Shown: positions 1 to 64,000 of the stretch, piece by piece
How the letters are laid out: every line of letters starts with the position of its first letter
Position numbering within the stretch: position 1 is the first letter of the stretch
Virus record (IMG/VR): IMGVR_UViG_3300035688_000002
Coordinates: 36,803-100,802 of that record
Origin: a virus
DNA length: 64,000 nt
Strand: one strand, 5' to 3'
The notes under the pieces: model-generated
Database searches by the model: none
The model's input: the letters and a program-made list of their open reading frames with translations, nothing else
What the model was told of the DNA's origin: nothing
Translations under genes and position numbers: made by a program

Positions 1-575
1 ACTCTCTGTTTGAGCAGATAGAGCTTCGTAAATCGAAAAACATTGTCAACTTTCTCTACTTCTGCCACAAACTGGATTTCATTCGGGGCTGAGAGCCTTG
101 AGTAATAGAGTAGCTCTTCGAATATCCTTCGCCCTATGAAAACCTTCCACTTTATTTCTGGGGGAGCTGGTTTTCTAGTCTTATCCTCTGCCTTAGCGGC
201 TAACTCTCCACCTCTGACGACTTCATGCTTCATACAGGCCGGTGTGTCAGGACTGATAAACTTGCCTGTTGACTTATGAAACATGGGAGATAAGGGATTG
301 ATGCATTTTACACAATTCTCTGTAGCACTCAAACAGCCATAGCAAGTCAGTCGTCCCTCCCTCTCCTCTACAGAGACTTGAGTCTGAGACGCTCTTTTGG
401 CGATTACCGAGCCTTTTCTCGCTTCGCAAGCAGGATTCCCTTCCATTCTCATAAATCTGTAATTCTTGCTTAGTCTGTAGTTACAGATGCTGAAATTGTG
501 TCCTCCCCTGAGCTCTTTGACGAGATCATGACAGTCCCCGCAAACCCAAATCTTCTCGGTTTCTTGCTTTTTCAT
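1..575 (-). CDS. Cys-rich protein with JAB/MPN-like domain start (partial)
   Basis: Runs off the left edge; 191 residues are visible from an ATG preceded by AAGGAGGGAAA. The start overlaps the E1 stop as ATGA. The N-terminal half has zinc-ribbon-like pairs (C12/C15, C78/C81, C88/C91). From about residue 143 the sequence KVFIGRRIFEELLYYSR, then PNEIQF and a predicted strand ending YLLKQ, matches how JAB/JAMM domains begin: strand, helix, then the conserved Glu (E166) that assists the zinc-bound water. The HxH...D zinc motif would lie outside the window, so peptidase activity cannot be confirmed. Position next to E1, E2 and Ub-like genes supports a deconjugating or processing isopeptidase. The domain call is inferred from pattern and context. 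Confidence 0.6.
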   Translation of the reverse strand, partial: MKKQETEKIWVCGDCHDLVKELRGGHNFSICNYRLSKNYRFMRMEGNPACEARKGSVIAKRASQTQVSVEEREGRLTCYGCLSATENCVKCINPLSPMFHKSTGKFISPDTPACMKHEVVRGGELAAKAEDKTRKPAPPEIKWKVFIGRRIFEELLYYSRLSAPNEIQFVAEVEKVDNVFRFTKLYLLKQR

Positions 576-1297
576 TTTCCCTCCTTACCCTTACCGACCC
601 TCAATTTCATTATCGATAAATCTGCCATAGAAACAGCAAGGTCATATACAAATTTCCCATCTTTGAGAAAGCCTCTCACTTGGCGTGCAATGACTGCGGC
701 TATGGCAAAACCCACATCGATTATAGCTCTCCCAGTACATGGAAGCTTGGCGCTGTCCTTGTCTTCAAAGAGATTTGTTTCATACCACTGATGCTGAAAG
801 ATGTCTTGAATGGGACGGATTGTCAAGATTCTGAACTCTTGGCCTCCCATACGGCCATCAATGAGCAATTCAATCTTCGGATTTGGTTTCACTGCTTCCC
901 AAACCTGCTGTCTAACTTTCATTGTGTCAACGGCTGTTATCACTATTCCACTCAGTGGATCTGTTGGCTCCCACATTTTCTCTTTCGGCTTTATTGTGAT
1001 GCCTGTAAGTTGCCGAGCAAGAGACGCTAAGGCTTTCACTTTCGATATTCCCACTGCCTTTACAAGATGGAGTTGATTCGGCACATTGTGAACTTCCACA
1101 TTGTCTCCGTCCCAGACAGTTATCTTTGAAAGCCCCAGTTTTGCGAGAGCCACTGTCGTAAAGGAGCCTATTCCACCAGCTCCAATAACATGGACTTCGC
1201 ACCGATCATGTTGGTCTGGGTCAAAAAAGTCCAACTGCCTCAAATAAGTGCTTTCCTTGCCTTCATTGTTTTTTGTCTCTTCTCTTGTTTCACTCAT
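572..1297 (-). CDS. E1-like / ThiF-family adenylyltransferase
   Basis: 241 residues. The Rossmann nucleotide-binding loop GAGGIGS is at residues 39-45, followed by a ThiF/MoeB/E1-type acidic DGD at 63-65 and a conserved Asn/Gln segment near 71-75. A candidate catalytic cysteine is C187 in LPCTGRAIIDVGF. No CxxC zinc pairs of the MoeB/ThiF type are seen, which resembles the compact E1-like proteins of prokaryotic ubiquitin-like cassettes. Family members adenylate the C-terminus of a beta-grasp protein and transfer it to a thiol. The start overlaps the preceding coiled-coil gene as ATGA and the stop overlaps the JAB-like gene as ATGA, so all are translated as one operon. Substrate is presumed to be the Ub-like protein at 2963-3292. 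Confidence 0.88.
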   Translation of the reverse strand: MSETREETKNNEGKESTYLRQLDFFDPDQHDRCEVHVIGAGGIGSFTTVALAKLGLSKITVWDGDNVEVHNVPNQLHLVKAVGISKVKALASLARQLTGITIKPKEKMWEPTDPLSGIVITAVDTMKVRQQVWEAVKPNPKIELLIDGRMGGQEFRILTIRPIQDIFQHQWYETNLFEDKDSAKLPCTGRAIIDVGFAIAAVIARQVRGFLKDGKFVYDLAVSMADLSIMKLRVGKGKEGK

Positions 1298-1509
1298 TTC
1301 TCTCCCTTTAACATCCGATTTATAATTTCTAAGCGACTCGCACCAAATTTTTCATACATCTCAAACTGAGCTATTATGTTTCTTAGTTCCTCTATCTGCT
1401 TGAGTATGCGCTCTCTATCTCTTTCAAATGCAACCTTTAGAGTTTTTAGAGTGGGTAGGTCAAACGAGCGATAAACTTCCTCCAGCCCCTTGTCTTTCTG
1501 ATTAGCCAT
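1294..1509 (-). CDS. Small coiled-coil protein of the Ub-like operon
   Basis: 71 residues, highly charged, mostly helical, with a likely coiled coil at about 20-50 (FERDRERILKQIEELRNI). No recognised domain. It lies between the E2-like and E1-like genes and overlaps both (8 nt with E2, ATGA with E1), so it is almost certainly co-expressed with them. It could be an adaptor, a scaffold or a substrate-recognition subunit; the sequence does not discriminate. Confidence 0.75.
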   Translation of the reverse strand: MANQKDKGLEEVYRSFDLPTLKTLKVAFERDRERILKQIEELRNIIAQFEMYEKFGASRLEIINRMLKGEK

Positions 1510-2947
1510 TGTTTCTCTCCCTCGGAGCCCTCTCGCCCTTAGGGTGGACGTAAGTTGTCATGCTCCGATGCACATTGCGAAACAGGGACTCTATCTCAGT
1601 GAATTTATCATGAGGATTGTATGAACAAATAAAATTCCAGATAAGATGGGCTAAAAGCGCCCAATTCCATTCGACAAAGAGCTTCTCAATTCCAGGTCTA
1701 AGAGTCCCCCAACAAATAGTCTGTCCATCTCTGCCACTCACATGGGGATGCTGTCTCTCTGAGCCTAGCCCAAAATCAAGATTGATGATTTTAACTTGCC
1801 CTCTCTCCACTCCTATATTGAGCCAAACCCTGTATTTCCCTAGGTTCCAGAGCTTTCTGTCATAATCTACAACTGCGTCAACAGTGTCATAAACGAGCCA
1901 AGAATCAGTCATCGTCAGTGCTGTGATGAAGGGAAATCCTCGGATTGTGTCTATTTGTTCCTGGAGTTGCTGACCCAGTTTGTTACGTCTTTCAGCAACA
2001 GAAACATCGAGCAGCTTGGATGTCGCTACGAGCTTCGCTTCAACCTCTATGAGGGAGTTTATGTATTCATCAAGACGATCAGCTATGGTTTCCTTGGGCG
2101 GAGCAAAAAATGCATTTATTTTCTCTTCAAAGACTGTATTAAACTGTGCTGGGTCTCCACCAAATAATCTTGCATAGACACGAAAGAGACGAAACCTCGA
2201 TTTCCTGCTCTGATCAGTTTCAAACTCTGCTTTTAACTCAGGAAGCCTTTTTAAGAGCAATTTCTCTACCTGATACACTCCGGCTGCCTTTCTTATCGCC
2301 TCCGTCAAGTCTCTATGACGGACGCTCAATTCATTGAGTGTATTTTGAACCTGTAAGTTTATCTGGCCCGTTCTTGTCATAAGTAGCGTGAGCATTTTAT
2401 CCGTAATTTCATCTCGAATCTGTATCTGTTGCAACTTCTGTCTGACTTCTGCCTCAGTCTTTTTAGCTGCCACCGTCCCTCTTGAGCCCATCCTTTTCAT
2501 TGTCTCCGTCTCAATCATTATCTCTCCCTGGTCACTGATTCCTATGTCACCTCCAGCAGAGGCAGACGGACGGCGGGACACCCTGCCTCTGATTCTGTTT
2601 AAAGCAACTCTCATTTCACTTCGAGTTCTCGCATTGTGTGCCTCATCAGGGACTGCAACTCTGTCTCTCCAAGGGGCAGGCACGGAATCAATCAAGGGAG
2701 GCCCTGGAACCTGCTCATCTGGCAATTCAGGGGATACTTCTTCGCCTCTCCTACGCACAATCCCGCTGACACCTGCTATCCTGGCCTGGTTTAAGAATCT
2801 CTCTTCGTCTTCGCGAGCAACAAAAATTGCATCTGCCTCTTGGGCTGGTGCGACAAGGAGGTTCCCATAGTGCATGATGCTCCTTAGGAACTGATCGCGG
2901 GTGCCTTCGATTATCTCGTAGATGACCCAACCAGGGCGTGCAGACAT
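1502..2947 (-). CDS. Large protein with C-terminal E2/UBC-like domain
   Basis: 481 residues. The N-terminal ~150 residues are unassigned and partly low complexity; 165-330 is helical, probably coiled coil. The C-terminal ~120 residues carry HPHVSGRDGQTICWG (400-414), which parallels the E2 active-site signature HPN-[IV]-x(n)-G-x-[IV]-C-L. C412 is the candidate thioester cysteine and H400-P401 the structural pair. Preceding strands (YRVWLNIGV, VKIINLDFGL) and following helices fit a UBC fold. Bacterial E2-like proteins of Ub-like operons show this pattern. The length is far above a minimal E2 (~150 residues), so the helical N-terminus may bind target or partner. The fold is inferred from motif and neighbourhood. 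Confidence 0.68.
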   Translation of the reverse strand: MSARPGWVIYEIIEGTRDQFLRSIMHYGNLLVAPAQEADAIFVAREDEERFLNQARIAGVSGIVRRRGEEVSPELPDEQVPGPPLIDSVPAPWRDRVAVPDEAHNARTRSEMRVALNRIRGRVSRRPSASAGGDIGISDQGEIMIETETMKRMGSRGTVAAKKTEAEVRQKLQQIQIRDEITDKMLTLLMTRTGQINLQVQNTLNELSVRHRDLTEAIRKAAGVYQVEKLLLKRLPELKAEFETDQSRKSRFRLFRVYARLFGGDPAQFNTVFEEKINAFFAPPKETIADRLDEYINSLIEVEAKLVATSKLLDVSVAERRNKLGQQLQEQIDTIRGFPFITALTMTDSWLVYDTVDAVVDYDRKLWNLGKYRVWLNIGVERGQVKIINLDFGLGSERQHPHVSGRDGQTICWGTLRPGIEKLFVEWNWALLAHLIWNFICSYNPHDKFTEIESLFRNVHRSMTTYVHPKGERAPRERNNG

Positions 2948-2962
2948 TCTCTACCTCTCACC

Positions 2963-3292
2963 TTAGATACCGGCCGAGAAACGCTTGATGGCCACAACAG
3001 CATCACCGTTGCGGACACGAGTAGCAAGATCGGCTGGCATAGAATTAACGAAATACTGATTCGTAGGGTCTCCTGAGACAGCGCCCCGCTCAATCAATTG
3101 AGCAAGGGACTGTGTCTCTTCTGGACCCAGTTGAATCCAAGAAGGCGGACGCCCAAACTCCATGATTCTGACTCTGTCACCAGGAACCTGCCTGGCTTCC
3201 TCTTCTGTTTCGACCTCAGCGGGCGGACGGTCTCTGAATCTTTCAATTGCGCCACCCTCTCTCCGTCTCTCTCTTTCTTCTCTTTCATTCAT
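2963..3292 (-). CDS. Ubiquitin/ThiS-like beta-grasp protein
   Basis: 109 residues: a charged, probably disordered N-terminus (~40 residues, Arg/Glu-rich) and a ~65-residue C-terminal domain. That domain aligns without large gaps to the 74-residue protein at 28403-28627: both have AQLIERG, a Y-x-x-N strand, then VR-x-GD-x-VV. The spacing of the VN turn and the GD-V-V strand is typical of ThiS/MoaD/ubiquitin-like folds. The C-terminus is FSAGI, with no di-Gly; if a JAB peptidase trims it, AG would be exposed (speculation). First gene of the operon, with promoter element 3319-3341 directly upstream and AGGAG before the ATG. Confidence 0.7.
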   Translation of the reverse strand: MNEREERERRREGGAIERFRDRPPAEVETEEEARQVPGDRVRIMEFGRPPSWIQLGPEETQSLAQLIERGAVSGDPTNQYFVNSMPADLATRVRNGDAVVAIKRFSAGI

Positions 3293-3318
3293 TTTCTTTT
3301 CTCCTCTCTGAAAGAAAT

Positions 3319-3341
3319 ATTATCACCGTCTGTTACATTTC
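3319..3341 (-). promoter_or_regulatory. GAAA-N13-GATAAT promoter-like element (P1)
   Basis: On the minus strand GAAA, 13 nt, GATAAT. It lies in the 51-bp gap between the Ub-like gene (starts 3292) and the next upstream gene (ends 3344). GATAAT ends 27 nt before the start codon, leaving room for a transcription start and the AGGAG site. It matches the other copies of this element exactly in spacing, making it the likely promoter of the Ub-like conjugation operon. Confidence 0.65.
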
Positions 3342-3343
3342 CT

Positions 3344-3673
3344 CTAATTGGTTCTCCCCTTCCCTGAGTCCAGATTCTTCCAGGCTCTTGCATCTTTCGC
3401 CAGCATCGCCAGGAGTGAACCGGAATCGGTCTCGAAGTGTCTCTCTCCTATTTTCTTTACTGTCTCTGTTATGAGCGCTTCAAAATTTACGAAAGACACA
3501 GAGAGGAAAATTTCTATCCCTGTCACCATTGCCTCAACGATATTCAAAATTTCCATCTCATTCGTAGGGAGAGGCTCAAAATCCAACTTAGATTTGAGAT
3601 TTGTCATAACCCGACGGTATAAGGCAAGCACATAGATGCCCCTCTCCAACGGGGTAAGGTCTTTTAACTCCAT
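3344..3673 (-). CDS. Hypothetical protein
   Basis: About 109 residues from the ATG at 3673, chosen because GGAG lies at proper distance and the upstream gene stops at 3678; in-frame ATGs up to 3703 would overlap that gene. Mostly helical (LTPLERGIYVLALYRRVMTN), no recognised motif. Last gene before promoter P1, transcribed with 3678-4256. Confidence 0.7.
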   Translation of the reverse strand: MELKDLTPLERGIYVLALYRRVMTNLKSKLDFEPLPTNEMEILNIVEAMVTGIEIFLSVSFVNFEALITETVKKIGERHFETDSGSLLAMLAKDARAWKNLDSGKGRTN

Positions 3674-3677
3674 CAAG

Positions 3678-4256
3678 CTATTCTCCATCATCGACCCAGA
3701 CATAGGGCTCAGTTCTATAAGCGTTCCAGATTTTTACGGCTTCTGATATCTCCATCTCTCGTCTCACTATAGTCGAAAAAGCCTTGAAATTCTCTGTAAG
3801 GAAGGCTGCCTGCAATGCGAGAAGTTTGGGATTTCTAATTAGACACCTGAGTGCCATCTCTCCTCCAAACAAAAAGGTCGACTTCCCCCATTTTACTACG
3901 TTGTATAGCACAACTGGGCACCGTTCACAGCCTCCACCAAAAGTGTGGGTCAAATTACACCATGGATTCAAAGAGGGAATCACAAAAAGCTCCTTTATCT
4001 GCCAGAGATGTGTGCGTGCAGCCCTGAGTGTGGCAATCCGATATGCACAGGCCCAGCGAATAAGATCGAGCCACACTGTCTTGGTTATCTCAAAATCTCG
4101 ATCACAGGGCTTTAAAAACTGTTTCATAAGCATTTCTCTATAAGCCCTAATGAACGATGCCAAGGCAGGCTTGGAATCTACATCCGTGCAGAAAGCGTCG
4201 CTACTAACGAGAACATCGCTCATAGAAAGCTTCAGCTCTTTCTCTCTTTGTTCCAT
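3678..4256 (-). CDS. Hypothetical Cys-containing protein
   Basis: 192 residues. A cluster CNLTHTFGGGCERCP (about 118-132) could bind a metal; the rest is predicted helical with many aromatics. No family recognised. It is the first gene after promoter element P2 (4280-4302), with an ATG about 24 nt downstream of GATAAT. Confidence 0.72.
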   Translation of the reverse strand: MEQREKELKLSMSDVLVSSDAFCTDVDSKPALASFIRAYREMLMKQFLKPCDRDFEITKTVWLDLIRWACAYRIATLRAARTHLWQIKELFVIPSLNPWCNLTHTFGGGCERCPVVLYNVVKWGKSTFLFGGEMALRCLIRNPKLLALQAAFLTENFKAFSTIVRREMEISEAVKIWNAYRTEPYVWVDDGE

Positions 4257-4279
4257 GTTCTTCTCTCTCAGATATAAAG

Positions 4280-4302
4280 ATTATCTAAGCCCTCATTTTT
4301 TC
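4280..4302 (-). promoter_or_regulatory. GAAA-N13-GATAAT promoter-like element (P2)
   Basis: Minus-strand GAAA-N13-GATAAT followed by CTTTATAT. It overlaps the 3' end of the ParB-like gene and sits directly upstream of 3678-4256. Spacing is identical to the other copies. Confidence 0.65.
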
Positions 4303-4943
4303 TTGGAGCGTTCGACTTTGATTCTGGGTGAAATGAACCTCATCCCTTCGTATTTCATTATCAGATTGGAAACATCAGACTCTATGTTCCTTCTTTCCTT
4401 CTGCCATGCAGAAATAGGGACAACAAGCACTAATTCCACATACTCTGCTCCTGTCTCTTGTGGCAGTCCCCCTTTCTTGTCAATTAAATCCTCAATATCC
4501 ACAGAGGCTACAGATTCCTGCTGCCATCTCTTAAGGTCTTCGATCTCTTCTGGATTGTATGCAATCACTATCGCCCCGCCTTCCTGTTCCATTTCCTCAA
4601 TCCTTTTAATCAAGAGAGCGTAATCCCAAGAAGCGAATTCAGCGATGCGATTGTCAATAATGGCATAGGCAGAGTATTCGCGAGGCTCTATATCAAGAAG
4701 AATTGAGGGAATCTGCTTCTCTCCAAGCCTTTTATAGGCTTCAAGTCTGGCATATCCTGCTACTAAGGTAGAGTCACTCTTCGAGAGCAATACCGGCTGA
4801 GTGAAGCCATAGACTTTGATTGACTCCATCAGCTCCTGAATCTCCCTCTCTGGGTGTAATCTTGGATTCTCAAAGACTTTGATTGATTCAATATCAATCA
4901 GCTCAACCTTTCTCCCGTGTTGTCTTACTCTCGTTTCATCCAC
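4293..4943 (-). CDS. ParB/sulfiredoxin-domain protein
   Basis: 216 residues from a GTG preceded by AGGAGGG; no in-frame ATG fits better. The N-terminal ~90 residues are a ParB-type domain: RKVELIDIESIKVFENPR, then EIQELMESIKVYGFTQPVLL and the nucleotide-binding core LVAGYARLEAYKRLG (G-x-R/x-x-A box). Family members are CTPases or nucleases that bind DNA; phage versions are often nucleases or modification regulators. The C-terminal half is unassigned. A ParB-related gene near E1, E2, Ub-like and JAB-like genes recalls the PRTRC (ParB-related, ThiF-related) cassette, but two unknown genes and P1/P2 separate them here. Confidence 0.85.
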   Translation of the reverse strand: MDETRVRQHGRKVELIDIESIKVFENPRLHPEREIQELMESIKVYGFTQPVLLSKSDSTLVAGYARLEAYKRLGEKQIPSILLDIEPREYSAYAIIDNRIAEFASWDYALLIKRIEEMEQEGGAIVIAYNPEEIEDLKRWQQESVASVDIEDLIDKKGGLPQETGAEYVELVLVVPISAWQKERRNIESDVSNLIMKYEGMRFISPRIKVERSKKK

Positions 4944-5097
4944 TTTCCCTCCTCTCTCTTGGAATTTTTAACTTAGGCCAGAGCGTTATTTTCTTTGTAT
5001 TCGGGTCCCTTACGACCTTCTCAGCGTCTTCCATCATGTCATTAATAGAGTCATAATGACGACGCTCCTTCGTCCCATTATGTCTTTCAATATCCAT
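4936..5097 (-). CDS. Small hypothetical protein
   Basis: 53 residues, ATG at 5097, TGA at 4936-4938, overlapping the ParB-like GTG start by 8 nt. Charged and without a known domain (begins MDIERHNGTKERRHYDSIND). Retained because the frame is open, it fills the gap exactly, and the overlap implies translational coupling with the ParB-like gene. Confidence 0.6.
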   Translation of the reverse strand: MDIERHNGTKERRHYDSINDMMEDAEKVVRDPNTKKITLWPKLKIPRERRESG

Positions 5098-5105
5098 TTC
5101 ATTCT

Positions 5106-5327
5106 CTATCGAGATGGCGCTTCTGGCTGAGGCCCACCTGATTTGGCTTTGCTCAGTAGTGTGAGTCGCTGCTCATCAAACCAAACCCAATCCTTGGGTT
5201 TGTCATCTTTTAACTTTGTAGAAAGGACAGCAACAGACACACATCCATAGAGATACTCTGTCCTTCCCATCACGACGCCCGTGAAACCAGTAATTTTGTC
5301 TTTAACCTTTTGACCGAGTTTAATCAT
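5106..5327 (-). CDS. Conserved phage hypothetical protein
   Basis: 73 residues from ATG 5327, selected for the AAGGAGG site 5 nt upstream; the frame is open further upstream without a site. The sequence MIKLGQKVKDKITGFTGVVMGR is typical of small conserved phage proteins with a beta-rich N-terminus, often seen among replication genes. Function is unknown. Confidence 0.78.
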   Translation of the reverse strand: MIKLGQKVKDKITGFTGVVMGRTEYLYGCVSVAVLSTKLKDDKPKDWVWFDEQRLTLLSKAKSGGPQPEAPSR

Positions 5328-5436
5328 ACTTTCCTCCTTAAAATCAAGAAAGTAAATCTTTGCTAAGGGAGCACCGCGCTTTAAGTATTTAAACTTCACC
5401 CTAAGCAATCCCTCAAACACCCTTGCCTCCCACCCT

Positions 5437-5451
5437 CCGCCTTAATGGCGG
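5437..5451 (-). terminator. Short GC hairpin
   Basis: CCGCC-N5-GGCGG inverted repeat just after the membrane-protein gene that stops at 5473 on the minus strand. There is no U-tract, so termination is only a possibility. The rest of the 5328-5472 gap shows nothing else. Confidence 0.3.
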
Positions 5452-5472
5452 CTCTCTTCCGAAGCCCGAGTC

Positions 5473-5814
5473 TTATGTCGTTGGATTTGCGATTTTGAAG
5501 AAGCCGTTAGCAACTGCCCAGACAAGGATTGAATAAATGACAAATGGGATTGTTGACCAACCAGCAGAACTGAAATAGAGTGCTGTAGCAATGATCGAAA
5601 CGAGCAGTGAGATAGCAATACCGAGCCATCCTGCTTTGTATCGGAGTGTCTTCTCTATCCAATTCTTTATGATTTGAGTCAATGCTGCCACGCTAAAACC
5701 GCCAGCTCCAGTCACAAGGATTTTCTCAACAATCGCTGTGTTAATCTGTAGGGCAGCTCCAACAAACAGAGTGACTGCCACAATCGCAATTAACAACAAG
5801 ACACTGTTTTTCAT
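5473..5814 (-). CDS. Small multi-span membrane protein
   Basis: 113 residues from ATG 5814 with AAGGAGGC upstream. Three hydrophobic segments (about 5-22, 58-78, 82-102) are separated by short loops containing KNWIEKTLRYKAG. Size and topology would suit a holin, but no endolysin is adjacent and it sits after sbcC, so the role is open. It may be co-transcribed with the recombination genes. Confidence 0.7.
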   Translation of the reverse strand: MKNSVLLLIAIVAVTLFVGAALQINTAIVEKILVTGAGGFSVAALTQIIKNWIEKTLRYKAGWLGIAISLLVSIIATALYFSSAGWSTIPFVIYSILVWAVANGFFKIANPTT

Positions 5815-5824
5815 ATTTGCCTCC

Positions 5825-7759
5825 TTAATGAATAATTTCCTGAGCCTCTCGGCCCAGTAAAATGACAGAATGGTCTCCCTGTTTCTCAACCATTATGACA
5901 TTTTCCGAGGCCAATTGCAGCCCAGGGTCATGTGTAATGACATATATCGCTCTATCTTGACCCCGCTGAGACAGGAGTTCTAAAAGGGCGTCAGTCCCAG
6001 CTTCGTCAAGGTTTTCAAAAACCTCATCAAAGAATTGAACGCTTGTATCTATCCCGCTCTGATAAATGATAAGATCATGCAGGGCTAAAAGCACAATCAC
6101 ATCCACTCGCCTTCGCTCTCCCCCAGAATTCTGAGAGTAACCAACAGAGGAATCGACATCAGCAACCCTAACCTCGAATTTCTCTCTTGTCTCCCCTGCC
6201 TGGGTCATCATCTGGGTGTGAAATGTTATTTTCAAATGACCGTCTGTCAAAAGCCTTGAATATATCTCGGCCGCTTCATCAAGGAAAGGCTTAACAGAGC
6301 TTAAAACTAAGGATTTAATTCCACGATTGCTGAACCCTTCTTCCCAAAAGGCAAGTCCCTCGTGAGAGATTCTTTGGCATAACAGAGCATCCTCATTCAG
6401 AGAGGTTATTTCTGCCTCAGATATCTCTATTTGCTGTTCCCTTTCCAATTTCATCGTAAGAAAGTCATCTCGAACTCTCTGAAGGGAAGCAACAGGCTCA
6501 TTGATCTCTGCTTCGAGACGAGAGAGATCAAGAGTCTTTATACGCAAGGTCTCCCTTCTCTCATCGAGAGTGGAACGCATCAAATCAAACGCGCCCTGGG
6601 CCTCTGCAATGGCCTCCCTCAAGGCTATCATGTGTCCTGAGCTAATGTCAACGGCTCTATTAAGATCCTCAATTGCTGATTGAAACCGAAGGAGATTTGC
6701 TTGAACGACTGCGAGCTCTTGGGAAAATTGTGCCACCAACTGTGCGCCCAACTGTCTCCCTATGGGTCTTTTACAGGTTGGACAGATCATTCTTTGCACA
6801 CTGTAACACTGTTCCGACAGCTTGGCTTCGTTCCTCTTTTCTAAATCGATAAGAGAGATAAAATTTGCGAGTTTCGCTCTCTTTGTATTGAGAACATCTC
6901 TCAAATGACCGGCGTCTCGATCCAGACTTGCCTGTTTTGCATGAATCTCCGTTTGTGTTTCTAAAGCTTGGCTGAGCAAGACCTCTGCCGCTGTTACTCC
7001 TTCCCTTGCCTTAACAATCCGCCAATGCCTTGGCGGCGTATCTCTTGCCTCAGAAATTCTCTTTTCATAACCTCCAATCCGACAAGAGAGATCCTGAACG
7101 AAAACCCGATTTTCATTGATTCGTGCCTGCTTGGTAACTATCTGCATCCCTATCGAAGAGTTTAACTCCTCATAAGTCTTTGCCAGCTTCTTGGCCCTCA
7201 TCCAGGCATCACCAGTCCATCCCAGAGCCAGGATTTCATCAAGAATCTCCTTTTTCTCATTGTCAGAGGCCTGCACAAAACGATGAGGGAGACCCTGCCC
7301 AAAGGTTACAGAATTTTTGAAAATATCATAAGAGAAACCCAGAATCTCACAGATGCGCTTCTCTGTCTCCCTGACTGAGCTTCCACTCAAATCTGCTCGT
7401 GGCTCACTGAGTCGCTCAAGAAAGACTCCCGTAACAGAAGGCTCGCCTATGCTTGAAACCCAATTTCTTACTCTGAGGACTGAATAACGTGTTTCACCCT
7501 GCTTAAAAAGCACACATACCCAACAGCCACCAGATCCTGTGGTTCTTATTACTTCGTCGGCTGCCATTCCTCTAAGAGTCCTGCCAAAAAGACAAAATGT
7601 CAGAGCTTCTATGATGGCACTCTTACCAACACCGTTAGTAGCTTCTTCCTGTCCCTGCGTCCTGCCCTGAATAAAAAACAGACCCCTCTCAGCAAAGGGA
7701 AAGACAACATTCTCAAAGCACATAAACTGTCGCATTTCGACAGACTCAAAGACAATTCC
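5825..7759 (-). CDS. sbcC: SbcC/Rad50-like ATPase (gp46-type)
   Basis: About 644 residues from ATG 7759; further upstream starts overlap sbcD and lack a site as good as AGGAG at 11 nt. SMC-type layout: N-terminal Walker A TNGVGKSAIIEALTF within an extended P-loop, long coiled coils, a central zinc hook CPTCKRP, second coiled coil, then signature NSGGERRR and Walker B FFDEVFENLDE near the C-terminus. With SbcD it forms the ATP-regulated nuclease that processes DNA ends and hairpins; phage homologues (T4 gp46/47) drive recombination-dependent replication and host DNA breakdown. It directly follows sbcD. Confidence 0.93.
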   Translation of the reverse strand, partial: GIVFESVEMRQFMCFENVVFPFAERGLFFIQGRTQGQEEATNGVGKSAIIEALTFCLFGRTLRGMAADEVIRTTGSGGCWVCVLFKQGETRYSVLRVRNWVSSIGEPSVTGVFLERLSEPRADLSGSSVRETEKRICEILGFSYDIFKNSVTFGQGLPHRFVQASDNEKKEILDEILALGWTGDAWMRAKKLAKTYEELNSSIGMQIVTKQARINENRVFVQDLSCRIGGYEKRISEARDTPPRHWRIVKAREGVTAAEVLLSQALETQTEIHAKQASLDRDAGHLRDVLNTKRAKLANFISLIDLEKRNEAKLSEQCYSVQRMICPTCKRPIGRQLGAQLVAQFSQELAVVQANLLRFQSAIEDLNRAVDISSGHMIALREAIAEAQGAFDLMRSTLDERRETLRIKTLDLSRLEAEINEPVASLQRVRDDFLTMKLEREQQIEISEAEITSLNEDALLCQRISHEGLAFWEEGFSNRGIKSLVLSSVKPFLDEAAEIYSRLLTDGHLKITFHTQMMTQAGETREKFEVRVADVDSSVGYSQNSGGERRRVDVIVLLALHDLIIYQSGIDTSVQFFDEVFENLDEAGTDALLELLSQRGQDRAIYVITHDPGLQLASENVIMVEKQGDHSVILLGREAQEIIH

Positions 7760-7770
7760 CATTCTCTGTA

Positions 7771-8904
7771 TCACTCCTGATACAGCTTTTCGAGCTGTTC
7801 GCAAACAGAATCTTCGTCAAAGACGCCTTCCCTCGCTAACATAAGCCCCACTCTATAGAGCCGCTCAGCTTGGACGGACGATGAAGGAAGCAGAAATTTG
7901 CTTCCGACATACGATCTAAGCAACTCAGTTCTCTCCGCCTGTGGAATAACTGCGGCTCTCTCAGCATCTTGAGATTGAGGTTTTTTGTAAATGATAATGC
8001 TTCTTGCACCCACTTCGGGTGGCAGACTAGCTATGACTTGTCTCCTAAGGTCTCTATTGCTCGTTAAAATTCTATAATAATCAAGAACATTAAATGAAAA
8101 GTCCGGATTCTCATCTAAATCAACAGTCTTGAAAAGCGGATGATAAAAGGGAATTTCTATTACTTCATTATGATCATCCAATAGATTTACATCCCAGACC
8201 GCACCAGAAAGACCCTCATCAGAGAAACTGTGTGGAGAACAGGTTCCTGGGACTAAAACACGCTCAAAAAGGCGAGACTCATGATAATGTCCCACAATTG
8301 AAAAAGAGAAACGTCTGGCTAAAAAGCGAGGGTCAAGCCCCCTTTCCACCCTCATGTTGCCCCTCAGCCATGAACCTTGAACGTCCCCGTGTGTCAGCAA
8401 AATTTTTGAATCCATCCTTGAATAAACACGATTTGCAACTGACTCGATCGCTTGCTGTAATGCCGTCTGTTCCTGCGTTGGAATACATAGGAATAGCCAA
8501 TTTCCCATCCGGACTATACCATCATGATAAAAGCCTCTCTGACCGGCAAAAGCTTCCATTTCATTAATGACACTGCCAGGGTGACTTACAGTCTCAGAGA
8601 ACACCGAAAGTGAAGAATACCCAGAGCGAGTAATATCATGCGTCCCTGAACAGGCTATCAAAGGCTTTCTGAGATGAGAAAGAATGGCTTTGGCTTTCGA
8701 CACGGAAACGACATCCACTCTCGTCTTTTCCTGAAAGAAGTCACCTGCACAAAGAACAGCGTCATATTGGGGCTGATTCCCTATCTCCACTATTTCATTC
8801 CATCTCTCAAGGACTTCGAGCCTCCGTGAATTATCCCCTCTTGAATAAGTGGCAAAGGCTCTAAATGGATGAAGATGCAAACAAGAAAAGACTAACACTC
8901 TCAT
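7771..8904 (-). CDS. sbcD: SbcD/Mre11-like nuclease (gp47-type)
   Basis: 377 residues. Calcineurin-like phosphoesterase motifs: LVFSCLHLHPF (motif I), CAGDFFQ (II), CSGTHD (III), LLTHGD (IV) and IVGHYH (V). In motif I the usual metal-ligand Asp (SDxH) is Cys, encoded TGT. Other metal ligands appear intact. Partner of the SbcC protein just downstream. The Cys substitution may change metal preference or lower activity; some phage phosphoesterases are known to tolerate SCxH, so loss of function should not be assumed. Confidence 0.9.
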   Translation of the reverse strand: MRVLVFSCLHLHPFRAFATYSRGDNSRRLEVLERWNEIVEIGNQPQYDAVLCAGDFFQEKTRVDVVSVSKAKAILSHLRKPLIACSGTHDITRSGYSSLSVFSETVSHPGSVINEMEAFAGQRGFYHDGIVRMGNWLFLCIPTQEQTALQQAIESVANRVYSRMDSKILLTHGDVQGSWLRGNMRVERGLDPRFLARRFSFSIVGHYHESRLFERVLVPGTCSPHSFSDEGLSGAVWDVNLLDDHNEVIEIPFYHPLFKTVDLDENPDFSFNVLDYYRILTSNRDLRRQVIASLPPEVGARSIIIYKKPQSQDAERAAVIPQAERTELLRSYVGSKFLLPSSSVQAERLYRVGLMLAREGVFDEDSVCEQLEKLYQE

Positions 8905-9224
8905 TTGGGTATCTTCTCCACTTTCAACAGAGAATGTAGCTCCTGCTCAAGCTTCAAAGCAAGAAACTTTGAAAGATAGACGAGATTAAAACTTCCACCC
9001 ATCTGTCCGACATCCACATTCCAAGTACGAGGATTACTGACACTGTAACTTAGACTAATATCACGCCTCATCTGGGTAAACCAATCATTTATCCATATTG
9101 GCATCTGCGTCTCTCCCAGCAACTTAATAAACTCTCTAATCTCAGTCTTTGAGGGATGGTAAGGGAAGTCAGAAAATTCAGGAGAAAGAATACTCTCCAA
9201 GAAACTCCGTTCCACTTTAGGCAT
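8901..9224 (-). CDS. Hypothetical protein
   Basis: 107 residues, no recognised domain; Trp- and Phe-containing, likely alpha/beta. Overlaps the sbcD start as ATGA and the preceding nuclease gene by 8 nt, so it is translated with the recombination operon. Confidence 0.75.
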   Translation of the reverse strand: MPKVERSFLESILSPEFSDFPYHPSKTEIREFIKLLGETQMPIWINDWFTQMRRDISLSYSVSNPRTWNVDVGQMGGSFNLVYLSKFLALKLEQELHSLLKVEKIPK

Positions 9225-9786
9225 TTGGATTCCCTTTCATGACTTTCTTTCCCACAAACCACTTAACGAAATCAACTAGGGAGAGATTAATGAAATCTCC
9301 CTTGGCCTCATCCACCGAGTTAATCACTAAAATTGCTGACTCGCGGGGATAGTTGCCAAAAGAATGAGAAAGAGCATCAAACACACACCCACTCATAAAG
9401 ACAAACCAATCTGTCCTATCAGCGCGCCAAACAAGCAGAGGAAACTCAAGAGTGGAAGATTTAGTAAGCATTTCATTATACCATTTTCCCAATATGCCCG
9501 TCCTTCCTGCAAGTAACTCAAAGGGCGCAAAAGTCGCCCTCTTTCTGCGCTTGACTTCCCAATAAAAGGGCCATCGGTCATCAATCTTATCATCTCTGAT
9601 AGGAACTAAATCTCCACATAACACTGGAAGCCCGCCCCACCCACCCGACATCGGAGTCCTTCTTAGAAATCCATCTCCATTCGGATAAAATGCCTTAGAG
9701 AGAAGCTCTGCAACCTCTCTTTCTCCTACTTTTCCCTTTCTCTGAGACTGGCGTGCCTTGCGAGACCGCGCCTCTCTCGTTATCAT
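9217..9786 (-). CDS. PD-(D/E)XK nuclease, Holliday-junction-resolvase-like
   Basis: 189 residues. The N-terminal basic stretch is followed by GKVGEREVAELL (helix with the leading Glu), GDLVPI (Asp) and WEVKRRKR (E-x-K), the E...D...ExK core of PD-(D/E)XK enzymes. Location between recombinase and SbcCD genes suggests branched-DNA resolution or end processing. The exact substrate cannot be read from sequence; a VRR-NUC or restriction-like nuclease is an alternative. Confidence 0.75.
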   Translation of the reverse strand: MITREARSRKARQSQRKGKVGEREVAELLSKAFYPNGDGFLRRTPMSGGWGGLPVLCGDLVPIRDDKIDDRWPFYWEVKRRKRATFAPFELLAGRTGILGKWYNEMLTKSSTLEFPLLVWRADRTDWFVFMSGCVFDALSHSFGNYPRESAILVINSVDEAKGDFINLSLVDFVKWFVGKKVMKGNPNA

Positions 9787-9839
9787 TTCAATCTCCTTAA
9801 TCCCACCCAGTAGCTCCGAGTCCTATCGTCTTTCGTCTC

Positions 9840-10217
9840 CTACCGAATCAACGCTATATCAAGCACTTTCTTGGAATAAAACCAATTCGTCCACAGACTC
9901 TTAGCCCAGAACTGCTTCGTAGCAAGCTCTGCATTCAACTCGACAGCCTTTTGCTGTATGGCTGCCAATTCAAACTGAGAAATCTGCGAATTAGACCGGG
10001 CCTCGTTCAAAGTACTCTGAACAATGAAATACTTAATGGCCATAGCATCGGCTGAGGGCGACGCCGACACAATTGCCGCCAAACAAGCTGCATACCCAAT
10101 CCAAATGAAAATACCTATCATGACCCAGCCCGTCGGGTCTTTTCCTGCCTTATGGACTAAAATAGCCACACAAAGCATCGCAAGAGAAATAACCGCAAGA
10201 ATCAAAATGATAAGCAT
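9840..10217 (-). CDS. Membrane protein with C-terminal helical domain
   Basis: 125 residues with TTAGGAGG upstream. Two N-terminal transmembrane helices (about 1-20 and 31-51), then a helical soluble tail rich in Ala and Gln. No family recognised. Its place among recombination genes is unexplained; membrane anchoring of replication or a lysis function are both possible. Confidence 0.7.
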   Translation of the reverse strand: MLIILILAVISLAMLCVAILVHKAGKDPTGWVMIGIFIWIGYAACLAAIVSASPSADAMAIKYFIVQSTLNEARSNSQISQFELAAIQQKAVELNAELATKQFWAKSLWTNWFYSKKVLDIALIR

Positions 10218-10231
10218 TGCTTACCTCCTAA

Positions 10232-10504
10232 TCACTTCATCCTTCCTGAACGAAGTGCAAAAGATATATACTTAACAGCCTCTGCTCCAAGCTCTATTGC
10301 CTTCCGCCTCATTGACCCTGTCAAATCGTAATGAGAATGTTTACCATACTTCTTAGCCTGCTGAAACCACTCCGGCTTCAAACCCAAACGAATAGCAAAG
10401 GCGTGCAACTCAGTTGGAGAGTCCGCCGTCAGATGACAGTGTGTCTTATAAGGCCATTTAGCCGATGGTTTTACCTTTCTGACTCTATCGACATAAACAG
10501 CCAC
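10232..10504 (-). CDS. DUF4031-family protein
   Basis: 90 residues. MAVYVD at the start, CHLTADSPTELHAFAIRLGL in the centre and HYDLTGSMRRKAIELGA near the end match DUF4031, a short phage and bacterial family of unknown biochemical function. Stops immediately before the recombinase gene product region begins (10506). Confidence 0.82.
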   Translation of the reverse strand: MAVYVDRVRKVKPSAKWPYKTHCHLTADSPTELHAFAIRLGLKPEWFQQAKKYGKHSHYDLTGSMRRKAIELGAEAVKYISFALRSGRMK

Positions 10505-10505
10505 T

Positions 10506-11537
10506 TTATTTATCTTCCTCTATGCCTTCTTCTGTTACCGCTGGCGGTTGAGCCTCTCCTGCGTCAAATTGCCTCAAAACTTCGAGCATTTCATTCTGTT
10601 TCCCCCTCCAAATCTCCTCAAAGGCAGTCCTCCTGAATCGTTCTGTTTTGAACTCAAACCATCCAGTAGAGGGACGAGCAATCACTCCCTCATTGACCAG
10701 ATAGTCCAAGAGGCCGCTGAGAGCAGGGATTCCCTTCCCCAGAAGTAACTCAAATCCTACTCTTTTAAAAGGTATCCCTACTTTGGATTTAACTACCTCA
10801 AAGAGACCCTTAACAGCAAGAACCTTGGTTCTCTCCTTATTTACAATCTTTGCTCCTTTGGTCATTGCCGCCCTTAATCCTGCATAGAATTTTGGAGCCT
10901 TTCCGCCGGTTGTTTCTTCTTTCTCTCCAAAAAGGACTCCGATATTAGCTCTCAATTGATTGACAAAGATGACAACCATCTTTTGGTCGGCAATAAGATT
11001 TGTCAGCCTCCGCAATCCCTGGGATATTGATCTGGCTCGAAGACCCATTTCCGATTTCCCAAACTCCTGCCCAAGCTCTGCCTTTGCGATAGAGGCAGCA
11101 AGACTGTCTTTGATGTAGAGAATAGGAGTAGTAGCAAAGAGCGGATTTTCCCGAACACTCTTAGTCACCCTCTCAAGGTGCTCAAATCCCTCTTCCAAAG
11201 AAGGAGCGATGTAGTAAATCAACTCATCCAGATTTATTCCCAGTATTCTTGCCCATCTTCTATCAAACGCTCTTTCAGCATCATCGAGAATCGCTATCCC
11301 TCCTACCCTCTGACACTGCGCTATAGTCTGATACATAAGGAGGGACTTGCCTGACTGCCACGGCCCGAAAACCTCGGAGAAGCGAGAAACTGGGAAGCCC
11401 CCTCCCATTGCCAAATCAAAAGCGATAACACCGGTAGAGATGCACTCTGTCGCTTCACTGACCTGGCTGAAGTCTATGGAAGAAAGGTCTTTTCTGAGTT
11501 TTTCTAATTCTCTATCTCTCTCTGTTTCTTGGCTCAT
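10506..11537 (-). CDS. RecA/UvsX-like strand-exchange recombinase
   Basis: 343 residues. Walker A GPWQSGKS (58-65), catalytic Glu in LDDAERAF (E88), Walker B ILYIKDSLAA (D144) and a VIFVNQLR segment leading to the DNA-binding L2 region. Phage enzymes of this type form filaments on ssDNA and catalyse pairing for repair and recombination-dependent replication. Immediately downstream of the gp32-like SSB gene, as expected for partners. The C-terminal tail is acidic (TEEGIEEDK), as in RecA. Very secure call. Confidence 0.95.
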   Translation of the reverse strand: MSQETERDRELEKLRKDLSSIDFSQVSEATECISTGVIAFDLAMGGGFPVSRFSEVFGPWQSGKSLLMYQTIAQCQRVGGIAILDDAERAFDRRWARILGINLDELIYYIAPSLEEGFEHLERVTKSVRENPLFATTPILYIKDSLAASIAKAELGQEFGKSEMGLRARSISQGLRRLTNLIADQKMVVIFVNQLRANIGVLFGEKEETTGGKAPKFYAGLRAAMTKGAKIVNKERTKVLAVKGLFEVVKSKVGIPFKRVGFELLLGKGIPALSGLLDYLVNEGVIARPSTGWFEFKTERFRRTAFEEIWRGKQNEMLEVLRQFDAGEAQPPAVTEEGIEEDK

Positions 11538-11543
11538 CTGTCA

Positions 11544-12467
11544 TTATTTCTTTTCTCTCTCAGCTGTTGAGGCTGCGTTTCTTAGAGCCCTAAGTCTCTG
11601 TGTCCTCTCCGAACCCACTGCCGCAGCGGCTTTTGGAGGGGTCTCTTTTTTCGCTGGCTCAGCTTCTTTCTTCTCTTCTGGCAGATCGTCAATAGGAATC
11701 TCAAGTGTCTCTATGTCAAGCTCATCGAGTCCTTCCTCTAATCCAGCCTCTTTCTCAACGACAGCTGCTTCTTTGCCCGTCTCACCCGCTCCAGCTAGAA
11801 TATCCTCGCCTTCCTGCTCCTCGATGTATTCCTCTCCATGCAGAATCGCAAGCACTTCCTCTGAGCTCGGAATTGGATAGATATTGTCGAGGTCGTGAGC
11901 CCTTTCCATGACTTTCTGTGGGACACGAGTCACTGTGCTTGAAGGCATAACATGATAACGTGTGTCAGTCTTGCCCTCTCCCTGTCTGTTGATTATGACG
12001 TGCCTTCCTGACTCAAGGTTGTCAAGATCGCCATACTCATCATCGAGAAAGAGCAAAAGAACGTCATTAAAAAGCCCTCTGCCCATTTCCCAGACCTGCA
12101 CACCTGCCTTTGGGTCTTGCACATCAATCATATTGACTGCGAATCTCTCTCTCGACATGATGTCCTTCGCTATGAAGGCATCTTCCCTTCTTCCCGACTG
12201 AAGCAGGTCTTTTACATAATCACAGACAGGGCAAGCTTCACTGGCTGAGTTTAAGTTGAGACGGCAAACGACTCTGTTCTTCTCTGGGCCTATCCCAAAG
12301 TGAACCTTGGTCTTCTTAAAGAAAACCTTGCCCATATCCCCTGACCAATGGGGGAGAACACGAGCGACATTTTTTCCTACGGAGGGTCTCCAAAAAGAGA
12401 CATCTCTCCGCTCGGAGGCCTTTCTGATACGATCGGACTCCTTCTGTAAAAGTTCTTTCCTACTCAC
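11544..12467 (-). CDS. gp32-like single-stranded DNA-binding protein
   Basis: About 307 residues from GTG 12467, chosen because GGAGG lies 5 nt upstream and it clears the upstream gene; a GTG at 12524 would overlap by 35 nt. The core FWRPSVGKNVARVLPHW is followed by His-x11-Cys-x10-Cys-x2-Cys (ending ACPVCDY), nearly the zinc pattern of T4 gp32 (His-x12-Cys-x9-Cys-x2-Cys). A long acidic region near the C-terminus would recruit partners, then a basic tail. Coats ssDNA for the adjacent recombinase and polymerase. Confidence 0.85.
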   Translation of the reverse strand: MSRKELLQKESDRIRKASERRDVSFWRPSVGKNVARVLPHWSGDMGKVFFKKTKVHFGIGPEKNRVVCRLNLNSASEACPVCDYVKDLLQSGRREDAFIAKDIMSRERFAVNMIDVQDPKAGVQVWEMGRGLFNDVLLLFLDDEYGDLDNLESGRHVIINRQGEGKTDTRYHVMPSSTVTRVPQKVMERAHDLDNIYPIPSSEEVLAILHGEEYIEEQEGEDILAGAGETGKEAAVVEKEAGLEEGLDELDIETLEIPIDDLPEEKKEAEPAKKETPPKAAAAVGSERTQRLRALRNAASTAEREKK

Positions 12468-12489
12468 CTTTACCTCCTTTGAGTGGATT

Positions 12490-13044
12490 TTATTCGCTGT
12501 CGCCTTCTTCGGACGGTTTTTCACGTGCCGGAGACGCAGCGATATCTCTTAATCGGCGCTCGACAAGTTGTTTCTCGTGGATCGCCAAATTTGTGTCCCA
12601 TTCATCCCTAAGATTAGCTCCCAATGACATCAGAAGGTCTTTCCTCTGCTGGAAAGCATCTTTTATTGAAGTCAGATGATCGAGCTGTAGGCGAGCCCTT
12701 AGAACTTTGTCTGAAAGTTCCTGGTATTTAACATCGAGGAGAACCTTTGAATCTAAAAGCCTCTCACTGAATTTTTCTCCTCTGGCTTCCATTTCTCTCC
12801 TGATAAAAGAATAGGTTTGCCCAGAGTATTTATCTAGCTCTCTCTTCCACTTCGCATACACAACCTTCGCAAACGCAGTCATTCTTGCCCAAAAGACATA
12901 TCTTACAGGCTGCTTCTTGAGTTCATCGTTTATGTCTTGCTCTTTGATATCCAAATCATTGAGATAGTTGCCTCTGTAAGTCTGGCTTCCAAAGCGGATT
13001 TCAATCCACCCTTCCACTATGGGCGTAGGTGTAGTTTCAGACAT
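12490..13044 (-). CDS. Recombination-associated helical protein, possibly UvsY-like
   Basis: 184 residues, strong AAGGGAGGAA site. Acidic/basic coiled-coil-like protein with WKRELDKYSGQTYSFIRREM and KDAFQQRKDLLMSLGANLR. It lies just upstream of SSB and recombinase genes, the order and helical character expected of a UvsY-type mediator that loads the recombinase on SSB-coated DNA. Sequence similarity to T4 UvsY is too weak to assert; treat as inference from synteny. Confidence 0.5.
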   Translation of the reverse strand: MSETTPTPIVEGWIEIRFGSQTYRGNYLNDLDIKEQDINDELKKQPVRYVFWARMTAFAKVVYAKWKRELDKYSGQTYSFIRREMEARGEKFSERLLDSKVLLDVKYQELSDKVLRARLQLDHLTSIKDAFQQRKDLLMSLGANLRDEWDTNLAIHEKQLVERRLRDIAASPAREKPSEEGDSE

Positions 13045-13096
13045 TATCTTCCTCCCTTATAGTTATTATAATTCTTACCTAAAGTTTCATTCAGCG

Positions 13097-13288
13097 TCAT
13101 TGTTCCTTTATTTCCCTTATGCTTGGACAACCGCGACTCCTCATAGCATGACTAAGACACGAAGCCGACAATCCAAATCTCCTACAGATGTCAGATAGGG
13201 AAAGACTGGGGTCAGCGCGTAAAAGTGCCTCCGATTTCCTTGCAATTTCATCCAACTCCTCAGGCTGCCGTTGATGAATCTTAGGCAT
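13097..13288 (-). CDS. Small helix-turn-helix protein
   Basis: 63 residues. SLSDICRRFGLSASCLSHAMRS is a good HTH pattern (helix, turn at GLS, recognition helix). Overlaps the polymerase 3' end by 8 nt. Could be a DNA-binding regulator of the replication genes or a resolvase-like HTH fragment; target unknown. Confidence 0.72.
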   Translation of the reverse strand: MPKIHQRQPEELDEIARKSEALLRADPSLSLSDICRRFGLSASCLSHAMRSRGCPSIREIKEQ

Positions 13289-15644
13289 CTGGAACCTCTA
13301 TCATCTCTCCCCAGTTCCGCCCCGCCATTGTTTCAATCTCCATAGGAACTAACATCCAGGGGAAAACCTCTGGCAATCCTTTCACTATCTCTCTCATTAG
13401 AGAAATGACGGTCATCTCTTCATTATAATTGGGAGCGTCAACGAGATTCTCATCATGCACTTCCGCAATGATTTTTGACTCAAGCTCCATCATTTTCATT
13501 AACTCTGCCAATTCTCCCAGCGTGAAAATGTTTATATCGACGGCCGCGGACTGGATGGGAAAATTGAAGGCTCTCTTAGCCCTGTCTTCGCCTGTGTAGC
13601 CACTCAAATCCCACCTTCTGCCAAAGAGAGAGACTATCTCCATCCCCCTTTCTGCCCTGCCTCTCTGTCTATCCATCCATCGCCTAACGCCCCCGAATCT
13701 TTGAAAAAAACGCTCATAGAAAGCGAGAGCTTTTCTGATTGACCATCCTTCCCTGTCAGCGAGAGCCCCAGCCGACATTCCGTAGAACAAACCAAAATTC
13801 ACAGTCTTTGCACTCCGCCTGTCTTCAAATGTCACGTCCTTCAGGTCTTTCATATAGATTGTAACTGCTGTTTCTCTGTGTGGGTCTCTGCCCTCTTTGA
13901 AGATTCTTAATAGCTCTGGGTCTTCAGACTCAATTGCCATCACCCTCATCTCTATATGTCTGAAGTCCATTTTGACTAGGCGACCGGCAGCGCCAAAGCG
14001 GCTAATAAAACACTTCTTCACTTCAGGCGGAACATTCTGGATGTTTGGCCTCCCAGCAGCCGGTCTCCCTCCCTTCGACGCTGTGATATTGTAGCTGGGA
14101 TGAATCTTTCCGTTAGCGTCTGACATTTCAATGTAATTGTCATAGTAAGTACCTTTGATTTTCATAAGACTTCTATAGTCCATGATTTGCTTGGCATACG
14201 GATCACTATGCGAAAGCTCCTCAAAGGTATCTTTATCAATAGACGGAAGCCCTTTCGGAGTGAAATGCCGTGGATCATAACGCAGTCCCTCAAAGAAAAG
14301 CTTTCTGAGGCTGAATGGAGAATCAATCTTAAATCCTGGGATTTTCTGAACCTCGGGGAGGGTAAGGATTTCACTCTTTTTCTGGGCTATGTCAAGCTCC
14401 AGCTCTCGGCTTCTTAGTCTCACGAGAGGAAGATCAAGAGCCATGCCGTTAGCCTCTATTTCAGCCAGAGCTACAGAGCCTGGCATTAGAACCTCATCAT
14501 ATAATGTTCCCAGGCCTTTCCTGTCTATCCTGGGTCTAAGGATTTCATAAAGCTTGGCACTGACAAAAGCGTCGGTAGCATTGAGTTGCCACACATTTGG
14601 CTTACTGACATTGCCCATATTCTCATAGTCTATCCCTTTTTCATATCCACCATAGTCTGGAAGATACTGCCAGACCATCTGTTTGAGGCCTACGGACGTT
14701 CCTGTTCCCTCATCAAGGAGATACTTAGCCACCGATGGGTCAAACACAACTCGATTCAACCTAACACCGTGTTTGACTAAGAGCCACACAAATTCAAATT
14801 TGGCATTTTGGGCTATTTTTGGAGTGTTTCCCTCAAGAAACTCCCGCATCTCTAATGAAACAGTCCCTAAACCCCAAATACTTTCCCAGTCAATGACACA
14901 CGTGTCTTCAGCGTCAGAGATAGCGATGCTCAAAATCCTGGCGTCAGGCTCGAAAGGTGTCTTTGTTGTTGTCTCAAGATCAATGGCTATGGGCCTTGCT
15001 TCTCCCCTCCCCTTAAAGGTTGTAAGCCAGAATGGAACTCGATAAGGACTTTCAACCAGATCGAATCTCACTCTTTTTATGACTCTCTCTCCTTTCCCTA
15101 TCAGACTTGGAATAACTGCCATGTCTTTCCGCCAGGTATAAATACTCGAGCGATTCCGAGCTACATACGCTGGGTGCCAGAGTGGGAGATAGGTAATTTC
15201 ATCTTTTTCAATCACCCGCCCTCTTACAACTGAAGACGCCTTCCCTACAAACTGACGAATCGGAAGGACTCCGAAGAGAAGAACGACTTTGGATTTCATT
15301 TCTGCCCACTCCTGGGCATACTGTTTAACACAGTGTTTCCGGGTAATCGCATCCGGCTCAAGGTCACCCCCTTCGTCCTTTGGGCCAGTCCTACATTTAG
15401 CAAGATTTGTGATGTAACAATCTCCCCTCGTAACTCCTAAAGGAGTCAGATTCTCAAAGAGAATCTTGCCGCTTGGGCCAATGAATGGCCGTCCCATCCT
15501 TTCTTCCGTTGCCCCTGGTGCTACTCCTACAATGACAATCTTAGCATTGGCTAGATCTCCTTCGGGTGCGACACGGACGTGCCCCATTAAAGGGCAACCT
15601 ACACACCCTCCGAGGACGGGCTCACTGACTAATCTGTTTGTCAT
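13281..15644 (-). CDS. Family A DNA polymerase with N-terminal family-4 uracil-DNA glycosylase domain
   Basis: 787 residues. Residues 1-185 are UDG-like: C14/C17, C84 and C105 can hold a 4Fe-4S cluster, motif A GVAPGATE (40-47, Glu of the usual GEAPG is Val), GRPFIGPSG, and WHPAYVAR (156-163). About 215-370 is a 3'-5' exonuclease with DLE (222-224), NAKFEF (Glu where Asp is usual) and D358. The polymerase has motif A KMDFRHIEMR (D560), motif B RRSAKTVNFGLFYG (K613, F617, Y621) and motif C VHDE (H730, D731). Replicative polymerase, with uracil removal or sensing coupled to synthesis. SPO1-type phages carry comparable fusions. Confidence 0.93.
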   Translation of the reverse strand: MTNRLVSEPVLGGCVGCPLMGHVRVAPEGDLANAKIVIVGVAPGATEERMGRPFIGPSGKILFENLTPLGVTRGDCYITNLAKCRTGPKDEGGDLEPDAITRKHCVKQYAQEWAEMKSKVVLLFGVLPIRQFVGKASSVVRGRVIEKDEITYLPLWHPAYVARNRSSIYTWRKDMAVIPSLIGKGERVIKRVRFDLVESPYRVPFWLTTFKGRGEARPIAIDLETTTKTPFEPDARILSIAISDAEDTCVIDWESIWGLGTVSLEMREFLEGNTPKIAQNAKFEFVWLLVKHGVRLNRVVFDPSVAKYLLDEGTGTSVGLKQMVWQYLPDYGGYEKGIDYENMGNVSKPNVWQLNATDAFVSAKLYEILRPRIDRKGLGTLYDEVLMPGSVALAEIEANGMALDLPLVRLRSRELELDIAQKKSEILTLPEVQKIPGFKIDSPFSLRKLFFEGLRYDPRHFTPKGLPSIDKDTFEELSHSDPYAKQIMDYRSLMKIKGTYYDNYIEMSDANGKIHPSYNITASKGGRPAAGRPNIQNVPPEVKKCFISRFGAAGRLVKMDFRHIEMRVMAIESEDPELLRIFKEGRDPHRETAVTIYMKDLKDVTFEDRRSAKTVNFGLFYGMSAGALADREGWSIRKALAFYERFFQRFGGVRRWMDRQRGRAERGMEIVSLFGRRWDLSGYTGEDRAKRAFNFPIQSAAVDINIFTLGELAELMKMMELESKIIAEVHDENLVDAPNYNEEMTVISLMREIVKGLPEVFPWMLVPMEIETMAGRNWGEMIEVPDA

Positions 15645-15880
15645 TTTGCCTTTTCAAAACATTCCGGACAGAGATACGGAAAATCCATGGTGGGAGGACG
15701 AAAAAAATGCAACACAGCCTTTGTCTCATCATCAAGAATCAAACTAAAAATCTTGCTTTTAATTACTCGCATACACTTCATACAGAGAAAATTCCGTTCC
15801 TCACCGACAAGCCTAAAATTCCATGTCGCCGACTCTGGATTGCCTTCATACATCCTAGCCAAGTCTTTTACAATCTCCAT
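15641..15880 (-). CDS. Small zinc-ribbon-like protein
   Basis: 79 residues. CMKC and CPEC pairs about 38 residues apart make a likely zinc ribbon. AGGAGGC site. Its stop overlaps the polymerase start as ATGA, so it is coupled to polymerase translation. No family recognised. Confidence 0.7.
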   Translation of the reverse strand: MEIVKDLARMYEGNPESATWNFRLVGEERNFLCMKCMRVIKSKIFSLILDDETKAVLHFFRPPTMDFPYLCPECFEKAK

Positions 15881-16232
15881 TTTTGCCTCCTTCGCGTCCC
15901 ACTCTTCTAAACTTCAATCTACTCCCATCAAAGACAGCATCTGGATGGAGTCTATGAAACGCCTTACCCGCCTCCGCAAGAACCACGCTCTTAACCTCCT
16001 CCACCATACTTTTATTCCAGAGCCGCTTGAGCCTGAGTGCCGCTCGTCTCGTCCACGAAGCCATCAGCTGGTGCTTCCGGCCGCATATCTGACAAGGATA
16101 ATAATACACACACACTATCTTGCCCCACTTCTTACCCTTACTCACAACTGCCTCCGGTGCCTCCGGTAAGAAGCTATCTACAACGAACTTCCTAACATCA
16201 CGAAACGTTCTTATCTTTCTTTTCATCTTCAT
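15855..16232 (-). CDS. Hypothetical basic protein
   Basis: 125 residues, Lys/Arg-rich, with a CQIC pair in the centre (YYPCQICGRKHQ). The C-terminal part overlaps the next gene by 26 nt. Possible nucleic-acid binding from composition only. Confidence 0.65.
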   Translation of the reverse strand: MKMKRKIRTFRDVRKFVVDSFLPEAPEAVVSKGKKWGKIVCVYYYPCQICGRKHQLMASWTRRAALRLKRLWNKSMVEEVKSVVLAEAGKAFHRLHPDAVFDGSRLKFRRVGREGGKNGDCKRLG

Positions 16233-16235
16233 CTC

Positions 16236-16448
16236 CTACAGTTTTTGGCGCTTTAACTCAGCGAGTTCTCGCTCTTTCTCGGTTATCGTTCGTTTGAGTT
16301 TGAGTTTCTGGCGCTCTCTTTCTAATAGCTTCCCAGTCACATACTTTACCAGAGGAACGCCATACTTTGAAATCATGGACTTGACGGAACGCTCAATCAT
16401 GGTCGCATCCCTTGACCGACCAGGAAACCTACGATTCTTCATTTTCAT
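16236..16448 (-). CDS. Small basic coiled-coil protein
   Basis: 70 residues; the C-terminal half is a charged helix (RERQKLKLKRTITEKEREL). No known family. Overlaps the upstream gene by 20 nt. Confidence 0.6.
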   Translation of the reverse strand: MKMKNRRFPGRSRDATMIERSVKSMISKYGVPLVKYVTGKLLERERQKLKLKRTITEKERELAELKRQKL

Positions 16449-16614
16449 TATTTGCCTCCTTATTTTCAGGGAAAATGACTAAACCAACCTTTGGCAGATT
16501 ATCTTTGGCAAACTGTCTGATTTCCTCCTGAGTTAGATTTTCTCCCTCAAAATCGACTATGTGAAACGTGCCTTCTTTCTTGCTCTCAAGAAGAGCTGTC
16601 AATTTTACTTTCAT
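16429..16614 (-). CDS. Small acidic protein
   Basis: 61 residues, starts MKVKLTALLESKKEGTFHIV and ends in an Asn/Glu-rich tail. Alpha/beta-like, unknown function. Overlaps neighbours on both sides, as usual in this operon. Confidence 0.6.
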   Translation of the reverse strand: MKVKLTALLESKKEGTFHIVDFEGENLTQEEIRQFAKDNLPKVGLVIFPENKEANNENEES

Positions 16615-17033
16615 TGTTTCTCTCCCACTTCATAAACTTCAATAGCCTGTTTAAAATAGAATTTTCGCCCACAACTGGGGCACCCATACGGATTCTCGGT
16701 GTAGATGCCTATTACAAACTCCCAAAGCCCAAATGTCTTTCCACAAACACACTGGGTCACTGGCAGAAGCTCATCGTCTGGGTTTCCAAATTTCATTTTA
16801 TCAGTGACTTTCCTCACTATGCCCTCCCTTATTCTCATTATCCCTTTATGAAAATCTTTCATCGAGGGTAAAGGAATCACACTTCCTGTCGCCTCCTCAA
16901 TTCTAAGCCCAAGCTCTCTGGCAGTCTTTAAGCCTTTCTTTATCGCCTCTGAGCCGCACTTAAAGGACTCGTTGAGTATCCTGATGTCAGAACGCTTAAG
17001 CACCCCTCCGACTGTCTTCTTGACTGCTGGCAT
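16611..17033 (-). CDS. Zinc-ribbon protein next to replicative helicase
   Basis: About 140 residues from ATG 17033 with GGGAGG upstream; longer starts would sit inside the helicase gene. C-terminal CVCGKTFGLWEF and CPSCGRKFYF form a four-Cys zinc ribbon; the N-terminal part is helical and basic. Sits 1 nt after the DnaB-like stop, so may be a helicase partner, but no loader family is recognised. Confidence 0.72.
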   Translation of the reverse strand: MPAVKKTVGGVLKRSDIRILNESFKCGSEAIKKGLKTARELGLRIEEATGSVIPLPSMKDFHKGIMRIREGIVRKVTDKMKFGNPDDELLPVTQCVCGKTFGLWEFVIGIYTENPYGCPSCGRKFYFKQAIEVYEVGEKQ

Positions 17034-17034
17034 T

Positions 17035-18438
17035 TTATCCTCCCAAATCTTCCTCTCCCATAGCAAGCTCCTCAGCCGAGGCAAACTCAACATCTTCTGG
17101 CTGTGCCTCACGCGGCTCCTCTGCCTCCAGCTCTTCAAACTTTCCTATATCGAAAGTCTCCCTAAAAGGCACAATTAAATGTCCTTCCTCGTCCCTCACC
17201 TTGGCAAAATAGAATCTTCCGATGTGTTCTCTCAGTTCCGTCGGTGTCCGGCAGATCGCTATGACTACATCTGCGATTTGTGCCTTAGCAAAAGACTCTG
17301 CCATGTCTGCGATGGTTACAATGTCTTTGCTCATTGATTTCCTGCTTGCCTGGCACCCTGTCCATAAGGGAAGCTCAAACTCCTGAGCCAATCCACGGAG
17401 TCTCTCATAAAGAGCTCCGAGCATTTCATATCGCTTAGCCTCTCTGTATTCGACAGTCATCTTCATAATGTCAGCATAATCTACAATTAGAAGGTCAATG
17501 TCAAAGCTCTGCCCCGTTCTCACATACGTTATCACTGAGCGAAGCTCATCGAGTGAAAGGCTGCGAGTGGGAAACTCCATCACAAGGACGTCCCCTGGTG
17601 TTACCAGCCTTCGGATTCTTCTTAGGCTGTTTATGACCCGATCCGACTCCTCATGGAGCCTGTCTTTAGGCACTCTCGTCAGATGAGCCTCATATCTGGC
17701 AATGACTTTCCGTTTAGCGAGTTCGAGCGAGACATGCAAGACAGTCTTTTGAAGTTTTACTGCGTGTGCCCCCACTGTATTCAGATAAAATGACTTGCCG
17801 TATCCGGGAGGGGCAAGAACCACTCCCAGCTCTCCAGGCCCCAAACCCCCATTCAGAATGGCATCTGTATGCCTCAGTCCAGTGAGAATCTTATCTGCCG
17901 CGGGGTTTTCTCTCACCCGAGCCTCTGCATCTCTCAAGAGATACTCAGCTTTATGCCTTGCTATCTTTCCTGCCAGGGTATTATAAACCTGATTGACTGA
18001 CTCCGTAAAAGTCCTTATGTTTAATTCCCCGTCTCTCGCTGCCTCCGTTGCAGCAGCCTCTGACACACGAGCAAGTTGGGCTCTTATAATGTAGCTTGAG
18101 ACTTTGGCAATCAGATACTCCCTCTCTCCCAAAGGAACCCTGTAAATCTTCTCAATCTCTCTCCAGACATAGTCTAAAGGAACGGGGATTTCTTTCCCTG
18201 CCTGCCTTAGAGCCTGAGTCATCTCCCTTTCGAGAATCACTCTTGAACAGGGTCTAAGAAAATGAGAGAAGTGAGTCTTGGCTATTCGATAGACGATTCT
18301 ATGGACTGGGTTTTCAAAATACTCTTCATCAATGGCATCCATAAAATGATTCGCTACCTCACGGTCTCTGATGAGATATCCCAGTGCCTCCAATTGAAAC
18401 TCACTCGGGATTATCGAGGTCAGTACATCAACCACCAT
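17035..18438 (-). CDS. DnaB-like replicative helicase
   Basis: 467 residues from ATG 18438, selected for GGAGG 5 nt upstream. An N-terminal DnaB-type domain (residues 1-110) and linker precede the RecA-like motor: Walker A APPGYGKS (near 210), catalytic Glu in HVSLELAK, Walker B DLLIVDYADIM, and an arginine-finger region near RTPTELREHIGRFYFAKVR. Unwinds the fork 5'-3' and works with the primase encoded upstream at 23152. Acidic C-terminal tail. Secure call. Confidence 0.92.
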   Translation of the reverse strand: MVVDVLTSIIPSEFQLEALGYLIRDREVANHFMDAIDEEYFENPVHRIVYRIAKTHFSHFLRPCSRVILEREMTQALRQAGKEIPVPLDYVWREIEKIYRVPLGEREYLIAKVSSYIIRAQLARVSEAAATEAARDGELNIRTFTESVNQVYNTLAGKIARHKAEYLLRDAEARVRENPAADKILTGLRHTDAILNGGLGPGELGVVLAPPGYGKSFYLNTVGAHAVKLQKTVLHVSLELAKRKVIARYEAHLTRVPKDRLHEESDRVINSLRRIRRLVTPGDVLVMEFPTRSLSLDELRSVITYVRTGQSFDIDLLIVDYADIMKMTVEYREAKRYEMLGALYERLRGLAQEFELPLWTGCQASRKSMSKDIVTIADMAESFAKAQIADVVIAICRTPTELREHIGRFYFAKVRDEEGHLIVPFRETFDIGKFEELEAEEPREAQPEDVEFASAEELAMGEEDLGG

Positions 18439-19220
18439 AGACTCCTCCAATTCCCAATGTGACCAAACGCCTTCTGAACGCTTTTTAATTCCCTCTCTGC
18501 TACTCCTTTCCTTGCCTCAATCAGCTTTTTAACATAGTTTCCGTCCCGCACCATTCTGGCCCTGACTGGGGCTGCATAGTGAATCACAGCTCTTGCCACT
18601 TCCGCTCTGACGGTATCCCTGATGCACTTGTCTCTTTGCCAATAATCTTCAAACTTCTCAAAGCGACTGTGGGTTGCTATGAACTCAGGCGTAAAGACAT
18701 CAGCATAAGCCAAAAAGACGGCAAAGAGAGAAGTGACGTTATTTAATTCTTTCCCTCTTCCAGACTTCAACAAGCTCCAGAGAATCGTGTAGCCGTTATA
18801 GAAACAGTTTGTAAATCTTGACTGAAAGTTGAGAGGGTTAGAGCTTTTAACAGAGCTAAAAGCGCCCTTTCTCGTCATGAATCTGGATCGCATCCCTCTC
18901 ATTCTACCAATAAAAATGCTGAAGCCAGCCTCTGAGGCAAGGAAGGACAGGGGAGGATATTTCCATTTGAGATTTCTGCCTTCCCAACTCTTAGGGTCTA
19001 ACATGACGGTAAAGAAATCTTCTACTTTGATCCCCAGAGCGCTACACTTCCTGGCAATGAAGGAAAATTGCTCGAAATTTCTCTTTCCATGGGAAGTACT
19101 AATATCCTCAGAGTATTTCCGAACCGCATGATAAAACTCTCTGAGCATTTCTTCAAAGAGCCTCTTAACCACAGAAACGATCTGCGGGGCAAATCTTTCT
19201 TTGGAGGGAGTCTTGCTCAT
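18420..19220 (-). CDS. Hypothetical helical protein upstream of helicase
   Basis: 266 residues, helical, basic C-terminus (MVRDGNYVKKLIEARKG). No recognised domain. It overlaps the DnaB-like start by 19 nt, a place often held by helicase loaders or origin-binding proteins, but it has no Walker A and no visible HTH, so function is not assigned. Confidence 0.75.
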   Translation of the reverse strand: MSKTPSKERFAPQIVSVVKRLFEEMLREFYHAVRKYSEDISTSHGKRNFEQFSFIARKCSALGIKVEDFFTVMLDPKSWEGRNLKWKYPPLSFLASEAGFSIFIGRMRGMRSRFMTRKGAFSSVKSSNPLNFQSRFTNCFYNGYTILWSLLKSGRGKELNNVTSLFAVFLAYADVFTPEFIATHSRFEKFEDYWQRDKCIRDTVRAEVARAVIHYAAPVRARMVRDGNYVKKLIEARKGVAERELKSVQKAFGHIGNWRSLWWLMY

Positions 19221-19221
19221 T

Positions 19222-19311
19222 TTATCTGCACCTCTTCATCATTATCATTCTCAGGGCCCCTAAGTTTTTCATTGAGGGTGCAGGTGGGTTTGTTTCTATC
19301 GAAACAAACAC
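19222..19311 (-). CDS. Putative 29-residue peptide
   Basis: GTG at 19311 preceded by AAAAGGAGAAAGA; TAA at 19222-19224 just before the next ATG. The excellent ribosome site and the end placed right at the next start suggest a leader peptide or a very small gene. The start codon lies in the perfect hairpin at 19288-19309, so translation may be structure-controlled. Small size makes this uncertain. Confidence 0.35.
   Translation of the reverse strand: MFVSIETNPPAPSMKNLGALRMIMMKRCR
19288..19309. repeat. Perfect 9-bp hairpin, loop TATC
   Basis: GTTTGTTTC / GAAACAAAC around a 4-nt loop. It covers the start of the putative 29-residue peptide on the minus strand. Confidence 0.6.
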
Positions 19312-19390
19312 TCTTTCTCCTTTTCTTTCTTCCTTCTGATCTAAGTCTTTTTAAAGAGATCAGATAAAGATAAAGATATTAGTTAGATCT

Positions 19391-19417
19391 GATTCTTTAT
19401 AGAAACTATAAAGAATC
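19391..19417. repeat. Perfect 12-bp hairpin, loop AAA
   Basis: GATTCTTTATAG / CTATAAAGAATC with a 3-nt loop, between two genes. AT-rich, with no long T-tract directly after it on the minus strand, so terminator status is unclear. Resembles the hairpin at 19705-19735 in loop and stem length. Confidence 0.65.
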
Positions 19418-19434
19418 ATCTCTGTCGTGCAGTT

Positions 19435-19683
19435 TCATTCAGAGTCCTTTACAAACTCATTCCAGGCAACCCTAAAAGTCGGAAAGAGTCCTTCTATGGC
19501 TTTTATTGCTGACTCATAAAGAAACTCTCCGTCTTTGAAACCAGCAGCCACCTCTTCCAGACACTTTCCCTTGAAACATTCTGGACACATCTCTGTAGCT
19601 TTCTGAAAAATAAAATCATAAAAAGCTACCTGAACTCTTATCCAACTTCCACACTTTTTAATTAGCTCACTGTTATCGAACAT
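19435..19683 (-). CDS. Small CxxC protein
   Basis: 82 residues, contains CPECFKGKC (about 33-41), otherwise helical and acidic. No family recognised. Flanked on both sides by perfect hairpins, so it may form its own transcription unit. Confidence 0.65.
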   Translation of the reverse strand: MFDNSELIKKCGSWIRVQVAFYDFIFQKATEMCPECFKGKCLEEVAAGFKDGEFLYESAIKAIEGLFPTFRVAWNEFVKDSE

Positions 19684-19704
19684 CAGAGCTCCTTTCTGAG
19701 CTAA

Positions 19705-19735
19705 AATTAGAAGATACCAAAGGTATCTTCTAATT
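19705..19735 (-). terminator. Perfect 14-bp hairpin, possible terminator
   Basis: AATTAGAAGATACC / GGTATCTTCTAATT with loop AAA (TTT on the minus strand). It follows the gene stopping at 19744, and the stem runs into TTTTAG on the minus strand. May be a terminator or a processing signal. Confidence 0.5.
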
Positions 19736-19743
19736 GGCTCTTT

Positions 19744-20169
19744 TTACCCCTTCTCTTTGACCAAGGAATTCAAATCCACATAGACTATCCCCGTTGATTT
19801 GTCCTGTCTGCAAGCGTAAGTGCGAGTCTTTTCTAAATCGAACCCCCAGGCTTTTGCCTGTGTCCGAAATGAAACAGCGATGACACCTCTGGATAGCTTA
19901 GCCAGGATGAGCTTGTAGGTAATAGGGGCTCCTTCATGCCAGGGAACCGGGCGCAGAGCAAGCAGTTTGGTTCTCAAATTCCATGCCATAAAGACAGCTT
20001 TGTTTTTCAATTGAGACCCTAACAGCCAATTAGAGACTATCAGGCTGAAAATTAAAAACCCAGACTTTCCTATAGTGCAGACCGGCTCACTGCGAGACAT
20101 AGCTTCTCTGTGTTTGACATCCCTGGTAAAGACCTGGAAGCCAGGCGGGAATAACTGTTCGGTTTTCAA
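19744..20169 (-). CDS. Hypothetical protein
   Basis: 141 residues from TTG 20169 behind a near-perfect AAGGAGGTGA site. Alpha/beta with a hydrophobic centre (GFLIFSLIVSNWLLG) that is probably buried strand/helix rather than membrane. No recognised motif. The structured RNA at 20199-20298 forms its leader. Confidence 0.68.
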   Translation of the reverse strand: MKTEQLFPPGFQVFTRDVKHREAMSRSEPVCTIGKSGFLIFSLIVSNWLLGSQLKNKAVFMAWNLRTKLLALRPVPWHEGAPITYKLILAKLSRGVIAVSFRTQAKAWGFDLEKTRTYACRQDKSTGIVYVDLNSLVKEKG

Positions 20170-20198
20170 CGTAATTCACCTCCTTGTCTGAATGAAAT

Positions 20199-20298
20199 TG
20201 ACAGGGCAGTGACGGACAATGGAGGTCACTATGAGCGAGCTACGCTTCACAGTACCTTGCACAAGGATTTTCATTGTCACACGCCGGCTGCCCTGTCA
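20199..20298 (-). ncRNA. Structured intergenic RNA candidate
   Basis: In a 134-bp gap. Outer stem TGACAGGGCAG / CTGCCCTGTCA (11 bp, perfect), second stem 20215-20221 with 20272-20278 (7 bp), then a long hairpin 20224-20256 (GGTACTGTGA and AGCG arms on the minus strand, with one bulge and a G.U) and a small CCTTG/CAAGG hairpin that competes with its base. The G.U pair forms only in minus-strand RNA. It lies after the helicase stop and before a TTG-started gene. Could be an attenuator, riboswitch-like leader or separate small RNA. No known class recognised. Confidence 0.5.
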
Positions 20299-20303
20299 TA
20301 TTT

Positions 20304-23180
20304 TTATCTCCCTCTCGTCTTTATCTGAGTAGGGATAACATCGAAGCCTTCTTTCCGATACAGGCTGAGTCTATAGACGCTGTGTGCCTCCAAATAACGA
20401 TCACCTCTATCCTCAAAGTCATAGATGCGGACGACATTCTCTCCGCTGGGTTTCTTTCTCATCCCTCTTCCAATTCTCTGTAGGAGTTTCATGTGGCTTT
20501 TGCCTGCTCCCGCAAGAATGAGAACCTTTATTGCTGGCAAATCCATTCCCTCATCAAATATTGGGGTAGCCACGATAGCTGGAATTTCATTCCGTTCCAG
20601 CATAGCCAGTTTCTGGTTTCTCTCTTGTGCTTCTGTCAGTCCCGAAACCAGAATCGTTCCGTTGGTCATTCGAGAAAGAAGCTCCCGGGCGTGCCTAAAA
20701 GTCTGAATGAGTATCAGAACCGGCTCCTTTCTCAGCTTATGCAGTCTGGCAATCCCTGCTATGATGTTGTTTCGGTCATTATTTAACTCTATGCCTGCAA
20801 TATATGCAGCCTGCCAGTTTCTGGCCCTCATAAATTTTAGAGAGAAATTCTTAATTCGATATATCTTTGGTGCGGCTGAGAAGCCTCTCATTATCATTTC
20901 TCGGTTGGTAATAGTCTTAATTTCCTCTCCAGTCATTGATATCAGTCTGAGATTCTGGATTTCCTCTCTCATCAGAGGAGTGGCAGAGAGGCCAAAGCGA
21001 TAGAAGGCGTTGATGTTCTTGGACACTTTGAACCACGTAGCGGCCGACTGATGATGACAATTAGAGACAACGAATCCATTAGCGAAGAAAAGATGGTCAT
21101 TGCTATCAATCTCAATATCATAAAGCTCTGTCTCATCACAAAACTGAATATTGGTTATCTTAATCTCTTTATAGAGAGACCGTACTGAAACCTTATCGTG
21201 GGAAGACAACCACGACAGCTTCCGAGGCACCAAGAGTTTTTTGGCCTCTCTAATCTTTACAATCTTTAACCCTCTATTCTCAATAATTGGAACATAATGA
21301 TCATCAGAGGCTATCAAATAATTCCCTGAATTAAGCCAATATTTGAATGCTGGTTTTACAGTCTTCCAAACCCTCTTTACATTAGCTACACCCTTCGGAG
21401 TCAAAACTACGTCTCCAACCCTCAACTCCTTTAACAACTTAATCCCTTCTGGAACGGCGATTTCGGTATCTCCATCAAGACATTCGTCAATCAGAAGCAT
21501 ATCAACCTCATTCCAGAGCCAGTCTTTAAACATTGCCTTTATTTCTTTATTCTTGCTTGTGACTCGATTAAAGAGGGTCTGAACCATGCCTACAGTCACC
21601 CTCTTAATGTCCATGGCATTTCGATGAACCACTCCTATATCTTCATTCAATCTAGCTGCTAGCCTATCTCTTGTCTGATAGAGGAGGTTGCCTCTGTGTG
21701 TGAGCCACAGCACTTTTACTGGGGCTATTTTCATTAAGCCAGCGCCTATTTCTGTATTGTGTGTCGGGATAAAGTGATTTGTAAGATACATATGCTCTGG
21801 ATGATGTGACGAAATACACCGGCACTCTTTTCTTCCCACATACTCTATCTCCGTAATGACACGGCTCTGATGTTTCTCTCCCACTAATACACGTACCCAC
21901 TTCCTCGGAAGAGAAAAAGCTCTATGGGCTAGCTTGCCGCCAAAAGTCACTACATAGCTTCTCTTTCCTTCTTTAAGCTTTCCAAGATATTTGAATTTTG
22001 GTATCTTGCTACGGATACGGCAAACAGCACCCAAACTCTCTGCCACCTCTTTTACATCCATAGCCAATTGCAAGGAAGTCGAGCAAAACTCGACCCCGCT
22101 TCGCCTGGAAGGAGAGTAGCCATCTGTATCCATTAACCCATTAAGCAACTCCATACGAACAGATCCGGAGTTATACTTATAGACATCTGGAATAAATTTC
22201 TCCCACGACTTTCTATTGCACAGCCCATACTTTCTCAAAGCATCAAGAATGACATTCCCTCCACCCCGTCTCTGTTTGGAAAGGACATAATCTACAATCC
22301 TTCCTGACTGCTTCAATTGATATCCTCCCGGCAGCAACCGACGAGCTTTGGAAACAATAGCTTTATCTCCACAAGATAGCCTTATTCCATTCTTATCCAG
22401 GCTACCATCCCCGAGAAGAACACCCAACAGATATGGATGGATGACTACAGGGGCAAAAACAAATTCAACAGGTTTCGCAGGATAAATTTGATACTTGGGC
22501 CTCCCAGATTTTTGAAGATGGCTTCCCATTATAGAATTCAATGCAACCACCTTCTCCCTAATTGTCCAATTTATTCTGCTTCCTATCTTCCACAGATGCT
22601 CTAAGGAACACTCCACGGAATCACCGTTCCTAAAAGTGACTCTATAAATATCCAACAATCCCTGCGGATAGACTCCCGTAACAGTTGTCGAGTCTCCCAT
22701 CGGAGTCAAAATCTCATCCCCAACTTTAATTTTCCCCATTTGCACCGGGCCTTTAGTAGTATAAACAAGAGCATCTAAAGGCTGAGATTTTCCTGCGTTA
22801 GTCGGAGCAGTCAAGATACAGCGTTCCATTGCAAAAGCTCTTTGAATCGCGTCTATTTGATAATCTCTGAGTTGGATTCCCTCTAATTTTAACTCTTGAG
22901 TCACAAACTCAGGCTTCCTTCGAGCGTCGTTCATAACGAAACGGTCTTTGAGCTTATCTGGGAAAATGTCAAAGAGACCGGTAGGGAACGTCTGAGAGAA
23001 ATCATTATAAAAACAGTAAGTCCCATCCCAGATTCTCTTTCTAAACGATGTCATAAACCAAAAGTTAGGCACGGCAAAAGTCAAAAACTTCCTGATGGCG
23101 TCTTCCTCTGAGGGAACGTCAAAAGATTCAATCTTAATGAAAATATTACCCTTACTTGCCTTTATCAATTCTTTCCTCAA
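20304..23180 (-). CDS. UvsW-like SF2 helicase interrupted by two inteins
   Basis: 958 residues before splicing, ~474 after. The helicase core is split at motif I (TAPTNAGKS|TEIGAG) and at motif II (LLIDE|CHHQ, a DECH box). Motif III FGLSATP and motif VI QRIGRGMR are intact. T4 UvsW-type enzymes regress forks and resolve R-loops and branched DNA; the location between primase and recombination genes fits. The start is a TTG: 23180 as listed, or 23168, which has a better AGGAAAG site. The gene overlaps the primase end by ~28 nt. Splicing is required for activity since both ATPase motifs are interrupted. Confidence 0.92.
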   Translation of the reverse strand: MRKELIKASKGNIFIKIESFDVPSEEDAIRKFLTFAVPNFWFMTSFRKRIWDGTYCFYNDFSQTFPTGLFDIFPDKLKDRFVMNDARRKPEFVTQELKLEGIQLRDYQIDAIQRAFAMERCILTAPTNAGKSQPLDALVYTTKGPVQMGKIKVGDEILTPMGDSTTVTGVYPQGLLDIYRVTFRNGDSVECSLEHLWKIGSRINWTIREKVVALNSIMGSHLQKSGRPKYQIYPAKPVEFVFAPVVIHPYLLGVLLGDGSLDKNGIRLSCGDKAIVSKARRLLPGGYQLKQSGRIVDYVLSKQRRGGGNVILDALRKYGLCNRKSWEKFIPDVYKYNSGSVRMELLNGLMDTDGYSPSRRSGVEFCSTSLQLAMDVKEVAESLGAVCRIRSKIPKFKYLGKLKEGKRSYVVTFGGKLAHRAFSLPRKWVRVLVGEKHQSRVITEIEYVGRKECRCISSHHPEHMYLTNHFIPTHNTEIGAGLMKIAPVKVLWLTHRGNLLYQTRDRLAARLNEDIGVVHRNAMDIKRVTVGMVQTLFNRVTSKNKEIKAMFKDWLWNEVDMLLIDECLDGDTEIAVPEGIKLLKELRVGDVVLTPKGVANVKRVWKTVKPAFKYWLNSGNYLIASDDHYVPIIENRGLKIVKIREAKKLLVPRKLSWLSSHDKVSVRSLYKEIKITNIQFCDETELYDIEIDSNDHLFFANGFVVSNCHHQSAATWFKVSKNINAFYRFGLSATPLMREEIQNLRLISMTGEEIKTITNREMIMRGFSAAPKIYRIKNFSLKFMRARNWQAAYIAGIELNNDRNNIIAGIARLHKLRKEPVLILIQTFRHARELLSRMTNGTILVSGLTEAQERNQKLAMLERNEIPAIVATPIFDEGMDLPAIKVLILAGAGKSHMKLLQRIGRGMRKKPSGENVVRIYDFEDRGDRYLEAHSVYRLSLYRKEGFDVIPTQIKTRGR
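21060..21482 (-). other. Mini-intein in helicase motif II
   Basis: 141 residues (567-707 of the precursor). Starts CLDGDTEIAVPEG, block B with DDHYV (H628), block F TELYDIEIDSNDHLFF, and ends VVSN with extein Cys708 as +1. No LAGLIDADG block, so a class 1 mini-intein without endonuclease. The penultimate His is replaced by Ser, which occurs in some active inteins. Confidence 0.9.
21756..22784 (-). other. Intein with LAGLIDADG endonuclease in helicase Walker A, class 3-like
   Basis: 343 residues (133-475). It begins with Gln (QPLDALVYTTKGP), not Cys/Ser/Ala, and ends IPTHN with Thr476 as +1. The class 3 WCT set is present: Trp197 two residues after the block B His (EHLWKIG), Cys455 in block F (RCIS) and Thr473 before the final HN. 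LLGVLLGDGS and LLNGLMDTDGYS are the two dodecapeptide motifs of a homing endonuclease. The insertion exactly follows GKS of the P-loop. Confidence 0.9.
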
Positions 23181-23961
23181 GAATAAGTCGGTATTTCTGT
23201 TGAATAGTCTCTCCCCAGTCTTTGTAAGGACGGGGAGGATATTTAATCCCTGTCGGCACTATCGATTTCATTTTCTTTCGGAGATCCTCGGCTGCCTCAG
23301 AAGCGTCCCTATCAAAAGCCACAAACAGCCTCCTTGGGTTATGCTGTATGATTCTTTGAAGCTGTCGGTTGGTAGGCTTCTTTCCAAAGACAGCCACTCC
23401 CTTAACTGCCACTGCGTCAAAGACTCCCTCTGTTATATAAATATCACTCTCATCCGGCATCCAGCCCCATAAAGCCTCGCCTTTGCTTATTAATGTCTCT
23501 CCCTCACCCGGAAACAGCCACTTAGGTTCTGTATTCAAGACTGACCTTGCAGCCCAAAAGACATGAGGGCCTCTTGGATCGGGGAAGATAGCTCTGTGAG
23601 CAAGCCTTATACTCATGAGAATATTGAATCTCTTAATGCTTTCCTCATCAATCCCTCTTCGGGTGAGATAACTTTTTATTGTCCAAGCCACAACAGAGCG
23701 ATTGTCCATAAGAGAAATAAAATCCTGGTCAGGGACTTGCAAAGATGGGAAGCCTTCTACTACAGTCCATTTCCCTCCCACAAAGGGAAATGTGACGGCC
23801 AAATCTGGATAATCAAGCAGTAGCTTTTTTATTGGTCCGCCTCTCTCACAGTAAAGACAGTGGAAAACTCCCTTTTCTAAGTTTATAGACATATGTTTGT
23901 GATGGCTTGACCCGGGATGGTCCCCCAATGGATACGGACATCTTATGACTATTTCGCTCAT
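23152..23961 (-). CDS. DnaG-like primase (zinc + TOPRIM)
   Basis: 269 residues. The N-terminal zinc-binding part has RCPYPLGDHPGSSHHKHMS and HCLYC. A TOPRIM domain is visible at IYITEGVFDAVAVKG (Glu) and LFVAFDRDASEAAEDL (DxD). Compact for a primase, as in many phages that rely on a separate helicase. Makes RNA primers; the DnaB-like helicase is encoded downstream. Confidence 0.88.
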   Translation of the reverse strand: MSEIVIRCPYPLGDHPGSSHHKHMSINLEKGVFHCLYCERGGPIKKLLLDYPDLAVTFPFVGGKWTVVEGFPSLQVPDQDFISLMDNRSVVAWTIKSYLTRRGIDEESIKRFNILMSIRLAHRAIFPDPRGPHVFWAARSVLNTEPKWLFPGEGETLISKGEALWGWMPDESDIYITEGVFDAVAVKGVAVFGKKPTNRQLQRIIQHNPRRLFVAFDRDASEAAEDLRKKMKSIVPTGIKYPPRPYKDWGETIQQKYRLILEERIDKGK

Positions 23962-24248
23962 TTCCTCACTTCAATTGCATAAAGACAACCGACATTGGGG
24001 CAAACGCCTTCTGCATCGGGCTCCAGCTCTCCACCACAGAGTCTAATACCACAATGCCATCCCTTTTTGCCACATTCGGATTCCTTAACCTTTGAATCGT
24101 TTAGATTCTCAAAAACCGTCACCCTCTCTTTAGGAATATGCTTCGAGCAAAAGACTTTCACTTCCTTCCTCGGATAGTCAGAATCACTGATATGAACAGG
24201 GATGAGAGTCTCACATTCCTCACATTTCTGCCAGTAGCAGTCACACAT
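23958..24248 (-). CDS. Cys-rich zinc-binding protein
   Basis: 96 residues from ATG 24248 with AGGAG upstream. Many Cys pairs (MCDCYWQKCEEC, FCSKH, WHCGIRLCGG, CPNVGCLY) suggest two zinc sites. No family recognised. ATGA overlap with the primase. Confidence 0.7.
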   Translation of the reverse strand: MCDCYWQKCEECETLIPVHISDSDYPRKEVKVFCSKHIPKERVTVFENLNDSKVKESECGKKGWHCGIRLCGGELEPDAEGVCPNVGCLYAIEVRK

Positions 24249-24259
24249 TTTATCTCCTA

Positions 24260-24277
24260 CTATTTTATTATATAAAG
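24260..24277. repeat. 18-bp direct repeat, copy 1
   Basis: CTATTTTATTATATAAAG, repeated at 24443-24460 with one mismatch. On the minus strand it contains TATAAT upstream of the 23958-24248 gene, so it may be a weak promoter core; no good -35 is seen. Confidence 0.45.
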
Positions 24278-24442
24278 AGGACGAGACAGCCATGGCCACC
24301 TTCCTACCAAAGCAACCACCCTCCGGTGATGGAACAACATGGAGAAGCTATCTCCATTTGTAGGTTGGAGGTAGTCCAGAGCCCACATCGCCATACTCAC
24401 GGAGCCGCTGCCCGCCTCTTTACTTCTAACATTTCTTACTAT
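24278..24442 (-). other. Non-coding gap with hairpins
   Basis: No credible gene. Contains ATGGAGA-N5-TCTCCAT (24339-24357), a CACC/GGTG hairpin, and CAACC (24313-24317) pairing with GGTTG (24363-24367) around both. Bounded by the 18-bp direct repeats. May be transcribed as a structured leader; evidence is moderate. Confidence 0.3.
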
Positions 24443-24460
24443 CTATTTTATTATGTAAAG
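24443..24460. repeat. 18-bp direct repeat, copy 2
   Basis: CTATTTTATTATGTAAAG, 17 of 18 identical to 24260-24277 and 183 bp from it, directly next to the terminator hairpin. Confidence 0.45.
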
Positions 24461-24485
24461 AAACCCACCTTCATCGTGGGTTTCT
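24459..24485 (-). terminator. Rho-independent-type terminator
   Basis: AGAAACCCAC-N7-GTGGGTTTCT, a perfect 10-bp stem, immediately after the stop of 24493-25065. On the minus strand it runs into TTTACAT; on the plus strand CTTTTTC follows, so it could act in both directions. Confidence 0.7.
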
Positions 24486-24492
24486 CTTTTTC

Positions 24493-25065
24493 TTACCCTG
24501 TCAGCTCTCTCTGCCATTCCGCTTTTATTTTCTCTGCCGCTCCGTAGGCCAGCCCCTTTGCCCCTTTCACTCCCATTCTCTCCAGTTCCTCCCAAGCCTC
24601 ACTTCTACTCCCTCCTTCCAGCATCTTTCTCATTACCATTTTCTCTATCCAGCCCAGCCTCTTTTCGATTTTCTCCCTCACCATCTTTAGGAGCCTTCGG
24701 ATTTCTGCCTCTCTCCTTGCCCCTCGGCCTTTCTCCCCCACTTCCAAGAAGTCTTTCAATTCCATCCCCACTTTCAGATTCCCTTTCTTCGCTTCCTTAT
24801 TCACGCTTCCTTCTGGGATACTCAGCACACTCCTCATCTTCAGCTTCCATCTCAGGATTTGGAGCTTTGCGACTCTCCAAACCAGCCCCTCATTCATTTC
24901 TTGCCCCCTTGCCCTTAACCTTTCTCTTGCTTCGAGAATCCCTGCCCAGGCCTCATTCACCAGCTCTTTGAGCTCCTGATTTCTGACGGCATCCCTCATT
25001 TGGCTTCTGGCTATCACCGTCACGATCTCTTGGATTCTCTCGGCCTCGATTTCTCTCTCTTTCAT
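24493..25065 (-). CDS. Possible sigma-70-like transcription factor
   Basis: About 190 residues from ATG 25065 (AGGAGG upstream). Helical and strongly charged. LKELVNEAWAGILEARERLR, then NEGLVWRVAKLQILRWKL and VLSIPEGS resemble sigma region 2 followed by the start of region 3; the C-terminal MLEGGSRSEAWEELERMGVKGAKGL resembles a region 4 HTH. Similarity is by pattern only. It is the first gene behind a strong sigma70-type promoter and is followed by a terminator, fitting an early regulator. It is a natural candidate to read the GAAA-N13-GATAAT elements; a structural or recombination protein remains possible. Confidence 0.45.
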   Translation of the reverse strand: MKEREIEAERIQEIVTVIARSQMRDAVRNQELKELVNEAWAGILEARERLRARGQEMNEGLVWRVAKLQILRWKLKMRSVLSIPEGSVNKEAKKGNLKVGMELKDFLEVGEKGRGARREAEIRRLLKMVREKIEKRLGWIEKMVMRKMLEGGSRSEAWEELERMGVKGAKGLAYGAAEKIKAEWQRELTG

Positions 25066-25119
25066 TGACTCCTCCTTTCTCTCGATTTTGCTTTCAGATT
25101 TGCTTTTCATTATGCTTTC

Positions 25120-25148
25120 ATAATACTCCTATTTTTGCTTTTTGTCAA
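25120..25148 (-). promoter_or_regulatory. Strong sigma70-type promoter
   Basis: Minus strand TTGACA (25143-25148), a 17-bp spacer, TATTAT (25120-25125), AT-rich upstream sequence. Directs transcription into the sigma-like gene at 25065. The best consensus housekeeping promoter in the window, so probably early. Confidence 0.82.
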
Positions 25149-25177
25149 GCGATATTTTTCATTTTTTTAAAAATAAA

Positions 25178-25195
25178 TGCACAAATTCTGGTCAT
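25178..25195. repeat. Operator-like direct repeat, copy 1
   Basis: TGCACAAATTCTGGTCAT, repeated at 25208-25225 (15 of 18 identical) with a 30-bp period, i.e. about three helical turns. Both copies lie upstream of the -35 at 25143-25148, suggesting a regulator-binding pair. Confidence 0.55.
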
Positions 25196-25207
25196 TTTTT
25201 GCTTTTT

Positions 25208-25225
25208 TGCACAAAAAGTGGTCAT
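25208..25225. repeat. Operator-like direct repeat, copy 2
   Basis: TGCACAAAAAGTGGTCAT; see copy 1. The remaining sequence to 25378 holds a palindrome CACTATAGTG (25232-25241) and no gene on either strand that I trust. Confidence 0.55.
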
Positions 25226-25378
25226 CTCTTTCACTATAGTGATGCCACCCATTATATCTGTGATAATAAATAGAATGTGGAAAAGTCTGAGAAAGAAGAC
25301 AGTCAGAAAGGCAATAAAAAACTGAGGCACAGACAGACAGATGGACATTTAGATTTCAATCTTAGAAAGGGATTCTAA

Positions 25379-25819
25379 TTAGAGCCAAATCTCAAGAGAG
25401 CGCCTTCGAGTCATTCTCCAACGTGTCTCCCTTGAGCGTCTATAAAATCGTAAGATTCTGCGGTCAATGCAGTTCATAGTCTCTCCGGTGCAGCCACCGT
25501 GGCGGGGAGGATCACCATAATGAATCTGATGCCAAACAGTCTTTTTCTCCCGTCGCCTCTTTAGCTCTTTCTTGTGTTTCATTATCCGGTCTCTGTAGCT
25601 CTCTGGATGAAGGAGAAAACTTGCTCCTCCCCAATTAATCTCAACATAAAAGCCCTTCCCACAGTCTTGGCACAGAATCTCTATAAGGAGAACCTCTTGG
25701 GAATAAATGTCTGACGTCAGTTTAGGACTGAATTTTTCATATCTAGGCACCCCGTGGGCATCATACCAGAGAGGCTCTTTATTGATTCGCTTTCTGATAT
25801 CAGAGTATTCAGGCTTCAT
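25379..25819 (-). CDS. Conserved phage hypothetical protein
   Basis: 146 residues, AAGGAGG site. MKPEYSDIRKRI, WYDAHGVPRYEKFSP and LCQDCGKGFYVEINW are typical of a widespread phage family of unknown function with one CxxC. Basic C-terminus. Downstream of the tRNA-like element. Confidence 0.75.
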   Translation of the reverse strand: MKPEYSDIRKRINKEPLWYDAHGVPRYEKFSPKLTSDIYSQEVLLIEILCQDCGKGFYVEINWGGASFLLHPESYRDRIMKHKKELKRRREKKTVWHQIHYGDPPRHGGCTGETMNCIDRRILRFYRRSRETRWRMTRRRSLEIWL

Positions 25820-25840
25820 TCTTTGTCCTCCTTAGAAAAA

Positions 25841-25932
25841 TGGGGCGGGCGCAGGACTCAAACCTGCTTCGAGGTTCACTTAGCCATGAGCGCTTAGCCT
25901 CAGCGCTTGATTCTCACAGCGCACCACCCGCC
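25841..25932 (-). tRNA. tRNA-like gene, isotype unassigned, possibly degenerate
   Basis: 92 nt in a gene gap. Acceptor arms GGCGGGT / GCCCGCC, T arm GCAGG-TTTGAGT-CCTGC (C56 is U) and an encoded CCA are convincing. The middle is not: the best 5-bp/7-nt hairpin GCGCT-GAGGCTA-AGCGC lacks U33, and no discriminator base fits between acceptor and CCA. Length suggests a long variable arm (Ser/Leu type). Probably a decayed or unusual tRNA. Confidence 0.5.
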
Positions 25933-25946
25933 ATTATTCATTTGTT

Positions 25947-26408
25947 TCATCCCAATTCCTCGTTATTTTTCTTGGAAGTTAAGAGCTTCCCTTCCACATA
26001 TTTCTGATAGAGCGTCCGTCGCCCATCATACAAATAGCCAAAGAATATCTGGAGAGGAACGCCCTGCCCCGAAGCGACAAGACTCAATTGAGAATGAATC
26101 CAATCCTTGAGAATTCTCCAAGCAACCCTATAAGCCCGCTCATCTCTGTTTTTCATTGAATCCCGCCCATGATAATCCTGCTTGCCAGAATATAAAACGG
26201 TCTGCACTCCACCGGCATTAGCTGGGAGCTTGAACCCTTTGTCTTCGAGCGTAAAAGCCAGCGACCACACCCTGCCATCAGAACCATACTCTTTCATAAT
26301 CGCCTGAGCGCCAAAAGAAGCCAGAATCGTCTCTATTTCAGCTATGGAACGCTCCGCAGAGATGTCAGTCGTATAGTTTTTCATTTTGAACTTTGATTTT
26401 ACAGGCAT
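25947..26408 (-). CDS. Conserved phage hypothetical protein
   Basis: 153 residues. KNYTTDISAERSIAEIETIL, QAIMKEYGSDGRVWSLAFTLE and YRVAWRILKDWIHSQLSLV match a family common in tailed phages, function unknown. Site ATAGGAG. Lies between the coiled-coil membrane gene and the tRNA-like element. Confidence 0.75.
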   Translation of the reverse strand: MPVKSKFKMKNYTTDISAERSIAEIETILASFGAQAIMKEYGSDGRVWSLAFTLEDKGFKLPANAGGVQTVLYSGKQDYHGRDSMKNRDERAYRVAWRILKDWIHSQLSLVASGQGVPLQIFFGYLYDGRRTLYQKYVEGKLLTSKKNNEELG

Positions 26409-26416
26409 TGAAGCTC

Positions 26417-27106
26417 CTATTTTGTCAGTGAGAAAATGACAAAGGCAATACCGGCCCCGCCTCCCACTTTCAAGATTGTGTCAAAGAATCCTGGTTTCTT
26501 AATCTTTTCTACTGTCTTTCTGTATTCCCTAAAAGAGTCTTCAAGAGACACATATTTTATATCCTTTTCTTTCAGCTCGCCACGAAGCTCAGCGATGGCA
26601 ACTTTGTGTCCAGAGGCAGCTAATTCAAAGTCTGTTATCAGTTTCTGATACCTAGGCTCCTTCACTAGCGTAAAATTCTCTGCAATAGACAGTTTTATTG
26701 CGTCAATCCTGAACGCTGCAAGAGAGAAAGTAGCTTCCTTCCTCTCTGCTGAATACCAGACTTCCTGGGTCTCAAGGAGTCTCCTGGTAGCAGTCACAAG
26801 CTCCTCCGGTGCTGCACTCTCTAATCTATCTTTCAGGGAGGCTATCACTTTTTCATTCTTAGCCAGCTTTTCCTTTGTCTCTTTGCTCTCCTTCAGGGCT
26901 TCATCGGCCTTTTTCTCAGCAGTAGCGGCTCTGACATCCCGTTCTTGGATAGATTTCTCGATCGTAGCTGCTACCCTATCAGAGGCTTCTACGATCCCTT
27001 TCATTTGACCCTTGAGGGCTGTGTTTGCTCCCCACTGATAGCCAATAACAATGAGAGCTATAATGATTATCAATCCAATAACCACAAAGAACTTCGTCTT
27101 ATTCAT
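26417..27106 (-). CDS. Coiled-coil protein with terminal membrane segments
   Basis: 229 residues: N-terminal transmembrane helix (about 6-24), a long charged coiled coil (30-95, 160-205), and a hydrophobic C-terminal segment (GAGIAFVIFSL). The shape recalls spanins (Rz-like or unimolecular u-spanin) or phage-encoded membrane tethers. No lipobox. ATGA overlap with the VWA gene, so both may act together. Confidence 0.68.
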   Translation of the reverse strand: MNKTKFFVVIGLIIIIALIVIGYQWGANTALKGQMKGIVEASDRVAATIEKSIQERDVRAATAEKKADEALKESKETKEKLAKNEKVIASLKDRLESAAPEELVTATRRLLETQEVWYSAERKEATFSLAAFRIDAIKLSIAENFTLVKEPRYQKLITDFELAASGHKVAIAELRGELKEKDIKYVSLEDSFREYRKTVEKIKKPGFFDTILKVGGGAGIAFVIFSLTK

Positions 27107-27819
27107 TTTTTGTCTTCACCCTTGTCGGGCTCCCATCCCTCACCGGTAGTGGATTCAACTTTCTGAGGTTCTGAGTCTTTACTCTCAAACTTGAAATCCC
27201 CTGTTTGACGATAGAGCCTGGATGCGGATTGAAGAGCACTGTAAGCCTCCTGAGTTTGATGCCGATCGTGAGTAAAATGGGATGTGTGAGAGGGATCGAC
27301 AATGCCGAGAGTAAAGCCCTGCCCCCAAGCGTCTTCGCTCGCTCCGAGGAACACAAATGTCCAATTCTGGGCCCTTCTCTTGGAGATGAGTTCGGCGACT
27401 TGCTCTCTGGTAAATTCTTTCGATGCGTTTTCGTGTCCGTCAGTCATAACAACAAAGAGCATCTGATACTTTGTCTTGGTGTCTTTTAGTCGCCTGTCCA
27501 GCTCGATTATGACCCTGCCAACTGTGTCATAAAGGGGCGTCATGGCATAGGGAACATAGTCTTCCATTCTCAGGGATTGCGTGTCTTCAATCCGGGCTCC
27601 TTCATAGAGAGGCGAGAATCTCTCTGAATTCCACTTTATCAGTGTCAGCAAGACTGCGTCTCCCTCGTCTTTCTTTAGGGAGCTTAAATACTCATTGACT
27701 CCGTCCACAGTTGCTCCCTTGATTGACTCCATTGAGCCCGTCTCATCGAGAAGGAAAGTAACGAGGGTCACTTTCCTCTCCTTGCCTAGCTCTTCGATTA
27801 GCTCTGCAATGTTTTTCAT
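27103..27819 (-). CDS. von Willebrand factor A domain protein
   Basis: 238 residues. MIDAS metal site: DETGS (25-29), Thr94 in YAMTPLYDT and Asp127 in VMTDGHENAS. Around these, TLVTFLLD, DAVLLTLIKW and MLFVVMTDG are the alternating strands of a VWA/integrin I fold. Bacterial VWA proteins often assemble complexes with AAA+ or tellurium-resistance-type partners; none is adjacent. C-terminal acidic tail. Transcribed with the coiled-coil membrane protein. Confidence 0.88.
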   Translation of the reverse strand: MKNIAELIEELGKERKVTLVTFLLDETGSMESIKGATVDGVNEYLSSLKKDEGDAVLLTLIKWNSERFSPLYEGARIEDTQSLRMEDYVPYAMTPLYDTVGRVIIELDRRLKDTKTKYQMLFVVMTDGHENASKEFTREQVAELISKRRAQNWTFVFLGASEDAWGQGFTLGIVDPSHTSHFTHDRHQTQEAYSALQSASRLYRQTGDFKFESKDSEPQKVESTTGEGWEPDKGEDKK

Positions 27820-27839
27820 TTTTCCTCCTTCTATAATGA

Positions 27840-27965
27840 ACGCCGAAGACTGAATCGCTAAGAGGCTTGTGCTTTCGGCTGCGCGGGCCTTTAGCTACAG
27901 CCTCGCAGATCCAGGTCGTGAGACTTCAAGAGAATCCTCTTACCTCGTCCCAAAGTCTCCGGCGT
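27840..27965 (-). ncRNA. Structured RNA candidate, three-way junction
   Basis: Fills a gap between genes. Closing stem ACGCCGGAGACT with AGTCTTCGGCGT, 12 bp including one G.U that exists only in minus-strand RNA. Inside: stem 27862-27867 with 27899-27904 (GAGGCT/AGCCTC), and AGGT/ACCT (27913-27916, 27942-27945) holding an AAGAG/CTCTT hairpin. GAGACTT can alternatively pair with AAGTCTC in the middle, which is typical of switching RNAs. No known family recognised. Confidence 0.5.
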
Positions 27966-27973
27966 CCTTTTCA

Positions 27974-28186
27974 TCATTTAAATGAGACAATCTGAAATGG
28001 CGTTTTTAAAGGACAGTGTTCTGGGAATATTTCATTCTCAAGACACTGTTCTATCCGATACCCGCCATTGTCGTCCTTTCTCTCTGCCCTAAACCAAGAG
28101 TCAGGATTGTGACAAAGGATGTAATTCTCGGTTATTTTATGTCGATAGGGACAATGGCTTGGCTCATTTATTGCAGCGTATCTCAT
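27974..28186 (-). CDS. Small Cys/His-rich protein
   Basis: 70 residues with CPYRHK, CHNPDSWF, QCLENEIFPEHCP. Likely one zinc site. Unknown function. Part of a run of small zinc-binding proteins (27974-28833). Confidence 0.65.
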   Translation of the reverse strand: MRYAAINEPSHCPYRHKITENYILCHNPDSWFRAERKDDNGGYRIEQCLENEIFPEHCPLKTPFQIVSFK

Positions 28187-28191
28187 CGCTC

Positions 28192-28392
28192 TTAGACAGC
28201 TCCCTTTAAGTGTAGATTATCTCTAAGCAGCTGTTTTAAATCAACAGACCCATCTCGCGAGCGATTGTGTGCTTCACACATATGATAGGTACCACAAAAC
28301 ATCCCCTGTTTTCTCTTGAAAAAGAATCCCTGCCAGATTTTAGCTTTCGCTGTCGCCTTATTCTTACAATCTTGAACCACACATTTTTTCAT
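28192..28392 (-). CDS. Small zinc-finger-like protein
   Basis: 66 residues from ATG 28392 (GGAGTGAGG site). CVVQDCKNKATAKAKIW, MFCGTYHMCEAHN pattern: two C-x4-C/C-x2-H half-sites as in small phage zinc fingers. No assigned role. Confidence 0.65.
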   Translation of the reverse strand: MKKCVVQDCKNKATAKAKIWQGFFFKRKQGMFCGTYHMCEAHNRSRDGSVDLKQLLRDNLHLKGAV

Positions 28393-28402
28393 TGCCTCAC
28401 TC

Positions 28403-28627
28403 CTAATCACTCATTATCGGAGGGAGAGATATCACAATATCTCCCTCTCGCACGATTGAATCCAGTTTCGCTTCTATACCATTGATAATATAACTTCCTT
28501 TGGGACGTTCTTTTAGATCTCCCCGTTCTATGAGCTGCGCCACAGTCATCCCTTCCTCATTTGACTTTAGCTCAATATCTCTGAGTGGCTCTCCTAAATT
28601 AGCAGCTCTTATCTTTCTGACACTCAT
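28403..28627 (-). CDS. Second ubiquitin/ThiS-like beta-grasp protein
   Basis: 74 residues from ATG 28627 (GGAGG site, ATGA overlap with the upstream gene). Homologous along its length to the C-terminal domain of 2963-3292: shared G-x-P, MTVAQLIERG versus SLAQLIERG, IINGIEAKLDSIVREGDIV versus FVNSMPADLATRVRNGDAV. The Ng turn and GD-V strand are hallmarks of MoaD/ThiS-like folds. The C-terminus is PPIMSD with no Gly-Gly, so conjugation is uncertain. No E1 or E2 gene is adjacent here. Confidence 0.68.
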   Translation of the reverse strand: MSVRKIRAANLGEPLRDIELKSNEEGMTVAQLIERGDLKERPKGSYIINGIEAKLDSIVREGDIVISLPPIMSD

Positions 28628-28833
28628 TCTGCCTCCTCTGACTCTTTGGGAAAACATTTAGGACATAGCCCTGAGATTGTCCATTCTTTAAAATTTATTC
28701 CACCTAACTCTGTAGTACTCTTTTTGCAACAGATACAGACTTTCTTTTTAATTGCCTCTTCTCTCGTCATTCCAAACAGAGCGACTGCCATAGCGTTTAT
28801 GATTTTCTTAGTATTAATGTTTCCTACCATCAA
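28624..28833 (-). CDS. Small zinc-ribbon protein
   Basis: 69 residues. CICCKKSTTELGG and LCPKCF form a four-Cys zinc ribbon; the N-terminus TREEAIKKK is helical. Translationally coupled to the Ub/ThiS-like protein downstream, so a functional link is possible. Confidence 0.7.
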   Translation of the reverse strand: MMVGNINTKKIINAMAVALFGMTREEAIKKKVCICCKKSTTELGGINFKEWTISGLCPKCFPKESEEAE

Positions 28834-29033
28834 TAACCTCTGAAAATGGCAATCACATAGAGGCTTGCAGTTATGTAGGGGCCGCGTCCCTCATGAAAAC
28901 GGGGAGTCCACCAATCATACCAAAAGCCTCTTGGTAACAGTTTTACTCCGTAATTGATACCTTTCTTTCTCCAGACCCAGACAGGGAAGCTCTTGTAAAA
29001 GAGGCAGCCGGCGATAGTTTCAAAAAAAGTCAT
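28830..29033 (-). CDS. Small aromatic-rich protein
   Basis: 67 residues, AAGGAG site, rich in Phe/Trp/Tyr (YKSFPVWVWRKKG, GFWYDWWTPRF). No known family. Overlaps the next gene by 4 nt. The frame is open for another ~100 nt upstream but without a ribosome site. Confidence 0.55.
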   Translation of the reverse strand: MTFFETIAGCLFYKSFPVWVWRKKGINYGVKLLPRGFWYDWWTPRFHEGRGPYITASLYVIAIFRGY

Positions 29034-29234
29034 CCGTGCCTTTCTCCTTCTATTTGAGACCTGATCCCTGCCAAAATGCCTCTCTATGCCCCTGCGCAGC
29101 CTCCTGGCAGCGATTTTAAGCCGTAGTATGGCTAAAGGAGGGTTCGGAATCTGGTAAAAAGCCTTCTACAGCGCCAAAACGCCCAAAAGGCCACTTTTTC
29201 GATTTTACTCACCATCTTTCTCCAAGACATATAG

Positions 29235-29257
29235 ATTATCAGAACCTCTGTACTTTC
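29235..29257 (-). promoter_or_regulatory. GAAA-N13-GATAAT promoter-like element (P3)
   Basis: Minus-strand GAAA-N13-GATAAT then CTATAT, ~200 nt ahead of 28830-29033. The intervening 29034-29234 holds only a 27-codon frame starting MVSKIEKVAFWAFWR and no convincing gene, so transcripts would carry a long leader. Confidence 0.6.
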
Positions 29258-29269
29258 CAGAAACGCAGT

Positions 29270-29665
29270 TCAACTCTTTTTCTCTTCCTGCTTATTAAAT
29301 TTGATTGAGTAGATTTTAGTTCCTTCAAAGCCAGGGATACGTTCATCTAGCTGTTGCAGAGGAAACTCTCTCTCACTCCCAATCAGTTTTAGAATGTCAG
29401 ATTCTCTGATGAATTTTTTACAGGCAATAAAACGCCCCATGATATTCTTCCTAGTTTGAAAAGTGAATGAATCTTTCATTGCACTGTTGAAGAATACGAA
29501 TCCTAGCCTGCCGTTCTCGGCATCCCAAAGAATTATGCATCTCGTTGACTTCTTTCCTACCATCTGTACGGCTAAGGCATTACAGGCTATCCCTGATGCA
29601 TAAAATCGCATAGTAGGACGTGAGGAGTCCATCTTGGTTTTTGCGGTTATTTTTATCCAAGCCAT
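29270..29665 (-). CDS. Hypothetical protein
   Basis: 131 residues, beta-rich (MAWIKITAKTKMDSSRPTMRFYASG). Reads like a single compact domain with conserved-looking GFVFFNSAMKDSFTF. No family recognised. Overlaps the upstream gene by 13 nt. Confidence 0.68.
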   Translation of the reverse strand: MAWIKITAKTKMDSSRPTMRFYASGIACNALAVQMVGKKSTRCIILWDAENGRLGFVFFNSAMKDSFTFQTRKNIMGRFIACKKFIRESDILKLIGSEREFPLQQLDERIPGFEGTKIYSIKFNKQEEKKS

Positions 29666-29901
29666 TCTTTATCTCCTTCTTCAAATTTTCTTTCCCTTAG
29701 AGTCTTTTCCCCAAAGTGCCTTCTTCGATTCCCGCAACATGGGCAAGAGCATCGAACCCTGGTCTTTCTATAGCTCCCAAACATAGCCTTTGGATTGACA
29801 AATTCTTCCTTCTCTTTGGCCTCTTCTACAGTACAATTGTGATAGATTTTGAACACTTTTCTGGCTATTTTATTTGCTGTCTTTAGCCTTTTTCCTCTCA
29901 C
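29653..29901 (-). CDS. Small zinc-binding basic protein
   Basis: 82 residues with CSCPCCGNRRRH (zinc knuckle-like) and many Lys/Arg. Possibly nucleic-acid binding. Overlaps both neighbours. Confidence 0.62.
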   Translation of the reverse strand: MRGKRLKTANKIARKVFKIYHNCTVEEAKEKEEFVNPKAMFGSYRKTRVRCSCPCCGNRRRHFGEKTLRERKFEEGDKEWLG

Positions 29902-30232
29902 TTTTTGTCTCCTGACTCCGTTTCCGTAACTTCCTGGCTGCGGTTTTAAGCCCTCCTGATAGAGCCCTTGAGCGACCAGTAGAGATTAGATAGGTTCTCT
30001 GTGCCTTGAACAAGATTCCATGCCTCCTTGCCACTACTCTGAGAGCCTGAAACTCCTTTCCCTGAAAGTATAGAGCAAATCTGTTCCATAGCTCTTTTAT
30101 CTCTCTGACTCCTTCATTCTCGATGACATTCAAAGCCATATCGATCAAAGGAATCGTGTATTTGTCAATGCCTCTTTGTCTGAGATATTCCGTATCTTTT
30201 TTATTAAGGATGCTGAATTTTCTTACACTCAT
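29870..30232 (-). CDS. Hypothetical basic protein
   Basis: 120 residues from ATG 30232, which overlaps the preceding stop as ATGA. Begins MSVRKFSILNKKDTEYLRQRG; C-terminal 40 residues strongly basic (RKLRKRSQETKSERKK). Not recognised. Confidence 0.65.
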   Translation of the reverse strand: MSVRKFSILNKKDTEYLRQRGIDKYTIPLIDMALNVIENEGVREIKELWNRFALYFQGKEFQALRVVARRHGILFKAQRTYLISTGRSRALSGGLKTAARKLRKRSQETKSERKKAKDSK

Positions 30233-30441
30233 TATGCATATCCCCTTCTGTGGATTTCTATCTCGATGAGTATTATAGTGGTCAAACAAAGCTTCTCGGT
30301 TGCAGAATCTTTGCTCTCTATAGATTTTCCCATTAAGATAATGAAATCGTCCATCATGCTTGTCAGAGATTCAATGGTAATCAGCTTGATGGCCTCAGCA
30401 AAGCTAGGCCTTGGTGGTAATGGAAAAGTCTGTTTACCCAC
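30232..30441 (-). CDS. Small helical protein
   Basis: 69 residues from GTG 30441, chosen for a perfect AAGGAGG site and coupling with the preceding TAA; longer starts would overlap the Cys-rich gene by ~180 nt. Sequence GKQTFPLPPRPSFAEAIKLI then a helix. Unknown. Confidence 0.6.
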   Translation of the reverse strand: MGKQTFPLPPRPSFAEAIKLITIESLTSMMDDFIILMGKSIESKDSATEKLCLTTIILIEIEIHRRGYA

Positions 30442-31072
30442 TTCGTCTCCTCCTTGGGACGGGGCAAGTTGCACAGTCTCCCCAATTACATTTGTTTGAC
30501 ATGACAGAGTAAAGACCTGCTCTTTCACATCTGAAGATATAGCTACATCCCTCTTTGCTTCTGAAACTGCAAGCCTGACATTCATTTGACAGAGCATAGG
30601 TAAGAGATGCGCTACCAAAAGATTCTATAAGCCCTTTTTCATGCGCCACTGTCCTGGCTATCTCACGTCTCTTACAGGAAGCAGCCTTGAAGACAGTGAC
30701 TTTGTAATCCTCTCTGTATCTGCATCTGACAAATAGGTCGGGGTTAGAAAAATTCCACTGCACACCGAGTCTTGCTCCATATCCCATAAAGAATTTACAA
30801 GTCTCTCTGAAGCGAGAGCCATCGCCTCTCAGCCCAGAACACACTGTAGGGCACATTGGATTGACACAGCCTTCAATGTCTCGCAACAGATTGAGAATCC
30901 GTTTCCCAAAGCGGGAACAGTCTTTGCCTTTTGCAGTTCTGAAATCTCGCCTGGGGCTCTGTGGGCACTCAATCAAATCGTCAAATCTGAAGGCAATCAG
31001 CCAGTCAATGAAAGCATCTCCTCCAATGGAGCCGGTCTTAATTGATAGAATTCTTGTATGGGATATGGACAT
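30434..31072 (-). CDS. Large Cys-rich protein
   Basis: 212 residues with about 18 Cys, several in CxxC-like groups (CVNPMCPTVCSG, NECQACSF, CNWGDCATCP). Might bind zinc or Fe-S clusters. No catalytic family recognised. Overlaps a membrane-protein gene by 35 nt. Confidence 0.68.
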   Translation of the reverse strand: MSISHTRILSIKTGSIGGDAFIDWLIAFRFDDLIECPQSPRRDFRTAKGKDCSRFGKRILNLLRDIEGCVNPMCPTVCSGLRGDGSRFRETCKFFMGYGARLGVQWNFSNPDLFVRCRYREDYKVTVFKAASCKRREIARTVAHEKGLIESFGSASLTYALSNECQACSFRSKEGCSYIFRCERAGLYSVMSNKCNWGDCATCPVPRRRRSG

Positions 31073-31391
31073 TTCCTCCCTCGTCTATCAGCAGATTGTG
31101 GGATACAAAGGCTACGTTAGCATCAGTCAAATCACTGAGAATTTTCTTGCCTTTCTTGAGATGTCGCATCCAGAAAATAAGATGGACTCCCCACCCTAAT
31201 AGCGTGGCGAACCATAAAAGAAGAATCTTCTGCTGACAGGGAAATCTCAAGATAACGCTCATCCAATATGCTACAAGGCAGAGGACTGATACTATTACAC
31301 ATAGGGTTCCTCTACGAGTATAATTGCTCTTTTTGGCACTCCAAACTTTCGCTCTGTTATACAATTCTTTGTTATACAATTCTTCACTCAT
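31038..31391 (-). CDS. Two-span membrane protein
   Basis: 117 residues from ATG 31391. Transmembrane helices at about 28-48 and 57-75 followed by a soluble tail with SDLTDANVAFVSHNLLIDEGG. A tandem YNKELYN repeat near the N-terminus. Function unknown. Confidence 0.68.
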   Translation of the reverse strand: MSEELYNKELYNRAKVWSAKKSNYTRRGTLCVIVSVLCLVAYWMSVILRFPCQQKILLLWFATLLGWGVHLIFWMRHLKKGKKILSDLTDANVAFVSHNLLIDEGGNVHIPYKNSIN

Positions 31392-31539
31392 GGTTTCTCC
31401 TCTCAAATAAAGTATTCAAAGCATCGACCAGAAGCTCAAGACCGCTCCAAAGGCCGATGATAAAGATAAACAGGATCAAGAGAATGAGAAAGAGGGGGAA
31501 TGTAAGAACAATCACTAACGGCCTCAGTCTAAAACTCAT
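31384..31539 (-). CDS. Single-span membrane peptide
   Basis: 51 residues from ATG 31539, overlapping the upstream stop. One long hydrophobic helix (PLVIVLTFPLFLILLILFIF) with an acidic C-terminus. Small phage membrane peptides of this kind may affect host envelope or lysis. Confidence 0.6.
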   Translation of the reverse strand: MSFRLRPLVIVLTFPLFLILLILFIFIIGLWSGLELLVDALNTLFERRNHE

Positions 31540-31799
31540 GTCGGCCCCTGTCTCCGTCTCTCTGCGCTCTCTGCAATTTGGTGTTTCCGAGCGTTGAGAT
31601 CGACCCCAGGCGGATGGAGACACTTCCAGCATTTAACCTGCGGATGTAGTTGCCATGCGTTCCAGTATCTTGGTAGGTGCTGGAGCACCTTTCTCTTGTT
31701 AGTCCCATAAGCGTAGTATGTCGCTGTTCGACCACAGCCACATTCAATGTCTATGACATAGACACTTATCTTTCTCGGAGTTATCGTTCCTCTCTTCAT
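31536..31799 (-). CDS. Small zinc-binding protein
   Basis: 87 residues: ECGCGRTATYYAYG and VKCWKCLHPP form a two-part zinc site. The KRGTITPRKISVYVIDIECGC start looks like a DksA/ribbon-type fold, not assigned. Adjacent to the 263-residue gene. Confidence 0.65.
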   Translation of the reverse strand: MKRGTITPRKISVYVIDIECGCGRTATYYAYGTNKRKVLQHLPRYWNAWQLHPQVKCWKCLHPPGVDLNARKHQIAESAERRRQGPT

Positions 31800-31800
31800 T

Positions 31801-32592
31801 TCAATCGACCCATCCCCATACAGAGGCGTTCCTGGATATTTCTCTCAACTCACGATTCGCATAGACTCTGTGCCATGTGTCCAAGACGAGAGTCTTATGA
31901 TCTGGGTGCTTGATTTTCCCGCGGACGAAAAACACTCGTATCTTTTTAATTGTCATATGTTGCATTTCATCGGCAATGTGTGGTCTCCCTGTGCCTTCCT
32001 CTATCCTTGCGTTACGAGCTATCATCCACTCTGTCTTGGCCCGCTCTCTCAATTCTCGATTTTCTTTAACTGTAGCTGGAACAAAGAACCATTCTCCCTG
32101 TCTCTTTGCACTCTCCTGTAATTTTCCTCTGTAGGCCACTTGTGGAGGCCTTAGTATCTCGTGTGCTTCTTTAACTGTGTTGAGAGGCCCAAGCAGAGGC
32201 ACCTGTGCAATGAAATAATGAGTCTCATCGAGTCCCATGAGATATTTGCGAAGAGTGGGGCTTGTTTCTCTCCTCTCATCGACCATCTCAAACCTTCTGT
32301 GCCTGCCTCTCCCTGAAACCACTTTCTGCACCTTCACAGTAAAAACCCTGCGAGGCTCCTTGATATGTAAAAGCACCTGTTTGAATTTCGAGTCAGTATC
32401 AAGGACTCTTACCTCATTATGTGGATTTCCACAGTAAATTCCGAAGAATTCCCGTGTTCCACCCTGACCGCCTCGGATAGTCATTTGAAAGACATTCTTA
32501 TTCGAAGTCTGGATTATCGGCTTCTCCGCCACCCAGCATCTGAGACCAAGTCGGTCAAAGGACTCTTTAATCTTGCTTTCTCTCATTCTCAT
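31801..32592 (-). CDS. Conserved phage hypothetical protein
   Basis: 263 residues. The central region has FEMVDERRETSPTLRKYLMG and LDETHYFIAQVPLLG; the C-terminus HPDHKTLVLDTWHRVYANRE is a conserved-looking block seen in tailed-phage proteins of unknown function. Seems a single soluble enzyme-sized protein. No motif that fixes a reaction. Confidence 0.72.
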   Translation of the reverse strand: MRMRESKIKESFDRLGLRCWVAEKPIIQTSNKNVFQMTIRGGQGGTREFFGIYCGNPHNEVRVLDTDSKFKQVLLHIKEPRRVFTVKVQKVVSGRGRHRRFEMVDERRETSPTLRKYLMGLDETHYFIAQVPLLGPLNTVKEAHEILRPPQVAYRGKLQESAKRQGEWFFVPATVKENRELRERAKTEWMIARNARIEEGTGRPHIADEMQHMTIKKIRVFFVRGKIKHPDHKTLVLDTWHRVYANRELREISRNASVWGWVD

Positions 32593-32932
32593 TTGTTTTC
32601 TCCTTTGTTTCAGTAATTTGTATGCCTTTTTCTTTAAACCAGGGAATCAACCCATAGAGAACGAACTCAAGCACAGCGTCCCACTCTTCATCTGGTAGCT
32701 CTGTAATCATTGTGTGAAGTGGCATTGCTCTTTCACTATCAAAGGCTTTCCTAAAGGCAGTGTGAAAGCCTTCGCCTATCATACTTTTTAAATCTTCTCT
32801 ATCCACTTCTGGCTGGCTTTCGATGAGGCGACGGATGGCCTGTTTTATTGACCATTCATTTTCTATGCTAATATTCTTAACACTTGCAAAATCGAGCCAC
32901 TTAGTTATTATTTCTTTCGTCGGCTTGCTCAT
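32567..32932 (-). CDS. Hypothetical helical protein (paralog A)
   Basis: 121 residues, ends in a charged tail. The part KQAIRRLIESQPEVDREDLK ... WFKEKGIQIT resembles KAAIVRLSIQPEISISFIRD ... RFEQEGIRIK of 33107-33406, so the two are probably diverged paralogs. Unknown function. Confidence 0.65.
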   Translation of the reverse strand: MSKPTKEIITKWLDFASVKNISIENEWSIKQAIRRLIESQPEVDREDLKSMIGEGFHTAFRKAFDSERAMPLHTMITELPDEEWDAVLEFVLYGLIPWFKEKGIQITETKEKTNENERKQD

Positions 32933-33090
32933 GGCTTCTCCTTGTGTTCTTCTGGGTTGTGTTCACCAAAATCTAATTCAATTCCTCTTTCATCACATTC
33001 GTTACAAATAAATTCTTTACAGCCATAGCAATAACTCCCCTCATCACATAACTTCCCACAAAAATAACATTTTCCTTTTTTCTTTTCACT
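32929..33090 (-). CDS. Small zinc-finger protein
   Basis: 53 residues from ATG 33090 (AAAGGAG site). CYFCGKLCDEGSYCYGCKEF then CNECDE: dense Cys pattern for two zinc ions. Lies between the two paralogs, overlapping the next gene as ATGA. Confidence 0.7.
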   Translation of the reverse strand, partial: SEKKKGKCYFCGKLCDEGSYCYGCKEFICNECDERGIELDFGEHNPEEHKEKP

Positions 33091-33106
33091 CATCCCGATT
33101 CTCCTT

Positions 33107-33406
33107 TTATTTAATTCGTATGCCTTCTTGTTCAAATCTATCAATTAAGCCCCTCATTAATTTCGCATAGTCAAGCGTTTCCTTGTTGTCTATTATTTCT
33201 TTTGTTAAATCTCTAATAAATGAAATTGAGATTTCTGGCTGGATACTAAGCCGGACAATGGCAGCCTTAAAATTCGTCTCACACTCTTCTTTTGCGGGTT
33301 TGCCGTTGGTCTTCACACAGGTTTCACAGCCTCCTGATATCTGCCTACACATTTGTCTCCAGGTCTCCAGCCAGTGTTTCAAATTCAATTTAATTGGGTC
33401 ACTCAT
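33107..33406 (-). CDS. Hypothetical helical protein (paralog B)
   Basis: 99 residues, with CRQISGGCETC near the N-terminus and a C-terminal helix similar to paralog A (32567-32932). Suggests local gene duplication. Unknown function. Confidence 0.65.
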   Translation of the reverse strand: MSDPIKLNLKHWLETWRQMCRQISGGCETCVKTNGKPAKEECETNFKAAIVRLSIQPEISISFIRDLTKEIIDNKETLDYAKLMRGLIDRFEQEGIRIK

Positions 33407-33418
33407 CTCATCACTCCT

Positions 33419-33559
33419 TTATTTCCGCCTTAGTTCCTTGATGTCTTGAGCTATTGCAACACAGAGCCACACGACCAAGAATATCCTGCCAAACAGGGAG
33501 ATTTCAACTTTAAAGTGCATAAGAACGTGTGCAATTACCAAACATAGAAAGGTTCTCAT
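33419..33559 (-). CDS. Small membrane protein
   Basis: 46 residues from ATG 33559 (ATGA with the preceding gene). Two short hydrophobic stretches (FLCLVIAHVLMHF, LFGRIFLVVWLCVAIA) and a basic end RRK. Likely embedded in the inner membrane. Confidence 0.6.
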   Translation of the reverse strand: MRTFLCLVIAHVLMHFKVEISLFGRIFLVVWLCVAIAQDIKELRRK

Positions 33560-33948
33560 TCTCTGGCTCCTTTGCGGGCTTGGGCTATTCTGTGGTATTT
33601 CCAAGTGCGTTTCCAATTTGACCTCATTGCCACCTCAGAGCAGATAAAAACCAGCGTCATGGCAACTGTAACGGCAATTTTCCCATTAACTTCCTGCCCT
33701 GCACGAAATTGAAGTTTGTTCATCCAAGCCAGTAGTGGAACGACGCTTGCAATCAGAAAATAGAAAGCCTGGAAGACCCAAAACCAAATTCTTAACATTC
33801 GATATCTCATTGGCCCCTCCTCAGTAATTTCTTCGCTCTGGCTGTCTTTCTCAACACATTCTGGGCATTCAATCCACGCTCGAATGATTGTCGAACTAGG
33901 AACCTCTGTTGAAACTGATTTGCCACAGCCATTACATCTTATTCGCAT
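33556..33948 (-). CDS. Zinc-ribbon membrane protein
   Basis: 130 residues from ATG 33948, placed 7 nt after the upstream stop; an ATG at 33981 would overlap it by 26 nt. N-terminal zinc ribbon (CNGCGKS...CPEC), then two transmembrane helices (WFWVFQAFYFLIASVVPLL and AVTVAMTLVFICSEVA) and a basic tail. Unknown role. Confidence 0.68.
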   Translation of the reverse strand: MRIRCNGCGKSVSTEVPSSTIIRAWIECPECVEKDSQSEEITEEGPMRYRMLRIWFWVFQAFYFLIASVVPLLAWMNKLQFRAGQEVNGKIAVTVAMTLVFICSEVAMRSNWKRTWKYHRIAQARKGARE

Positions 33949-33955
33949 TCCGCTG

Positions 33956-34057
33956 TCACCGCTTGCTCTTGACTTTTCCAAACTTTCCGATTAGGAAAGC
34001 GGCAGTAACAAGAACAAAACAGATGATTAGGACTAAATCTGCAATATTGATTTTCAT
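33956..34057 (-). CDS. Single-span membrane peptide
   Basis: 33 residues, ATG 34057 with a perfect AAGGAGG site, TGA at 33956-33958. MKINIADLVLIICFVLVTAA then a basic tail GKFGKVKSKR: N-out/C-in type peptide. It is short, but the ribosome site and coupling to the next gene make it credible. Confidence 0.6.
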   Translation of the reverse strand: MKINIADLVLIICFVLVTAAFLIGKFGKVKSKR

Positions 34058-34076
34058 TCGCAACCTCCTTGTGTAT

Positions 34077-34182
34077 AAGCAAGGGAGGGCCAGATGCTAA
34101 ATTCTAAGGGGGTTTGATGGTTGATGGGACCATTTTGGACACCCGACCTGGTCGCATTGCACGACACCGGACTCCCTAGCTT
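34077..34182 (-). ncRNA. Structured leader candidate
   Basis: AAGCAAGGGAG (34077-34087) pairs with CTCCCTAGCTT (34172-34182) except for one mismatch, enclosing a GTCG/CGAC hairpin (34151-34165) and other short repeats. Lies just before the ribosome site of 33956-34057. Weaker than the other RNA candidates; one inner pair favours the plus strand. Confidence 0.3.
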
Positions 34183-34208
34183 ATTCATTTTCATTCTTTC
34201 TCATACCC

Positions 34209-34424
34209 TTACTCAAAAGACTTTGTTGTCTGAGGAAAGAGGCTCTTTCTGTGCCCCCACCGGGGTTGACTGTCAGTCTTTTTTCTCCGAGGGGGATATC
34301 GTCTATCTCTTTCCTCCGTTGATATCCTTTCGAAATTCTCACAAGCAGATGATGGCTGACCCCTCTGTGGGTAACCGTTTCGAGCAGCGCAATTGTAACA
34401 GTGAAACCCATGGCTCATATTCAT
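34209..34424 (-). CDS. Small Cys-containing protein
   Basis: 71 residues from ATG 34424. FHCYNCAARNG ... SACENFERIS gives three Cys of a small zinc-binding domain; C-terminal half basic and Pro-rich. An alternative frame overlapping it (34181-34411) lacks such features. Moderate support. Confidence 0.45.
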   Translation of the reverse strand: MNMSHGFHCYNCAARNGYPQRGQPSSACENFERISTEERDRRYPPRRKKTDSQPRWGHRKSLFPQTTKSFE

Positions 34425-34456
34425 TTGAGTCCAATTCCTGCACCACACGACTGTTA

Positions 34457-34588
34457 TCACTTTGAAGACACCTCTCGCCCACAACCTTGACAGAAACCGT
34501 CGTGTTTGAGCGTTCCTCCGTAGGAATGGCAGTGTAGGCAGATATTCTCTTGGACTCTCTCACTTTTCCAATTACACGTCTTTTTCAT
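34457..34588 (-). CDS. 43-residue zinc-ribbon protein
   Basis: ATG 34588 to TGA 34457-34459. CLHCHSYGGTLKHDGFCQGCG is a textbook zinc ribbon (CxxC-x14-CxxC), so the frame is real despite its size. Its start follows a GGGA within the hairpin at 34596-34611, hinting at structure-dependent translation. Confidence 0.65.
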   Translation of the reverse strand: MKKTCNWKSERVQENICLHCHSYGGTLKHDGFCQGCGREVSSK

Positions 34589-34595
34589 CTTTTTA

Positions 34596-34611
34596 TCCCA
34601 GTTCGCTGGGA
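34596..34611. terminator. Hairpin with tetraloop between genes
   Basis: TCCCAG-TTCG-CTGGGA, 6-bp stem with a 4-nt loop, between the stop of 34630-35076 and the start of 34457-34588. On the minus strand it is followed by TAAAAAG rather than a T-tract, so it may mask the ribosome site instead of terminating. Confidence 0.4.
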
Positions 34612-34629
34612 AAATCTTTCTCCCTCTCA

Positions 34630-35076
34630 TTACCACACCTCTGCATCAAAATCCATATCTTGGACGCCCATGAATATAGCTATCTGCTTGCCAAATCCCT
34701 GCCCGTGTGTCATGAGATAGACATAAGGATCCTTACTCCAGGCTGAAACAAGCTCTATCGTTATGTCTGTCCGTTTCAGATATATCATAATGGCTGTAAC
34801 GAGCCCACGTGGCCCTTCTCCGGCGTATCCGACACTAAACCCAGTCGCTGTATATTTCGTGCCATCGTTGAAATGAAAGATTGTGTGCTCGTCTGACTCA
34901 AAGTAATTGATATGCTCAATAGCACGAACAGCCCCATGCTCTCTAGCATATTTATCGAGGTTTCTCAAACTGACCTGAGTGACTCCGCCTTCTTCTTCAC
35001 AGTTCAATCGTTTCATTTCAGCCTGCTGTTTTTTCGGAATCAACGGATATTCACCCTTATAGTATGGATTTTTCAT
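34630..35076 (-). CDS. Hypothetical protein
   Basis: 148 residues, alpha/beta. MKNPYYKGEYPLIPKKQQAE start, then HINYFESDEHTIFHFNDGTKY and a glycine-rich GFSVGYAGEGPRGLVTAIM. No catalytic motif recognised. Follows two genes transcribed in the same direction. Confidence 0.7.
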   Translation of the reverse strand: MKNPYYKGEYPLIPKKQQAEMKRLNCEEEGGVTQVSLRNLDKYAREHGAVRAIEHINYFESDEHTIFHFNDGTKYTATGFSVGYAGEGPRGLVTAIMIYLKRTDITIELVSAWSKDPYVYLMTHGQGFGKQIAIFMGVQDMDFDAEVW

Positions 35077-35265
35077 TTAGGCCTCCTTTTTGGAATAGAC
35101 AGCCAGAAGCGCTTTGACAGCACTGACTGCACCTAAGAATTCACTGAGATGGAGATCATCTTTCTTGGGTCTGGTTCTTGCTCTTATCACGATGAGCTTG
35201 TTGATTGTTTCTCGTACAAGATTCGCCTCTTTCTGGGTGAGTTCTGTTGATTTAATGTCTCTCAT
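35077..35265 (-). CDS. Small helical protein
   Basis: 62 residues, charged two-helix hairpin (ELTQKEANLVRETINKLIVI). Overlaps the nucleotidyltransferase gene by 1 nt; may be its partner. Unknown. Confidence 0.65.
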   Translation of the reverse strand: MRDIKSTELTQKEANLVRETINKLIVIRARTRPKKDDLHLSEFLGAVSAVKALLAVYSKKEA

Positions 35266-35777
35266 TAGATTGACCTCTCATGGGGAAATTTGTATTCCAT
35301 TCCAAGAGTCTCAAAAATGCCAACCTCTGTTTGTTTCCCTGTTGGCTCTCCTGTTAGCCTGTCAAACAAGCCATACTGATTGAGACTGAGCTTCTTTTTC
35401 TTTGCCACCGCTCTCATTCTTATATTCAGCACCGCTGAGCCTGTCAGAAAGAGAAGCATTGGCTCAAGCTTAGCTCTGTCACAAAGATAGAAATCGAGCA
35501 GGAATCCCTCATACAGATACTGTGCTTTCCTGTCACCCTTGTTCCCTCCTAGGATTGGCTCACCAAATTTCTCTCGGCACAGCTTGAAAAAGCCCTCATC
35601 TTCGACATTTTCATTCAGGATGGTGACAAAATCAATGTCATTTGCAAACTCACATCCACGCCTATAGCTTCCTGCTGGGATAGTCTGGGCCACACTGTCT
35701 ATCTGAGACCCAACAGAGGCTATAATCGCTTCAGCCTCTGCCTTTGTCATTCGTCTTCCTCTCCTTGTCGATCTCAT
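35265..35777 (-). CDS. DNA polymerase beta-like nucleotidyltransferase
   Basis: About 170 residues from ATG 35777 (GAGGA 5 nt upstream); a GTG start 12 nt earlier and an ATG at 35750 are alternatives. GSYRRGCEFANDIDFVTI is the nucleotidyltransferase G-S ... D-x-D palm signature and FLLDFYL the third Asp. The C-terminal MRAVAKKKKLSLNQYGLF then FETLGMEYKFPHER matches the PolX thumb end. Such phage enzymes may fill gaps or join ends together with the ligase encoded at 37277. Confidence 0.86.
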   Translation of the reverse strand: MRSTRRGRRMTKAEAEAIIASVGSQIDSVAQTIPAGSYRRGCEFANDIDFVTILNENVEDEGFFKLCREKFGEPILGGNKGDRKAQYLYEGFLLDFYLCDRAKLEPMLLFLTGSAVLNIRMRAVAKKKKLSLNQYGLFDRLTGEPTGKQTEVGIFETLGMEYKFPHERSI

Positions 35778-35785
35778 TTCAGTCC

Positions 35786-35992
35786 TCACGAAACGTCAAA
35801 ATATTCCATACAGATGGCTAACAGATTATCATAATTGCCCGACGTGGCCTTCTTTTTGAATTCGTCAATCTTTTCTTCAGACCAGCCAGCCCTTCTTGCA
35901 GTCTTGACTGCTTTGCCTAAAACAAAGAAAGCATTTCCGTCTTCGCCTGTTAATCTGATTTTTGGTCTTTCGTTTGGCATCTCTTGCCTCAT
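35786..35992 (-). CDS. Conserved small phage protein
   Basis: 68 residues. GNAFFVLGKAVKTARRAGWSEEKI and SGNYDNLLAICMEYFDV match a short phage family of unknown function, usually next to DNA-metabolism genes. ATGA coupling with the SWIM gene; an ATG at 35980 is the alternative start. Confidence 0.78.
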   Translation of the reverse strand: MRQEMPNERPKIRLTGEDGNAFFVLGKAVKTARRAGWSEEKIDEFKKKATSGNYDNLLAICMEYFDVS

Positions 35993-36240
35993 AACCTACC
36001 CTGTGTTTCTGTGGCAATCTCTCTTGCAGCTGCCATGAGGGATAGACCTTTGTCAAGGACTCTGTTAATGTGTTTGCAATTTTGTCCCTCAATCCTGCCT
36101 CTGAAAATGAAATCTGGGCAATTGCAACCGAGATTTCCAGTCTCCTTGTTTCTCTTTACCTCATACACTTTCCCTGGTTTGCTCTGGCTTCTGACCCGAG
36201 CAACCAACTCAAACTTACTTACTCTCTTTTGTCTTGTCAT
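35989..36240 (-). CDS. SWIM zinc-finger protein
   Basis: 83 residues. CNCPDFIFRGRIEGQNCKHI is the CxCx(n)CxH signature of SWIM domains, which bind DNA or protein. GGAGGAG site. First gene after promoter element P4. Confidence 0.8.
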   Translation of the reverse strand: MTRQKRVSKFELVARVRSQSKPGKVYEVKRNKETGNLGCNCPDFIFRGRIEGQNCKHINRVLDKGLSLMAAAREIATETQGRL

Positions 36241-36267
36241 TTTGACTCCTCCTCTTTCACTATTAAG

Positions 36268-36290
36268 ATTATCAGAGCTTTTCTGTCTTC
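36268..36290 (-). promoter_or_regulatory. GAAG-N13-GATAAT promoter-like element (P4)
   Basis: Minus-strand GAAG-N13-GATAAT followed by CTTAATAG, about 30 nt before the SWIM-protein start. Overlaps the last codons of 36272-36694. Confidence 0.65.
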
Positions 36291-36694
36291 CTGACTCTGG
36301 GAGGAGGCCAGACTTCCTTTGATTGATACATAACTGGCCCCTTTTCTATTGCTTCCTCTAAGAACTCCCAATCTGCGGGGCCAAAAGTCTTTAGCTGGCA
36401 CTGTTTGCGGGTAATGTAAGATGACTCAGGTCTGATGGCCTGAAAACAGAGCAGAATGACAATCTTTCCTTTAGGGGAGGCCAGCATCACGAGCTTGACA
36501 AACACTTCCATGTTTGAGAAAAAGACTATATCATCCGTAGTGACATCCACTCTCCAGGATGAGACACGGATCACATCGAAACCAGGTATTTTATTCTCAA
36601 AGGAGCTTTTGATGGGGCTAAAAGTTGATGGCTTGGGATCAGCGATTGTCTCTTCCGGCCCAAAGACATCTATCGCTTTTTCTTTCTTTTGCAT
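36272..36694 (-). CDS. Hypothetical protein
   Basis: 140 residues, beta-rich middle (DIVFFSNMEVFVKLVMLASP), Pro-rich ends. No recognised family. Overlaps the preceding gene by 25 nt. Confidence 0.66.
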   Translation of the reverse strand: MQKKEKAIDVFGPEETIADPKPSTFSPIKSSFENKIPGFDVIRVSSWRVDVTTDDIVFFSNMEVFVKLVMLASPKGKIVILLCFQAIRPESSYITRKQCQLKTFGPADWEFLEEAIEKGPVMYQSKEVWPPPRVRKTEKL

Positions 36695-37062
36695 GAGTCC
36701 CTCCTTGAGGACAGACAGGGTTGCTTTGAAAGGTCAATCAGAAGCATCCTGCCTATGGGGTTTTGGGCCACTGGGAATCTCCAGCCTTTTACGATAGATT
36801 CAATTCCAAAGGCATGGAGTGCCGATTTTATTGACAGCGTGCCATTCTTTCTGAAGTGAAAGTCGCTTCCCTCCGAGACTCCCAAGATACGCAGTGATTC
36901 GCTGTAGCACAGAGCTGCTCCATTCCAGACATGAGTGACTCTCCTTGTCCCAGAGCTGAGATACATATATCCTGCATCATTGGCAAATGAAACAAAAGCC
37001 TCTTTTGCGTGATACCATCTGAAAGACGCTTTCTGTGCTGGTGTTAAACTTAGTGTTTTCAT
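36670..37062 (-). CDS. Hypothetical protein
   Basis: 130 residues from ATG 37062, selected for AAGGAG. SLTPAQKASFRWYHAKEAFVSF near the start, basic Lys/Arg-rich end. Possibly nucleic-acid associated; no family recognised. Confidence 0.66.
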   Translation of the reverse strand: MKTLSLTPAQKASFRWYHAKEAFVSFANDAGYMYLSSGTRRVTHVWNGAALCYSESLRILGVSEGSDFHFRKNGTLSIKSALHAFGIESIVKGWRFPVAQNPIGRMLLIDLSKQPCLSSRRDSCKRKKKR

Positions 37063-37280
37063 CCCTTTCTCCTTTTCTGATCCTGAAGAGTCCTTATTAC
37101 AGAATAACAAAGCCCTGCTACTGCGGCAGCTATGAAAAGACTGAGCCGTGTCACACCATAAAACATCAGTCTTTCAATTTCATTTGTTGGTGTTGCAAAG
37201 CCCCAAAGGAGCCATACAGCCGGCAGATAGGCAAGCCATCCTATAACAGCGGCTTTTATTAGAGCCTTTATAAATTTCAT
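37059..37280 (-). CDS. Two-span membrane protein
   Basis: 73 residues, hydrophobic helices at about 8-28 and 46-64, basic C-terminus DQKRRKG. ATGA overlap with both neighbours. No family. Confidence 0.65.
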   Translation of the reverse strand: MKFIKALIKAAVIGWLAYLPAVWLLWGFATPTNEIERLMFYGVTRLSLFIAAAVAGLCYSVIRTLQDQKRRKG

Positions 37281-38449
37281 GTTGTTTCCTCTTTGATCGT
37301 TTCTTCCTCTTTTATTGTCTCTCCAATCCAGGATATCAAGCGAGCGTGTCGTGGTCGGCCCGTTTCGGCATGTTTTTTATAAATTCTCATTATCAATTTC
37401 TTGCCTACCCATGCAGGGTTTAACGACCCATCAGGCATGGAAAGCTCTCGCCGTCTCTTAAGAGTCATTGTCCCAACACCACCGATAATATTGCCTTTCT
37501 CGTCGCCAACATTGAGAGATCCTACAAGACCCTTCCATGCTCCATTACCATCAGATTTCTTTGAAATCACCTGACAAGTAAAATCCTCATAGCGTTTCAC
37601 TTTCAGCCACGCCATATCTCTCTTGAAGACATAGGAGCTTCCCTTCCTCTTGAGCATCACTCCCTCACCGCCTGTCTTAACGACATATTCATATTTTCCC
37701 TTTAAGTCTCTGTGCCATTGAGGGACAATATCAATCATGCTGTTGATCAGTTTGGAGCCAAGGCTTTTCCACCCTCTGATGAGTTTCTCAGCCAATGCCC
37801 TCCTCTCCTCAAGCTCCCATCCCTTTCCACACACTAAGGTAGTTAGGTTTCCGGGATAGGTAGTCCTAAATCCGTCATGGAGCCATCCAAAATGATAGTG
37901 TTTGATAATGTCAAAGACGACATATCTCACCCATCCGTCCCTCTTCTGAATTTCTATTGCCGTCTCTGGGGCTGACCCCGTAATGCTCATAGCCTTTAGC
38001 AGGTCGTTTCCAACCCACAGATTTCTGGTTCTGTCCCCAAGGCCAGCTACAACTCCCCCATCAAGAATGAGCCCATCCATGCCAGGACAATAGAGAGCTT
38101 GAAAATGAGGGAAATTCTCAGTACATTCGTGATAGAGCATGGTTTCTTTGTGCCTTCCTCTGCTTTGCAGCCTTATTTTTCCCTTCCAAAAGAACATCAG
38201 CATCCGAATTTCATCTATCTTTGGCTCAGCAACATATTCCCTCTGTCTCCCAAGATATTCAGCAGCTTCGTTAGAAACGTCATATCCACACATGGGATGA
38301 ATCTGAGGGAGATGCTCCGATTCATTTATGAAATGTGAGGCTATAAGGTCTTTGAGATTTTCAATAGACTGTCCCTTGAGGGAATCGGGAGTCTTGCTGT
38401 TATCGAGCTTACAGACCCTCTCTGCTAGCTCTCTCCATGTTTCTGGCAT
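37277..38449 (-). CDS. ATP-dependent DNA ligase
   Basis: 390 residues. Adenylation motif I is EPKIDEIRM with K77 as the nucleotidyl Lys; the normal KxDG has Glu in place of Gly. DGLILDGGVV (motif III area), GGEGVMLKRK (IV) and WLKVKRY (V) are clear, followed by an OB-fold with the C-terminal ERRRELS-like MTLKRRREL. Seals nicks in phage replication and repair. Neighbours include the WGR protein and the Pol-beta-like enzyme. Confidence 0.88.
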   Translation of the reverse strand: MPETWRELAERVCKLDNSKTPDSLKGQSIENLKDLIASHFINESEHLPQIHPMCGYDVSNEAAEYLGRQREYVAEPKIDEIRMLMFFWKGKIRLQSRGRHKETMLYHECTENFPHFQALYCPGMDGLILDGGVVAGLGDRTRNLWVGNDLLKAMSITGSAPETAIEIQKRDGWVRYVVFDIIKHYHFGWLHDGFRTTYPGNLTTLVCGKGWELEERRALAEKLIRGWKSLGSKLINSMIDIVPQWHRDLKGKYEYVVKTGGEGVMLKRKGSSYVFKRDMAWLKVKRYEDFTCQVISKKSDGNGAWKGLVGSLNVGDEKGNIIGGVGTMTLKRRRELSMPDGSLNPAWVGKKLIMRIYKKHAETGRPRHARLISWIGETIKEEETIKEETT

Positions 38450-38617
38450 TTATTCTCTCCCCTCAAGCCAATCAAAGAATTGCTCTGGAATTACCACCAA
38501 ACGGGCTTCCTCTCTGTCCATGTGAATTCCATAATGCCCTTTCTCCTCTTTGACAAAATCATCCAGGAATTTCTCAAATAAATCTCTAAGCTCTTTAGGT
38601 GTATGACTTCTGGGCAT
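38450..38617 (-). CDS. Small acidic helical protein
   Basis: 55 residues from ATG 38617 (AAGGAGAATAAA). RSHTPKELRDLFEKFLDDFVKE helix, ends WLEGRE. Stop is adjacent to the ligase start. Unknown. Confidence 0.65.
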   Translation of the reverse strand: MPRSHTPKELRDLFEKFLDDFVKEEKGHYGIHMDREEARLVVIPEQFFDWLEGRE

Positions 38618-38627
38618 TTTATTCTCC

Positions 38628-38801
38628 TTAAAATTGACCATGATATTTCGTATCACCCAGAGTGTCTTTGTCTATCTCATAGATACACTCTCCAGAAGCT
38701 CTCTCACAATCTTCTGGATTTCCTGACTTTGGGCGGAAGGGACAAGTCTCTGGACACTCTTCGGGGTCTTTGGGACTAAAATCACCTGATCCTTTAAGCA
38801 T
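38628..38801 (-). CDS. 57-residue Cys-rich protein
   Basis: ATG 38801 after GAGGAGGAGAAAG, TAA at 38628. ECPETCPFRPKSGNPEDCER and GECIY give a compact Cys cluster. The promoter element P5 ends 24 nt upstream. The strong site and promoter support this frame over the longer overlapping one. Confidence 0.65.
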   Translation of the reverse strand: MLKGSGDFSPKDPEECPETCPFRPKSGNPEDCERASGECIYEIDKDTLGDTKYHGQF

Positions 38802-38824
38802 CTTTCTCCTCCTCTATAGATATT

Positions 38825-38847
38825 ATTATCTCTGAGCCTTTCTCTTC
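38825..38847 (-). promoter_or_regulatory. GAAG-N13-GATAAT promoter-like element (P5)
   Basis: Minus-strand GAAG-N13-GATAAT then AATATCTATAGAGGAGG. Ahead of 38628-38801; overlaps the last codons of the basic repeat protein. Confidence 0.62.
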
Positions 38848-39497
38848 TCTGCGTCCCGTTGTTTTCTCTTTCGGTAGTACTTTGCCTGAAGACTGCGGAA
38901 GTGTTCCACATTGTCTTTCCGCCATTGTTTGGCCCGCTCTGAGATTTTCTTCCTGTTCTTCTGATAATATTTCTCAGCCCATTCCTTTCTATTAGCCTCA
39001 TAATTTGGGTCGTTGGCGTGCATCTTTTTGATTCTGGTTCTGCTTCTCTTCCACCAACTTTTTCGATACTCACGGCGTCTTTCTCTGTTTCTCTCAGCCC
39101 AATCTTTGTGCCACTCATAATATTTCTTCTTGTTTTTCTTATAGCGAAGCTTTTGTGCAGCTTTGGCAGCCGGCGTTTTGTTTCGATTCCTCTGATATTC
39201 CCTTACCCATTCCATGTTTTTCTTTCGCCAGTCTTCTGCTTTCTTTTTGCAGGCTTCTCTATGATTCTGATAAAAGAGCTTGTGTGAAGCCTTGCGTTGC
39301 TCTCTATATTCGGGATCGTCACGATACTGTCTCCTTCTTTCCGCTTTGATTTCCTCCCAATGTTTCTCTCTCCACTTTTTCTGTGTCTTAAAGCATTTGT
39401 CTTTGTGCAAGTGGTAATATCTCTTACCTGCAGCGAGTATCGTAGCCTTGTGTTCCAAATAATAGTCGTGGCTGTAAGGTCTCTTACTTCGTTTCAA
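38826..39497 (-). CDS. Basic repeat protein, HNH-associated type
   Basis: 223 residues, ~45% Lys/Arg, built of imperfect ~20-25-residue units (aromatic pair, Asn/His-Lys, WRKKN). Examples: YYLEHKATILAAGKRYY, KKNMEWVREYQRNRNK, KYYQKNRKKISERAKQW. Such repeats often accompany HNH endonucleases, where they bind DNA, but there is no HNH motif here. Similar to the N-terminal part of the HNH protein at 47836. Probably DNA-binding. Confidence 0.62.
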   Translation of the reverse strand: MKRSKRPYSHDYYLEHKATILAAGKRYYHLHKDKCFKTQKKWREKHWEEIKAERRRQYRDDPEYREQRKASHKLFYQNHREACKKKAEDWRKKNMEWVREYQRNRNKTPAAKAAQKLRYKKNKKKYYEWHKDWAERNRERRREYRKSWWKRSRTRIKKMHANDPNYEANRKEWAEKYYQKNRKKISERAKQWRKDNVEHFRSLQAKYYRKRKQRDAEKRKAQR

Positions 39498-39915
39498 TCT
39501 CTTGCCTCGCCAACTCTGTGCGCATCAGTATGATGACAGGCTTTCCATCTTTCATGGCGTATCTGGCAGTAGCCCATGTCCCTGAGCGCCTTACTTCATC
39601 ATTCTGGAAGGGAGCAACAATCAGAACGTCTGTCTCATCAACGATAGCCCGATTCCGAATAAGGTAAGGAGCCGGATTGTGAATAACATCCCCGGTGCAA
39701 AAAGCCCTGAAATTTTGCATCTCAGGAGGGTGAATGACAATTTTAGGATAACCCTCCGATGATATGGCTTTGACCAGCCTATGAGCGTCTAAATCTGCCC
39801 CAAGACAGTCACCATGGTGAAATTCAGACGGTTGCAGCCGCAGTAAAAGCGATCTAAGAACCAGTTTTTGATTGACAGACATCCCTTTCCGTGTGCCGCT
39901 AAAACCGATTTTCAT
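39484..39915 (-). CDS. SLOG/DprA-like Rossmann protein
   Basis: 143 residues. MKIGFSGTRKGMS, EFHHGDCLGADLDAH, IVIHPPE and RNRAIVDETDVLIVAPF match the SLOG superfamily (YspA-like), which binds nucleotide-derived ligands. Function in phages is unknown; some SLOG proteins act in signalling defence. First gene after promoter variant P6. Confidence 0.8.
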   Translation of the reverse strand: MKIGFSGTRKGMSVNQKLVLRSLLLRLQPSEFHHGDCLGADLDAHRLVKAISSEGYPKIVIHPPEMQNFRAFCTGDVIHNPAPYLIRNRAIVDETDVLIVAPFQNDEVRRSGTWATARYAMKDGKPVIILMRTELARQEIETK

Positions 39916-39935
39916 TGTTTCCCTCCAATAAACAG

Positions 39936-39958
39936 ATTATCTAGGGCTCTATTTATTC
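39936..39958 (-). promoter_or_regulatory. GAAT-N13-GATAAT promoter-like element (P6, variant)
   Basis: Same spacing and -10-like box as the others but GAAT instead of GAAA/G. Upstream of 39484-39915, followed by TGGAGGG. Confidence 0.5.
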
Positions 39959-40417
39959 ATTTCTCTTAAAATGCGGACAGATTGACACAGTATCTTCGCT
40001 GGGCAAAGCAACCCAAGGCCCCATCCAATTCCTAGGGCGATATTGACGTTGGCATTGTCCAATTCCTAGCGGATCATGACTCCGAATGAAAAAAGCGCAA
40101 TCCCCACAACGCACTCCTGGATTCTGTTCTCCTCCAAACGAAAGTGAAGGAGTGCCAACAACATGATAGCCATGTTTTGTCCGGGTTGCTATAGTTTTCC
40201 TTACCTCTTTTATCATCTCCTCTCGGACATTGAAAGTCATTGTGTTTGCATGATGAGATGAGATATCTCCCTCCCTGTAACGATAGGCTTCTAAAGACAT
40301 CCGCCCCCAGTGATATACCACGTCCCATGAGCCCATTCTGTAAGTGACTGAGATGTGATAGAATTTTCTATGGGGCGGAGTGGTATTCTCAAGTCTTACT
40401 TCTCCCATCCAGGACAT
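39953..40417 (-). CDS. WGR-domain protein with zinc module
   Basis: 154 residues. FYHISVTYRMGSWDVVYHWGRMS contains the WGR triplet and surrounding strands of the WGR domain, found in PARPs and some nucleic-acid enzymes. The C-terminal half has RCGDCAFFI ... GQCQRQYRPRNW ... CPHFKR, likely a zinc site. Close to the ligase and SLOG genes. Confidence 0.78.
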   Translation of the reverse strand: MSWMGEVRLENTTPPHRKFYHISVTYRMGSWDVVYHWGRMSLEAYRYREGDISSHHANTMTFNVREEMIKEVRKTIATRTKHGYHVVGTPSLSFGGEQNPGVRCGDCAFFIRSHDPLGIGQCQRQYRPRNWMGPWVALPSEDTVSICPHFKRNE

Positions 40418-40418
40418 T

Positions 40419-40727
40419 TTATCTCCTTGTGACTTTCATCCCTATCAGTTTTTCAAGATATTTGAACATCTTCTCTGACTCTTTACCCACTCTGACAGTC
40501 CACTTTTTAATTCTCCGTCTCGGCTTCTCTTCGGCACTGACTATCTCAAGCAAATTAAGGCCTGTTTCAGATGTGCCTGTGACAAAGAAACACCATTTAT
40601 AGCTGCCTGCAATCTTGTCCGGCTTGCCCAGGACTTTCATCAGCTTCGGATATGGAAGGACAAACTCACCCACATCCCTTACTTTGCCGTTTGTAGCTCT
40701 GGTTTTAACTCTGATTTTCTCGCACAT
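40419..40727 (-). CDS. Hypothetical protein
   Basis: 102 residues, alpha/beta, Lys-rich (RRRIKKWTVRVGKESEKM). No recognised motif. Ends near the WGR gene start. Confidence 0.62.
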   Translation of the reverse strand: MCEKIRVKTRATNGKVRDVGEFVLPYPKLMKVLGKPDKIAGSYKWCFFVTGTSETGLNLLEIVSAEEKPRRRIKKWTVRVGKESEKMFKYLEKLIGMKVTRR

Positions 40728-40734
40728 TCAAATC

Positions 40735-41166
40735 TCAATTCTCCCCCTCTCTCATTTTCTTACTCGCCTCAAGTAATTTTCTTGCAATTTCAACGACTTT
40801 GGCAGCTCCAAGCTTAGCACCTAGGGGCATCCCCTCATCTACTTGTTTCTGATTCATTTTTTCTTTCTCATAGGCTGTTATCAGAGCTCCTATCATGCCT
40901 TCTATCCACGGAGCTGCGGCATAACCCCAATGTTGACCAGACTGAGGCATAAAAGACCCCAAATCAGGGCATAAGTGAAACATTTCTCCTATGGTTCGTG
41001 CCATCCACAGAGCACCACTTGAAAAATCACCAAAAGCACTCTCCTCTGCTGTGCATACTGTAAAGGCTGTAACCATAGCTCTGAGCGTCTTGGCTAAAGA
41101 GGCTCCATCGCCCTCTGTTGCCTTAATCGCTGCCTCTATTAGTTCTTTCGCTGAGATTGTCTCCAT
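40735..41166 (-). CDS. Hypothetical helical protein
   Basis: 143 residues, Ala-rich, all-helical, AAAAGGAG site. No family recognised. Overlaps the following gene by 44 nt. Confidence 0.65.
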   Translation of the reverse strand: METISAKELIEAAIKATEGDGASLAKTLRAMVTAFTVCTAEESAFGDFSSGALWMARTIGEMFHLCPDLGSFMPQSGQHWGYAAAPWIEGMIGALITAYEKEKMNQKQVDEGMPLGAKLGAAKVVEIARKLLEASKKMREGEN

Positions 41167-41338
41167 TTTTCATTCTCCTTTTATAGACATCCCAATCACG
41201 GATCTGTTTGTCCCTATAGATTCCTAAATGTCTGGGAGGATCTGCTATCCCTTCCCTTGAACAGTCTGGGCAAATCCTCTGTTGAGGAAGAATCTTAATG
41301 AAACCTGCACCACAGTATCGACAATATCCGATTATCAC
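41123..41338 (-). CDS. Small zinc-ribbon protein
   Basis: About 71 residues from GTG 41338 (TTG at 41365 is the alternative). CRYCGAGF and CPDCSREG give a four-Cys zinc ribbon; C-terminus charged. The GTG follows directly on the stop of the 12-codon peptide at 41340, implying coupling. Confidence 0.55.
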   Translation of the reverse strand: MIIGYCRYCGAGFIKILPQQRICPDCSREGIADPPRHLGIYRDKQIRDWDVYKRRMKNGDNLSERTNRGSD

Positions 41339-41339
41339 C

Positions 41340-41378
41340 CTATTTATCCCACTCACTTTCTTCAATGCGAATTTCCAT
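41340..41378 (-). CDS. Putative 12-residue leader peptide
   Basis: ATG 41378 behind AAGGAG, ends TAG at 41340-41342, overlapping nothing but abutting the GTG of the next gene. MEIRIEESEWDK. May set translation of the zinc-ribbon protein; small and uncertain. Confidence 0.3.
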   Translation of the reverse strand: MEIRIEESEWDK

Positions 41379-41389
41379 CTTCACTCTCC

Positions 41390-41962
41390 TTAAAGGGCCT
41401 CAACCGGGCCACTCACTGCGTCGAGAAATTCAAACAAAGCGTCTCTGAAAGTTCGATAAGCCTCGCCTTCTCTTTTATTCTTTGTAAAACCTACTGAGAC
41501 CAAAATTTCCTCGTGCAGTCTTTGTCGTTCAAGCTCCAAATCTAGGAGGTAATCAAGGGGCACAACAGAAGGCACTCCTGCGCGCATCGCGTCTCTTAAT
41601 CTTTTCACAACTTGCTCAGCGTATCGCTCTATGAGCTCATGCCTAACTCTTTTTCCACCGATTTTAATATACTGAGACTCGATGAATTCGAGATGCTCTT
41701 TGAGTCTCCTCTTAAATTCCACGTCCTCTTGCAGAGAAAATATCATGCCTTCCTTTGTCTTCACAATAGTGGCATCACCGTGTAGAATTTTCTCTTTTTG
41801 TTCCGCCCTGAGTCCAACGATACATGAAAGAACCCTCTTAGCCCATGCCTTTCGCCTCGGCTCGAACCAATAAGCCTGTTGCACAAGCCTAACGATGCCC
41901 TCCGGGCAAACTGTGAAATGCAATTTTAAGCTCTCTGTTGGATGTGGATGTGTTTCGACCAT
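41390..41962 (-). CDS. Hypothetical basic protein
   Basis: 190 residues from ATG 41962; the TTG at 41977 overlaps the upstream stop. Helical, with RVRHELIERYAEQVVKRLRDA. No recognised domain. Follows the RadC/JAB gene. Confidence 0.66.
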   Translation of the reverse strand: MVETHPHPTESLKLHFTVCPEGIVRLVQQAYWFEPRRKAWAKRVLSCIVGLRAEQKEKILHGDATIVKTKEGMIFSLQEDVEFKRRLKEHLEFIESQYIKIGGKRVRHELIERYAEQVVKRLRDAMRAGVPSVVPLDYLLDLELERQRLHEEILVSVGFTKNKREGEAYRTFRDALFEFLDAVSGPVEAL

Positions 41963-41966
41963 CTTC

Positions 41967-42668
41967 CTATCCCTCAACCGTGTAAGCGATAGGCTTTGCT
42001 TCGGGCAGCGCAGGATTCTTGCTATCCTTGAAAGAGTAATAGCTAGTAGCGCTGACGATTATGAAATCCAGAAGAATGAATCCCATCATCTCTGCGCCTT
42101 TTGCCAAAGCAAAGCAGAACGTTTCATCGTTGGAAGAAGGACGGGGATCGGAAATTGAAGCCGGATGATTGTGGCAGACAGCAAATTTGTTAGAGCCTAT
42201 AAGCCAAGCCACCTTGAATATCTGTCTTGAATCAATTGCCACCATGTCCATGCAGCCACTGTAAATGTCATAGCCTATAGGTTTCTGAGAGTTGTCCATG
42301 AAAATGACAACTGCATGCTCTCTGTCCTTCTCTGCCAGCCTGCTTACGATACGGAAGAGATCAGAAGAATCTTTGACAGCCTCTCCCGTCCATTCAAATT
42401 GTCCATCTTCGACAAATCTGGTTTCAACTCTCCGAAGGAATTTCAGCTTTGAATCATCGTGCTTCTCGAAGCCTCCCTCAAAGGGGGATTTTTGCTTTTT
42501 CTCTGTCCATTGTTCTTTCGATGGCTTTAGAGAAATCCTCACGGGCTTCTTACAGTTTGAGCATTTAATTATCACAGCTTCTTTCTCCAGATACTCTGGA
42601 GACAGAATGAATGAGTCCTTGCTCCCGCAGGCACGACACTTGTAGTTAATCATTCTTCCTTTGTCCAT
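41967..42668 (-). CDS. RadC/JAB-like metalloprotein with zinc ribbon
   Basis: 233 residues. N-terminal zinc ribbon (CRACGSKD ... CSNCKKP), then a RadC-like JAB domain: VCHNHPASISDPRPSSND is the H-x-H ... S-x-x-D zinc motif, followed by FILLDFIIVSATSYYSF as in RadC. RadC-type JAB domains occur in phage anti-restriction and repair genes. It is a second JAB-fold protein in this window; coupled to 41390-41962. Confidence 0.82.
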   Translation of the reverse strand: MDKGRMINYKCRACGSKDSFILSPEYLEKEAVIIKCSNCKKPVRISLKPSKEQWTEKKQKSPFEGGFEKHDDSKLKFLRRVETRFVEDGQFEWTGEAVKDSSDLFRIVSRLAEKDREHAVVIFMDNSQKPIGYDIYSGCMDMVAIDSRQIFKVAWLIGSNKFAVCHNHPASISDPRPSSNDETFCFALAKGAEMMGFILLDFIIVSATSYYSFKDSKNPALPEAKPIAYTVEG

Positions 42669-42918
42669 GACTTCTCCTTTTTTCTGAGTCTAAGACATGC
42701 ATAGAAACCCTCGCATCGGGTTTCAAAAGATTCATCCGCCTTACAAGCTCCTCCCAGCACATCTTTAACTGTTTACCGATTAGAATTCCCTTGACGGCGA
42801 ATCTTTTATCGCCATGCTTTGACATTGCCTCCAGTACGTCAATGTAATGATAGTGTAACTCCTGGAGCTTCTTATCTGGAAGCTTCACCAATTCTGCCAT
42901 TGTAGGTAGCTTTATCAT
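42646..42918 (-). CDS. Small helical protein
   Basis: 90 residues. KKLQELHYHYIDVLEAMSKHG helix; no known family. First gene after promoter element P7; overlaps the RadC/JAB start by 23 nt, so is part of its operon. Confidence 0.66.
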   Translation of the reverse strand: MIKLPTMAELVKLPDKKLQELHYHYIDVLEAMSKHGDKRFAVKGILIGKQLKMCWEELVRRMNLLKPDARVSMHVLDSEKRRSHGQRKND

Positions 42919-42959
42919 TTCTTTCTCATTCTCTCTCTCTCTCCTTCTCAGAATATAAA

Positions 42960-42982
42960 ATTATCACAGCGACTTAGACTTC
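42960..42982 (-). promoter_or_regulatory. GAAG-N13-GATAAT promoter-like element (P7)
   Basis: Minus-strand GAAG-N13-GATAAT then TTTATATTCTGAG, 42 nt before the ATG of 42646-42918. Overlaps the end of the methyltransferase gene. Confidence 0.65.
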
Positions 42983-43618
42983 CTCAGTCTTCAGAGCCTC
43001 TATCACAATGTTTGCAGGTGAAAGAATGTTTATGTCTTGGAAGCAGGAGACTTTGCCAACACACTGATCCGCCAGCTTGAGGCACCAAAAGTCATAGGAT
43101 TTCATGCCTCTCTGTTGAAATAGCGAATATCTGGGCTGGCTGGATTCCCCTACACAACATGGAATCATAATGAGAGCTTTTGCCCTGCTCGAAGAGTTAT
43201 AGAGCTTGACAATCTGTGAAGCCAGCTCTTTACAGGGGTGGGACGAGATTAAGATGCTATCTTTTGCCGAAACTGCGTTGGTTCCTAGCACGATGTTTAG
43301 GATGTCTTGAGAGAAATACTCCCACCTTTGGATTGACGGCCACCCTGCCTTTTGGGCCTGCTCCTTTGTCCGTTTGTCAAGGGCGTAGCAGAATTTCACT
43401 GGCAGCGTGAACACAGACAGCACTCCTGCCAGACAGTTTCCAGCACAGAGGTCATAGACTGTGTATTTCATTGGCTCTTTGAGGGTAATAGCTCGCAGAC
43501 GCTGACGGATAGCCACAGCCTCTGTAATCTCCTTTTCGACATTGTTGAAAGGGGAAAGAGCGTTGAGGATGTCTCCCGCTGCTCTTAGACTAAGGAATTG
43601 CTTTACGTATGAGCTCAT
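42974..43618 (-). CDS. SAM-dependent methyltransferase-like protein
   Basis: 214 residues. Motif I VYDLCAGNCLAGVLSVF (D-x-x-A-G-x) and ILISSHPCKELASQIV followed by ALIMIPCCVG, where PCC replaces the usual catalytic strand, resemble the Methyltransf_32/TRMT13-like group of RNA methyltransferases. Overlaps the radical SAM gene by 29 nt. Substrate not known; tRNA or rRNA is plausible. Confidence 0.7.
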   Translation of the reverse strand: MSSYVKQFLSLRAAGDILNALSPFNNVEKEITEAVAIRQRLRAITLKEPMKYTVYDLCAGNCLAGVLSVFTLPVKFCYALDKRTKEQAQKAGWPSIQRWEYFSQDILNIVLGTNAVSAKDSILISSHPCKELASQIVKLYNSSSRAKALIMIPCCVGESSQPRYSLFQQRGMKSYDFWCLKLADQCVGKVSCFQDINILSPANIVIEALKTEEV

Positions 43619-44273
43619 ATGCTCCTCCTTCTTTCGGAAGTTCTGGCGTTTGAGTCAGAAAAACCGAAAAATCTGTTAAAATTTCATAATTTGGCATCAG
43701 AAAATGACGGTCATTGACACAATAATCCCGTCTGTTGATTTTAATAGAGAAGCTGTTGTAACTCCTCCACTCTTTGCTGTAGAGTAGATTCTCATCAAAA
43801 ATCTCTGAGCCAAATTTATCCTCATTTATTGTTAGGCCGCTGTAGCCTCGATCGAGTAAAATTCTCTCAGCAAAAACCTCATACTGAGAGGCCATAATTG
43901 AACCAAAAACTCGTAGCTCCGGCGGCACCTTGGGAGCCTCTGATATGCCGTCATGCAGAGAAAGGACAATCTCCTTAAGGGTGCGAGCTAAAGGGAGATA
44001 TAGGAACGTTGGGTGCGAGGTGGTAAGATAGACATTTCCAGAAAACACTGTTACGCAGAACGCTATTTTGGGAGCAAGAAGTGGTGAAAGTAACGGCTCT
44101 CCCCCACTCAGCATGATTCCCTCATAGCCATGATTCTTGAGAGTTTGGAGCGGATGCATCAGAGCGTCAAGACTAAGTTCTTCTGGAAATCTTTCTGGAC
44201 TTAGGTTCTTATTCAGACAGAAACTACAGGAACGATCACATTTGAGTGTAACTATGAACTTACACAGCTTCAT
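43590..44273 (-). CDS. Radical SAM protein
   Basis: 227 residues. C12-x3-C16-x2-C19 (KCDRSCSFC) binds the 4Fe-4S cluster and SAM; IMLSGGEPL is the SAM-contacting GGEP motif. The short C-terminal part is without the extra clusters of peptide-modifying enzymes. Phage radical SAM proteins can act in base modification (queuosine/preQ0-like) or as viperin-type enzymes; no accompanying genes identify this one. Coupled to a zinc protein and methyltransferase. Confidence 0.86.
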   Translation of the reverse strand: MKLCKFIVTLKCDRSCSFCLNKNLSPERFPEELSLDALMHPLQTLKNHGYEGIMLSGGEPLLSPLLAPKIAFCVTVFSGNVYLTTSHPTFLYLPLARTLKEIVLSLHDGISEAPKVPPELRVFGSIMASQYEVFAERILLDRGYSGLTINEDKFGSEIFDENLLYSKEWRSYNSFSIKINRRDYCVNDRHFLMPNYEILTDFSVFLTQTPELPKEGGAYELIRKAIP

Positions 44274-44599
44274 TTATTATTCTCCCCTCTCATTCTCACA
44301 GCATCTTTAAATGAGCTAACTTCTCTTTCTGTAATGGGCTTGGTCTTTATCCTCGGACTCCACCCACACTCAGGACAGCAACAGTGATAAGTGTAATTGT
44401 CGGTGTTTGTATATTTAACTTCTCTAAATATCCCACACTTCTCGGGAGCGAGAGAATTGCAAAATTCCCCGTGTTCTGGACACTGAAAGATGAAATCTGC
44501 TCCACTTCCCCACCTCTCTGTCGTCTCATGGACATTCCCGCATCTCTCGCATTCAAAAGTCTTAACAGAGATTACTCGCTCAAACTCTCTTTTAATCAT
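44270..44599 (-). CDS. Zinc-ribbon protein
   Basis: 109 residues. CERCGNVHE, CPEHGEFC, and CCCPECGWSP form zinc sites. Directly precedes the radical SAM gene (ATGA overlap), possibly its partner. No family recognised. Confidence 0.68.
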   Translation of the reverse strand: MIKREFERVISVKTFECERCGNVHETTERWGSGADFIFQCPEHGEFCNSLAPEKCGIFREVKYTNTDNYTYHCCCPECGWSPRIKTKPITEREVSSFKDAVRMRGENNK

Positions 44600-44611
44600 G
44601 CTGTCTCCTTT

Positions 44612-45037
44612 CTACAATGATTTTTGTGTTTTCATCCAAGAGAACCATCGCATAAATCTCTTTGCCACTTTATCATCGGGAACAGTTAGAGTATAACCTG
44701 GTTCACGCAAACTCTTCACACTAACTCCAAAACCTTTCTTATTCCTTTTGGCTCGGACCCATTTCAATCCACCAGCTAAAGCAATACTCTGCAATTCCCG
44801 ATAACATCGAATCTGATAACTGTCTGATTGAAAAGCATTCTTTGTTTTCACTATCTCCTTTCTTAAGGCCCTCCTACTTACTACCTCTCTAGTGCCGTTC
44901 TTAAACTGCACCGAGACGCTGTTTTTGCCTAAAACCGATAAGATTTTGCATCTGCGTCCCTTTAATTCTTTCCTCTTAGGATTGTTTGACCAAGAGTAAA
45001 TGTACCAAATTTGAGTCAAATTAATTCTCCTCACCAT
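44612..45037 (-). CDS. Conserved phage protein with N-terminal beta module
   Basis: 141 residues from ATG 45037, ATGA overlap with the upstream gene. KGRRCKILSVLGKNSVSVQF then VSRRALRK matches a short domain common in phage proteins. The C-terminal VRAKRNKKGFGVSVKSL is basic. Unknown biochemical role. Confidence 0.7.
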   Translation of the reverse strand: MVRRINLTQIWYIYSWSNNPKRKELKGRRCKILSVLGKNSVSVQFKNGTREVVSRRALRKEIVKTKNAFQSDSYQIRCYRELQSIALAGGLKWVRAKRNKKGFGVSVKSLREPGYTLTVPDDKVAKRFMRWFSWMKTQKSL

Positions 45038-45471
45038 GATACGGTAAAGCACTCTTTTCCCTTATTCTCTTCTAAGAATTTTATTATCTCTGCCTCATAA
45101 GCCAAGTCATAGCCTGTCTCATTCTTGAGGGAAAAAGCTTTTCTGATTTTAGCGATAAGAAGGTCATCAATGACTCTAAATCCCTCGCCGATTATATTAT
45201 GGATACGCTCTATGAGTGGAGGAACGTAACGCTTTGGCTTGCCAGTAAGTGCAGCCTTTAACCATGATACTTCTCCTACCCAAACGCTCGTTGACTCTTC
45301 TATGTGTTTCCAATGCTGACAATCACACTGAGAGATATCTTTGTCCAGACACTTGTTTCCGCCCCTATCCATTCGGAAATACTTAGAACCGAGTGAGCAG
45401 GAAAAGAAGCACTCCAGGTCTCGCTCCGACATTTCTTCTGTTTTTATGTGAATGTGTAGGTCTGCTGACAT
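45031..45471 (-). CDS. Hypothetical protein
   Basis: 146 residues, Cys pattern DISQCDCQHW in the middle, otherwise alpha/beta. MSADLHIHIKTEEMSERDLE start is typical of conserved phage hypotheticals. GGGGGAAATAAA site, coupled to 45473-45640. Confidence 0.68.
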   Translation of the reverse strand: MSADLHIHIKTEEMSERDLECFFSCSLGSKYFRMDRGGNKCLDKDISQCDCQHWKHIEESTSVWVGEVSWLKAALTGKPKRYVPPLIERIHNIIGEGFRVIDDLLIAKIRKAFSLKNETGYDLAYEAEIIKFLEENKGKECFTVSW

Positions 45472-45472
45472 T

Positions 45473-45640
45473 TTATTTCCCCCTTTTTTTAAATCTGCAA
45501 AAGGGCGCGATTTTATCTACCTCTGGTATTGTTATGCCCCAAGTTGGGTCATTTCTTATTGTACATTTATATCCATGTATATTACTCTTACAAAAAGGGC
45601 AATCTGCACATCTGCTTACTTTAATCTTAATTTCTACCAT
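45473..45640 (-). CDS. 55-residue zinc-binding protein
   Basis: ATG 45640, TAA 45473. MVEIKIKVSRCADCPFCKSN then YKCTIRN and APFCRF: four to five Cys in a compact fold. It fills a 169-nt gap and ends at the next gene's start, supporting it as a real gene. Confidence 0.62.
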   Translation of the reverse strand: MVEIKIKVSRCADCPFCKSNIHGYKCTIRNDPTWGITIPEVDKIAPFCRFKKRGK

Positions 45641-45641
45641 T

Positions 45642-45857
45642 TTATTTCTCCTTCCAGAGACGACTCTTTCTGGTTTTAACTACTGTAACAAAAGAAGAGT
45701 GCCCAATATGACCGATTCCTCCAAACCGCCCTTCTGAATCAGCCCCGAAATCATCACTCAAACGTCTCAGATAAGTTTTCAATGCCTCTTCTGCTTGCTT
45801 CCTAGAGTAGGGAGCATTGATAGACACATCCAATGTGATTTTTGCTTTGAATCTCAT
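45642..45857 (-). CDS. Small beta-alpha protein
   Basis: 71 residues from ATG 45857 with GGAGG. MRFKAKITLDVSINAPYSRKQ, then a helix and second strand with FVTVVK. Unknown; dodecin-like or ferredoxin-like folds would fit by size. Confidence 0.62.
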   Translation of the reverse strand: MRFKAKITLDVSINAPYSRKQAEEALKTYLRRLSDDFGADSEGRFGGIGHIGHSSFVTVVKTRKSRLWKEK

Positions 45858-45858
45858 C

Positions 45859-46116
45859 TCAAACCTCCACACTTTTAAATGCTACTGATTTTATGTCTTT
45901 TACCCAGACATCACCTAACTCATAGCCTCTTGCTGATTGTTCCCGTGTTATTGGACTGCTGACAGCACAGAACCAACGTGCATATGGATTCTTTGACTCC
46001 CGTTCGGGAGTCTGATATTTCTTTAAGACCTTCCAAGTCCAGGTCCCATCAAAAGAGACCCAGACTTCATAAGGATTATCTATCGGTCTGGTTTTCGCAC
46101 AAAGGTTTTTGCTCAT
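45859..46116 (-). CDS. Hypothetical protein
   Basis: 85 residues with strands NPYEVWVSFDGTWTWKVL and ARWFCAVSSPITREQ. No family recognised. Ends 2 nt before the next start. Confidence 0.62.
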   Translation of the reverse strand: MSKNLCAKTRPIDNPYEVWVSFDGTWTWKVLKKYQTPERESKNPYARWFCAVSSPITREQSARGYELGDVWVKDIKSVAFKSVEV

Positions 46117-46172
46117 TTCTCTCTCCTGCTATCAGATTTTTATTGTATCAATCGCTCTCTTAACGAGTTCAC

Positions 46173-46502
46173 TCACAGCCTTATGACCTCTCCGGCTTTC
46201 TTAGCCAGCTCCTTCACTGTTGTGATTTCGCCACTCGAGGAAATGAGAACGTCGGTGTCATTTGTTCCCTTTCCAACATACAACATCATGCCTTTCTTAT
46301 CGCCTCCGTAGGATGTCCATGCCCCTTCTTCGTGCTGGGAGAAAATCGCTTGCAGGAAATTCTTTGTCTCCTCTCCGCTTTCAAGCACCAATGTTCCAGC
46401 AAGGCCCTTATTGACCCAAATTCTGACTTCAGTATGGGAGCCTTTCTCTGAGAGGCTGACATTAGAGATCGGATGCTTTAACCTATAGTAACTGTTGCTC
46501 AT
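46173..46502 (-). CDS. Hypothetical protein
   Basis: 109 residues from ATG 46502 (AAGGAGAGAG). Beta-rich (TEVRIWVNKGLAGTLVLESGE) then an alpha segment. No recognised family. Between it and 46116 is a 56-bp gap holding only a 14-codon frame. Confidence 0.62.
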   Translation of the reverse strand: MSNSYYRLKHPISNVSLSEKGSHTEVRIWVNKGLAGTLVLESGEETKNFLQAIFSQHEEGAWTSYGGDKKGMMLYVGKGTNDTDVLISSSGEITTVKELAKKAGEVIRL

Positions 46503-46512
46503 TACTCTCTCC

Positions 46513-46719
46513 TTACTTAAAATAGGTGTGATGGCGAAAACCACCAAAGATTTTTACATTCGAGGCGAGAATCCAACCTTTCTCTCCGTTGTGATGAAAG
46601 TAATACACAACTTTCCTTGCCTTTGTCTCACCCTTCTCAATCACTGCCTCGAATCCCTCGCCCGCATACTGCCCCAGGACTAAGCCTGTGTCGAGCTCTT
46701 TAACGAATCTGATTGACAT
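46513..46719 (-). CDS. Small beta-rich protein
   Basis: 68 residues, GGAGGAG site. MSIRFVKELDTGLVLGQYAG suggests a small SH3- or ubiquitin-like barrel; no family assignment. Overlaps the upstream gene by 40 nt. Confidence 0.62.
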   Translation of the reverse strand: MSIRFVKELDTGLVLGQYAGEGFEAVIEKGETKARKVVYYFHHNGEKGWILASNVKIFGGFRHHTYFK

Positions 46720-47066
46720 TGACTCCTCCTCTCTATTGCCCTTTTCATGCTCTCAAGGAGCTTCCGGGCTCTGGCTTTGGCTCTATTTCTCCTTTTGTGT
46801 TCCGCAACTCTCTTTATTTCCCATGTCCATCTGCTCTTATCGACCCTGTCTCTCTTTGGTTGATAGAGCCATGAGACGAACTTGCCATTTTCATTCCTAA
46901 CCGATGACCAACAGAACAGATACTTCTTCTTGCCCCTGACTATGCTAAAGAAACACCACCGAAGGCCTTCCGGAAACTTCAGCTTTGAGGAAGTGTGACT
47001 GTAAGTCTCCTTCCCAAAGATGTCTTTAAGAGCCTTATTGAGCAAGTGTTCAATGTTGACTATCAC
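46680..47066 (-). CDS. Hypothetical basic protein
   Basis: 128 residues from GTG 47066 (GGAGGAGAAA). IVNIEHLLNKALKDIFG start; C-terminal KRRNRAKARARKLLESMKRA is strongly basic. First gene after promoter element P8. Unknown. Confidence 0.62.
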   Translation of the reverse strand: MIVNIEHLLNKALKDIFGKETYSHTSSKLKFPEGLRWCFFSIVRGKKKYLFCWSSVRNENGKFVSWLYQPKRDRVDKSRWTWEIKRVAEHKRRNRAKARARKLLESMKRAIERRSQCQSDSLKSSTQA

Positions 47067-47089
47067 TTTCTCCTCCTCTCACTATAATG

Positions 47090-47112
47090 ATTATCGCTTC
47101 CTCTCTCTTTTC
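47090..47112 (-). promoter_or_regulatory. GAAA-N13-GATAAT promoter-like element (P8)
   Basis: Minus-strand GAAA-N13-GATAAT then CATTATAGTGAGAGGAGG. Just downstream of tRNA-Pro and 24 nt before the GTG start of 46680-47066. Confidence 0.65.
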
Positions 47113-47145
47113 CGCTTCCCCCCGACAGAAGGTGTATCTAAGGGG

Positions 47146-47220
47146 TGGTTGGGGAGGTGGGAATCGAACCCACAATTCAGTGCTTCCAAGACACCGCGGT
47201 TGCCTAAACCTCTCTCCCCA
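47146..47220 (-). tRNA. tRNA-Pro (anticodon TGG)
   Basis: 75 nt. Acceptor TGGGGAG/CTCCCCA, D stem GGT/ACC, anticodon arm GGTGT-CTTGGAA-GCACT, T arm GTGGG-TTCGATT-CCCAC, A73 and an encoded CCA. The anticodon UGG reads Pro codons; it may supplement host tRNA. U8 is A here, a minor deviation. Confidence 0.82.
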
Positions 47221-47270
47221 GCTCTCCATTGTTTAGTCCATCAGCTAATCCAAACACTCTAATAACAAAG

Positions 47271-47350
47271 GAAGGGTCAGTCCCTTTGAGGCCACTGGCA
47301 TCGACTCGTTTTGCTTCGAGCGTCTCCAAGCCCCTGGGAACCGACCCTTC
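47271..47350 (-). ncRNA. Structured RNA candidate between tRNA-Pro and a gene
   Basis: GAAGGGTC (47271-47278) pairs with GACCCTTC (47343-47350) around an inner CTCG/CGAG hairpin (47305-47320) and further short repeats. It lies between the stop of 47356-47769 and tRNA-Pro, so it would be cut from the same transcript. It does not fold as a tRNA. No class recognised. Confidence 0.4.
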
Positions 47351-47355
47351 ACGTT

Positions 47356-47769
47356 TCAAACCTCTGTTACAGGGCAACTAGCTAACTTCGCTTCGGTCAG
47401 AACGTGCGTCTCTTCTGCGTACTTCTCAACCATTGGCTGCAGCTCTATAAGAATCTCACTAGCAAACCGACCTTTTTGGACTGGGGCAACCAGCTCTGTC
47501 TGTCCCCAACTGTCTCTCAGCACCGCTGCAAGCTTAAGTCCCTGAGACGCCACTCTCTTTTTCTCTCTCAGATGCAAATCTAAGACAAGGTCTGCGAGAA
47601 TGCAGAAGATTTCGAGCCTCTTTGTCACTTCTGAAAGCCTAAACCTTCCTCTCTCATACATTTCAGCCCTATACTCTGCTATCTCTGAGTCTGTCCATTT
47701 CTCAAACCCTGTCTCGAACCTTTGTAATTTGGCCTTTCTGATATTCGGCCTTGGGTGTCGTGCTGACAT
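47356..47769 (-). CDS. Hypothetical helical protein
   Basis: 137 residues, GGAGGAGAAAT site. SARHPRPNIRKAKLQRFETG basic start, then helices with EIFCILADLVLDLHLREKK. No family recognised. Promoter element P9 and the hairpin 47796-47815 precede it. Confidence 0.65.
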   Translation of the reverse strand: MSARHPRPNIRKAKLQRFETGFEKWTDSEIAEYRAEMYERGRFRLSEVTKRLEIFCILADLVLDLHLREKKRVASQGLKLAAVLRDSWGQTELVAPVQKGRFASEILIELQPMVEKYAEETHVLTEAKLASCPVTEV

Positions 47770-47795
47770 TTTATTTCTCCTCCATATCTTAAATT

Positions 47796-47815
47796 AGGAA
47801 AGATTCCTCTTTCCT
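47796..47815 (-). promoter_or_regulatory. Leader hairpin
   Basis: AGGAAAG-N6-CTTTCCT, 7-bp stem in the leader of 47356-47769, between promoter P9 and its ribosome site. Might influence mRNA stability. Confidence 0.35.
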
Positions 47816-47831
47816 TCTCTCCATTATTCTA

Positions 47832-47854
47832 ATTATCACTGGCTTCCCTCTTTC
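47832..47854 (-). promoter_or_regulatory. GAAA-N13-GATAAT promoter-like element (P9)
   Basis: Minus-strand GAAA-N13-GATAAT then TAGAATAATGG. Overlaps the last codons of the HNH gene and drives 47356-47769. Confidence 0.62.
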
Positions 47855-48300
47855 ATGCCTTTGTGAGGACAGTATCCATAGTTACCAATAGCGCAGTTAC
47901 AATTATAGCAAAGCACCCTAAAACCAGAAGGATAACCATTCATTCTGAGCCAAATGTACAAATGCAAACCACTGCTTCCGCGTCTTGTTTTCTTGGGAGG
48001 CGCTTCTCCGAGAATGTGATCGATAGTAAGAAATTCATAGCACATCTCCCCACAGCATTCACATTTGGGAGGGTTTCCACCATAATGAAAGATGGCTTCC
48101 TGTCTAGCCTTCAATCTATAACGACGCTGTTTTTCCCTTGCTGACTCTAAGTTTCTGAGATACCAATCCCTCTCTGTTGCCCTCTGTCTTGCTTTAACTT
48201 TGAGTTTCTGCCGATACTTTCTCTTTCTAACTGCTATTTTCACTCGATGAGTTTGCTGATACTCCCGATGATAGGATTTCATATACTCTCTTCGATTCAT
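47836..48300 (-). CDS. HNH endonuclease with basic repeats
   Basis: 154 residues. The N-terminal ~65 residues are Lys/Arg/Tyr-rich repeats (REYMKSYHREYQQTHR). The C-terminal HNH module has PPKCECCGE, FLTIDHI, and FRVLCYNCNCAIG, i.e. two CxxC zinc pairs around the catalytic His. Such free-standing nucleases are often mobile or nick DNA during packaging. Precedes the basic repeat protein by similarity only. Confidence 0.85.
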   Translation of the reverse strand: MNRREYMKSYHREYQQTHRVKIAVRKRKYRQKLKVKARQRATERDWYLRNLESAREKQRRYRLKARQEAIFHYGGNPPKCECCGEMCYEFLTIDHILGEAPPKKTRRGSSGLHLYIWLRMNGYPSGFRVLCYNCNCAIGNYGYCPHKGMKEGSQ

Positions 48301-48338
48301 TCTGTGTTGGTTCCTCTTTCGGATTTTTAAAATAAGAT

Positions 48339-48417
48339 GGGGACAGACAGGTCTCTGACCTCCAGATCTCGCCTATCAAGCTCACTGGTACTCTCTAGCT
48401 TCTGAGTGCCTGCCCCC
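48339..48417 (-). ncRNA. Structured leader RNA of the HNH gene
   Basis: Minus strand GGGGGCAGGCA (48407-48417) pairs with TGTCTGTCCCC (48339-48349), 11 bp with two G.U pairs possible only in minus-strand RNA. Inside is an AGGTC-AGA-GACCT hairpin and a CTCA/TGAG stem. Begins close to the expected start of promoter P10, so it is likely the 5' leader of 47836-48300. Confidence 0.45.
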
Positions 48418-48436
48418 CTCTCTCTTCAACATATAG

Positions 48437-48459
48437 ATTATCGCCGATACGAAAGTTTC
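48437..48459 (-). promoter_or_regulatory. GAAA-N13-GATAAT promoter-like element (P10)
   Basis: Minus-strand GAAA-N13-GATAAT then CTATATGTTGAAGAG, 137 nt upstream of the HNH start, with the structured leader between. Confidence 0.65.
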
Positions 48460-48485
48460 AGGATTTTAGATGGTTAGATAGAGAA

Positions 48486-48537
48486 GGGCTCTCTTGATGA
48501 TACAGCTATGGAGGAGTCTAAGTGACTTTGAGAGCCC
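48486..48537 (-). ncRNA. Small hairpin RNA or attenuator candidate
   Basis: GGGCTCTC (48486-48493) and GAGAGCCC (48530-48537) form a perfect 8-bp stem; inside is AGTC-ACTTA-GACT (minus strand). It lies immediately after promoter P11 with no gene until P10, so P11 may make only a short RNA. Confidence 0.45.
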
Positions 48538-48557
48538 CTCCCTCGTTCAATGTAAAG

Positions 48558-48580
48558 ATTATCTCAGGCGTGATTGTTTC
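48558..48580 (-). promoter_or_regulatory. GAAA-N13-GATAAT promoter-like element (P11)
   Basis: Minus-strand GAAA-N13-GATAAT then CTTTACATTGAACG. No protein gene begins within 250 nt; the first thing transcribed is the hairpin at 48486-48537. Confidence 0.62.
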
Positions 48581-48842
48581 AGACAGTGTTATTGGGATTC
48601 CATTTGGCATTGGCCATGTTTGTAGCAGACAGACCTAGTATGAGGATGCCTGCAATCCAGGAGGATTTATTGAAGAGAAGCTGCACCAGATTTTCATTCA
48701 ATTTCAGAATGGGCTGAAGATAGACACAGGAGTAATTTAAGACGGCCCATCCGATAGCAGTCCAAAATCTCTTGCTTTTCCATCGGCTTGGAACTGCCCT
48801 ATCTACTCTTTTATAAATAACTGCTTCTCCCTTTTTCTCCAT
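48579..48842 (-). CDS. Small membrane protein
   Basis: 87 residues, AGAGGAAAT site. Two hydrophobic segments (FWTAIGWAVLNYSCVYL, SSWIAGILILGLSATNMA). Its position after the tail-fibre genes fits a holin, but no endolysin is recognised nearby; unproven. Confidence 0.62.
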   Translation of the reverse strand: MEKKGEAVIYKRVDRAVPSRWKSKRFWTAIGWAVLNYSCVYLQPILKLNENLVQLLFNKSSWIAGILILGLSATNMANAKWNPNNTV

Positions 48843-48854
48843 CTTATTTCCTCT

Positions 48855-48941
48855 TTATACACCTATCATAATAATGTTATCTAAAAGAGTTGCGTGACCA
48901 TTTGTTTTCCAAAATTCGCCAACAACAGCTCCTGCCGCCCA
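48855..48941 (-). pseudogene. C-terminal remnant of a tail-fibre gene
   Basis: A 28-codon open stretch ending GEFWKTNGHATLLDNIIMIGV, nearly identical to the end of 49232-50557 (GELWKTNGHLTLPDNVIMIGV). It starts right after a TAG and has no start or ribosome site. Evidence of a former third copy, lost by recombination or deletion. Confidence 0.75.
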
Positions 48942-48974
48942 CTATATATGCTAAATCAGTAGGTATCTGAATCA

Positions 48975-49163
48975 TTATTCTCTCCAAAATGCAACCATTT
49001 CTTCATACTCTTTGAGCTTCCGCAGCTCCTCTCGAACCAACTCCAAACGCTTCTCCTCGCGCTCCAGAGCCTCAACCTGTGCCTTACGACATTTCAACTC
49101 AGCTTTAACAAATGTAAGCTGACTAGTCAACTCCTCTATAGACTTTGTATCTGACATGGCCAT
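48975..49163 (-). CDS. Small coiled-coil protein
   Basis: 62 residues, continuous charged coiled coil (SQLTFVKAELKCRKAQVEAL). Lies between fibre genes; could be a fibre chaperone or a small assembly factor. No family. Confidence 0.6.
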   Translation of the reverse strand: MAMSDTKSIEELTSQLTFVKAELKCRKAQVEALEREEKRLELVREELRKLKEYEEMVAFWRE

Positions 49164-49231
49164 TTTCCCACATCTAGATAATATCCTCCTTCACCTCAAA
49201 TTCTCCTGTTTCTGCAAGTTCTGTCTCCTTC

Positions 49232-50557
49232 TTACACACCTATCATAATGACATTATCAGGAAGTGTCAGGTGACCATTTGTCTTCCAAAGCTCTCCTGC
49301 AGTAGCACCAGCTGCCCCTTGTGTGGCACCAGATTTTGGAACCAATAAAGGGACTGAGAGATGGCCATAAGTAACTGTAGCAGCATCTCTAAACAGAGGC
49401 TTATTTGATGTCACGCCAGCAATAAAAATCTTTCCTATATCCTCAAAAGCATAGTCACCATTTGTTATCTCGATGTGTGTCCTGGTAACTTTTATCCCTT
49501 CCATCTGTTCGCCTAAGTCAATGCCTCTTGCACCGGTAGCTGAATCTGTAACCGCACTTTTTAAATGACACCCATCAAAAACAAGTCTACGATTTGAACC
49601 ATCTCCTGTCTGAGCACTTCCCTTCGAGATATAATCCGACTGATAAGACACGGACTTAATTTTTATATTATAAAATTCTGCATCATCAGTAGAATAAATG
49701 ACAATGCTATCCCCTAAAGAAGCCATCGCATTCTCAATACGGCCATCATAGAATTTAGCGAAACAACAGGCAATAAGCGTTCTGCCTAAGCAACCAATCC
49801 CTGTAGAATAAATATCGCAATCATTTAAAATTCCCGCTTCGCCATAAAGAGCGCAAGAATAGTGAGCAGGATTTCCTCCGCCTTGGCAGGAAAGAGAGAC
49901 CTTATCATATATCTTTTTCCCTCCATTAAAATTATACCAGCAAGTTCTGTTTGCATTCTCAGCTACATAAATAACGGAAAATTTAATTTTGCGAGTTATC
50001 ATACTCCAATTTGTTGGATTACCCGAAGCGTTGACAAGATAAACTAAATCCACACTATTCCGAACCTCAGTTATAGTCTCTCCTGAGCCTTCAATGTCAA
50101 TATAAGGAGTGTCAAAAACAAGCGTTGCAGCCTGTAAATATAGCCCTGGAAAAACTTTTATTAAAATTCTGTTTGTTACAGAAGGGGAAAGAGTCTTAGC
50201 GTAAGCGTAAGCCGCTGCTATCGTATTAAATTGAACCGCCCCGCTTTTTCCGCAAGTTACGGTTTGACCATAAATAGGAATAGCATCAGCGGACATATAG
50301 CCACTAAGAACTCCACCCTCGGGGTCACTTTCATGAGTATGAACTACAAGTCCCCCATTTCCGCCTCCCACTCCTCCTATAATCGCTGCTGGATTGAGCA
50401 TCCCGCCTTGAGGATCAGATTCATGGCTATGAATGGGCCAATCTAATGGGCCAGCGTCATACTCCACCGTTTGACCAGGAGCCACTTCAATTGGCTCCAT
50501 CTTTATATCGTAGATTACCTGACGAACTGATGTTTCGTTCTTATAAGTTTTAAGCAT
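49232..50557 (-). CDS. Tail spike/fibre protein with beta-helix region
   Basis: 441 residues. The first ~60 residues (MLKTYKNETSVRQVIYDIKM ... HSHESDPQGG) are a shared adaptor with 50572-51432; a similar HTHESDPEGG block repeats at 74-84. About 95-400 has the repetitive short strands of a pectin-lyase-like beta-helix (YIDIEGSGETIT, YIDIEG/FDGCHLKSAV). Likely binds or degrades host surface glycans. The end shares sequence with the remnant at 48855. Confidence 0.78.
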   Translation of the reverse strand: MLKTYKNETSVRQVIYDIKMEPIEVAPGQTVEYDAGPLDWPIHSHESDPQGGMLNPAAIIGGVGGGNGGLVVHTHESDPEGGVLSGYMSADAIPIYGQTVTCGKSGAVQFNTIAAAYAYAKTLSPSVTNRILIKVFPGLYLQAATLVFDTPYIDIEGSGETITEVRNSVDLVYLVNASGNPTNWSMITRKIKFSVIYVAENANRTCWYNFNGGKKIYDKVSLSCQGGGNPAHYSCALYGEAGILNDCDIYSTGIGCLGRTLIACCFAKFYDGRIENAMASLGDSIVIYSTDDAEFYNIKIKSVSYQSDYISKGSAQTGDGSNRRLVFDGCHLKSAVTDSATGARGIDLGEQMEGIKVTRTHIEITNGDYAFEDIGKIFIAGVTSNKPLFRDAATVTYGHLSVPLLVPKSGATQGAAGATAGELWKTNGHLTLPDNVIMIGV

Positions 50558-50571
50558 TTATTTCTCCTCAC

Positions 50572-51432
50572 TCAACCCTTCGTAGCGCTTTTCATTTCAA
50601 AAAAGTCGAACCAAACATAGCCATTGTTTTTTACGATTCCTTCAATATAATTCTCCATAAACAAACCAACCGCAAGCGGCCAAGAAGAAAAGTGGTCTAT
50701 CGCACAATAGTCAATCCAATTCCCAAGCCAGGTCACACCGTCTAAACTATAAGAGAAAATAGCGTGTTCAAAACCTGGAGAAAATCCACCAATGCGAATC
50801 CTTAAAAAAATGGGGAGGTTTTCTATTCCATCTTGGGCCAGATGCAAAAAAAGTTCGGAACTCGTAAGGTGCTGTCCATGTATAACGCCAACTCCATTGA
50901 AAGCTTCATGTTCATTTGCCAATGTTTTTCTTCTCACAAGCCCAAAATGGTCACAAAAACCTGTTGACTCTCTATTCGCCAAAAATATCCCCGCTTGGCA
51001 ATCATCCCCAAGTGAAAGAGCGCCGATTTTAGCTATAATCTCGCAAGGAATGTTTGGAAGACCTATCAACACTTTGGGAGCGTTAGCCCAGCGTGCATCT
51101 GGAACCGCTTCAGCTATTTGAATTTTTAAAACTCCGTTCTCTTGCTTAATTATTTTAGTATCTTCTTTTTCGTTGTCCTTTCGCCAAGCCCAAAACATAT
51201 CTCCAAAAGAAGGAACATCCTCGGAAAAGTTATCTCTGAACTCCACTCCTCCTATAATCGCCTCTGAATTAAGCATCCCGCCTTGAGGATCAGATTCATG
51301 GCTATGAACGGGCCAATCCAATGGCCCCGCGTCATATTGAACCGTCTGACCCGGAGCAACCTGAATCGGCTCCATCTTTATGTCATAGACTATCTGCGTG
51401 ACTGGCGTTTCATTCTTATAAGTTTTAAGCAT
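50572..51432 (-). CDS. Tail fibre protein with lectin-like C-terminus
   Basis: 286 residues. Residues 1-~60 are near-identical to 49232-50557 (VAPGQTVQYDAGPLDWPVHS). The rest, including FWAWRKDNEKEDTKIIKQEN, GIFLANRESTGFCDHFGLV and FSYSLDGVTWLGNWIDY, resembles a concanavalin/LamG-type jelly roll (DUF1349-like). Probably an alternative receptor-binding protein on the same tail attachment site. Confidence 0.75.
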   Translation of the reverse strand: MLKTYKNETPVTQIVYDIKMEPIQVAPGQTVQYDAGPLDWPVHSHESDPQGGMLNSEAIIGGVEFRDNFSEDVPSFGDMFWAWRKDNEKEDTKIIKQENGVLKIQIAEAVPDARWANAPKVLIGLPNIPCEIIAKIGALSLGDDCQAGIFLANRESTGFCDHFGLVRRKTLANEHEAFNGVGVIHGQHLTSSELFLHLAQDGIENLPIFLRIRIGGFSPGFEHAIFSYSLDGVTWLGNWIDYCAIDHFSSWPLAVGLFMENYIEGIVKNNGYVWFDFFEMKSATKG

Positions 51433-51481
51433 TTCTCTTTCTCTTAAATTGATAATATCTATTAATTCCTACTTGTCCATA

Positions 51482-52513
51482 TCAAATCGTGAACCTCACA
51501 ACAATCAAGACAGGTGCTGCTGTCTCAACAAAAGTACCCTCAGCAATTGTTGGAAATGGGTCTGGCCATGTCCCTGTGTAAGCCAAAACTCTATAATATC
51601 CACGTCCAGCCAATTCACTATTTGCAACAGCACTTGAAAATCCTATCTGAGCAGCTCCAGGAGAATATGCCGCAAGACCCTGCATTGTAAAAGATGGAGC
51701 AAGTTTTGTCCAAAAACATAACCAATGTAATCCAACTGCCAGGGCTTGATTAACAGTCAATGACTTGAATCCAATAGAGGTGCAGGCCACAGTTCCAAGA
51801 CTTGCCACCAAAGCACCTGGGAAAATATTGCCATTATCAGCATAAAGAGCAAAATCAAGAAGCGAGTTGGCTAGCGCAGTCGTAATTCTAAAGCCGATTC
51901 TGTCAATATTAGTAGCCTTAGAAATAATTAGAGGCAAAGCCCAGATAATCCCAGCATTGGGAGTGCCTACTCCTCCTGCCATCGTTGACCAAACAACAGG
52001 ATACCATCGCTCCAGGTCTGCATCATTTTTACGTCTATAGTAATGAAAGTCTGGCGGAGTTCCCGCAGCAATTGCAGGGTCAACTGTCTCGACTGCATCT
52101 TCGGCTGCATTAATCCTGAGAAGTTTAAGTGCCTGGTCAGCGTAGCTCTGCGGAACATCAGGAAGAGAGATAAACGGAGGCTGAGAAAACTCCAACCCAT
52201 CCTCGGATGCCTTCACCCGCACGCTCTTTCCTCCCTGATCAACGTAACTTGCAGGAACATCTGATAGGTCAATGAATGGAAATGGAAGCGTAAGTTGCTG
52301 AAATTCCAATCCGTCCTCAGAACCCTTTACACTAACAATCTTCCCACCTTGATCAACATAACTTCCTGGAACATCAGTAAGCTCAGTGAACTTATCAACT
52401 CCACCCCCACCTCCTCCTCCTCCGGTAATTTTTTCTATCTTATGCACAGACTTCCAATCAGCATCTATGTGCTGTCGAAACAGCCTAAAAAGAGAAGCAG
52501 GCCTCATCTTCAT
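51482..52513 (-). CDS. Tail fibre protein with internal repeats
   Basis: 343 residues. A Gly8 linker at 32-39 is followed by three copies of a ~35-residue unit (TELTDVPGSYVDQGGKIVSV, DLSDVPASYVDQGGKSVRVK, SLPDVPQSYADQALKLLRIN). The C-terminal ~180 residues are beta-rich and probably receptor-binding. First fibre gene after the large tail protein. Confidence 0.8.
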   Translation of the reverse strand: MKMRPASLFRLFRQHIDADWKSVHKIEKITGGGGGGGGVDKFTELTDVPGSYVDQGGKIVSVKGSEDGLEFQQLTLPFPFIDLSDVPASYVDQGGKSVRVKASEDGLEFSQPPFISLPDVPQSYADQALKLLRINAAEDAVETVDPAIAAGTPPDFHYYRRKNDADLERWYPVVWSTMAGGVGTPNAGIIWALPLIISKATNIDRIGFRITTALANSLLDFALYADNGNIFPGALVASLGTVACTSIGFKSLTVNQALAVGLHWLCFWTKLAPSFTMQGLAAYSPGAAQIGFSSAVANSELAGRGYYRVLAYTGTWPDPFPTIAEGTFVETAAPVLIVVRFTI

Positions 52514-52514
52514 C

Positions 52515-55500
52515 TCAAACCTCCACTACCCTCTCCATTCTGAGAGATGTCTTTCCGCTTTGGGGGGTCTTTCCAATCTTAAGAATTCTAAGAGTCAACT
52601 CATTAGCCACTCCATCCTCGTTAAAGAACCTATCCCTGCTAAACTTTATCAAGTCTCCGGGAAAGACATCGAAGAGTATCGCTGGCAGTTCATCCTCGAT
52701 ATAAGGCTTATTAAGCAGAGCTAAAATCGACTCAGCTAACGTCAGAGCACTACCTGAATCTGAGTAATAAGCATATATTTCAAGCCCGTTCTCAACTCCA
52801 TACTTCCATTTTATCTCATCATCTTGAGCTTCCTTAAAGGACTGAGCTTCCTGCGATTGAGGATTTTCTCCATAATAGACCTTTACCTTCCAATAGATAT
52901 TGTCTTTTGTCCTCCGATGAGAATGTCCTTTTGATTGGAAGTTCCAAATATACTTAGCATTGGAGCGAACTGATACCTGAAGCGGTCTGAGTCCTATTCG
53001 CCCCTCTCCATCCTGAAGAACATAAGCCTCTGTGGAATGTTCAAGATTCCTATTTATCTCATTGAAAGGCATATCTTTAAGAATGAATACAGTGAGACTT
53101 TTAGTATTGGCATACTTTGTTTCATAAATCCAATCCGTATTCAGTTTTTCAGTCGGTAATCCAGCCTCCCCATTCATAATTTTCTTAAATATCTCTGCTC
53201 CGGTAACTATCGATTCATTTGCTGAATTCACTCCGCCAATAAAGGAAACGCGAATTACATCGTTTTCTGCTATGGTCAGTGTGGAGACAAAGGTAATGAT
53301 ACTCCTCTGATAATCAACAAAGAAGTCAGTCCCTTTTGTCTTTTCCACAATCACTCCGTTAGTCTCTATCGTGACCTGAATGACTTCCTTCGACCGACCA
53401 TCGAGAAAGTTATACTTGTTTCTAGTGGTATCAACAGGCATTGGCACGATCCCCGTTATACATCCCCAACCCTTCAAAATCTCCTTATCCACATCGTCTT
53501 CCGCAAGCGCCGGATAATCATTATGGCCCGGTAACGCCACTTTAGAGTATCTACTCAAGACTAAGTCCCTATCCAAGTCTTTAGTAACATCCCGTATAGA
53601 AAGTGTTATCTGCTTATCATTAATAGAAACATCAGAAACTATGGCTGTAAAGAACTTCTTGAATTGACTAAGACTGCTGTAGCTTTCTCTTCCCATATAG
53701 ATTCCAAGTTTTGCTCCTATCCAAGTAAAGACTGCAAACCTCTTATCGAAATAAAATTCTCCCTCACTAAAAGCATTGACGAAGGAAATCTGACCGCTCG
53801 ACATCTTGTAAGTCCCCTCATGAACTTCGTTTATTTCCTGACTCGTCCCCGGAATATTCTTCAGCGTAAGCCACGGAGGAAGAGTACAGAGACTATCTGC
53901 ATATATAAAATCTCTATTGGGAATTAAATGAGTAAAAGCGACTTCCATGAAATGGGTATCTGGATCAGCATCGTCTGAAGTATGAACGTAGAGCATTTGA
54001 TTGGAAGAATCGAAGTAAAAAGAGGAAGGAGTATCCTCGACTTTAGAAACAAAGTCCAATCCTCCTGAAACTGAGATATCATCAACATAGAAAGAGCTCT
54101 CCCCACCAGAACTTTGATCTTTGTAGAGCCTAATCCTAAAGGTAGAATAATCAGGATGGGCATCAAACTCAAACTCAAATTTTGTCCAAGCATCGGTAAC
54201 GTCAAGCGGGAAGAAATAGGTCGAGGCTGACCAGGTGCCGTCAGCTTGAAGATAAATATTATTCGCAGGGCTAGTTGTAACATAAAGCCTTAACGCAGAG
54301 TTTGCGGCAACCGGTCTTTTATACCAAACCGTAATCTTATAACGACCATCAGGAGTTAAAGTAATATCCTGATAAAATCCGATATATTCACCCTGTGTCT
54401 TAGTATATAGCTTACAGGAATAAAGACCGCCGTGAATCTCGACATCCTCTCGGGAAAGTATTGACACCGGAGGATTTGCACCGAATTCGACCCAATTTGT
54501 CATATCTGTTGAAGTTATCCATGATTCCAGCCCTCCATCGACTACTGCTTCCTCTTCCGAGCCTTCCGGTGTGACTTCGGCATAGTCTCCTCCGTCCTCC
54601 CTGACACCATCTATTTTAATGCCCCTCTCATTGGCAGCAAGCTTATAGGTATGCTCTCTACCACTAACAAGAGAGAATCCAGAAACATTCATTTTCAAAT
54701 TTATCTCGGCAATGTAAACAGGTTCGATATTTGGGTCTCTCACAAAGGCCTCAAAGTCAGTCTGCTGATACTGGGGAAGAGTAGTATCCCAAACGTAATC
54801 CGAAAAACCCCCATTCCCCACTCCATTATAAGCTCTTACTCGAAACCAATACGGAGTGTCCGGAGTGAGGTTTCTGACGAGGTATTTGAGAACATCGGAG
54901 TCCACGACAGCAATTTCCTCAAAGGTTTCTTCCTCACCATCTGGAGATTTCTCTATCCTATAACCAGTTACATCATATGTATCGACTTCTACCGCATCCC
55001 AAGTCAATCTCAATTGCTCATCACTCAGTTCAGTTATCTGAAGACCAATAACTTTATCCGGCAGGCTGTTGGCGGTGACTGTCACAACATTCGTATAATC
55101 ATCAGAATATTCATACGGAGGTTCCTCTCCCTGCCTTGCACAGACTCTATAATCATACTCCGTGCCAGCCACGACAGTCTCGTCTCTAAAAAACTCCATG
55201 TTCTTAGAAACTGTGGCTATCTCTGAACCATGATCCGCCAACCAGCTTCCTGAGTGCAGTTTCCTCTCTATACAATAATTATCTTCCTCAGAAGCATTGT
55301 CCTTCCATGTCAATTCTATAAAGTTAGAAAAAACAGAAGCGATAAGTTCCGTTGGATCTTCGAGTTCGGCAAAAGTTGTTTTACAATCCTCATTAGACCA
55401 ATCTGAGTAACCAGGCGGTTCAATCCATCCTCCTATTACTTTACAACAATAAAGGGTATTTGGGTCTAACCCACTTCTTTCATAGAATTCTGTATTCCCT

Positions 55501-55673
55501 GGTAAGATAGCGAATGGAATTGACCCGTATCCACCACCTGCTTTATTCTCCCAAAATTCGATAAAATGGTATGGATAATCTGGCGGAGCATTGTTCTCCC
55601 ATGTCCAAAGGATTTGCCCAGGAGACAGAACCAGACCAACAAAGTTGATTGGTCCATAAGCACCATTTGGCAT
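52515..55673 (-). CDS. Large tail protein with Fn3 domains
   Basis: 1052 residues. Residues 1-310 hold three fibronectin type III-like repeats (ILWTWENNAPPDYPYHFIEF, NFIELTWKDNASEEDNYCIE, DEQLRLTWDAVEVDTYDVTG). About 390-560 is a carbohydrate-binding-like jelly roll (YSCKLYTKTQGEYIGFYQDI ... FYVDDISVSGG). The C-terminal part is a baseplate/tail-tip-like domain. Likely central fibre/tip of a siphovirus tail. Confidence 0.82.
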   Translation of the reverse strand: MPNGAYGPINFVGLVLSPGQILWTWENNAPPDYPYHFIEFWENKAGGGYGSIPFAILPGNTEFYERSGLDPNTLYCCKVIGGWIEPPGYSDWSNEDCKTTFAELEDPTELIASVFSNFIELTWKDNASEEDNYCIERKLHSGSWLADHGSEIATVSKNMEFFRDETVVAGTEYDYRVCARQGEEPPYEYSDDYTNVVTVTANSLPDKVIGLQITELSDEQLRLTWDAVEVDTYDVTGYRIEKSPDGEEETFEEIAVVDSDVLKYLVRNLTPDTPYWFRVRAYNGVGNGGFSDYVWDTTLPQYQQTDFEAFVRDPNIEPVYIAEINLKMNVSGFSLVSGREHTYKLAANERGIKIDGVREDGGDYAEVTPEGSEEEAVVDGGLESWITSTDMTNWVEFGANPPVSILSREDVEIHGGLYSCKLYTKTQGEYIGFYQDITLTPDGRYKITVWYKRPVAANSALRLYVTTSPANNIYLQADGTWSASTYFFPLDVTDAWTKFEFEFDAHPDYSTFRIRLYKDQSSGGESSFYVDDISVSGGLDFVSKVEDTPSSFYFDSSNQMLYVHTSDDADPDTHFMEVAFTHLIPNRDFIYADSLCTLPPWLTLKNIPGTSQEINEVHEGTYKMSSGQISFVNAFSEGEFYFDKRFAVFTWIGAKLGIYMGRESYSSLSQFKKFFTAIVSDVSINDKQITLSIRDVTKDLDRDLVLSRYSKVALPGHNDYPALAEDDVDKEILKGWGCITGIVPMPVDTTRNKYNFLDGRSKEVIQVTIETNGVIVEKTKGTDFFVDYQRSIITFVSTLTIAENDVIRVSFIGGVNSANESIVTGAEIFKKIMNGEAGLPTEKLNTDWIYETKYANTKSLTVFILKDMPFNEINRNLEHSTEAYVLQDGEGRIGLRPLQVSVRSNAKYIWNFQSKGHSHRRTKDNIYWKVKVYYGENPQSQEAQSFKEAQDDEIKWKYGVENGLEIYAYYSDSGSALTLAESILALLNKPYIEDELPAILFDVFPGDLIKFSRDRFFNEDGVANELTLRILKIGKTPQSGKTSLRMERVVEV

Positions 55674-56428
55674 TAGAGAACCTCAATCAGTTCGGCTTCC
55701 CAAGTCCAGTTATTGAAATCTTCGTGTCTTGGTCTGGATACACTGGCAAATCTGACAAAGTGGGACTCATTGGGAGTGTCATCTGGATCAAATGCAACAA
55801 CAAAGGCCCTTACAATCTTATGATCCTGAAGGAGAGAGATAATCTGAGAGGCTGAAACGTCATTAAGTCCCTCAAATGAGATGGACCATGTATCAAGATT
55901 CGGTCTTTCTTGGCTGAAAAGATTCATGGAATCAGAAAAATCACCTTCAGAATGATCCTCTGGCCCCTTCTCGTAGCCCCACTTAAAGTTTCTGTTTGGC
56001 TTGAAATACTCACCACACACGACAGTAGAGATAATGGGATAATCAGTAAAATCCGTTCCTTTCTCCAATGCAACCCTTACAAATTGCTTAGTAAAAGGAG
56101 AAATAAACTCGAATATATCGGTTGCACGGTACGCTAAAGTCCTTGACACAAGGTCGCCACCATCAAAATCACCATCATCTGCCCCTTCAAACTTTATAGT
56201 AACACCGGTTGCCTCGATGTTATGAGACAGAAGGGCTATGAAATTTATGGTCTGGGGTGTTAGGAGGTCTTGCGGGAGATAAGCCGGAGCGGGCAGGCTT
56301 GCAGCCTGCCAGAACATTGACTTTGTGTCTATCTGTGTATCCGAAGCGGGGTGTTTTGAGTTTTCACTTGAGGGAGACAACATTGTGCCGTCCCTCCAGA
56401 GGCTCTTTATAAATCTTATACTATCCAT
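55673..56428 (-). CDS. Distal tail protein
   Basis: 251 residues, directly after the tape measure, the usual place of the distal tail/minor tail protein. Beta-rich with WSISFEGLNDVSASQIISLL and HEDFNNWTWEAELIEVL. Function by synteny. Confidence 0.62.
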   Translation of the reverse strand: MDSIRFIKSLWRDGTMLSPSSENSKHPASDTQIDTKSMFWQAASLPAPAYLPQDLLTPQTINFIALLSHNIEATGVTIKFEGADDGDFDGGDLVSRTLAYRATDIFEFISPFTKQFVRVALEKGTDFTDYPIISTVVCGEYFKPNRNFKWGYEKGPEDHSEGDFSDSMNLFSQERPNLDTWSISFEGLNDVSASQIISLLQDHKIVRAFVVAFDPDDTPNESHFVRFASVSRPRHEDFNNWTWEAELIEVL

Positions 56429-56429
56429 T

Positions 56430-59375
56430 TTATTGTATCACCTCTATTGGAACTGTTATTTCCCGATTCTTTCCAGCCAGATTGATGTCCTTTACAACCT
56501 GCCTATGGAAAACCTGGTCGCCTATCTCAAGCCTTATCGGAATAGACAGCCTTATTATACTGGCAGGACCCGTCTCACGGATAACCTCTCTAAAAGTCTC
56601 CTTCATCACAGGGATGGGAGAAATTATTTCACGACCCTCTTCGCCAACTCTGACAACCTCGGGGCCAAATTGTCCGGCAACTCCACCCTTCGCGTAACTC
56701 GGTAAGGGAGTTGCTATTATGGCAGCAACTTGAATAGCTCCTAATGCTGCAACTACTGCTGCCATAATAAAATTAAGAGGCGGGGGCAATTTAAGCATTG
56801 CAGTAATAGCTTCCTTGGTATTCATTATAGCCTGAGCAATTGAACTAAGCTTTTGAAATACTGCTTGTTTCCTCTGAATCTCTATCCTTCTCCTCTCCAT
56901 CTCTCGATCCAGAGCCTCTACCGCAAAATATTTCTCTTCGTCGGACTTCATAGACGCATCAATGGCTTTCTTTCTAGCTCGATATTCATTATCTATACGC
57001 ATCAATTGGCTCTGAGCTACCGCATCGTATGCTGCGTTCATTTGCCCAAGCACAATCATAACGTGTCGCATTACAAAATCAAATCTTTCGCCAAAATCCA
57101 TTGTCGCCCATGTAAGCTCTTTGACCTTATTTTTAGTCACGTCCGAAATAACCCATCCAAGTTCCTTATACTTGTCAATTATTGCTTGAAGAGCGACAAG
57201 TTGTTCTTTAGCGGTTAGCTCTCCTGCCTTCAACATCTCTTCATATTTCTTCTCGGCCTCCTCTAAACTTGCAATCAATTCGCTCTTGGCCGTTACTCCC
57301 AAAAGCCGAGCAGCCTCTGTCAACTTCATAAATCTTCTATATGCGAGTTCTAGTGCGTTTCCTATCGGCCCGAGTGCTAGGCCCATTTTCTGGGTTTCAG
57401 TCCTGGCTAAGTACATCCTACCAGCGAGGGCAGCCAATCCTGCAGGCATTTTTATTCCGAGGAGCTTCTCCGACAGCAAGGCTTTTGTATAGAGAGTCTC
57501 AATTGTCTCACCATAAGCCTTCATCAGCTCTTTGTTGCTTACGCCAGCAGCTGAGTATCTGTCTATTGCAGCTTGTAGAGCATCATATTCATCTGTTAGC
57601 CCCTTCATCTGAGGAATCCCTTCCTCATAGGTCTTTATCAGCTCCTTTCTGCGGTCTGCCTCGTCTTTCGCAGCCGTAGCGAGCGTCCCACTAGACGCTA
57701 TCAGCTTTTTAGAAGCCTCATAAGAGTCAAGAAATGCCTTAGAAACATCGATTTTTAACATATTTGCCATGGGTATGAGCTTATCGCCCAAAGCGACAAT
57801 CTGTTCTGCCATGATTTTGAGAACGTCGTTATAACTAAATCCAACGCTCTGAGCGTAATCCATTGCTTCTGTCATGTCTTTTATTTTATCTTTAATCTCC
57901 TCCGCTGGGAGCATCCCTGCACTCGCAGCTATGGCTTTTATATCATCAGCAAAGTCTTTAGTATGAGCCGATATTGCACCTTTTGCCTCTTGAAAATTCC
58001 TTATTTGTTCACGCAGTGTTTTGTTTGACGAAATGGTCGTATCTTCCAATGCCCGAGTCTCATGTGAAAGTGCTTTCTGCTTATCAATGACTCCTTCGAG
58101 GAGTCCTTTGAGCTTTGCATACTCTGGTTTTGTCGTAATCTCAGTAAAAATCTGAACATAGTCTTTACCGAATTTGAATGTCAGGTTTTTCCATTGATCA
58201 AGGGTAGCACCCCCTTCCTTTTGAACTTTCTGAATCATGAGTAAATAAGTGGTTGAATTTGTTTCCAAATCGATCATAGAAGCCTTTGCCATGCGGGTCA
58301 TATCATCAAGAGCCTCTTTGTGTCTTTTGACGACATCAAGAATGGCGATGCCTATGGCAGCAAGGGCAATTACAACTAAACCAGCAGGGGATGACAGGCC
58401 AACGATGGCCACTTTTAAAAGATTAAACATCATTATGAGTTTCGGCACTGCTATAAGAATAGGAGTGAGAGCTGTCCCTGCTATCATAAGCTTAAAGCCA
58501 AACTCTCCTATTGCCTTTGTTAGAGCCGGATGAGCTTCTGCCCATTTCTTAACTTTCTGAAACGTCTCGGTAACCTTTGCCACAAAGGAGGTTATCGTTG
58601 GCATTAACTGGGTGGCAAGAGAGAGATAAGCGCTCTGGAAGCCCATTTTCATCACAATCATCCTACCCTGCAGCTCATCCATGGCTTTGGCAGTCGGCCC
58701 AGAGATAATTAGACCCAATTTTTCGGCTATATCAGCATTTTCCTTCATTCCCTTTCTGCCAAGATTGAGGAAAGGAATCAGCTCTGAACCGGCTCTTCCG
58801 AATATTCTCATAGCAAGAGTTGTTTTCTTTTCCCCATCCTCCATCGCTGCAAACTTATCGGCAAGGTCGCCAAGAACATCAATTGAAGGACGAAGAGCCC
58901 CGGTGTTGGTGTCTTTGACTGAAATCTTTAAATCATTAAAGAGTTTTGAAGCGCCTCTTGCCCCCTGACTGGCTGCCACGAGGTTTCGGCTAAGGAATCT
59001 CAATCCGAAAGCTACGCCCTGGAGAGATACTCCGCTCTTTTCGGCTGACAGCCTGAGCTTACTGAGTTCTTCAGTTGAAATTCCAGTCTTTTGCTGAAGC
59101 TGCCAAAGTTCGGCACCCATATTGATAATAGAGCGAGTCCCAAAGGCAATTCCAGCAGTCAGAGCGGCTATTGTCAGCCCCATCGTCCTTCCAAAATTAC
59201 CTATTCCTCTTGCAACACTCTCTAATTTGTTTGCAGTATTCTGAAAGGCTGCTGCTGGGACGCTTGCAGCGGCTGCTGTCTTACCAAGAGCCTCTTTTGC
59301 CTGTGAAGAGAAAGACTGGATTACTCTGGTTCCCTGATCGTCAATGCGTAGAACGAGGACTATGTCCTGAGCCAT
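56430..59375 (-). CDS. Tail tape measure protein
   Basis: 981 residues. N-terminal conserved domain DIVLVLRIDDQGTRVIQSFS, extensive Ala-rich helices, hydrophobic stretches (FGFKLMIAGTALTPILIAVP, AGLVVIALAAIGIAILD) and a helical C-terminus with KAAIDA-like repeats. Determines tail length and ejects DNA path components; at ~0.15 nm per residue the tail would be ~145 nm. Largest gene of the tail module after the Fn3 protein. Confidence 0.92.
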   Translation of the reverse strand: MAQDIVLVLRIDDQGTRVIQSFSSQAKEALGKTAAAASVPAAAFQNTANKLESVARGIGNFGRTMGLTIAALTAGIAFGTRSIINMGAELWQLQQKTGISTEELSKLRLSAEKSGVSLQGVAFGLRFLSRNLVAASQGARGASKLFNDLKISVKDTNTGALRPSIDVLGDLADKFAAMEDGEKKTTLAMRIFGRAGSELIPFLNLGRKGMKENADIAEKLGLIISGPTAKAMDELQGRMIVMKMGFQSAYLSLATQLMPTITSFVAKVTETFQKVKKWAEAHPALTKAIGEFGFKLMIAGTALTPILIAVPKLIMMFNLLKVAIVGLSSPAGLVVIALAAIGIAILDVVKRHKEALDDMTRMAKASMIDLETNSTTYLLMIQKVQKEGGATLDQWKNLTFKFGKDYVQIFTEITTKPEYAKLKGLLEGVIDKQKALSHETRALEDTTISSNKTLREQIRNFQEAKGAISAHTKDFADDIKAIAASAGMLPAEEIKDKIKDMTEAMDYAQSVGFSYNDVLKIMAEQIVALGDKLIPMANMLKIDVSKAFLDSYEASKKLIASSGTLATAAKDEADRRKELIKTYEEGIPQMKGLTDEYDALQAAIDRYSAAGVSNKELMKAYGETIETLYTKALLSEKLLGIKMPAGLAALAGRMYLARTETQKMGLALGPIGNALELAYRRFMKLTEAARLLGVTAKSELIASLEEAEKKYEEMLKAGELTAKEQLVALQAIIDKYKELGWVISDVTKNKVKELTWATMDFGERFDFVMRHVMIVLGQMNAAYDAVAQSQLMRIDNEYRARKKAIDASMKSDEEKYFAVEALDREMERRRIEIQRKQAVFQKLSSIAQAIMNTKEAITAMLKLPPPLNFIMAAVVAALGAIQVAAIIATPLPSYAKGGVAGQFGPEVVRVGEEGREIISPIPVMKETFREVIRETGPASIIRLSIPIRLEIGDQVFHRQVVKDINLAGKNREITVPIEVIQ

Positions 59376-59409
59376 TTCCCCATCCTATGCTGAATTTTCG
59401 AGATTTTCA

Positions 59410-60248
59410 TTACGGCTTGCCCTTTGGAGTCTTAGCCTCTTTTTCCATCTGTTCGATTCTCTTAGAATTTGTCAAATCAATCATCCAGAGAATCTTACCC
59501 GACAGTTGAACTGCCGCTAATCCTTCGACTCCTAACAAGCCGCAAAGTGCGCTGATTAACTCAGCATCATATCTTATGAGTCCGGTCGTGACACTGATTG
59601 ACTGCGTGGTCAGCGCTGAATATACGAGCCACGCATCGCTATTCTCAGGAGCTAGCACAGGCACGCCCTTTGGACACAAACCGTCTTTGATGTTCTCACA
59701 ATTGGGTCTGTGCTTCTCGGGAACCCCCTCATAAAGCGTCCTACAACGCTTACAGGTAAAGCTCCCTTTCTCCTCCGACCACGCTATTGCGTTTCCAGGG
59801 TCTTTAAGTCCTCCTCTGCCTTCACTCTTGCGTCAACGAAATACTCGGGGGAAGTAGCAATCGCCAGCACCCAGTTTTCAAAATCCGCACAGTTCCAAAG
59901 AAGGGTGACTCGATTCGTAATGTCTGGCTCAACTATAGATTCCTTTTTCTGTCCCTCAAGACTGATGGGATAAAGTTTCTGAAACTTTTCCAATGTCAGT
60001 CCCTTCCAGCTTCGCACCACTTTCTCTGCCCAATGCTGAGCAACTTTTTCACGAGATAGCTGATTTTCATTCTGCCTCGTGGCACTATTCCACACCCTCT
60101 TGGTGCAGGTGTCAACGATTCTCAGCATCTCCTGTTTCCCGACAAACGCAACCTCGACCTCAAACCCAGGGATGTCTGGATGTTCCACCCAGACAGTAAT
60201 GCCTCTTATCTGAGTCGTGTCGATTAATTTTTGTAAGTCAATTCCCAT
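59410..60248 (-). CDS. Tail assembly chaperone, -1 frameshift product
   Basis: Predicted G-T-like fusion: codons from 60248 to the shift site CTTAAAG (59802-59808), then the -1 frame to 59410, adding 132 residues. The extension begins KDPGNAIAWSEEK and holds a zinc module FTCKRCRTLYEG ... NCENIKDGLCPKG, then a helical tail (ALCGLLGVEGLAAVQL). The frame has no ribosome site of its own, the location (before the tape measure) is where this frameshift occurs in many phages. The heptamer is not fully canonical. Confidence 0.65.
59784..60248 (-). CDS. Tail assembly chaperone (short form)
   Basis: 154 residues from ATG 60248 (GGAGGTTAAGG); a TTG at 60263 is less likely. GIDLQKLIDTTQIRGITVWV and VEHPDIPGFEVEVAFV followed by FENWVLAIATSPEYF match lambda gpG-like chaperones that coat the tape measure before tube assembly. 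Terminates after the shift site. Confidence 0.78.
   Translation of the reverse strand: MGIDLQKLIDTTQIRGITVWVEHPDIPGFEVEVAFVGKQEMLRIVDTCTKRVWNSATRQNENQLSREKVAQHWAEKVVRSWKGLTLEKFQKLYPISLEGQKKESIVEPDITNRVTLLWNCADFENWVLAIATSPEYFVDARVKAEEDLKTLETQ
59802..59808 (-). other. -1 frameshift site CTTAAAG
   Basis: Zero frame GAC-TTA-AAG-ACC ... CAA-TAG; slipping back one base reads CTT-AAA-GAC and runs on for 132 codons. Third-base pairing after slippage is good for AAG/AAA and weaker for TTA/CTT. Confidence 0.5.
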
Positions 60249-60286
60249 TACCTTAACCTCCAAGCGAGATTGGCTATCACTCGTTT

Positions 60287-61447
60287 TTACTTGAATGTGG
60301 CTGTTATTTCGTCATCACCAGAAGCACTGCCGATGGCGGTGAAATTCAACTCAATCATAACTTCTTCGTCCCCAGAGATTGTGGGGGTCTTATACTCAAT
60401 TCTTGGACAGGAGAGTTCCAGTTTTTTCCCAGCGACATTGCCTGCCTGAATTATAAGCTCATCCTGCATCTGATGGGCAGCCCTGTAGAAGTAATTGGGC
60501 ATATCCTTATAGAAATAGAGCTGAAGTGTTCCAACTGCATCACGGAATCCCGGAGCCCCATAGACCGTTGGATAGAGAAGGCCGCTCTTCATATCAGTGT
60601 AATATTTGATGTTGTTGGTAAGAGTGATTTTCGAGCTTAGAATGACTGCCCGAGTATCATTAATGGTTATGTCTCCCAGCTTTCCGTGAACAGGCTTCCC
60701 CGTCTCTACTCCAGAAGAAGGATACCAGCCCTTGACAGCAGCTCCTATGTTTTGATTTCCTGCTATGAGAACCGGCGAAAAGTTAATGATGTTGGTATCA
60801 TAGTCAACGCTTGTAACAAGATACCCATCCCCACTGTTGGTGTTAGTTCCAATAACAATTTTCACTTTCTCATCAGAAAATCTCCTGGCATCATTGATGT
60901 GGCAGTGATCGTCCCCTGCCTGGCATTGTGTTGTGAGTTCTGCTTCACCTGCCATCCACCACTTCATAAACTCCCCGCTCCAAGCGACAGAGGCAATTTC
61001 ATTTCCTGCAACAGTGATTTCACAGACATTGACAGTGTTTCCTGCCATGAAAAAGATGGTATGTCCAACCTTTCTCAACATACTGAAACTCGGGAGATTG
61101 GACGAGCTGTCAAGGCTGTAAACAATGCTCGCCCCCGGATGGGGCGTCTTTTTCCCAAAGGCACACTCCCACAGAACGTCTGTTTCAGGTGCCACTCCAA
61201 GCGAGCCGCTGGGTTTCACATAGGTTGAAAAACTCCAAGCTCCCGGATTGATTCTCCCCATAATAGGACTCATCCGACTCCTTCTGTTTCTTTTCTGTGC
61301 GTCTTCTATGAACTCATTCTCCTGGTTCGTCGCTGCGGCTCCAGTAGCAAGAACAAGGTCTGTAGCTGCCGGATAGACTAGAACGCCTTCTGGGTACTCT
61401 TTCTTCAGGAATATTTGTTCCTCATTAGCAAGTGCAAATTTTTTCAT
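60287..61447 (-). CDS. Major tail protein
   Basis: 386 residues, GGAGG site. MKKFALANEEQIFLKKEYPE start, MSPIMGRINPGAWSFSTYVK and the C-terminal ELNFTAIGSASGDDEITATF are typical of siphovirus tail tube subunits; beta-barrel-like composition. Sits upstream of the tail chaperones. Forms hexameric rings of the tail tube. Confidence 0.88.
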   Translation of the reverse strand: MKKFALANEEQIFLKKEYPEGVLVYPAATDLVLATGAAATNQENEFIEDAQKRNRRSRMSPIMGRINPGAWSFSTYVKPSGSLGVAPETDVLWECAFGKKTPHPGASIVYSLDSSSNLPSFSMLRKVGHTIFFMAGNTVNVCEITVAGNEIASVAWSGEFMKWWMAGEAELTTQCQAGDDHCHINDARRFSDEKVKIVIGTNTNSGDGYLVTSVDYDTNIINFSPVLIAGNQNIGAAVKGWYPSSGVETGKPVHGKLGDITINDTRAVILSSKITLTNNIKYYTDMKSGLLYPTVYGAPGFRDAVGTLQLYFYKDMPNYFYRAAHQMQDELIIQAGNVAGKKLELSCPRIEYKTPTISGDEEVMIELNFTAIGSASGDDEITATFK

Positions 61448-61698
61448 TGTTTGACCTCCAAAAATGTCTCTTCAATCTTTATCTTCCACCCAGCACCACC
61501 ACCAAAAATCGAATGTTCAATGTTACGATAAATCTCGTAAGGCACCTCTACCCAAGCGCCTCTCTTACAATGACCAAAACCCAGAATGTCTCGGCTTGCA
61601 TCATAGGACATGACATAATAGTGAGGCACTTTTACCAAGTCGGGTTTTCTGGGCTTTGATACCAAAGAACTTATTGTTTTTACTTTCATTCTAGGCAT
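61444..61698 (-). CDS. Small tail-region protein
   Basis: 84 residues. TISSLVSKPRKPDLVKVPHY then a beta segment VPYEIYRNIEHSIFGGG. Unassigned; between head-tail completion genes and major tail protein. ATGA-type overlap with the major tail gene. Confidence 0.65.
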   Translation of the reverse strand: MPRMKVKTISSLVSKPRKPDLVKVPHYYVMSYDASRDILGFGHCKRGAWVEVPYEIYRNIEHSIFGGGAGWKIKIEETFLEVKQ

Positions 61699-62107
61699 CT
61701 GCTATTCCTTTTTCATACTCGATTTGTAAGGTAACCTCTACCGTCCATAAGGGAAATTCTCCCCCAGGTCTTATTCCAATCACCCTTACTTCAGCACAAG
61801 TGCCATTCAGAGTAGGATCGCCTCCAATAGCGTCCTTAATCTCTTTGACAAGAGCCTCTCTCTGGCTCTCTGAATCTATATCATCAAGAAAATAACAAGT
61901 CAATAGAACACTGAGCTTCCACATGGCAAACCGACCTGTCATATATGGGTCTGGACGTTCTTCACCTGGGATAATGTTAATCAGAGGAATATCGGAAGAA
62001 GGATAGACACTCATGTCCAACGGCCCATTTGATATCTTGACAGTTTTAATGCTTGTCGTCTTTATTATGGTTGACAATCTTGAAATCTGATCCGTTCTTG
62101 ATGACAT
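61691..62107 (-). CDS. Tail terminator/completion-type protein
   Basis: 138 residues, alpha/beta with SVLLTCYFLDDIDSESQRE and PLWTVEVTLQIEYE at the end, as in phage tail terminator (gpU-like) proteins. Position agrees. Assignment by shape and synteny. Confidence 0.55.
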   Translation of the reverse strand: MSSRTDQISRLSTIIKTTSIKTVKISNGPLDMSVYPSSDIPLINIIPGEERPDPYMTGRFAMWKLSVLLTCYFLDDIDSESQREALVKEIKDAIGGDPTLNGTCAEVRVIGIRPGGEFPLWTVEVTLQIEYEKGIADA

Positions 62108-62109
62108 TT

Positions 62110-62520
62110 CTACCTCTGGCTAAGATAAAGAACTTGTATCGTGAGAATCGCCACACAGTGAGGAGCCATAAACCCTTCATCTGTGTCAATTGCCACAACT
62201 GTGGTATTATAGGCTTTCCCTCCTCGGGTAACATCCGTCAAAATGGCTGTCAGTCCCAAATTGACTAAGGAATTTAACTTAGTTGAAAGATCACCTGCTT
62301 CACTCTTATCGAATAACACTGCTGTATACATTCCCTGAACCTTTATGACGTTTTTCAGAAATGCCTGTCTGGTGTCTCTGACTTCGTTTAGAAAAGCGGA
62401 AGGATACTGATAGTTAGCAAAATTCTCAAAGTGTTGTCTGTCAACCTTTTTCATCCCTGCAACACTGATGAGAGACAATTCAAGGCTTGAGGCAACCTCC
62501 TCTCGTGTTCCGTATTTCAT
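62110..62520 (-). CDS. Head-tail/tail completion protein
   Basis: 136 residues. HFENFANYQYPSAFLNEVRD and a beta-rich end VAILTIQVLYLS. Located where connector or tail-completion proteins occur; overlaps the gp10-like gene by 4 nt. Weakly supported. Confidence 0.5.
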   Translation of the reverse strand: MKYGTREEVASSLELSLISVAGMKKVDRQHFENFANYQYPSAFLNEVRDTRQAFLKNVIKVQGMYTAVLFDKSEAGDLSTKLNSLVNLGLTAILTDVTRGGKAYNTTVVAIDTDEGFMAPHCVAILTIQVLYLSQR

Positions 62521-63008
62521 GTCTTCCTCATCAATTCTTCGACTATTCTTGAGCGGATTTCATCCTCCATTACAATAATTTGCTGTTCCAAAGCTGCCCT
62601 GGCTTGCTGAACCATTTTATATGGTTTCGTCCCAGGGTGATGCACAAGCCTAGTAAAAATGACGGTGCCATCGTCCAACTCGAAGCGAAGGATGGGTCTT
62701 CCTGGAATAAGATGAGGCCTGGTTCCAAATTCAAGAAAAGGAAGAATCTCTGCAGACCTGGGGTGCGTGTTTCGGATAATGATGGTCTCTATGAATCCTT
62801 CTGGAGACTTGAGGGCAACTCTCCCCCAGTAATCGGCTATGTGATCAGTCCCTTCCCTAGAGCGAGGCGTTGTTTTCTTTAAAAACTCTATGGCAGAGCT
62901 TGTCAGACTCCAAGCAGCAACTCCAAAGTGTTGCCTAGTCGATAGAAGTTCCCTCGCAATATCATCAAGTTGTCGATAAGGGACTTCAAGCCTGATACTG
63001 ACTGGCAT
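62517..63008 (-). CDS. HK97 gp10-like head-tail protein
   Basis: 163 residues. SAIEFLKKTTPRSREGTDHIADYW, NTHPRSAEILPFLEFGTRPH and HPGTKPYKMVQQARAAL are the conserved features of the HK97-gp10-like family, which joins head and tail. Secure call. Confidence 0.85.
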   Translation of the reverse strand: MPVSIRLEVPYRQLDDIARELLSTRQHFGVAAWSLTSSAIEFLKKTTPRSREGTDHIADYWGRVALKSPEGFIETIIIRNTHPRSAEILPFLEFGTRPHLIPGRPILRFELDDGTVIFTRLVHHPGTKPYKMVQQARAALEQQIIVMEDEIRSRIVEELMRKT

Positions 63009-63701
63009 TTACTCTCCTGGGAGCATGTTCTTCTTGCTCTCCATTTCCATAGCCTCATCAAACTGTTTCATAAGAGCCTTTGCGTCTTGAAGAGTGGGGT
63101 CTGACAGAGACCAAGGAAAAGGGGAACCAACATGCGAAATTCCGCTCTCTCTACGCCTCTTCCTTGCCACTACTGTGAGAACCTGAGCAACTGCATACCA
63201 GACGATATACTTCTCGAATCTAGATGGGATGGAGGCAAGAGTCCAAGGCTTGGCACCGATGTAATAGACTTTCTTACTTGCCTGTGTTGGAGGCGGAATT
63301 AGCCAAAGTTGATTATTACCCTCATCATAGTGCCAATCATAATTGTCCCTGACTTGCTGTTTTTTCATTGCATCTATTACACGGTCATAAAGGCCAATCT
63401 CAACATCATAAAGGTCTGTTGACATCAGGACATTGAAGTCGGAATCAAAGACATCAGAGAAAGAGACCGTGCCAGACCAATCGCAGAATATAACATCGCA
63501 CAGCCCGGTAGAGCAGACATAATTCTGCTTCTGTGCCTCGGTCGTTATCGAATAGACTCCCCAGCTTAGAACATTCTCGCTGATTTTATTAAGTGCGTCT
63601 TGGATGTAAGCGTCTATGTTGCTATTAGGGATTTCGGTTTCTGCGGGACTTCCTGCCTCGAACCTGGCTCTTGATCGGAGTGTCGTCTGGTTTATCGTCA
63701 C
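63009..63701 (-). CDS. Head-tail connector/adaptor protein
   Basis: 230 residues from GTG 63701 with AAGGAGGCAA, overlapping the next gene by 77 nt. RARFEAGSPAETEIPNSNID and YIQDALNKISENV then VIDAMKKQQVRDNYDWHYDE are like phage adaptor (gp6-type) proteins. Position next to head genes supports it. Confidence 0.7.
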   Translation of the reverse strand: MTINQTTLRSRARFEAGSPAETEIPNSNIDAYIQDALNKISENVLSWGVYSITTEAQKQNYVCSTGLCDVIFCDWSGTVSFSDVFDSDFNVLMSTDLYDVEIGLYDRVIDAMKKQQVRDNYDWHYDEGNNQLWLIPPPTQASKKVYYIGAKPWTLASIPSRFEKYIVWYAVAQVLTVVARKRRRESGISHVGSPFPWSLSDPTLQDAKALMKQFDEAMEMESKKNMLPGE

Positions 63702-63918
63702 CCTTTGCCTCCTTAGCTACAGTTTCTTCCGCTAACCTCTTAACCTCTGTTTTTTGACCGGCAAGTTTGCCCTTTACAACCTTCCGCTTCTCTCCTGGAG
63801 GGATAGTAATTGGCTCGCCAAAAGCATCGTAATGAATTTGGGTAACCTTAGTTGGGTTTTTGACCCACACCTCAAAATAATCGACTCTGTCTTGCATGAT
63901 TCTCTCAGAATCTTCCAT
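63625..63918 (-). CDS. Small head-region hypothetical protein
   Basis: 97 residues, TTAGGAGG site. FEVWVKNPTKVTQIHYDAFG then IPPGEKRKVVKGKLAGQK; basic Lys-rich C-terminus. Unknown, probably virion-associated. Confidence 0.65.
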   Translation of the reverse strand: MEDSERIMQDRVDYFEVWVKNPTKVTQIHYDAFGEPITIPPGEKRKVVKGKLAGQKTEVKRLAEETVAKEAKGDDKPDDTPIKSQVRGRKSRRNRNP

Positions 63919-63951
63919 GATTGCCTCCTAATCGATGATACATGGTTTTTC

Positions 63952-64000
63952 CTACTTGTCCAGCCCCTTCTGCAACTCTTCTACAGGCTCAGGGACTCGG
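63952..64000 (-). CDS. C-terminal end of a gene (partial)
   Basis: Only the last 16 codons are visible, ending RVPEPVEELQKGLDK, TAG at 63952-63954. Likely a head gene that starts beyond the right edge. Too short to classify. Confidence 0.4.
   Translation of the reverse strand, partial: RVPEPVEELQKGLDK

Follow-up and report, generated by a model that had tools for sequence, protein, structure and literature searches.

Beta-grasp proteins of the ThiS/MoaD/TtuB/SAMP family of sulfur carriers and small modifiers (Pfam ThiS, PF02597) share their fold with the one predicted for a 74-aa phage protein, here named Ubl2 (28403-28627, minus strand), which has a longer relative in the same phage, named Ubl1 (2963-3292, minus strand). 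Residues 22-71 of Ubl2 align to positions 17-73 of the 76 positions in the ThiS model, with a score that lies below the curated gathering cut-off (14.5 versus 22.5 bits). Moreover, ThiS and MoaD have a C-terminal Gly-Gly for the thiocarboxylate, whereas Ubl2 has Ser73-Asp74 there.

Type 6d operons of bacteria, which combine Ubl, E2, E1 and JAB genes, as well as phage tail-assembly Ubls, were described by Iyer et al. in 2006 (PMC1779556); the C-terminal Gly of the type 6d Ubl is highly conserved, and the sections of that paper covered here make no mention of a second, Gly-less Ubl. The Ubl1 operon has the same components, namely a small Ubl with Gly near its end, an E2-like protein with a conserved Cys, a ThiF-like E1 and a JAB/JAMM protein, and there is a ParB-like gene near the Ubl1 cassette as well. 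Against models of the PRTRC cassette, which we take to be the same as type 6d, the cassette E1 scores only 40.7 bits (PRTRC_ThiF, cut-off 144.75) and the ParB-like protein 22.7 bits (PRTRC_parB, cut-off 278.6), and no PRTRC model matches Ubl1, Ubl2 or the E2-like protein, nor does the Prok-E2 model match the last of these. BilABCD likewise combines a Ubl, E1, E2 and JAMM protein, but BilA has two Ubl domains whereas Ubl1 has one, and the cassette is carried by a phage. PADLOC gives no match to the cassette Ubl, E2 or JAMM protein, and Pfam, NCBIfam, PHROGs and PADLOC supply no name for either Ubl or for the E2. In eukaryotes, Hub1/UBL5 has the ubiquitin fold without a usable terminal Gly-Gly and acts non-covalently; its likeness to Ubl2 concerns only the mode of action that we propose below, and we claim no homology beyond the fold. 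A literature search, outside which most subscription journals and preprints fell, found no published description of these phage cassettes or of their role.

The window analyzed here is a stretch of 64,000 nucleotides, bases 36803-100802 of a 100.8-kb virus record, which belongs to a tailed phage because it encodes T4-like portal, gp32-like, DNA polymerase A, RecA-like and DnaB-like proteins. Among the matches listed, its terminase is only ~33% identical to those of the nearest phages. Computational analysis identified the Ubl2 gene, its homology to Ubl1, its predicted fold, its lack of the terminal Gly, and the conjugation cassette. Elsewhere in the window we observed a helicase with LAGLIDADG/Hint intein signatures (20304-23180), a family A DNA polymerase that carries a uracil-DNA glycosylase domain at its N-terminus as a fusion (13281-15644), and a vWA-like protein (27103-27819) with homologues in 216 phage records, those of Streptomyces, Microbacterium and Pseudomonas phages being the most frequent.

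The Ubl1 conjugation cassette

Ubl1 is encoded in one operon with E2-like, E1 and JAMM proteins, in the order Ubl1, 481-aa E2-like protein, 71-aa protein, ThiF/E1 and 426-aa JAMM protein. The features of this region are as follows.

1-575, minus strand: N-terminal part of the 426-aa JAMM (JAB) metalloprotease; the rest, including the motif HSHVQMGVFWSGID, lies to the left of the window (L005:17097-18377)
572-1297, minus strand: ThiF/E1-like adenylyltransferase, Pfam ThiF match 1e-14
1294-1509, minus strand: 71-aa protein between E2 and E1, probably coiled-coil as judged by eye
1502-2947, minus strand: E2-like protein; C-terminal domain with the invariant H400-P-x-V...G...C412-x-G (here HPHV...CWG)
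2963-3292, minus strand: Ubl1, the cassette modifier; charged N-terminal extension of ~38 aa and a beta-grasp domain, ending in FSAG followed by I
3344-3703, minus strand: 119-aa neighbor; contigs L009 and G049 each have a 102-aa ORF in this position
3678-4256, minus strand: 192-aa neighbor; in L009 and G049 this position is taken by ORFs of 202 and 204 aa
4293-4943, minus strand: ParB-like protein, encoded upstream of the cassette; L009 has a 213-aa ORF that looks similar in the corresponding position

Residues D63, D65, N71, Q75, K86, D124, R129 and C187 of the E1 are invariant across four diverse phage homologues, and the H-P-x-V...G...C-x-G motif of the E2-like protein is invariant in nine phage proteins. 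The JAMM motif, HSHx7SxxD, is intact, although the protein scores only weakly against Pfam Prok-JAB (E 0.04). A ThiF partner for these Ubls had been presumed in the first-pass annotation of this DNA, and Ubl1 does sit in an E1/E2 operon, the JAMM gene of which is mostly outside the window. We also observed that four phage E1s have another residue in place of the Arg in the N-x-x-R-Q motif usual for E1/MoeB (NVPNQ, NLPNQ, NTGGQ and NMSGQ; window 572-1297).

The Ubl2 gene and its homology to Ubl1

Ubl2 lies 25 kb from the cassette, with small Cys-rich proteins as its neighbors in place of E2, E1 and JAMM genes.

28192-28392, minus strand: 66-aa Cys/His-rich small protein directly downstream of Ubl2, with its ATG at 28392; a longer reading is possible from a GTG at 28410
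28403-28627, minus strand: Ubl2, a lone beta-grasp Ubl of 74 aa with the C-terminus GDIVISLPPIMSD, which lacks a terminal Gly
28624-28833, minus strand: 69-aa Cys-rich (CxCC...CPxC) small protein directly upstream of Ubl2, whose ATG overlaps the stop codon of this ORF

An ORF of 74 codons plus a stop occupies exactly 28403-28627, its ATG being preceded by AGAGGAGG with a strong Shine-Dalgarno sequence (AGAGGAGGCAGAATG) and overlapping the stop of the 69-aa ORF (ATGA), so that Ubl2 has the look of a real gene with translational coupling. The in-frame start at 28657, which would give a longer protein, is without the Shine-Dalgarno and coupling signals.

Ubl2 is a true homologue of Ubl1, as had been proposed from the shared motifs AQLIERG and N...VRxGDxV, both of which we find, together with the different termini AGI and MSD. 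BLASTP aligns it to the C-terminal domain of Ubl1 with 45.4 bits and E = 7e-13 (24 of 64 residues identical, 38%). The Smith-Waterman score of 103 is far from the 25.7 +/- 4.6 given by 5000 shuffles (maximum 50; z = 17), which disposes of the concern, raised with the original proposal, that the alignment might score no better than shuffled sequence. No other ORF in the window scores above 48, and the 100.8-kb virus record contains no copies beyond these two. Profiles of the phage cassette Ubls give the same picture, Ubl2 scoring 32.0 bits when it is left out of the profile (at most 11.0 in 10,000 shuffles) and 18.7 bits when Ubl1 is left out too (at most 11.3 in shuffles). The aligned codons are 45% identical as DNA, and the same codon is used for only 6 of the 24 identical residues. 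Silent sites thus look saturated, and the likeness is an old one kept at the protein level.

Predicted fold of Ubl2

When 17 Ubls were included in the alignment, AlphaFold2 modeled Ubl2 with a pLDDT of 84.5 and a strand-strand-helix topology followed by three strands, the C-terminal tail being the least confident part (pLDDT 66). This run replaced one with a two-row alignment, in which Ubl1 was the sole partner, that had reached a pLDDT of 58 and was uninformative in Foldseek. The best solved match in Foldseek is MoaD (6jbz_B, E 2.7e-4, TM 0.70), followed in order by TtuB (5gha), MoaD, ThiS (3cwi), and then SAMP1, ubiquitin and NEDD8, with a probability of 1.00 for the matches to MoaD, ThiS, SAMP and ubiquitin. 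On the evidence of this model Ubl2 has the beta-grasp fold, which is the outcome that the first-pass annotation had anticipated from an independent prediction. Among the many viral proteins of ubiquitin-like kind that a BFVD search gave is a 289-aa protein of Flavobacterium phage Fpv3; in the related phage FpV4 a 289-aa gene lies just upstream of JAMM/ThiF genes.

Ubl2 lacks the C-terminal glycine

All 29 distinct cassette Ubls that we tabulated have Gly at or just before the C-terminus, ending in GG, GN, GE, GA or AG, after which come at most a few further residues or, in L018, a longer tail. The close group ends in VAG (L009), AAG followed by S (G049) and SAG followed by I (Ubl1). Ubl2 ends in IMSD, with S73-D74 where its relatives have Gly, and contains no Gly after Gly62, even though its length, counted from the conserved Gly-Asp, is exactly that of the L009 Ubl. 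A frameshift or sequencing error that hides a Gly-Gly was considered and rejected, as the other frames supply no Gly. The one-residue overhangs past the Gly in Ubl1 and G049 fit the predicted trimming by the JAMM protease.

Cap2 of CBASS is an E1-E2 fusion that conjugates non-Ubl proteins through their own C-terminus. Canonical E1s adenylate a C-terminal Gly (PMC12355090), and Ubl2 should therefore not be a substrate; this argument is strong, but not absolute, since Cap2 acts on non-Ubl substrates (PMC12355090). Trimming of the BilA precursor to its C-terminal Gly by BilC has also been reported (PMC11354881). Judged by its sequence, Ubl2 is probably a conjugation-dead paralogue, out of reach of activation by ordinary E1 chemistry.

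Relatives of the cassette and the origin of Ubl2

A profile-guided scan for the E1 yielded 80 IMG/VR loci, most with the JAMM motif and many with an E2 motif of the cassette kind, and related cassettes are present in dozens of phages. The close syntenic relatives are two contigs, L009/L010 (E1 51-52% identical) and G049 (read as L128/L130), the latter with the order SbcD-SbcC, 204 aa, 102 aa, Ubl, E2, ThiF, JAMM and JAMM-like. Of 50 records that carry related E1 genes, 28 have a recognizable Ubl. We found no further, dispersed Ubl in ~50 other cassette-bearing records, an absence that is suggestive only, because most of these are fragments; the exceptions to a single Ubl are a triple tandem in one ORF of G017 and an extra match, probably by chance (E 0.02), in a Xanthomonas phage record. 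Nor was an orthologue of Ubl2 found in these mostly fragmentary records or in the 58 kb of G049, which has a ~45% homologue of the 69-aa Cys-rich gene with no Ubl beside it, the cassette Ubl being the only one. Single-sequence IMG/VR scans with Ubl2, Ubl1, E2 and ThiF gave no true relative, and two- and three-row alignment scans of viral and genome contigs gave no relatives. The one Ubl2 match from the IMG/VR scan, in L003, was rejected because a 2451-aa ORF runs there on the opposite strand.

In a common alignment Ubl2 is 41% identical to the G049 cassette Ubl, 34% to Ubl1 and 32% to the L009 Ubl, and E34-R35 of Ubl2 are identical in Ubl1 and L009. The tree groups these four proteins with support of 93/91, a little under the level at which the program itself regards a branch as firm. 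Within the group, the pairing of Ubl1 with Ubl2 has support of 66/0, and a clade of Ubl1, L009 and G049 is not rejected (p-AU 0.49). The sequences hence neither support nor exclude a recent duplication of Ubl1 in this phage as the source of Ubl2. The tip branch of Ubl2 is the longest of the close group (1.74 versus 0.69-1.06), as is expected if the constraints of conjugation have been lifted.

Proposed role of Ubl2

Our tentative preference is that Ubl2 is a folded, Gly-less paralogue of Ubl1 that binds non-covalently and tunes or competes with the cassette pathway. Both this regulation and the Ubl1 cycle on which it would act are what we infer from the features above. In this cycle the JAMM protease would trim Ile109 from Ubl1, ThiF/E1 would adenylate Gly108, the modifier would move to Cys412 of the E2-like protein and from there to targets, and the JAMM protein would take it off again. 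Since Ubl2 keeps the fold and much of the sequence of its subfamily and ends in Ser-Asp, it most likely acts without being attached, through non-covalent binding, and it could do so at the proteins that recognize Ubl1 (E1, E2, JAMM or a Ubl1 receptor), thereby tuning the Ubl1 pathway or competing with it. Being made from a separate operon, Ubl2 is possibly expressed at another time. The first-pass annotation had mentioned a decoy or regulator of the other protein; the suggestion fits the anatomy of Ubl2 and belongs to the class of explanation we favor, the action on Ubl1's enzymes remaining its conjectural part.

The location of Ubl2, 25 kb from the cassette and among small Cys-rich proteins, argues against such a regulator. 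It is what one might expect of an exapted beta-grasp protein, now unrelated to the cassette, that has become a small non-covalent adaptor for its own operon, working for instance with the Cys-rich proteins on either side, much as YukD and Hub1/UBL5 are Ub-fold proteins that are not conjugated. Translational coupling to the Cys-rich small protein, the loss of the Gly and the long tip branch are all consistent with exaptation. Nevertheless, E34-R35, which are probably exposed, are kept with the modifier subfamily, and an unrelated use would not obviously keep them; family searches, moreover, assigned no function to the neighbors of Ubl2. We regard exaptation as credible yet doubtful. As partners of Ubl2 we thus favor Ubl1's enzymes, with the proteins of its own operon a close second.

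Bacterial Ubl conjugation by BilABCD and CBASS is an anti-phage weapon (PMC11354881, PMC12355090), and a Gly-less Ubl would be a natural competitive inhibitor of it. Ubl2, which sits among small accessory genes, might accordingly be a counter-defense decoy that blocks a host Ubl system of the Bil, 6E or CBASS Cap2/Cap3 type in place of the phage cassette, but its nearest relatives found are phage cassette Ubls, there is no PADLOC family match, and this explanation is improbable. We consider still less probable the idea, implied by the earlier suggestion of distinct targets, that Ubl2 is a second covalent modifier whose Asp terminus is accepted by a phage or host E1. In fold and length it matches a mature modifier, but the Gly is present in all 29 tabulated cassette Ubls and absent from Ubl2 after residue 62 in any frame, and we noticed no further E1 or E2 gene in the neighborhood of Ubl2. 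Least probable of all is a decaying relic, a surplus modifier gene whose end is already gone and which is in the course of being lost, as might be read from the failure to find an orthologue in the mostly fragmentary records of related phages, because the ORF is intact, ends exactly at the normal domain length, has a good Shine-Dalgarno sequence and a coupled start, and keeps its core positions despite saturated silent sites.

It is possible, and we advance the idea with reserve, that Ubl2 is a dedicated, conjugation-dead mimic of a modifier, which regulates either the phage pathway or a host Ubl defense by non-covalent competition. If so, a bacterial virus would possess, in a separate operon, a natural inhibitor made from a modifier without Gly, and a layer of regulation would be predicted for its Ubl system. 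Because one phage encodes both a conjugatable modifier and a Gly-less relative, the dead form is expected to bind what the conjugatable one binds and could serve as bait for these partners.

Variant cassettes in other phages

The gathered phage cassettes, from many IMG/VR records, allow the family to be studied directly. In G017 (L014:1878-2510) the cassette Ubl consists of three tandem Ubl domains, each ending in KGN, and resembles a 'poly-ubiquitin' precursor. Xanthomonas phage PhiXhv-12 (L008:2754-6630) encodes a Ubl ending in SGG, then an 892-aa E2-like protein and ThiF, and the genes of this cassette are annotated as hypothetical proteins and 'thiamine biosynthesis protein'. The phage of L024 (G007) may reassign TGA, a weak Ubl match (E 7e-4) running through four TGA codons. 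Two E2-like ORFs of 679 and 373 aa adjoin upstream of the JAMM gene in L037 (2029-5198), and two adjacent JAMM-like genes follow ThiF in G049 (L130:6633-8466), one with HSHGRMGAFWSGTD and the other with the shortened variant HTHGDGEVFWSDID.
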